From positions 1-22,368 of IMG/VR virus record IMGVR_UViG_3300010354_000739: a stretch of 22,368 bases of DNA; one strand, written 5' to 3'. The notes under the pieces are model-generated. The model did no database searches. It had not been told where the DNA came from and saw only the letters and a list, made by a program, of their open reading frames with translations. This stretch comes from a virus. Position numbers and translations under genes: made by a program. Within the stretch, counting starts at the first letter, position 1; every line of letters starts with the position of its first letter. Shown here piece by piece: positions 1-22,368 of the stretch.

Positions 1-675
1 ATTAGTCAAAATCCAACATTGGATATAAAGATTAATTATTTACCTAAAGGACAGTATTTTGAAGGACCTGTAAAAAAGAGATGGATATTCCTTCATCACA
101 CAGCAGGTTGGCAGAATCCTTTTGGTACTATTAATGGTTGGGGAAGAGATGATAGGGGACAAGTAGCAACAGAATTTGTTATGGGAGGTCAATCAATCTA
201 TGGTAATGACAACCAATATGATGGTGTTGTTGTACAAGCATTCCCTGCAGGTGGTTATGGTTGGCATTTAGGAATAGGTAGAAGTGCTATGCATTTAGAG
301 TCAGTAGGTATTGAGGTATGTAATTTTGGTAATTTAACTAATGGTAAAACTTATGCAGGTGGTACTGTTGTTGAATCACAAATAGTTAAGCTAAAACAAC
401 CATTTAAAGGTTATCAGTATTTCCATAGATATTCAGATAAACAAATAGCTGAATTAAAGAAGCTAATATTGTATATAGCTAATAGGGATAATATTGATCC
501 TAGAAAGGGTATTAAGCAATTAATTGAAGCTAAGGGTGTATTCCCAGCTTTTGAGATGACAGATGAAAGGTATTGTAGTATGAATCCAGGTATGTATACC
601 CATGTTAATGCTTATGCTAGGAAAATTGATATGTTTCCACAGCAAGAGTTAGTTGACATGATTATGAGTTTATAA
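1..675 (+). CDS. N-acetylmuramoyl-L-alanine amidase (endolysin), 5' end outside window
   Basis: The reading frame is open to the left edge, so the gene probably starts upstream; the first possible in-frame start here is a TTG at 19. The protein matches the Amidase_2/PGRP fold, zinc amidases that cut the bond between MurNAc and L-Ala in peptidoglycan. Counting from the TTG codon, the visible motifs are LHHTAG (His26/His27), the VGIEV-N-G segment near residue 95, and the C-terminal H195-x6-K202-x-D204. Asp in the last zinc-ligand position is the AmpD-like arrangement rather than the Cys of T7 lysozyme. No signal peptide or separate wall-binding domain is visible, so release probably needs a holin not seen here. 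The next gene starts one base after the stop. The family call is firm; the true N-terminus is unknown. Confidence 0.88.
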   Translation: MSQNPTLDIKINYLPKGQYFEGPVKKRWIFLHHTAGWQNPFGTINGWGRDDRGQVATEFVMGGQSIYGNDNQYDGVVVQAFPAGGYGWHLGIGRSAMHLESVGIEVCNFGNLTNGKTYAGGTVVESQIVKLKQPFKGYQYFHRYSDKQIAELKKLILYIANRDNIDPRKGIKQLIEAKGVFPAFEMTDERYCSMNPGMYTHVNAYARKIDMFPQQELVDMIMSL

Positions 676-676
676 C

Positions 677-886
677 ATGGCAGATATAACAATGTGCAAT
701 GGTAATGGTTGTCCTAAAAAGGACAGCTGTTACCGTTTTACAGCTAAACCTAATGAATTATGGCAATCATATTTTATGGATATACCATATAAAAATAATG
801 ATTGTGATATGTATTGGTCTGTAAAAGATAATAATAATTTAAAGCCTTGTCAGGCACATGATAAAGAAGATGACAGTAATACATGA
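677..886 (+). CDS. Small cysteine-rich phage protein, unknown function
   Basis: This is a 69-residue protein starting one base after the amidase stop. It has a clustered cysteine pattern, C-x4-C-x5-C near the N-terminus (residues 7, 12 and 18), with two more cysteines in DCDMYW and PCQ near residues 43 and 58. The spacing suggests a small zinc-binding or otherwise metal-stabilised domain, but no named family is recognised. The C-terminal end is acidic (KEDD). It overlaps the next gene, so the two are probably translated from the same transcript. The coding call rests on tight packing, the A/T-rich third positions shared with neighbours, and the ordered cysteines. Function is unknown. Confidence 0.7.
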   Translation: MADITMCNGNGCPKKDSCYRFTAKPNELWQSYFMDIPYKNNDCDMYWSVKDNNNLKPCQAHDKEDDSNT

Positions 887-1067
887 GCTAAGACAAGTAT
901 TGTGGGTTGAAACACCACATGGTGATGGTGTAGTGTTATTCCTAATGGATTATGGTGTACATGAGAATACTATATATGTAGTAGCCTTAGAGAGTACAAG
1001 AGAAATAAAACACTATACTAGTAATCAGATTAAGATATGTAATAACTATACACTATTTAACAAATAA
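870..1067 (+). CDS. Small hypothetical protein
   Basis: The chosen start gives 65 residues (MTVIHELRQVLWVE...). An in-frame ATG at 858 would add four residues (MIKK) and lengthen the overlap with the preceding gene from 17 to 29 bases, so the start is uncertain. The sequence alternates short beta-like segments (VLWVET, GVVLFLMDY, TIYVVALE) with charged turns. This fits a small beta-barrel-like domain that contains a GDGVV turn, but I do not recognise a family. It sits in a run of small genes between the amidase and the radical-SAM gene. No function can be assigned. Confidence 0.6.
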   Translation: MTVIHELRQVLWVETPHGDGVVLFLMDYGVHENTIYVVALESTREIKHYTSNQIKICNNYTLFNK

Positions 1068-1070
1068 ACT

Positions 1071-1316
1071 ATGGCTAAAGTAACAATAGAATTTAACTTA
1101 GATAATGCTGATGATAAAAGAGAATACTATATAAATCATAAAGCTGAAGATATGGCTATGTTTATATGGGAGTTATCTCATAATACAAAGAAAAGTATAG
1201 GGTATGATATAGAAGGTAGTAGTAAATTTAGTAAATATGATACTCTTGATTTAGTATTTGATAAAATACATGAGATGTTACAAGAATATGATATTAACGT
1301 TGATAAATTAGGATAA
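1071..1316 (+). CDS. Small acidic hypothetical protein
   Basis: This 81-residue protein starts three bases after the previous stop. It opens with a beta strand (KVTIEFNLDNADDKREYY), followed by probable helices (AEDMAMFIWELSHNTKK and LDLVFDKIHEMLQEYDIN). The beginning resembles small phage proteins that open with a VTIEFDLD-like strand and continue with a helix rich in Met/Trp; these have no known role. There are no cysteines, transmembrane segments or catalytic motifs. Co-directional packing with both neighbours supports its being real. Confidence 0.65.
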   Translation: MAKVTIEFNLDNADDKREYYINHKAEDMAMFIWELSHNTKKSIGYDIEGSSKFSKYDTLDLVFDKIHEMLQEYDINVDKLG

Positions 1317-1317
1317 T

Positions 1318-1338
1318 ATGACACCAAAAGAAAAAGCA
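1318..1338 (+). repeat. Direct repeat, copy 1 (start of paralogue A)
   Basis: Twenty-one bases encoding MTPKEKA are identical to 1518-1538, exactly 200 bases downstream. The repeat marks the shared beginning of the two duplicated genes. Confidence 0.9.
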
Positions 1339-1521
1339 CAATATTTATTTGATAATTTTTATAATCATTGTTTTAATCCTGATTCATATGTAAATGAAGA
1401 TAATGCCAAACAATGTGCATTAATAGCAGTAGATGAAATTATTAAGTTTGGAAATCAAATGGGTATTAGAGAACCTATGATGTATTGGCATGATGTAAAA
1501 CAAGAAATAAATAAATTATGA
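1318..1521 (+). CDS. Small helical protein, first copy of tandem paralogue pair
   Basis: This 67-residue protein starts one base after the previous stop. It opens with MTPKEKAQYLFDNFYN, then an AKQCALIAVDEII helix, and ends in YWHDVKQEINKL. The next gene shares this layout: MTPKEKA, AKQCALI, then W-x2-VKQEI-x-KL. The first 21 bases of the two genes are identical and lie exactly 200 bases apart, so the pair arose by tandem duplication. The domain looks all-helical, with the AKQCAL segment as its most conserved part. I recall such short TPKEKA proteins as recurrent in Bacteroidota phage genomes, without known function. Confidence 0.75.
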   Translation: MTPKEKAQYLFDNFYNHCFNPDSYVNEDNAKQCALIAVDEIIKFGNQMGIREPMMYWHDVKQEINKL

Positions 1522-1538
1522 CACCAAAAGAAAAAGCA
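1518..1538 (+). repeat. Direct repeat, copy 2 (start of paralogue B)
   Basis: This is identical to 1318-1338. Beyond it the nucleotide identity drops while the protein pattern stays recognisable. Confidence 0.9.
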
Positions 1539-1715
1539 AATGAATTGGTTGAAAAATTTATGAAACCAATTGATGAGTTACATAAATATCCGATGTGTTT
1601 TAGCACAGCTAAACAATGTGCTTTAATATGTTGTAATGAAGTATTAGGTTATATGGGTTCTGATAGAGGTACTGAGTTTTGGATTAAAGTTAAACAAGAA
1701 ATAGAAAAACTATGA
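1518..1715 (+). CDS. Small helical protein, second copy of tandem paralogue pair
   Basis: This 65-residue paralogue overlaps the stop of the preceding gene by four bases (ATGA junction). It keeps the N-terminal MTPKEKA, the central TAKQCALICCNEVL helix and the C-terminal FWIKVKQEIEKL, but the loop between them differs in length and sequence, so the copies have diverged well beyond a recent duplication. The CC pair in the central helix is specific to this copy. Partial sequence divergence in a small helical protein could mean hetero-oligomer formation or separate targets, but that is inference. No function is known. Confidence 0.75.
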   Translation: MTPKEKANELVEKFMKPIDELHKYPMCFSTAKQCALICCNEVLGYMGSDRGTEFWIKVKQEIEKL

Positions 1716-1990
1716 AAAGACAAATAGCAGGTATAGAAATATGGAAGTTATCTATAATATTTATTTCAGCCATTGTTCTTGAGGCAAATAGTATAGCAGG
1801 TTTTAAATTTTTAATGAATAAAAATTGGATGGGAATGGCACTTATGGTATTTGTTAATCCATTTCTATGCTTACCCATGAACCATTACACTATTGAAGTC
1901 AAAACAATGAAGCAAAGAAGTATAATTGCACTTGCATTTTCCTTAGGATTTCTAACAGGTGTATTAACAATTAGACCTTTTTTTCTTTAA
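1712..1990 (+). CDS. Small integral membrane protein
   Basis: This 92-residue protein begins with an ATGA overlap on the previous stop. Three hydrophobic stretches are visible: about residues 11-31 (LSIIFISAIVLEANSIAGFKF), 39-56 (WMGMALMVFVNPFLCLPM) and 68-90 (QRSIIALAFSLGFLTGVLTIRPFF). They are separated by short basic or charged loops, so it is a likely inner-membrane protein with two or three spans. A holin is conceivable because the amidase lies five genes upstream, but no holin family is recognised, and several small genes lie between. Function is left open. Confidence 0.7.
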   Translation: MKRQIAGIEIWKLSIIFISAIVLEANSIAGFKFLMNKNWMGMALMVFVNPFLCLPMNHYTIEVKTMKQRSIIALAFSLGFLTGVLTIRPFFL

Positions 1991-1994
1991 TAAC

Positions 1995-2855
1995 ATGGTA
2001 GAAAAAGTAACTAGAAAATCAATGTTAATAAGACCTAGTGGTAGATCTACTGATTTTATTAGTCCATCATTTGGTTATGGTTGTTTATATAACTGTGGTT
2101 ATTGCTATATGAAAAGACATAAACCTAATGGTTTAACTATAGCACGTAATACAGGAGATATATTAACAGCTATAAACAATCATGCATGGTTTGCAAGTGT
2201 TGATAAACCTAACCAAACACATGAATCATATATAACTTATGATATATCATGTAATGAAGACTTTGCTTTACACTTAAAGTATCATGATTGGGAAAGGATA
2301 TTTAAGTTCTTTAAAGATCATCCAATAGCTATGGGTAGCTTTGCTACTAAGTATGTTAATGATGCTATGCTTAAGTTTAATCCTGAAGGTAAAATTAGGA
2401 TTAGATTTAGTCTTATGCCACAAGTATATTCAGATCAATTAGAACCTAAGACTAGTCAGATATACAGTAGAATTAAAGCTATTAATAGATTTATTGAAGC
2501 AGGTTATGATGTACACGTTAATTTTAGTCCAGTAATAGTAGATAATAAATGGTTAGATCATTATGAGTTATTGTTTAAGGAACTTGATAGCAATGTAAAT
2601 CCTAAATATAAAGATAAGGTAAAAGCTGAAGTTATATTCTTAACACACAATAGTGATAAACATAAGACTAATGTTATTTATAATCTACCAGGTGAGCACT
2701 TAATATGGAAACCTAAACTACAAGAGCCTAAAACATCACAATATGGTGGTGAGAATCTAAGATATAAGGCTAAGAATAAGGTTAATTATATTAAAGAGTT
2801 TACTGAGTTACATGACAAAATTATTCCTTGGAATACAATTAGGTATATATTTTAA
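1995..2855 (+). CDS. Radical SAM protein, spore photoproduct lyase-like
   Basis: This 286-residue protein has a radical-SAM cluster motif, C30-x3-C34-x2-C37, within FGYGCLYNCGYCYMKRH. The three cysteines would ligate a [4Fe-4S] cluster that splits S-adenosylmethionine. The conserved start (IRPSGRSTDFISPSFGYGCLYNCGYCY) and the later blocks YITYDISCNEDFALH, MGSFATKYVN, IRIRFSLMPQ and VHVNFSPVIV match the layout of spore-photoproduct-lyase-like proteins. SplB itself reverses the UV-made thymine dimer of spores. A Bacteroidota phage has no spore stage, so a general role in DNA photoproduct repair or another base chemistry is inferred. The length is slightly under that of bacterial SplB (about 340). 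The gene starts four bases after the preceding stop. The radical-SAM call is strong; the substrate is unknown. Confidence 0.82.
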   Translation: MVEKVTRKSMLIRPSGRSTDFISPSFGYGCLYNCGYCYMKRHKPNGLTIARNTGDILTAINNHAWFASVDKPNQTHESYITYDISCNEDFALHLKYHDWERIFKFFKDHPIAMGSFATKYVNDAMLKFNPEGKIRIRFSLMPQVYSDQLEPKTSQIYSRIKAINRFIEAGYDVHVNFSPVIVDNKWLDHYELLFKELDSNVNPKYKDKVKAEVIFLTHNSDKHKTNVIYNLPGEHLIWKPKLQEPKTSQYGGENLRYKAKNKVNYIKEFTELHDKIIPWNTIRYIF

Positions 2856-2861
2856 ACAATT

Positions 2862-2873
2862 AAATTAAACAAT
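2862..2873 (+). promoter_or_regulatory. A-rich translation initiation element
   Basis: AAATTAAACAAT lies directly before the ATG at 2874. It nearly matches the elements before the genes at 9344 and 10192. No GGAGG-type ribosome site is present, as expected for Bacteroidota translation. Confidence 0.5.
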
Positions 2874-3089
2874 ATGGATATACATAAAATCACGTTATCT
2901 GAAGAAGAAATAAAATTCAGATACACAATACAAGAGGTGATAGATCGCCTTTTATATTGCCCAGGCTACAGGGAAAAGCTAGCACAATTCAATCAGGAAT
3001 TTAATATTCCAACCAGGTACAAAAACATGTATGAACCTTTTAAATTTAAAAAAAATGAAGCTATACTTCAAGTCAATTCTTGCGATTAA
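2874..3089 (+). CDS. Hypothetical protein, 71 residues
   Basis: The start ATG is preceded by the A-rich element AAATTAAACAAT. The protein reads as mostly helical, with a central block TIQEVIDRLLYCPGYREKLAQFNQEFNIPTR, and no family is recognised. Its codon use (AGG, CGC, GGC, TAC, TTC, ATC) is noticeably richer in G and C than that of the neighbours, which almost always end codons in A or T. That may mean a later acquisition. The last 35 bases overlap the next gene in another frame. The start context and plausible protein composition support it, but homology would be needed to confirm it. Confidence 0.6.
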   Translation: MDIHKITLSEEEIKFRYTIQEVIDRLLYCPGYREKLAQFNQEFNIPTRYKNMYEPFKFKKNEAILQVNSCD

Positions 3090-3576
3090 CATTGGTATGT
3101 TAATATTGTCTACTATAAGTATTACAACAACTCAGAATACACTAATAATATTAGGTAGTATAGCATTTACTATATTCTGGTGTGTAAACTTATATAAAAA
3201 TATATTAAGTTATATTAATGATGAAAAACAAAGTATATTAAATGAGGTTGAAGAACCTAAAATAGAAGAACAACCTAAAGATGTACTTAGTTCAGAATCA
3301 ATTTATACTCAATTAAATGGATTAACAAAAGATGAAATTCTATGGTTATATGAACATGTTGAAAATCAAAAAACTAGTTTAATTGAAGTTAATACTAATC
3401 GTAGAGAAAATTTAGTAGGTGTTTTAAACATGTTTAATGAAACTAAAGGTCTTGAGCATTTATATGAAGATGCTAGGAAAGATTTAGATGCGTGGGATGA
3501 ATTTTATTTAGAACATAGTTCAATGGTAGCTAGAATATTACCTAAAATTGAACTATTAAAAGAAGCTGTATCATAG
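3055..3576 (+). CDS. Membrane-anchored helical protein
   Basis: I chose the ATG at 3055 (MKLYFKSILAINIGM...), 173 residues, because it follows an A-rich run. An in-frame ATG at 3031 would add MNLLNLKK. Two hydrophobic segments near residues 6-22 and 29-48 form a membrane hairpin, with the rest probably cytoplasmic. The soluble part holds an acidic stretch (EVEEPKIEEQPKD) and long amphipathic helices ending in ILPKIELLKEAVS. It ends with TAG and overlaps the previous gene. No family is recognised; the topology suggests an inner-membrane anchor or scaffold made early in infection. It is the last protein gene before the RNA region. Confidence 0.65.
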   Translation: MKLYFKSILAINIGMLILSTISITTTQNTLIILGSIAFTIFWCVNLYKNILSYINDEKQSILNEVEEPKIEEQPKDVLSSESIYTQLNGLTKDEILWLYEHVENQKTSLIEVNTNRRENLVGVLNMFNETKGLEHLYEDARKDLDAWDEFYLEHSSMVARILPKIELLKEAVS

Positions 3577-3599
3577 ATACTGCCATTTAGAGTAAATAT

Positions 3600-3696
3600 A
3601 GCTGGTTAGTGTAACCGTTGTAAATGGCGGCTTCCGCATTGGATGAGGTAACACCCGCGATAAGTGGAGATGGAGGTTCAAATCCTCCACCAGCTA
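3600..3696 (+). ncRNA. tRNA-like RNA with acceptor stem and T-arm but no normal anticodon arm
   Basis: A perfect 7-bp acceptor stem is seen (AGCTGGT at 3600-3606 with ACCAGCT at 3689-3695), with A3696 as discriminator. The T-arm is canonical: GGAGG, loop TTCAAAT, CCTCC at 3672-3688. At 97 nt the element is longer than ordinary tRNAs. Inside, 3609-3616 can pair with 3647-3654 (7 of 8 positions). A hairpin at 3623-3640 has stem GCGG/CCGC and a three-base loop. CCGC/GTGG at 3655-3667 could form a variable-arm hairpin. I could not build a standard D-arm plus seven-base anticodon loop, so no amino acid is assigned. An alternative fold pairs 3582-3589 with 3621-3628 and makes a GGTTA/TAACC hairpin. 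It could be a divergent or degenerate tRNA, or a tRNA mimic. No CCA is encoded. Confidence 0.45.
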
Positions 3697-3703
3697 TTAA
3701 TTT

Positions 3704-4079
3704 GGGGAATACATGGAAAGAATCTATAAAGTAAAATTAAACAAGCAAGTATCCCATTGCCTATTAACACGTGGGATTAATAAATTAGTAGGTAACCGAG
3801 TAATTGGCAACAATGACTCAAGCCTTGGATCTATCCAAGATCTTAAGTATGCACTAGCTAACAATTTGTTAGCAAAGCAAGTTGAGGAACTTGTAGCTGC
3901 TTAACGATAGCTAACATCCCAAATCCATGAGCCTACAAGAGGGACTGTACTCTTAAAGGCAAGTATATTATTATTACTATAAAGAATAATATTTTGTTTA
4001 TTTGGAATAAATAAACTAAACTTGTAGAAAACTTAATATTAATTATAGGTTAACGGGGGTTCGAATCCCCCATTCTCCA
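3704..4079 (+). ncRNA. ssrA: Candidate phage tmRNA (transfer-messenger RNA)
   Basis: The tmRNA is a tRNA/mRNA hybrid that frees stalled ribosomes and tags the broken protein. GGGGAAT (3704-3710) pairs with ATTCTCC (4072-4078), with G3.U70 as the one wobble, the identity mark for alanyl-tRNA synthetase; A4079 is the discriminator. The T-arm is GGGGG-TTCGAAT-CCCCC (4055-4071). There is no D-stem, only ten bases (3711-3720). A long interrupted P2 helix follows: 3721-3729 with 4043-4051 (9 bp), 3736-3740 with 4033-4037, and 3741-3745 with 4021-4025. Clear hairpins lie at 3798-3819 (GCAA loop), 3824-3839 and 3931-3960. An in-frame segment ends ELVAA-stop at 3902-3904, with the stop in a hairpin loop (TAGCT/AGCTA) as in E. 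coli helix 5. The resume codon is probably GCA 3851, 11 bases after a hairpin, giving tag ALANNLLAKQVEELVAA; GCT 3857 or GCA 3872 are alternatives. The usual GAUUCGAC block is not found, so it is divergent. Confidence 0.68.
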
Positions 4080-4094
4080 CTAAAACAAATAAAT

Positions 4095-4352
4095 ATGCCA
4101 AAACAATTAGTAACAACCAATTCTACTGGTGAATTGGTATTGCGTAGATATGTACGCAAGTTTAATGGTAATACCATTAATCCAAATAATTTTGATAAAG
4201 CTCATTTAAAAGCTTATCTCAAAGGTTATCAGAACTTTAGACATGGTTATGATAATGAAGGAAATCCTTTATGGTATAAAGTACAAGGTAGGTTATACGT
4301 TGAAGAAATACCTCTTAAAGTTGAAGAAAACAATGCTGAACAGAAAGATTGA
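4095..4352 (+). CDS. Hypothetical protein upstream of DNA polymerase
   Basis: This 85-residue protein starts 15 bases after the tmRNA-like 3' end and follows an AAAACAAATAAAT tract that fits the local initiation style. It is basic in the first two thirds (LRRYVRKFNGNTINPNNFDKAHLKAYLKGYQNFRHGYDNEG) and acidic at the end (VEENNAEQKD). No motif is recognised. Its last 20 bases overlap the start of the polymerase gene, so expression is probably coupled. A role near replication is suggested only by position. Confidence 0.65.
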   Translation: MPKQLVTTNSTGELVLRRYVRKFNGNTINPNNFDKAHLKAYLKGYQNFRHGYDNEGNPLWYKVQGRLYVEEIPLKVEENNAEQKD

Positions 4353-6228
4353 AATTTATGATATTGAGACATTAGCTGGGTGTTTTACCTATACAGGTTA
4401 TAATATAGACACTCAAGATATATCTCAATTTGTTATTAGTAATAACACTAATGACTATCAAAAGCTTATAAAACATTTAAAGGATATTGTAGCTCAAGTA
4501 GGTTTTAACAATGTTAATTTTGATTATCCTGTACTACATCATATGTTACTGAATTACAATAAATTAAGTACATATAGTACACAAGAATTATGTCAGGAAA
4601 TACATAATGTAGCACAGAATATAATTAACAATCAGGACAATGGGTTTAACGGTATTAAATTTAAGGATTATTTCATACCACAAATAGATTTATTTAGGAT
4701 ATGGCATTTTAATAACAAAGCACGTAGGACTAGTCTTAAGTCTTTGGAGATAGCTATGAATTATCCTAATGTTAAGGAAATGCCTATAAACCATAATATA
4801 AGCGTTTTAACAGATGATCAGGTTCAACAAGTACTTGACTATAACCTAAATGATGTTATGGCAACTAAAGCCTTTTATGACCGTTCTTTAGATAAATTAA
4901 AACTAAGGAAAGATATTAAGGTTAAATATGGTCTTGATTGTATTAATTTTAGTGATTCAAGAATAGGTGAATCTTTAGTACTAGATTTATATTGTAAAAA
5001 GATTGGAGCTAATAAATGGGATATTAAAGAGCTTAGAACTCATAGACCTACTATAGCATTAAAAGATTGTATATTTAACTATATTAAGTTTGAGAGTAAA
5101 GAATTTAATGATTTACTTGATAAGTTTAATAATAAGATTATTACACAAACTAAAGGTGCTATTAAAAACTCAGTAATATTCCATGGTTTTAAGTATGATT
5201 ATGGTGCAGGTGGTATTCATGGTTGCATTAAAGCTGGTGTATATGAGGCTAATGAGAATTATGTAATTATTGATGCAGATGTAGCATCACTATATCCTAG
5301 TATAGCTGTACTTAATAACCTGTATCCTGAGCATTTAGGACCAGAGTTTATTGATGTATATGCTGATATACTTAAACAGCGTATAGATGCTAAAAATGCA
5401 GGTAATATGAGTATATCTGATGCATTAAAGTTATCACTTAATAGTGTATATGGTAAATCTAATGAGGCTACCTCATTCTTGTATGATCCTATGTATACTA
5501 TGAAGACTACTATTAATGGTCAGCTCATGCTTACTATGTTAGCAGAAGAATTAGTACTTAGAATACCTAATCTTATTGTATTACAAATTAATACTGATGG
5601 TATAACTGTTATGATTCCTAATAATAATAAAAGTATTAATAGTTATTATAACATTTGCCAACATTGGGAAAAAATAACTAAGTTAACTTTAGAATATGTT
5701 GGTTATAGTAAAATGATTATTAGAGATGTTAATAATTATATTGCTGTAAGTACTAAAGGTAAAGTTAAATATAAAGGTGCATTTGAGATTACCAAAGATT
5801 TACATAAAGATAACTCATTTAAGGTTATACCAATAGCTCTTAGTGAGTATTTTGTAAATGGTATACCTATTGAACAAACTATTAAGAATCATAAGAATAT
5901 ATATGATTTTTGTGGTAGACAGAAGTTTGATAGTAAATCTAAAGGACAAATATCTTATGTTAAACAAGATGATGTAGGTAATTATATTGAGATTTCAGAA
6001 GATACTAACAAAAACACCAGATATTATGTTAGTAATAAAGGTAGTGTGTTTACCAAAGTTTATAAATCTGGAGAAAAAGAAGCTATCAACAAAGGTTATT
6101 TGGTTACTTTATTTGATAATTATGTAGATAAGGATTGGGATTCTTATGACATTAATTACCAGTTTTATATAAAGGAAGCTAATAAGGAGATTGATAGTAT
6201 TATTGATAAACAATTAACGTTATTTTAA
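4333..6228 (+). CDS. Family-B DNA polymerase with 3'-5' exonuclease
   Basis: The enzyme copies the phage genome and proofreads. I place the start at ATG 4333 (MLNRKIEIYDIET), 631 residues, because the first exonuclease motif begins at once; the frame stays open upstream but only inside the previous gene. The exonuclease motifs are D10-I-E12, VNFDYP and YNLND. Polymerase motif A is D316-VASLYPS, motif B K366-LSLNSVYG and motif C NTD422G. Motif A to B is only about 50 residues, so there is no room for the TPR2 insertion of phi29-type protein-primed enzymes. A nucleic-acid-primed enzyme is therefore inferred, in line with the primase and helicase genes downstream. The next gene starts one base after the stop. 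Confidence 0.92.
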   Translation: MLNRKIEIYDIETLAGCFTYTGYNIDTQDISQFVISNNTNDYQKLIKHLKDIVAQVGFNNVNFDYPVLHHMLLNYNKLSTYSTQELCQEIHNVAQNIINNQDNGFNGIKFKDYFIPQIDLFRIWHFNNKARRTSLKSLEIAMNYPNVKEMPINHNISVLTDDQVQQVLDYNLNDVMATKAFYDRSLDKLKLRKDIKVKYGLDCINFSDSRIGESLVLDLYCKKIGANKWDIKELRTHRPTIALKDCIFNYIKFESKEFNDLLDKFNNKIITQTKGAIKNSVIFHGFKYDYGAGGIHGCIKAGVYEANENYVIIDADVASLYPSIAVLNNLYPEHLGPEFIDVYADILKQRIDAKNAGNMSISDALKLSLNSVYGKSNEATSFLYDPMYTMKTTINGQLMLTMLAEELVLRIPNLIVLQINTDGITVMIPNNNKSINSYYNICQHWEKITKLTLEYVGYSKMIIRDVNNYIAVSTKGKVKYKGAFEITKDLHKDNSFKVIPIALSEYFVNGIPIEQTIKNHKNIYDFCGRQKFDSKSKGQISYVKQDDVGNYIEISEDTNKNTRYYVSNKGSVFTKVYKSGEKEAINKGYLVTLFDNYVDKDWDSYDINYQFYIKEANKEIDSIIDKQLTLF

Positions 6229-6229
6229 T

Positions 6230-7573
6230 ATGCTTATAGTAAATCCATATACTGGACAAACATTGGAAGATCCATGGTATAATAATATTGAACCTTGGCA
6301 AAATGGTTATCTTAAAGTTGAATGTATAATTAGACTAAGAGAAGATGATACTGGTAGAATTAGAGGTATGTATAAACATCCTGGTAATGGTCAGTTTTAT
6401 ACAGTACAAAATGCTGATAGTACAAGTGTATTAATAGTAGTCCCAAAAGAATCTTTTTATTCAACAGTATTTGGTCAATTAAATATTAGACAAGTTACTC
6501 GTGATAATAGAGAAGAAATTAAAATTAAGAACATGGCAAATAAAAATGAATCTTTCATTAGATTAGCTAATAGTATATTTAGCAAATATCCTTATGGTAG
6601 ACCATTAGCACTTACGTCTATTGTAAATAAAATTAAACCAAAAGTGCAAAATAATGAACTTGATAGACCTACTAGAGTAGCTAATTTTGAACCTGAACCT
6701 ATTTTGTTAGATGATGATATATTATATTTATCTGTAGATGAGATTGAAGAAGGATTAGATAATGGAGGTATATATATTGATGATGAAACAGGAGATCATA
6801 GATTAACAGCTAATGATAGATTAGTTATGGTTGGTAATCCTAATGGTGGAAGAATTGGTATGATAAGATTAAGAAGATCTGGTATATCAACTAATGTTTT
6901 TTCTAGACATATTATAGTTAATGGTCATTATTGGCCTATTAAAACATATAATTATCATCCATTAGAAAACTTTAATATACCAGGTTATGCTATTTATGAG
7001 CATGATGGTAATAATTTTAGTAAGGTAATTACTAAGAATTTTGATGATATAGGTATTAACACATTATCACCAACTGAAGAGATTAAAGCTGTTGTTAAAC
7101 ATTGTAAAGTAAAAATCAATAGTATTACTGATTCTGCTACAATATTTGGTAGACAAACAGTTAAGAAAAAGATGATGCTTAATGATAAAAATAATAATGG
7201 TTATGATATAGTTGATATTATACCTGATTATGAGTGTGCAAAGGATGGTACAAAAAGAGATATAGTTATTGTTAAAGGTGACTTAAACTATAAGTTTTCC
7301 CTTAGTGATCTTACTATTGTATTCCCATTTGCTAATACTATACTTAAAGGTATTATACCAATTAAGGATAAAACCTTAAAAGCTGGTGTTAAAGCTAAAA
7401 TCATTAATGATAAGAATCTTAAGATTGGTAAAGGTGAAATAGTGACTGTACTTAATATACATTATAATTATCATCAAAGTAGTAAAACTAGTAATCATAC
7501 TGGTGTAGTTACTGTGGCTGATAAAGGTGGTAATAATTTTAAAGTATGGTCTAACTGCTTAAAAGTAATTTAA
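6230..7573 (+). CDS. Unknown protein heading the ligase cluster, SH3-like C-terminal end
   Basis: This 447-residue protein has no recognised catalytic motif. It reads as mostly beta-rich, with an acidic middle (about residues 160-200, LLDDDILYLSVDEIEEGLDNGG). The C-terminal ~70 residues (AGVKAKIINDKNLKIGKGEIVTVLNI... KVWSNCLKVI) look like a KOW/SH3-like small barrel. Another barrel-like segment is LTANDRLVMVGNPNGGRIGMIRL near residue 190. It starts one base after the polymerase stop and ends with a one-base TAATG overlap on the ATP-grasp gene, so it is most likely co-translated with the ligase cluster. It may bind the substrate or act as a structural partner; this is inference only. Confidence 0.75.
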   Translation: MLIVNPYTGQTLEDPWYNNIEPWQNGYLKVECIIRLREDDTGRIRGMYKHPGNGQFYTVQNADSTSVLIVVPKESFYSTVFGQLNIRQVTRDNREEIKIKNMANKNESFIRLANSIFSKYPYGRPLALTSIVNKIKPKVQNNELDRPTRVANFEPEPILLDDDILYLSVDEIEEGLDNGGIYIDDETGDHRLTANDRLVMVGNPNGGRIGMIRLRRSGISTNVFSRHIIVNGHYWPIKTYNYHPLENFNIPGYAIYEHDGNNFSKVITKNFDDIGINTLSPTEEIKAVVKHCKVKINSITDSATIFGRQTVKKKMMLNDKNNNGYDIVDIIPDYECAKDGTKRDIVIVKGDLNYKFSLSDLTIVFPFANTILKGIIPIKDKTLKAGVKAKIINDKNLKIGKGEIVTVLNIHYNYHQSSKTSNHTGVVTVADKGGNNFKVWSNCLKVI

Positions 7574-8499
7574 TGTTAACAAAGAAAAAACTTAAGAAAA
7601 AGAAGGTAGGTTACCTTGTTGGTGTAAGATCAAGACACCCTAGCCATAAATGGCTTAAACAGAATATAGGTAGATTACCATTTAAGTCTATTGTTAGACT
7701 TGGTAGCACTACTGAGATAGGTGATGAAATATCCAATGGTGGTGATAGGATTGAGTGTAATACAGTAGCATCTGTACTTAATAGTAGTAATAAACTTCTT
7801 ATGAAGAAATGTTTTGATAACTATAGAGTTAGTACTGCTGCATGGTTTACTATTGATCCTGTTACTGCATTACTTAAAGTTAATGATAATAGGGATAATA
7901 CAGTAAGGTATGATGAACTTGAATATCCTGTTGTTGCCAAGTATATATTTGGTAGTAGGAATAGAGGTAATTATTTACTTAAGAATGAGATTGAACTAAT
8001 TGATTTTATTGAGGCTAATATGCACAATATCAATAGTTATATCTTTGAGAAGTATTATTCTTATAATAGGGAGTATAGGATTCATATGGCTATAGTAGGT
8101 AATACACATCATTGTATATATACTTGTCGTAAAGTCTTAAAGAATGATACTCCTGAAGATCAAAGATGGTTTAGAAATGATAGTAATTCAGCATGGTATG
8201 TTGAAGATAATCCTGCATTTGATAAACCTATTAATTGGAATAACATTATCAATGAGTGTGGTATGGCTATGAGGTCATTAGGCCTAGATATAGGTGCTTT
8301 TGATGTTAGAGTACAATCTGCTGGGGATAAAGATGGTAATTTAAGGATAGATCCTAAATATATTATTATTGAGTCTAATAGTGCTGCCAGTCATGGTGAT
8401 ATTACTAGACAAAAATATAAGGATTATATACCTTTAATTTTATTTTGTAAACATAACGATTTAAACAATTTAATTAATGGAATCAACAAAATTAACTAA
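7573..8499 (+). CDS. ATP-grasp ligase
   Basis: This 308-residue protein has the order of ATP-grasp carboxylate-amine ligases. These form an acyl phosphate with ATP and join it to an amine or other nucleophile. The nucleotide-binding strand and glycine-rich loop are YPVVAKYIFGSRNRGNYLL. The hinge region is YIFEKYYSYNREYRIHM, and the Mg-binding end is LGLDIGAFDVRVQ followed by YIIIESNSAAS (Glu and Asn as metal ligands). The fold resembles RimK-like ligases. Its substrate is not evident. The gene overlaps the previous stop by one base and shares 23 bases with the next gene. With the amidoligases and amidotransferases downstream it fits a peptide- or amide-forming pathway. Confidence 0.85.
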   Translation: MLTKKKLKKKKVGYLVGVRSRHPSHKWLKQNIGRLPFKSIVRLGSTTEIGDEISNGGDRIECNTVASVLNSSNKLLMKKCFDNYRVSTAAWFTIDPVTALLKVNDNRDNTVRYDELEYPVVAKYIFGSRNRGNYLLKNEIELIDFIEANMHNINSYIFEKYYSYNREYRIHMAIVGNTHHCIYTCRKVLKNDTPEDQRWFRNDSNSAWYVEDNPAFDKPINWNNIINECGMAMRSLGLDIGAFDVRVQSAGDKDGNLRIDPKYIIIESNSAASHGDITRQKYKDYIPLILFCKHNDLNNLINGINKIN

Positions 8500-9331
8500 A
8501 GTTGCTAGAAAAACTAGCAAACAATGGGAAGAAGAATTTACTCTACAGAAAAAAGAACTTGTTAAGGGTAAATGGGGTATGGAAGGTAAAACTCAATACT
8601 TTCCTGTTAAAAAGCAATATGAATCATTTGCTGAATTACAATATGTAATAGATAATAATTTTGCACCACTTAAACTTGGTAGGGTTGTAGATATGTATAA
8701 TGATCATACATATTTAAAGAGCCCTATTATATATTTAAGAGATGATATAAAAGATCATCATTTTGATACAAATGAATTTTTACAATACTTCTTTACATTG
8801 TATAATCATGAATGTGCTACCTTTAATTCAAAAACTGGTAAACAACAGTGTGATCAAGGTAGACGTAGAAGTTTAATAGATTTATATAGGATATGTAAAT
8901 ATTATTATCCTTTAGTAACTATTAAAGATGTTAAAGAAGCATTGTGGAATCTACCATTTGGTATGCAGGTATTTATATGTCCTGATGTTAGACGTAGGGT
9001 ACATAGAAGAGAAATGCCATCAAATCATCATGGAGCAATAACTTATAATAATGCTGATGAATTTGGTTGGGATTATTATTGTACTAATGTTAAAGATAGT
9101 AAATATTTTAAAATGACTTATAAGGAGCTTGTTCCAATAATAAATAAAACATTGAAAGGTTGTACTCTAAGTCCTATAGGTTATCAAGGTATAGATCCTA
9201 ATGTAGAATGGTATTCTACTAATAATGCAGAAGCTAGAGCTAAAGCTAAACCTGAATTATTAAAACCAATTACTACAAATGTAACACCAGTGCCAGTATT
9301 AGTTGATGATACTAATGAATTACCTTTTTAA
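8477..9331 (+). CDS. Unknown protein with SSB-like C-terminal tip
   Basis: This 284-residue protein overlaps the ATP-grasp gene by 23 bases. No family is recognised. It is rich in His, Tyr and Arg; the middle contains YNHECATFNSKTGKQQCDQGRRRSLIDLY and later FICPDVRRRVHRREMPSNHHGA, basic stretches that could bind nucleic acid. The last eight residues are DDTNELPF after a flexible Pro/Val/Thr-rich linker. This closely resembles the acidic D-D-x-L-P-F tip that bacterial SSB proteins use to recruit partners, and the phage SSB in this window also ends GDLPF. It may therefore be a DNA-binding protein or compete for SSB-binding partners; this is inference. Confidence 0.75.
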   Translation: MESTKLTKVARKTSKQWEEEFTLQKKELVKGKWGMEGKTQYFPVKKQYESFAELQYVIDNNFAPLKLGRVVDMYNDHTYLKSPIIYLRDDIKDHHFDTNEFLQYFFTLYNHECATFNSKTGKQQCDQGRRRSLIDLYRICKYYYPLVTIKDVKEALWNLPFGMQVFICPDVRRRVHRREMPSNHHGAITYNNADEFGWDYYCTNVKDSKYFKMTYKELVPIINKTLKGCTLSPIGYQGIDPNVEWYSTNNAEARAKAKPELLKPITTNVTPVPVLVDDTNELPF

Positions 9332-9343
9332 AAATAAACAATT
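9332..9343 (+). promoter_or_regulatory. A-rich translation initiation element
   Basis: AAATAAACAATT lies directly before the ATG at 9344, almost identical to 10181-10191. It stands in for a Shine-Dalgarno site. Confidence 0.5.
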
Positions 9344-10159
9344 ATGAAAGTAAACAATGTAACATTGGGCGCAGACCCAGAAGTATTTTTATTAAATGCA
9401 GAAGGTAAAGTAGCTCCTGCATATAAATTTATCAAAGGTACTAAAGATAAACCTGAAAGAGTAAGTAAGGATATCAAAGACCTTGCAATCCAATATGATA
9501 ATGTTAGTGCAGAATATTGTATTCCTGCATGTGCTTGTCTTGAAGATTGGCTTAAGTATCATAATTTTATGCTTGATTATATCAGAGAAACTATTGCTGA
9601 ACCTAATGGTTTAGCAGTATATGCTTATCCATCTGTATATATTGAGCCTAAGACTACACGTGATCCTATAGCTATGCAAGCAGGTTGTGATCCTGATTTT
9701 AATGTGTATACACAAGATGCTAATATTAAGCCTGATATTACTGAAACATTACTAAGATCTGCTGGTGGTCATATCCATATAGGTTATGAGAATCCTAATC
9801 CAGATATTAATAATCAGCTTATTATGGCTATGGATTTATTCTTGGGTGTACCTAGTGTACTTATTGACAAGGATGTAGAACGTAAACAGCTTTATGGTAA
9901 AGCAGGTTGTTTCCGTACTAAACATTATGGTGTTGAGTATAGGTCACTTAGTAATTTCTGGCTACAAGATAATGGTCTTATGGCATGGGCTTGGCAAGCT
10001 ACTATGGATGCTATTGAGTTTGTTAATAAGGGTGGTATTATTACTAATCCTGAACAAATAGTAGAGTCAATTAATGACTATAATAAAGACCTAGCTAGAG
10101 AAATACTTGATGATTATGGTATTGTAATACCAGAATATATTACACAATACCAAGATTAA
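9344..10159 (+). CDS. phiEco32-type COOH-NH2 ligase (GS-fold amidoligase)
   Basis: This 271-residue protein belongs to the phage COOH-NH2 ligase type 2 family, predicted to use ATP to join a carboxylate and an amine on a glutamine-synthetase-like fold. The hallmark blocks are LGADPEVFLLNAEGKVAPA at residues 7-25 (acidic metal ligands D11, E13), IQYDNVSAEYCIPA, SAGGHIHIGYENP near residue 140 and the arginine-rich YGKAGCFRTKHYGVEYRSLSNFWL near residue 185. The length is about that of the family. It has its own A-rich start element after a 12-base gap. The glutamine amidotransferase that follows is the likely ammonia source. The substrate is unknown. Confidence 0.87.
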   Translation: MKVNNVTLGADPEVFLLNAEGKVAPAYKFIKGTKDKPERVSKDIKDLAIQYDNVSAEYCIPACACLEDWLKYHNFMLDYIRETIAEPNGLAVYAYPSVYIEPKTTRDPIAMQAGCDPDFNVYTQDANIKPDITETLLRSAGGHIHIGYENPNPDINNQLIMAMDLFLGVPSVLIDKDVERKQLYGKAGCFRTKHYGVEYRSLSNFWLQDNGLMAWAWQATMDAIEFVNKGGIITNPEQIVESINDYNKDLAREILDDYGIVIPEYITQYQD

Positions 10160-10180
10160 TTGGTTCTAGTATAAATAATT

Positions 10181-10191
10181 AAATAAACAAT
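10181..10191 (+). promoter_or_regulatory. A-rich translation initiation element
   Basis: AAATAAACAAT lies directly before the ATG at 10192. It is the third occurrence of this string in front of a gene that does not overlap its upstream neighbour. Confidence 0.5.
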
Positions 10192-11724
10192 ATGTGTGGA
10201 ATACAAGCTTTTGTTGGTAAAAAGAACAAACAAGTAGATTTAAACAAATTTAAGAAACTAATGCTATGGAATGCATTAGGTAGAGGTCAAGAGGCAACAG
10301 GTATATTCTCACCAAAGAATGGTTTAGTTAAGGATAATGATAGATGTGATGTATTCTTAGGTAAGAATGAAATTAAATCTGATACCTTACTTATAGGTCA
10401 TGTTAGGGCATCTACATATGGTGGTAACACTAAAGATAATGCTCATCCATTCAATGAGGGTAATATAACATTAGTGCATAATGGTACATTAACTAATCCT
10501 TGGCCATGGGCTAGACATCATGGTATAGATGTTACTAAGGTTAATGTTGATAGTCATGTAATATGTCATGTCTTAAATAAAACCCAGGATTTTAATGTAT
10601 TAGGTGAAATCAATGGTGCTGCAGCATTAGTTATGCATGATAGTAATATACCTAATAGGTTATATGTATATAGGAATAAAGATCGTGAGTTATTTCATGG
10701 TAAAACTTCTTATGGTATGTATGTATCATCAATAAAAGCTAGTTTAGAGTCAATAGGTTGTGTTGATATAGCAGAGTTCCCAGTTGGGACTCTGCACATT
10801 ATTGAAAATGGTGAAATTAAATCTACTAAAGAGATTGAGAGTAAACCATATCAAACACCAGCTTATACTAATAGTACTACTAGTACCACTAATCCTAATC
10901 AACATACACCAACTAGCCTTGTTGGTAGATGGTTATATTGTGATTCTAGTGCAGCTGTTAATTGTGATGAAGGTACAAATATAACTTATGGTAATTTCTA
11001 TAAATGTGTTGGAGTAACTAATGAAATAGTTGCTGATAACTATATGGTTAGTCCTAGGAATTATATTTATATCATTGATAATGACAATGTTAGACGTAAA
11101 GTAGATTATTGGTATTTTGATAATTACTGCTCTAGACTTGATGATGGAGATTATGTATTTATTACAAATGATTTATTTTATAGTGAAAAAGTTGATGGTA
11201 AAGAAGAAAAGAAGTTAGTTCTTAAAAAAGATCAGATAGTACTTGTTATTAATTCTATAGAAAAAGATGGTAAATTTAGTATACATGATGGTGAAAATGA
11301 GTGGCAAGTACCTAAGAATTCTATTAGGAAACTTACTTATAATGATGAATGGGTAGATAATAATCATGTTATTATAGCTAATCTTGAACTTAACTATACT
11401 AAGAATAAAGATAAGAAACCTGAGACTAAAACTAATAATAAGGAAGAAGATAAGGATGAGGATGATAATACTGATAATTATTTTCATGTAGATGCTGAGA
11501 TATTAATACAAAATGATTTTTCTTATCTTAGAGAACAATTAGATGAAATAATTAGTAATTATTATTCTGTACCTTCTGTTAAAATACTAGATAATGTTAG
11601 AGAGTTATTAGCTCATGTTGAGAATTGTATAGATGAATATACAGAAATAGCTTTAGAACAAGGTGTAGTATTATATGAAGTTGATATGAAAGAAAATAGT
11701 AAACAAGAAAAAATATTAGATTAA
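10192..11724 (+). CDS. Class II glutamine amidotransferase, copy 1
   Basis: This 510-residue protein begins MCGIQAFVG. Removal of Met exposes Cys2 as the N-terminal nucleophile of an Ntn-type glutaminase that frees ammonia from glutamine. The supporting motifs are GRGQEATGIFS, GHVRASTYGG-x-DNAHPF, LVHNGTLTNPW and DSHVICHVL, in the usual order over residues 1-135. The remaining ~300 residues are not a known synthase domain: a Thr/Asn/Ser-rich linker near residue 225, a beta-rich section (GRWLYCDSSAA... YIYIIDNDNVRRKVDYWYFDN), a highly charged Lys/Glu/Asp linker near 410-430 and a final helical part. It lies between two amidoligase genes, so it probably feeds ammonia to one or both. Confidence 0.88.
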   Translation: MCGIQAFVGKKNKQVDLNKFKKLMLWNALGRGQEATGIFSPKNGLVKDNDRCDVFLGKNEIKSDTLLIGHVRASTYGGNTKDNAHPFNEGNITLVHNGTLTNPWPWARHHGIDVTKVNVDSHVICHVLNKTQDFNVLGEINGAAALVMHDSNIPNRLYVYRNKDRELFHGKTSYGMYVSSIKASLESIGCVDIAEFPVGTLHIIENGEIKSTKEIESKPYQTPAYTNSTTSTTNPNQHTPTSLVGRWLYCDSSAAVNCDEGTNITYGNFYKCVGVTNEIVADNYMVSPRNYIYIIDNDNVRRKVDYWYFDNYCSRLDDGDYVFITNDLFYSEKVDGKEEKKLVLKKDQIVLVINSIEKDGKFSIHDGENEWQVPKNSIRKLTYNDEWVDNNHVIIANLELNYTKNKDKKPETKTNNKEEDKDEDDNTDNYFHVDAEILIQNDFSYLREQLDEIISNYYSVPSVKILDNVRELLAHVENCIDEYTEIALEQGVVLYEVDMKENSKQEKILD

Positions 11725-11725
11725 T

Positions 11726-13129
11726 ATGAAAGAAATAAAAGATATATTTGGTGTTGTTACTAGTGATTATGTTACTATAGGTAAATATAAAATTGATAAA
11801 AACAATCCTGATCTTAGTCTTGATTATTTTAATAAGAATGTTTATTGTCATCCTGATTTTTCTGCTGCTATATTTTGTGAGTTTGATGAAATGGGTAATC
11901 TTAAGGGAGATGGTAAAAAAGTGTATACTAATGAAAAACATTTTTATGATTATTTTCCTCAAATTTTTTGTCAAAGAATATATAAAAATGGTCAAATGGA
12001 ATTATGTCATGTTGGTATACCATTTGAGTTTATTCCTATGGAACTGTTTAAAGAATGTATTTATGATGGTATTTATTATCATAAAGATCTTATATCAACA
12101 GCACCTAAAAAACACTTAAGATATAGACAGATAAATGCTATTAAAAAATTACATGATTGTAATAGTATTAAGGATGAACTTAAATATGGTATTAAATCTA
12201 GTACTTATTTACTTACTGAAGGTAAAAGATATACTTTTGGTGCAGAGATAGAAACTAGTAATGGTTTATTACCATATTATCTTGATAAAGACCTTAATTA
12301 TGAGGCTGTTCATGATGGTAGTCTTAGGGATGAGAATGGCAATGTTAATGGTGGTGAGTATGTTACTGGTGTACTAATAGGTGATAGTGGCTTTTTACAG
12401 CTTAAAAGGCTTTGTAATGAGCTTAATAAGCGTTGTCTTGTTAATTCTAAGTGTGGTGTTCATGTTCATATAGGTGGTGTAAACTTTAATAAAGAGTTTA
12501 TTGTACATTTATATAAATTATGTCAAGACATTGAAGAAGAACTATTTGCTATGTTACCTGTTAGTCGTAGGAATAATGAGTATTGTAAACCACTCAAAAA
12601 GTTTAATTTTAAAACTCTTAAAACTAAGGATCGTTTAGATTATCAAATGGCTATAGATGCTATATATTCAGATTTATTTTGTTATATAGCTCATTCTCAG
12701 CAAGCTGATCCAGCTAGGTCTAATAAAAAGACCCAACATCCATTAGGTAATAAGTGTGGTTACAATCATTCTACTGCTAGATATTGCTGGCTTAACCTAG
12801 TACCAGCTATGTTTGATACTAGGGGTAATGGTAAATATACTGTAGAAATTAGGAATCATAGTGGTACTACATCTTATACTAAGATTAAGAACTGGATACT
12901 AATTACTATGGGTATTATGTCATTTGCTGAAAATGAACAAGAATTTATTAGGTATAACAAAGTATGTTTATCCGATGTAATACAAGCAGCTTTTCCTAAA
13001 AAAGCATTATTACTTATGAAGTATATACATGAAAGAACAAATAAGTTTACTGTAAATTCTGTTGATCAAGAATATATGGATTATACAGAGAGTGAAGTTA
13101 GTAGTCAATTAACATTAACAACAATATAA
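11726..13129 (+). CDS. Amidoligase (Amidoligase_2 family, GS-like fold)
   Basis: This 467-residue protein starts one base after the previous stop. The core begins near residue 165 with YTFGAEIETSNG (metal-binding glutamates), followed by AVHDGSLRDENGNVNGGEYVTGVL, CGVHVHIGGVNFN and, near 370, YCWLNLVPAMFDTRGNGKYTVEIRNHSGT. This set of G-x-E-x-E, D-x-S, GEYV, H-x-H-I-G and E-x-R-x-H motifs is that of Amidoligase_2, predicted ATP-dependent ligases of carboxylates and amines. The ~160-residue N-terminal part (YVTIGKYKIDKNNPDLSLD...) is unassigned. This family differs from the COOH-NH2 ligase two genes upstream, so the cluster carries two distinct GS-fold ligases. The substrate is unknown. Confidence 0.85.
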   Translation: MKEIKDIFGVVTSDYVTIGKYKIDKNNPDLSLDYFNKNVYCHPDFSAAIFCEFDEMGNLKGDGKKVYTNEKHFYDYFPQIFCQRIYKNGQMELCHVGIPFEFIPMELFKECIYDGIYYHKDLISTAPKKHLRYRQINAIKKLHDCNSIKDELKYGIKSSTYLLTEGKRYTFGAEIETSNGLLPYYLDKDLNYEAVHDGSLRDENGNVNGGEYVTGVLIGDSGFLQLKRLCNELNKRCLVNSKCGVHVHIGGVNFNKEFIVHLYKLCQDIEEELFAMLPVSRRNNEYCKPLKKFNFKTLKTKDRLDYQMAIDAIYSDLFCYIAHSQQADPARSNKKTQHPLGNKCGYNHSTARYCWLNLVPAMFDTRGNGKYTVEIRNHSGTTSYTKIKNWILITMGIMSFAENEQEFIRYNKVCLSDVIQAAFPKKALLLMKYIHERTNKFTVNSVDQEYMDYTESEVSSQLTLTTI

Positions 13130-13130
13130 A

Positions 13131-14540
13131 ATGTGTGTAATAAGTGTTTTACCTAAGGGTAAAGAAAAAAATGGTAAAGTAGTTGAAGATTTTATTAGTA
13201 GTGGCTATCAGTCTAATACACAAGGCTCTGGCTTTATGTGGAAGAAAGCTAATAGTAATAGAGTTGGTGTTAGCAAAGGTTATTTTAACCTTGAACAATT
13301 ACTTAAATCATATAAAAAGATGAAGTTTACAATAGATGATGAAGTTGTAGTTCATCATAGAATTGGTACTTCTGGTAATAAGGATGCAGCTAATACCCAT
13401 CCTTTTTATCTTCATGAAGATATAACTATTTGTACTAAAACAGAAAGTTTAGAAAACTTAATAGCTGTATGTCACAATGGTGTATTTAGTAGTAGTAAAA
13501 TTACTAAGTATATGACTAGTGGTTATTCAGATACTGTAGCATTTGCTAATAAGTATATGACTCAACCAGGTCTAATAGAATTACTAATACATAATTCTAA
13601 AACATTTGAGACAGTAACTAGTGATTTTGTAGATGGTGATAAATTATGTTTTTTATTCCCTGATAGGGATTTATTAATGATTGGTAATTACATTGAAGAT
13701 GATGGGTATTATCATAGTAATATGGGTTATAAACGCTATACACAAAATGTGGGTGGTGTAGAATATCCTACATATAACTATGGATATAGCTCATATAATA
13801 ATTATAACTATGGGAGACAGCTTAACTTATATGATGATAATTATTACAAGAGTAGGAACAAAACTTCTACTAAAACTATTACTAATAGTTGTACGCCTTG
13901 TAGTAAACATAGTGTTGATCCTAATGAAATTAATGATTTATTTGAAGAGTCATTTGATGGACTTGATTATAAAAGCTATAATTTGGATGGAGATTATCTT
14001 ATTATCAATAAGTATAATTATAAGAATTTTTGGTTAACACCAAAGAAAAAAGCTAATGTAGCAAGTCATGAAAATGGTGATTTATTTCAAATAACTGAGT
14101 TTGAATCAAATGGTACTAGTATAAATGCATCACCTCTTACTATTCTTCAGTCTAAAGATAATCCTAACAGATGTTATGGTTATAAATTATCGTTTATACA
14201 AGATAATTTTAACTTTATTCCTAAGAAAGTATTTGTAGATGTGTATAGAGATTTCTTATATTTGTACTTTGCTTATACAAAGATATCCAATAAGAAGTTA
14301 AAATCACTTCATACTAAATTAAGCGATGATTCATCAAAACCAGAATTATCAATTTTAAATATTGATGGTTTATCAATATACAAATTAGCTTGGTTAGAAT
14401 TATACAATCAAAATTGTTTTAAGTTAAGTGATTTGTATACAATGATTCCTCAAGAAACTGATGGATCAGGTGATGATCCTGAACAAACTATAGATGATGT
14501 GTTAAATAAGTTCAGTGATAATGTGTGTTATAAAAATTAA
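13131..14540 (+). CDS. Class II glutamine amidotransferase, copy 2
   Basis: This 469-residue protein starts one base after the previous stop with MCVISVLPKG, again placing Cys2 as the Ntn nucleophile. The motifs are VVVHHRIGTSGNKDAANTHPF near residue 75, AVCHNGVFSSSK near 115 and YSDTVAFANKYM near 135. It is clearly divergent from copy 1: the G after C is V, and the loops are longer. After the glutaminase part comes a Tyr/Asn-rich low-complexity linker (about residues 205-240, YPTYNYGYSSYNNYNYGRQ) and an unassigned beta-rich region. It pairs by position with the Amidoligase_2 gene. It is the last gene before a structured non-coding stretch. Confidence 0.86.
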   Translation: MCVISVLPKGKEKNGKVVEDFISSGYQSNTQGSGFMWKKANSNRVGVSKGYFNLEQLLKSYKKMKFTIDDEVVVHHRIGTSGNKDAANTHPFYLHEDITICTKTESLENLIAVCHNGVFSSSKITKYMTSGYSDTVAFANKYMTQPGLIELLIHNSKTFETVTSDFVDGDKLCFLFPDRDLLMIGNYIEDDGYYHSNMGYKRYTQNVGGVEYPTYNYGYSSYNNYNYGRQLNLYDDNYYKSRNKTSTKTITNSCTPCSKHSVDPNEINDLFEESFDGLDYKSYNLDGDYLIINKYNYKNFWLTPKKKANVASHENGDLFQITEFESNGTSINASPLTILQSKDNPNRCYGYKLSFIQDNFNFIPKKVFVDVYRDFLYLYFAYTKISNKKLKSLHTKLSDDSSKPELSILNIDGLSIYKLAWLELYNQNCFKLSDLYTMIPQETDGSGDDPEQTIDDVLNKFSDNVCYKN

Positions 14541-14754
14541 TCAATGCGTTAATCAACGCATACTATAGGATAATGATAGTGAGAATTGAGTAACCGCAAC
14601 ACGGTCAAGTTAAACTTATAATATCACCTACTAATGGTTAATTCCTGATGTATGTTGAATAAGTGGTACGTCATCCCGTACGCTAAACAAACTTAATTTA
14701 ATATCTATAAATCACTATAGTATAGGGGTGGGAAATGGCAGGCTCACCCCTTTT
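14541..14754 (+). ncRNA. Structured non-coding RNA or leader ending in a terminator
   Basis: The 232 bases between genes hold no plausible reading frame but many pairings. ATGCGTT/AACGCAT (14544-14561) is a 7-bp hairpin with an AATC loop. ATAGTGA at 14576-14582 pairs perfectly with TCACTAT at 14712-14718, closing a domain of about 140 nt. Inside it are AATTG/CAAgTT with ACCG/CGGT (14584-14611) and GTACG/CGTAC (14666-14681). An 11-base dyad AAGTTAAACTT lies at 14607-14617. ACTATAG-N-ATA occurs twice, at 14562 and 14714. The stretch ends in a rho-independent terminator. It could be a phage small RNA with its own terminator, or the attenuator leader of the replication genes. No known riboswitch family is recognised, and the boundaries are approximate. 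Confidence 0.5.
14724..14754 (+). terminator. Rho-independent terminator before the replication block
   Basis: AGGGGTG (14724-14730) pairs with CACCCCT (14745-14751), with a 14-base loop between them, and the T run reaches 14754. It lies only 18 bases before the ATG at 14773, leaving no room for an ordinary promoter in between. Confidence 0.85.
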
Positions 14755-14772
14755 AAAGCTAATTAATCAACT

Positions 14773-14991
14773 ATGAATAATAATGAACAAGATGAATTAT
14801 TTTGTATATTAGATACAGAATACACGTTTAATGGTTTATCAAATGATGCTAATGAAATTAAGCAAATTATTTTAACCAAGTATGGTATTGATGCAGACAT
14901 TCAGCAAATTGAGTTATGGCTTGAGCCAACATTAAATGAATTAATTGAAGATAAGATAATTTTAAGTCGTACTTTAGGAATATGGTACTGA
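14773..14991 (+). CDS. Small hypothetical protein, possible winged-helix-like
   Basis: This 72-residue acidic protein follows the terminator by 18 bases. It appears fully helical with a short C-terminal strand: LFCILDTEYTFNGLSNDANEIKQIILTKYGIDADIQQIELWLEPTLNELIEDKIILSR. The helix-helix-strand ending (ELIEDKIILSRTLG) resembles the end of small winged-helix domains, but no family is recognised. It opens the replication block and lies 21 bases before the helicase-loader-like gene, so a regulatory or replication role is possible. That is inference from position. Confidence 0.65.
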   Translation: MNNNEQDELFCILDTEYTFNGLSNDANEIKQIILTKYGIDADIQQIELWLEPTLNELIEDKIILSRTLGIWY

Positions 14992-15012
14992 TTTTAATCT
15001 TAAAAATGTAAA

Positions 15013-15618
15013 ATGTTGAATGATGAAATTAGGGTAAGTATGAGTTTATTATATAAACATAACCTTACTCTTGAGGGTTTTCTTATCCTTGTGTGCCTTC
15101 ATAACAATGATCCTAGACCTCTTGAAAAGTATGTAATTAATTGCAGGGTAATTCCTTCATCCATCCTTAAGTCTCTTATTGATAAAGGCTATATTGTAAT
15201 ATCAGACAGCGCTGATGTTAACAAACTTACCTTTAAACAAATGGCACTTACTGAAAAGGGAAGTGAGTTATTTCCTAGCACTAAATTTACTGAACTTTTC
15301 AAGCAGTTTAAGGATCTTTATCCTAAAAAGGTTGTCACCAGATTTGGTGAAGTTAGGAGGTTACACTTGGATATGAAAAGAGCTGAAAGATTATATGAGT
15401 CTTTAATAGTATCTGGTGGTAAATGTGATATTGATTTACATAATAATATTATATTTGCTACAAAGAAGATGTTAGAAGAAAAGCAATCTAGTCCTGATGG
15501 ACTTAAGTTTTTACAGAATATTGCTACCTATCTACACCAAAAGAACTATGAAGCTTATATGATAGATGATAGTAATGAGGTAGATAAAACAAATATAACT
15601 AATATTGATGCTGTATAA
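15013..15618 (+). CDS. Winged-helix replication protein, possible helicase loader
   Basis: This 201-residue protein has an N-terminal winged-helix-like part (about residues 15-85: LTLEGFLILVCLHN, ILKSLIDKGYIVI, FKQMALTEKGSELF). The helical C-terminal part (FKDLYPKKVVTRFGEVRRLHLDMKRAERLYESLI... LKFLQNIATYLHQKNYEAY) resembles phage replisome-organiser or helicase-loader proteins. It lies directly before the DnaB-type helicase with a one-base TAATG overlap, the place where phages usually keep a helicase loader. There is no Walker motif, so it is not a DnaC-like ATPase. The DNA-binding role is likely; the exact function is inferred from context. Confidence 0.7.
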   Translation: MLNDEIRVSMSLLYKHNLTLEGFLILVCLHNNDPRPLEKYVINCRVIPSSILKSLIDKGYIVISDSADVNKLTFKQMALTEKGSELFPSTKFTELFKQFKDLYPKKVVTRFGEVRRLHLDMKRAERLYESLIVSGGKCDIDLHNNIIFATKKMLEEKQSSPDGLKFLQNIATYLHQKNYEAYMIDDSNEVDKTNITNIDAV

Positions 15619-16700
15619 TGGAGTTTATAGACAGAATTAAAGAAGGCCTAGATGGCAAATATAGTGGTCTATCAAATGGCCTTAACAGGATTAATAAGTA
15701 TATATTTGGTGTCCAACGGTCTTGTTATACATTACTTGGTGGTTTATCAGGTAGTGCTAAAACAACCCTAATGGATTACATGTTAATTAGTGCTCTTGAG
15801 GATGCCGCTAATAAGGGTATACCAGTAAATGTATTTTACTACTCTTATGAGATTGATGAGGTATCAAAAAAAGCTAACTGGTTGTCAGTCTTAATATTTA
15901 AAAAGCATGGGATAGTTATATCTCCAGAAACCATTAAAGGTTTAGGTGATTTTAGATTGACAGAAAGTGAGTTAGCACTAATTGAACAAGAGTTACCTTA
16001 TTTAAACAACATGTTTAGCAAGATTAATTGGCGTTGGGAAGCACAAAATCCTACAGGTATGTACAAAGAATGGTGGGACCATATGTCTAAAAAAGGTAAA
16101 TTTGTTGAAGAACCTTATATTGACGAGAATAATGTACAGAAAAATAGGATTGTTAAGTTTATACCACATAATCCAGATGAATATAACATAGTTGCTATAG
16201 ATCATATTGCTTTATGCAAACTTGAGCGTGGATTTACTCTCAAGGAAAATCTAGATAAGCTTAGTGAGTATGCTATAAGAGTTAGGAATTTATTTGGTAT
16301 GACTATGTTTTTCCTACAACAATTTAATCAAAGTTTAAATAGTGTTGAAAGGCAGAAATTTAAGGGTGTAGACATTAGCCCACAACAGTCTGATTATAAA
16401 GATAGCACAACTCCATACATTGATGCAGATGTAGTTATAGGTCTTATGAATGCCTATAAAATGGATATGGATAAGTGCTTAGGCTATGCTATTAATCTAC
16501 CTGGTTCTACTTATAACCTCAAGGAGAATTTCAGGATGCTTAAAGTAGTCAAGAACAGGCTTAGTAAGGATAATGTTGCTATAGGTCTTTATTTTATGCC
16601 GGAAGCTGGTAGTTTTGCAGAATTACCACCAGTAGATCAAATGTCTAGTTATGCACTAGATGATTTAAGAAAAAATAGTACAACTAAATTGCTTCAATGA
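15618..16700 (+). CDS. DnaB-type replicative helicase (RecA-fold motor)
   Basis: This 360-residue protein consists of the DnaB C-terminal motor without the usual ~150-residue N-terminal primase-binding domain. Walker A is G42-LSGSAK48-T49, and the next conserved Glu is in VFYYSYEIDE near residue 80. Walker B is YNIVAIDH near residue 195, with sensor-like FFLQQFN near 235, and the arginine-containing NRLSKDNVAIGLYF end is near 320. It would form a hexamer that unwinds the fork. The start overlaps the loader-like gene stop by one base, and its own stop overlaps the next start (ATGA), so all three are translationally coupled. The family call is strong; lack of the N-terminal domain may explain the separate upstream protein. 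Confidence 0.87.
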   Translation: MEFIDRIKEGLDGKYSGLSNGLNRINKYIFGVQRSCYTLLGGLSGSAKTTLMDYMLISALEDAANKGIPVNVFYYSYEIDEVSKKANWLSVLIFKKHGIVISPETIKGLGDFRLTESELALIEQELPYLNNMFSKINWRWEAQNPTGMYKEWWDHMSKKGKFVEEPYIDENNVQKNRIVKFIPHNPDEYNIVAIDHIALCKLERGFTLKENLDKLSEYAIRVRNLFGMTMFFLQQFNQSLNSVERQKFKGVDISPQQSDYKDSTTPYIDADVVIGLMNAYKMDMDKCLGYAINLPGSTYNLKENFRMLKVVKNRLSKDNVAIGLYFMPEAGSFAELPPVDQMSSYALDDLRKNSTTKLLQ

Positions 16701-17434
16701 CAGTAGTAGAAGGAATAGTTCTTCCTAAGAAGAAAGTGCCAGCAATCACAAGCAATCCAAAAAGACTAATTATTTATTCAAAGCCTAAGACTGGTAAAAC
16801 CAGTGCATTAGCAGGTCTAGATAATTGTCTAATGTTGGATTTTGAGAAGGGTAGTGATTATGTTGAGGCGCTAAAAATCAAAATTAACAGTATCCAGGAA
16901 CTAAAGCAAGTTGGTGAGCAAATCAAAGCAGAGGGTAAGCCTTATAAATATATAGCTGTAGATACAGTGACTGCTCTAGAAGATTTGGCTTTACCATTAG
17001 CAGCTAAGCTCTATCAAGCTACTCCTATGGGTAGAAGCTTTACTGGTGATAATGTACTAACTCTACCTAACGGTGGTGGTTATCTTTATCACAGACAAGC
17101 TATGGAGCAGCTATTAAATTATATTGATACTCTAGCAGATCATATAATACTTCTTGGTCACCTAAAAGATAGACTTATTTCTACACCAGATGGTAAAGAA
17201 GTAAGTGCATCTGAGATTGATCTTATAGGTAAAGTAAAAAATATCATTTGTGCTAAAGCAGATGCTATTGGTTTACTTACTAGGAAAGACAATCAATGTA
17301 TCATTAATTTCAAAACTAGTGATACAATAACCTGTGGTGCAAGACCTAATCACTTAAAAAATCAGGAAATAGTACTTTCTGAAGAAGTGAATGGTAAGCT
17401 TGTTACCTATTGGGATAAGATATATGTTGATTAA
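16697..17434 (+). CDS. RecA-fold ATPase, Sak4-like recombination protein
   Basis: This 245-residue single-domain P-loop protein has Walker A in LIIYSKPKTGKTSALAG (K34, T35; the usual first Gly is Ser28), then LMLDFEKGSDYVEAL. Walker B is YKYIAVDTVTALEDLALPLA near residue 90, and a later segment HIILLGHLKDRL ends the core strands. This is the pattern of phage AAA_24/Sak4 proteins, short RecA relatives that assist single-strand annealing together with SSB. The phage SSB gene follows directly, the usual pairing for Sak4. It overlaps the helicase stop by four bases. A recombination role is well supported by family and context, though no activity can be read from sequence. Confidence 0.85.
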   Translation: MTVVEGIVLPKKKVPAITSNPKRLIIYSKPKTGKTSALAGLDNCLMLDFEKGSDYVEALKIKINSIQELKQVGEQIKAEGKPYKYIAVDTVTALEDLALPLAAKLYQATPMGRSFTGDNVLTLPNGGGYLYHRQAMEQLLNYIDTLADHIILLGHLKDRLISTPDGKEVSASEIDLIGKVKNIICAKADAIGLLTRKDNQCIINFKTSDTITCGARPNHLKNQEIVLSEEVNGKLVTYWDKIYVD

Positions 17435-17466
17435 TAAAATAAGTTAAATAGTTAAAAAATAAGTAT

Positions 17467-18069
17467 ATGAGTTTTTCATTAAATGACGCAGAAGATAATA
17501 AAGTAAGTAAGCCACGTGATCCTAATACATCATACAATGCACCTGGTATTTATGATAATGTAGTAATTACTGACATTAAGGTAGATACTACTCCAGGTAG
17601 GAATCATTATATTGTACCTCTTACTAAGAGTCCAGAAGGTCTTGGTAGAAGTCGTAAAATGTATCTTAATACTGATGTTAAGGAAGGTAAGACTACTTCA
17701 GCATGGAAGATTACTGCACGTCAGATTGTAGAGATTATTAAAGCAAGTAATAACTGGGATGATACTCAGGCTAAGAACTCTTTGGGTAATCTTAATTTAT
17801 CTGCTGATGGAGTAAATATTAACGCTGAAGAATTAGCTGCTAAGTTATCTGCAGTTATTGTTGGTAAACCATTTAGAGCAGTATTTCATGGTGAGCAACG
17901 TACTAACGCTGAAGGTGTTACACGTGTTTACACTGAAATGATGTATGTAGAAAGCATGAATGTTCCTAAGGCTGAGTCTAAACTTAAGTTTGATCCAGCT
18001 ATTCATGTTAAGACTGTTAGCGTAAATACCACTACTGCTACAGCTACTACTGGTGATTTACCATTCTAA
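17467..18069 (+). CDS. ssb: Single-stranded DNA-binding protein
   Basis: This 200-residue protein follows an AT-only gap of 32 bases. It has an OB-fold-like pattern of strands (GIYDNVVITDIKVDTTPG, HYIVPLTKS, SRKMYLNTDV, KPFRAVFHGEQ, TEMMYVESMNVP). A Thr/Ala-rich flexible stretch leads to the tip GDLPF, the partner-docking sequence of bacterial-type SSBs. The domain is longer than E. coli SSB (178 total, OB ~115), with a helical insert around residues 80-130. It would coat single-stranded DNA and recruit replication and recombination proteins; Sak4 next door fits. It is followed by a strong terminator, so it is the last gene of its unit. Confidence 0.8.
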   Translation: MSFSLNDAEDNKVSKPRDPNTSYNAPGIYDNVVITDIKVDTTPGRNHYIVPLTKSPEGLGRSRKMYLNTDVKEGKTTSAWKITARQIVEIIKASNNWDDTQAKNSLGNLNLSADGVNINAEELAAKLSAVIVGKPFRAVFHGEQRTNAEGVTRVYTEMMYVESMNVPKAESKLKFDPAIHVKTVSVNTTTATATTGDLPF

Positions 18070-18091
18070 TTAATCTATTAATCAATTATGG

Positions 18092-18122
18092 TCATTAAAA
18101 GTCTTTTATGCAGACTTAATGA
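18092..18122 (+). other. Hairpin upstream of terminator
   Basis: TCATTA (18092-18097) pairs with TAATGA (18117-18122) and AGTC (18100-18103) with GACT (18113-18116), leaving a two-base bulge and a nine-base loop. It sits 22 bases after the SSB stop and just before the terminator hairpin. It may stabilise the 3' end of the message. Confidence 0.6.
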
Positions 18123-18127
18123 TACTG

Positions 18128-18156
18128 GGTGGGGTGCATAAAGCCCCACCTATTTT
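18128..18156 (+). terminator. Rho-independent terminator after ssb
   Basis: GGTGGGG (18128-18134) pairs with CCCCACC (18144-18150) across a nine-base loop, followed by TATTTT. The ATG of the primase gene is only 23 bases further on. Confidence 0.85.
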
Positions 18157-18179
18157 AGATTAATTTAGATAAACCAGGT

Positions 18180-19205
18180 ATGTATAGTTTGTTTGATGCT
18201 GAAGAAATAACAACATTAACTAAGGAAGATATCCTTAACAGAGTTACTGAGGAGACTATATGGCGTAGGTATTGTCCTAATTTTATTTATATAGGTAAGT
18301 CTTTCTTAAGTGAACTCTATAAGGATAATAATCCTGGTTGCTATATCTTTTATAAAGATGGTAGGTTAATATATAAGGATCATGGTACTGGTGAGTCCTA
18401 TGATTGCTTTGCTTATGTTATGGCTAAGTATTTAGTTAGTTTTAGTGAGGCACTAAAGATTATAGCTTCAGACTTTAATATAAGCCCTATAAAGCATCAT
18501 GTTAAGGACAAGGTAATATCACAAGGTTTTAATGAGATAATGCCTGTAAGAGGCTATAATAAGCCTAAAATAAGGATTATTAAGCAAGCTTATACTATAA
18601 CTGATAAGGATTACTGGGGTCAATATTATATCAATCTTGACAAACTAATTGATTATGAGGTATATAGCCTTAAACAAGTAGTAATTGACAAGGATGGTGA
18701 GGTTTATAGTATTGATTATAAGGCAGATAATCCTATATATGGTTATGTATTTAAGTATGATAATAATGAGTACTATAAGATTTATAGACCATATAACAAG
18801 TCCAAATGGTTATTTACTGGTAACAGTAGATGTATTGAGGGATGGCATAAATTACCTAAAAAAGGTAAGCTATTAATAATAACTAAAAGTCTTAAGGATA
18901 TAATGGTGTATAGCCTATTTGGTATACCTGCTATTAGTATGCCTAGTGAGACTGGTACTATAGCTGATGATACAATAAGTAAGCTTAAAAAAAGATTTAA
19001 GCATATACTTATTAATTTTGATAATGATGAAACAGGGTTAAACTCTGCTGATAGACTTTCAAAAAGATATGGTTTAGATCATTATGTAATACCAGATAGT
19101 AAAGATATAAGTGATTTTATTAAAGTTAATGGTATAGATAAAACAAATAATTTATTAAATGAATTAATAGGTGACAAAAGATCCAAAAATAATAATAAAG
19201 ATTAG
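18180..19205 (+). CDS. DNA primase-like protein with Toprim domain
   Basis: This 341-residue protein has the layout of phage DnaG-like primases. The N-terminal part (residues 25-100) resembles a CHC2-type zinc domain in its pattern CYIFYKDGRLIYKDHGTGESYDCFAYVMA but lacks the four-cysteine set. The Toprim part has LLIITKSLKDIMVYSLFG (residues 231-248), PAISMPSE, and the acidic ILINFDNDETG with D281 and D283. In most Toprims the first motif carries Glu; here the position is Lys236 (ITKS). I recall the TKS form in other phage primase-like proteins, so it may be a subfamily feature. Near the helicase, polymerase and SSB, it probably makes RNA primers. It starts right after a terminator and overlaps the next gene by 35 bases. 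Confidence 0.8.
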   Translation: MYSLFDAEEITTLTKEDILNRVTEETIWRRYCPNFIYIGKSFLSELYKDNNPGCYIFYKDGRLIYKDHGTGESYDCFAYVMAKYLVSFSEALKIIASDFNISPIKHHVKDKVISQGFNEIMPVRGYNKPKIRIIKQAYTITDKDYWGQYYINLDKLIDYEVYSLKQVVIDKDGEVYSIDYKADNPIYGYVFKYDNNEYYKIYRPYNKSKWLFTGNSRCIEGWHKLPKKGKLLIITKSLKDIMVYSLFGIPAISMPSETGTIADDTISKLKKRFKHILINFDNDETGLNSADRLSKRYGLDHYVIPDSKDISDFIKVNGIDKTNNLLNELIGDKRSKNNNKD

Positions 19206-19635
19206 TTTTGAGATTACTGATAACTGGCAATTGGGTGATTTTAGGTCAGTTATTAAGATGCTACAAACTAATCCTAGTGAATATAATCCACTAGTAGATG
19301 AATTTGAGATGTATATTATTAGTAATAGTACAGATACTGTATATTACAGTGCAGTAGCTGCTAATGCTAATATAGATGTAAATCATAGATTCCAAGTAAT
19401 GGGTGTAGATGCAAAACTACAAACTATTAGGGATAATAAAATTGATATACATCTTGATAATCTTAATCCTACTGTGGTTAGAGTAGAAAATGAAACTGAT
19501 GCTTGGGGTATACTTGTAGATAGTAAAAGAGATTACTATAATGTAGAACCATTATATAGTAGATACATTAGAGATAGAGTATGGGCTATATTAAGAGAGC
19601 GTGGAATAATTAATAATGATGGTGAAAAGTGCTAA
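19171..19635 (+). CDS. Possible HAD-like phage protein
   Basis: This 154-residue protein begins with GTG inside the end of the primase gene; no ATG lies at a better place. The order IKISFEITDNWQLGDFRSV, MYIISNSTDTVYY, FQVMGVDAKLQTIRDNKIDIHLDNLNPTVVRVE and WGILVD resembles a HAD-fold hydrolase: strand with acidic motif, S/T motif after a strand, K-containing motif and the late I-D-x-H-L-D-x-N motif. The usual DxDxT nucleophile in the first motif is not present (EITDNW instead), so it could be inactive or only similar in fold. Function is unknown. It overlaps the nuclease gene by 20 bases. Confidence 0.6.
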   Translation: MTKDPKIIIKISFEITDNWQLGDFRSVIKMLQTNPSEYNPLVDEFEMYIISNSTDTVYYSAVAANANIDVNHRFQVMGVDAKLQTIRDNKIDIHLDNLNPTVVRVENETDAWGILVDSKRDYYNVEPLYSRYIRDRVWAILRERGIINNDGEKC

Positions 19636-20131
19636 AGCTAAATTTAAAAAACGTACAAAGTTTAATGGTGATAATAAGAAAATTAAAAACGCCACTAAGC
19701 TTGAAATAGATGGTATAAAATTCAAAAGTAATTTGGAGGCTTATTGTTATAAGCATTTGAAAGAAGCTGATATAGATGACTTTCAATATGAGCAAATTAA
19801 GTTTGTATTACAAGAACCATTTACATTTAGCAATAGTTCTGTTGAATTGTATGAAAGAACAGTTGATGGTAAAAAGGTTAGAGACTTTGGTGAGGTTACT
19901 AGTAACATTAGAGCAATCACATATACTCCTGATTTTGTGATGATTAGACCTGATAAAACAGGTTATGTTATTGAGACTAAAGGTTTTAGGACTGATCAAT
20001 TTACTTTGAAATGGAAAATGTTTAAAAACTATTTGGAAACTCATGGATATAAATTATCTTTGTATGCACCAAATAATCAGAACAATGTCAATAGATGTAT
20101 ACAATCAATTAAATCAAGATATTATTTATAA
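19616..20131 (+). CDS. PD-(D/E)XK family nuclease
   Basis: This 171-residue protein has a very basic N-terminus (KSAKAKFKKRTKF). The catalytic core reads KSNLEAYCYKHL (Glu near residue 41), ITYTPDFVMIRPDKTGYVIETKGF (D near 107, E-T-K near 121), then TLKWKMFKNYL. That is the E...PD...ExK series of this nuclease superfamily, similar to phage endonuclease I/resolvase-type proteins. Position next to FEN and primase suggests branch cleavage or host-DNA degradation. A second ATG three bases downstream is an equal alternative start. The fold call is firm; the DNA target is inferred. Confidence 0.8.
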   Translation: MMVKSAKAKFKKRTKFNGDNKKIKNATKLEIDGIKFKSNLEAYCYKHLKEADIDDFQYEQIKFVLQEPFTFSNSSVELYERTVDGKKVRDFGEVTSNIRAITYTPDFVMIRPDKTGYVIETKGFRTDQFTLKWKMFKNYLETHGYKLSLYAPNNQNNVNRCIQSIKSRYYL

Positions 20132-20132
20132 T

Positions 20133-20324
20133 ATGAGTTACTATAAAGTAGAACCTTGGGTTCTTAAAGATGCAGTAGATAACCTTGATAAGGCTGTTGC
20201 TGCACTAGATAAAGTGGGTAAAGGTAAATCTGTGTTATCACATAGATGTAAAAAAATAAGCAAATTAATAAGGGAAAACTATCCTGCAGTCAATGATACT
20301 GAACATACAAAAACCAAACGATAG
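20133..20324 (+). CDS. Small basic hypothetical protein
   Basis: I chose the ATG at 20133 (MSYYKVEPWVLKDAVDNLDKA, 63 residues), one base after the nuclease stop. The frame is open further up only inside the nuclease gene. It is helical with alternating Lys/Asp (VDNLDKAVAALDKVGKGKS) followed by a basic segment (HRCKKISKLIREN) and a Lys/Thr-rich end. The pattern would suit a small nucleic-acid-binding or accessory protein, but nothing is recognised. It overlaps the exonuclease gene by 32 bases. Confidence 0.6.
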   Translation: MSYYKVEPWVLKDAVDNLDKAVAALDKVGKGKSVLSHRCKKISKLIRENYPAVNDTEHTKTKR

Positions 20325-21054
20325 TTTAAATGTTGCTATCTTTGATGCAGATGGAATACCATTTGTAACATGCTTTAATAAAAAGGATGAAATACCTAAG
20401 AGTGTATATGATTGTATAGAGTTAACTAATAACTATATAAATAATATAATTAATCTTGTAGGAGCAGATAAATATATCTTGTGTCTTACTAAAGGTAAAT
20501 GTAATTATAGATTACAATATAATCCTGATTATAAAGCAAATAGAAAATCTGCTATTACAATTCCTTATAGCAGAACTATTAAGCAATTCTTAATTGATGA
20601 ATGGGGAGCTATATCAATGGATGATTATGAAGCTGATGATATAGTTCTTAGTCTTAATAGGCAAATACCTAATAGTTTTATTATAAGTCCTGATAAAGAT
20701 TTACTTAAAACTAGTGGGTATAGATTTAACCCTAAAACATTAGAATGGGTACATACTAGTAATTATGATGAAAGAATAGCATTCTGGAGTAGTATGATTA
20801 CTGGTGATGCTACTGATGGTGTACCAGGTATTAAAGGTAAAGGTCCTAAGTATGCACAAACTATACTTGAGACATATAATGAACAAGAATTACCATATAT
20901 TATACTTAGGGAATATACTAATGTTTATGGTGAACAAGAAGGTATAAGCTTATACTATAGTTATTATAAGAGTCTTAAGATTCTTGATAACTTAACTGTT
21001 CAATATGATTTAAAAGAAGTAAAAAGGAATGAGCTTGATGAACTAAAATTGTGA
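20293..21054 (+). CDS. FEN-like 5'-3' exonuclease
   Basis: This 253-residue protein carries the 5'-nuclease motifs. IFDADG (D18, D20) is the first metal site, MDDYEADDIVL near residue 113 and ISPDKDLLKT near 135 give further acidic ligands, and GDATDGVPGIKGKGPKYAQ near 175 is the helix-3-turn-helix DNA clamp. The family removes RNA primers and flaps during replication; in phages such as T4 and T5 the free-standing form is typical. Length is somewhat below T5 FEN (about 290). The start lies inside the previous gene, and the stop overlaps the next start (GTGA). Confidence 0.88.
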   Translation: MILNIQKPNDSLNVAIFDADGIPFVTCFNKKDEIPKSVYDCIELTNNYINNIINLVGADKYILCLTKGKCNYRLQYNPDYKANRKSAITIPYSRTIKQFLIDEWGAISMDDYEADDIVLSLNRQIPNSFIISPDKDLLKTSGYRFNPKTLEWVHTSNYDERIAFWSSMITGDATDGVPGIKGKGPKYAQTILETYNEQELPYIILREYTNVYGEQEGISLYYSYYKSLKILDNLTVQYDLKEVKRNELDELKL

Positions 21055-21668
21055 GCTATAGAATTGAGTATCTAAAAAGAAATCATTGGGATAACAATGG
21101 TAAGAGGATAAAGTTTACTGATAGTTCAATATATTTACTACCAATGGTAGGATTAAGTATATTTGATTTTGATGATAAACTTATAAATGTGCATGTAAAA
21201 CATGCTGAATCTCCTAGTCTAGTTATTATTTGTAAGAATCATCTTAATGATGATAACTTAGCAATAATCATTAATAAACTAGTAGCACATAGAGAATATG
21301 TAAATACTTGGACAGATGATGATGATAGGGAGATATGTATTGAAATGAAGATTCCCCAAAGATTAGTTAAAAATTATCATAAGTTTATAGATGGTAAATA
21401 CTCAAAGTTTGATGAAAAATATAAAGATAAGTTAATTAGTATATACAATAGAGAAGTAATAGTGGATAACAGAAAGCTTACTGTATATTCAGTATTATAT
21501 CCTCAAGAGTTTAAGCGTAAACAAATAGCTGAATGGTTAGGTGTAGATTGGAAATTAATTGATGAGGTTAAAGATATACCTACATTTAATTATGAAATTT
21601 ATAGAACAATAGATCAACTAAAGCTATTAGATAAAAACAATGGTTTGATTGAAATTAAACAAGAATAA
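21051..21668 (+). CDS. Hypothetical protein following FEN
   Basis: This 205-residue protein begins at a GTG overlapping the exonuclease stop by four bases. Start: MSYRIEYLKRNHWDNNGKRIKFTDSSIYLLPMVGLSIFDFDDKLINVHV. It continues with an alternating strand/helix pattern, an acidic run (WTDDDDREICIEMKIP) and a helical end (RKQIAEWLGVDWKLIDEV). No motif is recognised. The TDSSIYLLPMVGLS segment is distinctive and could be used for searching. Its place between FEN and the sigma factor suggests early or middle expression. Confidence 0.65.
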   Translation: MSYRIEYLKRNHWDNNGKRIKFTDSSIYLLPMVGLSIFDFDDKLINVHVKHAESPSLVIICKNHLNDDNLAIIINKLVAHREYVNTWTDDDDREICIEMKIPQRLVKNYHKFIDGKYSKFDEKYKDKLISIYNREVIVDNRKLTVYSVLYPQEFKRKQIAEWLGVDWKLIDEVKDIPTFNYEIYRTIDQLKLLDKNNGLIEIKQE

Positions 21669-21669
21669 A

Positions 21670-22248
21670 ATGATTACTGCCATAGATTATAATAACTATA
21701 GGAAGGGTGTTGTAAGACACCTTTCTTTTAGGTACGGTGTAGACAATTATACTGCTGAGGATATATTCCAGGATAGTTATGAGAGCTTTGCCAAGTCATT
21801 AAATAAAATTAATGATGGAGGTTTTGACAATGCTCAATTATACAGCTGGGTTAAAGCTATAGCTAGGAATACATATTTAAGACAATTCAGTCCTAATAAT
21901 AGGAGTAAATCAAAGTATAAAGATAAATTTGTAACATTTGCTGATTTAGATTTTATTTTATCAGAAATGGATGAAGATGGAATAGAAGATGCTAAAAGTT
22001 TACAAGAATTTGAGAATGGTCATTATGTTAAACCTGATACAGACTTAATAGAGCAAGATTTTATGAATGTAATAAATACATTACCTACTAATCATAAAGA
22101 TCTTTATTTAGCTTATATAGCTGGTTACAGCATGGATGAAATATCTAGAATGTATCATGTTAGCTATGGTGTACTTGCAGTAACTATTAATCGTATAAAA
22201 AAGAAAATTAAGAAATATTTAACTAAAGAAGGATTATATAATGAGTGA
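21670..22248 (+). CDS. ECF-like RNA polymerase sigma factor
   Basis: I chose the ATG at 21670 (MITAIDYNNYRKG), 192 residues, one base after the preceding stop and after an AAGAATAAAA tract. Sigma region 2 is VDNYTAEDIFQDSYESFAKSL with the promoter-melting helix SWVKAIARNTYLRQF (residues 20-80). Region 4 is VINTLPTNHKDLYLAYIAGYSMDEISRMYHVSYGVLAVTINRIKKKIKKYL (residues 135-187), a helix-turn-helix for the -35 element. An acidic linker lies between. There is no region 1 or 3, as in ECF sigmas. It would redirect host RNA polymerase to phage promoters, probably late genes. The next gene overlaps by eight bases. Confidence 0.85.
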   Translation: MITAIDYNNYRKGVVRHLSFRYGVDNYTAEDIFQDSYESFAKSLNKINDGGFDNAQLYSWVKAIARNTYLRQFSPNNRSKSKYKDKFVTFADLDFILSEMDEDGIEDAKSLQEFENGHYVKPDTDLIEQDFMNVINTLPTNHKDLYLAYIAGYSMDEISRMYHVSYGVLAVTINRIKKKIKKYLTKEGLYNE

Positions 22249-22368
22249 TAAACTTGATAAAAGAACATTTGAAAGTGGTGCTCAAAGGGACAGCAATGAG
22301 GGGAAGATAAGACCAGATCTTATTTCTCCTTATATGCTGAAAGCTCTTGGTAAGGTACTTGCTGATGG
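22241..22368 (+). CDS. dATP/dGTP diphosphohydrolase-like protein, cut by window edge
   Basis: Only the first 42 codons are visible, starting at an ATG eight bases inside the sigma gene. The sequence ESGAQRDSNEGKIRPDLISPYMLKALGKVLADG fits the N-terminal pattern (GA-x-RD-x3-GK-x-R-x-DL-x2-P-x3-L) of the phage family named dATP/dGTP diphosphohydrolase N-terminal (formerly DUF5664). Such proteins would act on the dNTP pool. The catalytic part lies beyond the window, so activity cannot be judged. Confidence 0.7.
   Translation, partial: MSDKLDKRTFESGAQRDSNEGKIRPDLISPYMLKALGKVLAD

Follow-up and report, generated by a model that had tools for sequence, protein, structure and literature searches.

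A divergent one-piece tmRNA gene in a phage lineage with long, conserved tag peptides

Introduction

What does a phage encode in a short segment that ends like a tRNA, yet encloses an open reading frame? This question is raised by positions 3704 to 4079 of a viral DNA stretch of 22,368 nucleotides, a 22-kb linear fragment in IMG/VR, which we analysed as a whole and call the window. A preliminary description, made from the sequence alone, had read the segment as a divergent phage tmRNA. In trans-translation, tmRNA is alanylated, enters the ribosome in an SmpB-dependent manner and adds a tag to the nascent chain, followed by release and proteolysis. Phage tmRNAs are known from the mycobacteriophages Bxz1 and Wildcat, Bacillus phage G, the methylophage Melnitz and huge phages (PMC4131195, PMC9004378, PMC7162821, PMC11915505), and SmpB was reported from huge phages too (PMC7162821). 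A tmRNA database of 2025 holds only 79 unique bacteriophage sequences (PMC11915505).

Results

Detection of the tmRNA gene

The segment very probably is a functional phage-encoded one-piece tmRNA, which is our best explanation of it. ARAGORN reports 3704-4080 as a tmRNA with the tag GNNDSSLGSIQDLKYALANNLLAKQVEELVAA, and the gene (ssrA, one-piece form, 3704-4079, + strand as for all window features below) is further backed by an Rfam match and by covariation in 14 relatives. The preliminary reading holds in its essentials, as an alanine-type acceptor, P2 and the ELVAA tag end are all present and a D-stem is missing. The Rfam model RF00023 matches the 3' tmRNA domain with 33.6 bits (E 8e-12 in a small search), which lies below its gathering score of 47 bits, a search threshold rather than a biological feature. 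For comparison, two chromosomal tmRNAs of Bacteroidota reach 139 and 123 bits, and several relatives of the same lineage (designated by L numbers) also pass (L129 76, L169 56 and L183 54 bits). We did not use the RF00023 structure, because its alignment misplaces the 5' half of the window tmRNA (from 3857 on).

The expectation that standard searches could miss this gene was only partly right, because ARAGORN calls it; the Rfam score, however, is below gathering, and default ARAGORN gives no tmRNA call for nine relatives (L167, L168, L170, L181, L182, L183, L184, L189, L198). In four others (L095, L123, L185, L191), ARAGORN misplaces the tag start. The lineage shows that tmRNA genes of large phages are under-annotated, many being overlooked or wrongly read by ARAGORN and Rfam.

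The tRNA-like domain

The acceptor P1 is formed by GGGGAAT (3704-3710) and ATTCTCC (4072-4078), followed by the discriminator A at 4079, as read directly from the sequence; CCA is not encoded. All seven pairs form, in the window and in 14/14 aligned relatives, and the proposed G3.U70 wobble is invariant in these 14 and, as the third acceptor pair, in all 18 relatives listed, while pairs 4-7 change compensatorily. The T-arm GGGGG-TTCGAAT-CCCCC was confirmed at 4055-4071, with two-sided changes at four of the five T-stem pairs. One lineage member, whose tmRNA is otherwise intact, has an odd T-arm loop (L168:1700-1738, GGGAT-TCTCGGAT-ATCCC).

The window tmRNA has no anticodon arm and, as claimed before, no D-stem. 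These absences bear on a tRNA gene split by an intron, a reading for which the tRNA-like ends speak, as do the group I introns of two relatives. The interior, however, consists of a pseudoknot (PK1), a conserved tag frame and a tmRNA 3' element, the relatives' introns sit within the tmRNA T-loop itself, and the window gives no match to the group I intron model RF00028, so that we give an intron-containing tRNA next to no probability.

In the D-loop-like region (3711-3722), GG is retained and the UUCGAC block is lost, and the absence of GGATTCGAC from the window tmRNA had been noted correctly. Across the lineage, this region grades from GGCTTCGACGG in L185 and L191 to GGAAAGA in the window and L129; most members keep the GG as the UUCGAC block decays. 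The GG-UUCGAC block is a common, not a strictly required tmRNA feature, and we did not treat UUCGAC as necessary for membership, because within one lineage it is still present in L185 and L191. Without it, the window tmRNA may make weaker SmpB or elbow contacts.

The predicted P2 helix (3721-3729 with 4043-4051) is present, its duplex outperforming 195 of 200 shuffles. P2 proper is likewise supported in many relatives, and in some it is no better than shuffles. Distal P2, CAAG (3746-3749) paired with CTTG (4021-4024), is invariant in 14/14 members. The conserved 3' element ACTAAACTTGTAGA (4015-4028) was placed by the RF00023 alignment and occurs together with a T-arm in at least about 18 viral tmRNAs.

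Pseudoknot, resume codon and stop hairpin

PK1 (3751-3795) lies upstream of the resume codon and consists of crossing, covarying stems (3751-3756/3772-3777 and 3757-3767/3785-3795); among the 14 relatives, five pairs of the first stem change on both sides, and the second stem is 92% paired. The following spacer (3796-3805) carries U-5 A-4 A U U, the element that sets the resume codon, recognized from the relatives and from the A86 rule of E. coli tmRNA, in which the reading frame is set chiefly by the A at -4 (PMC2481249). Most of the lineage has this UA-R-N-Y element, and U-5 A-4 is retained in nearly all 18 relatives listed, the exceptions being L183 (C-5 A-4) and L100 (irregular 5' region). 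The layout in nearly all members is the second PK1 stem, the U-A-R-N-Y element within about 8-12 bases, and then GGC, GGA, GTA or GAC, so that the resume codons encode Gly, Val or Asp.

PK1 and the UA(-5,-4) element therefore put the window's resume codon at GGC 3806, ten bases after PK1. GCA 3851, which had been proposed on the basis of a preceding hairpin, is not upheld: it has no A at -4 and lies well inside the conserved tag. GCA 3872 was rejected too, because it likewise lies well inside the tag.

The stop codon lies in the loop of a helix-5-like hairpin (3894-3913, arms TAGCT 3894-3898 and AGCTA 3909-3913), as the preliminary description had stated and as read from this single sequence. 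Complementarity suggests a possible second pseudoknot at 3917-3960 (3917-3920/3941-3944 and 3931-3934/3957-3960); the number of pseudoknots pk2-pk4 varies among tmRNAs.

The tag peptide

The tag frame (3806-3904) runs for 32 codons from GGC 3806 to the UAA at 3902 and is supported by ARAGORN, by homologous tags and by dN/dS. The ELVAA-TAA end that had been described for the frame 3713-3904 is indeed there, with a second in-frame stop, TAG, at 3908; start and length had to be revised, as the tag begins at GGC 3806 and not at GCA 3851. Like the tags of bacterial tmRNAs it ends in a hydrophobic tail, but two Bacteroidota controls have tags of only 9 codons (GEENYALAA, GEESYAMAA). Homologous tags in relatives comprise 25-42 residues, and 8 of 18 tags are longer than the quoted range of 8-35 (PMC8012679).

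The tags fall into families: GNNDSSLGxIxDLKxALANN (window, L169, L170, L189), GNxITNEVGxxAD (L095, L123, L167, L100, L185, L191), xEDMMSIPTxIT (L129, L183, L198) and two smaller ones. Pairwise dN/dS values point to purifying selection on the tag, with 0.23 for the window and L169 and 0.32 for the window and L170, in the expected direction although based on small numbers in about 32 codons; some other pairs are under less constraint, the maximum of 0.85 being found between two almost identical sequences. A peptide search did not find the tag in the phage collection.

Conservation of the peptide is also what a short protein gene beside a tRNA-like remnant would offer, and in the window 63 codons are indeed open from ATG 3713 to TAA 3904, of which codons 32-63 are peptide-conserved. 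Upstream of GGC 3806, however, the frame is interrupted by stops in L169, L170, L189, L129 and L183, and conservation there is structural; because relatives carry these stops, a 63-codon protein is refuted. Nor does the frame belong to a Pfam or PHROG family. Instead of a frame conserved as protein with P1 pairing lost, the opposite is seen, as P1, PK1 and T pairing are kept by compensatory change. We consider the protein gene extremely improbable.

The coding part also speaks to a tmRNA-like decoy that would bind SmpB or the ribosome without productive tagging and thereby inhibit host trans-translation. Mycobacteriophage DS6A has a form with the tRNA-like domain only, and a similar molecule inhibits tmRNA (PMC4131195). 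A decoy would, however, need neither a resume element nor a reading frame with its stop codon and tag end, all of which are conserved here, and we regard it as highly improbable.

Covariation across the lineage

The alignment of 14 lineage members covered the acceptor, distal P2, both PK1 stems and the T-stem. In these regions 95.5% of cells are paired, compared with 38-51% when the partners are slid, percentages that are favoured by the derivation of the structure in part from the same 14 sequences. The covariation score is 0.410 versus 0.111 in shuffled alignments, with none of 500 shuffles as high, and 14 pairs show two-sided changes. This shared derivation does not account for the two-sided changes seen in the acceptor, in the first stem of PK1 and in the T-stem. 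That all elements are kept across independent phage contigs, with compensatory changes, places the original observation far beyond chance. By comparison among relatives, gene identity, fold, resume codon and frame can thus be taken as established.

Such compensatory change in intact helices, together with purifying selection on the tag, speaks against a decaying tmRNA, be it a copy of a host gene or the scar of an integration site, even though the UUCGAC block has decayed and tmRNA genes are common integration sites (PMC11915505). The PK1 signature is, moreover, found in no cellular tmRNA scanned, and the gene is placed between other genes of the window, just upstream of a polymerase. We assign little probability to decay and retain the functional tmRNA as our reading.

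A lineage apparently confined to phages

Relatives were first sought by their 3' element ACTAAACTTGTAGA, with the T-arm as a filter; most matches to the loose motif are chance, and those with a T-arm were retained, which gave at least about 18 viral tmRNAs among the matches listed. From these, a PK1 signature was drawn up by eye. Its loose form matches 21 viral contigs, every time inside a lineage tmRNA (that of L188 is cut by the contig end), and six places in cellular genomes that represent about 85,000 species of bacteria and archaea, none of them in a tmRNA; the strict form has no match in these cellular genomes. Because the signature matches no scanned cellular tmRNA, the lineage appears to be restricted to phages as far as PK1 can tell. 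A BLAST search with the region gave no hit among phages; in 50,697 phage records, the window tmRNA has no DNA match apart from a weak PK1 match in a 735-kb huge phage (two records), and the record LR756501.1 of that size contains a distant lineage member.

Group I introns, which are known from the T-loop of other tmRNA genes, interrupt the T-loop of the tmRNA in L167 (2295-2552) and L198 (2317-2548), with RF00028 scores of 78 and 96 bits, respectively; one of the two is the huge phage LR756501.1 (735 kb). The window copy is intron-free, and so is L170, whose 3' flank is near-identical to that of L167. The L167 insertion of about 750 bp includes, on the other strand, a gene for an HNH endonuclease and exceeds the reported maximum of 700 bp (PMC11915505).

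The three largest members, of 270, 508 and 735 kb, each have a full-length SmpB gene, at LR756501.1:199506-199931 (L199), G001:248299-248718 (L172) and G017:177791-178204 (L200). We found none in the window, a 22-kb fragment, or in the smaller, mostly partial lineage records. As SmpB was found only in the three largest members, the smaller phages probably use that of their host. For the window phage this host is likely a member of the Bacteroidota, because the best matches of its helicase are phages of Bacteroidota, including crAss-like phages.

Discussion

The window tmRNA shares with bacterial one-piece tmRNAs (ssrA, RF00023), including those of Bacteroidota, the G3.U70 acceptor, T-arm, P2, PK1, the UA-R-N-Y element, a Gly resume codon, a small hydrophobic tag end and the 3' element ACTAA-x-C-x-TGTAGA. 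It differs from them in the lost UUCGAC and in its RF00023 score (33.6 versus 123-139 bits). The tmRNA of Melnitz is two-piece, whereas that of the window lineage is one-piece and has a PK1 signature and conserved tag families of its own. We consider as new the apparently phage-restricted lineage, its long conserved tags, the decay of its GG-UUCGAC block, the SmpB genes of the three largest members and the T-loop group I introns in two members, although a tmRNA database of 97,179 sequences may already include members.

As judged from conservation, every step encoded in the RNA itself is supported; its expression and charging, the use of SmpB, tagging, degradation and an advantage for the phage we infer from established knowledge of trans-translation. 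The tRNA-like domain of the transcript would be charged by the host alanyl-tRNA synthetase, which recognizes G3.U70, and the charged tmRNA with SmpB, presumably the host's for the window phage, would enter ribosomes stalled on broken mRNA. It would donate its alanine and shift the ribosome to GGC 3806 as resume codon, whereupon A-GNNDSSLGSIQDLKYALANNLLAKQVEELVAA would be added to the nascent chain, ending at UAA 3902. Ribosomes could thereby be freed during infection, and the nascent chain marked for host proteases by its hydrophobic -VAA end. The salvage of stalled ribosomes that had been suggested for this RNA is thus plausible, and its benefit would most simply be ribosome recovery while mRNAs are cut in infection.

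The long conserved tags might, beyond serving as a degradation signal, have a phage-specific function that sets trans-translation driven by the phage apart from that of the host; they could, for example, bind an adaptor of phage or host, or influence what becomes of the tagged protein. We regard this as a tentative and rather unlikely idea. Peptide conservation of the tags across distant phages makes it testable whether these phages run trans-translation for a purpose of their own or top up the ribosome rescue of their hosts.

Genomic surroundings

A related B-family DNA polymerase lies just downstream of the tmRNA, and on its strand, both in the window and in five related contigs, in the latter at a distance of about 1-2.5 kb. 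The gene is sporadic among polymerase relatives, because the 45 first found gave no tmRNA call in the DNA examined. Around the window tmRNA we identified no terminator and no convincing promoter, and the amidoligase and an 85-aa ORF, used as scan queries, found no relatives. The window also encodes a spore photoproduct lyase-like radical SAM protein (1995-2855; PF20903, 87 bits), which is unmatched in the phage collection, and, at 7573-13129, clustered genes for ATP-grasp, class II glutamine amidotransferase and amidoligase-like proteins. Directly upstream of the tmRNA (3598-3697) lies a tRNA-like RNA (RF00005 33 bits, fold z -4.4), which ARAGORN does not call and which has a D-arm insertion of about 35 nt and a 5-nt loop in the place of the anticodon loop.
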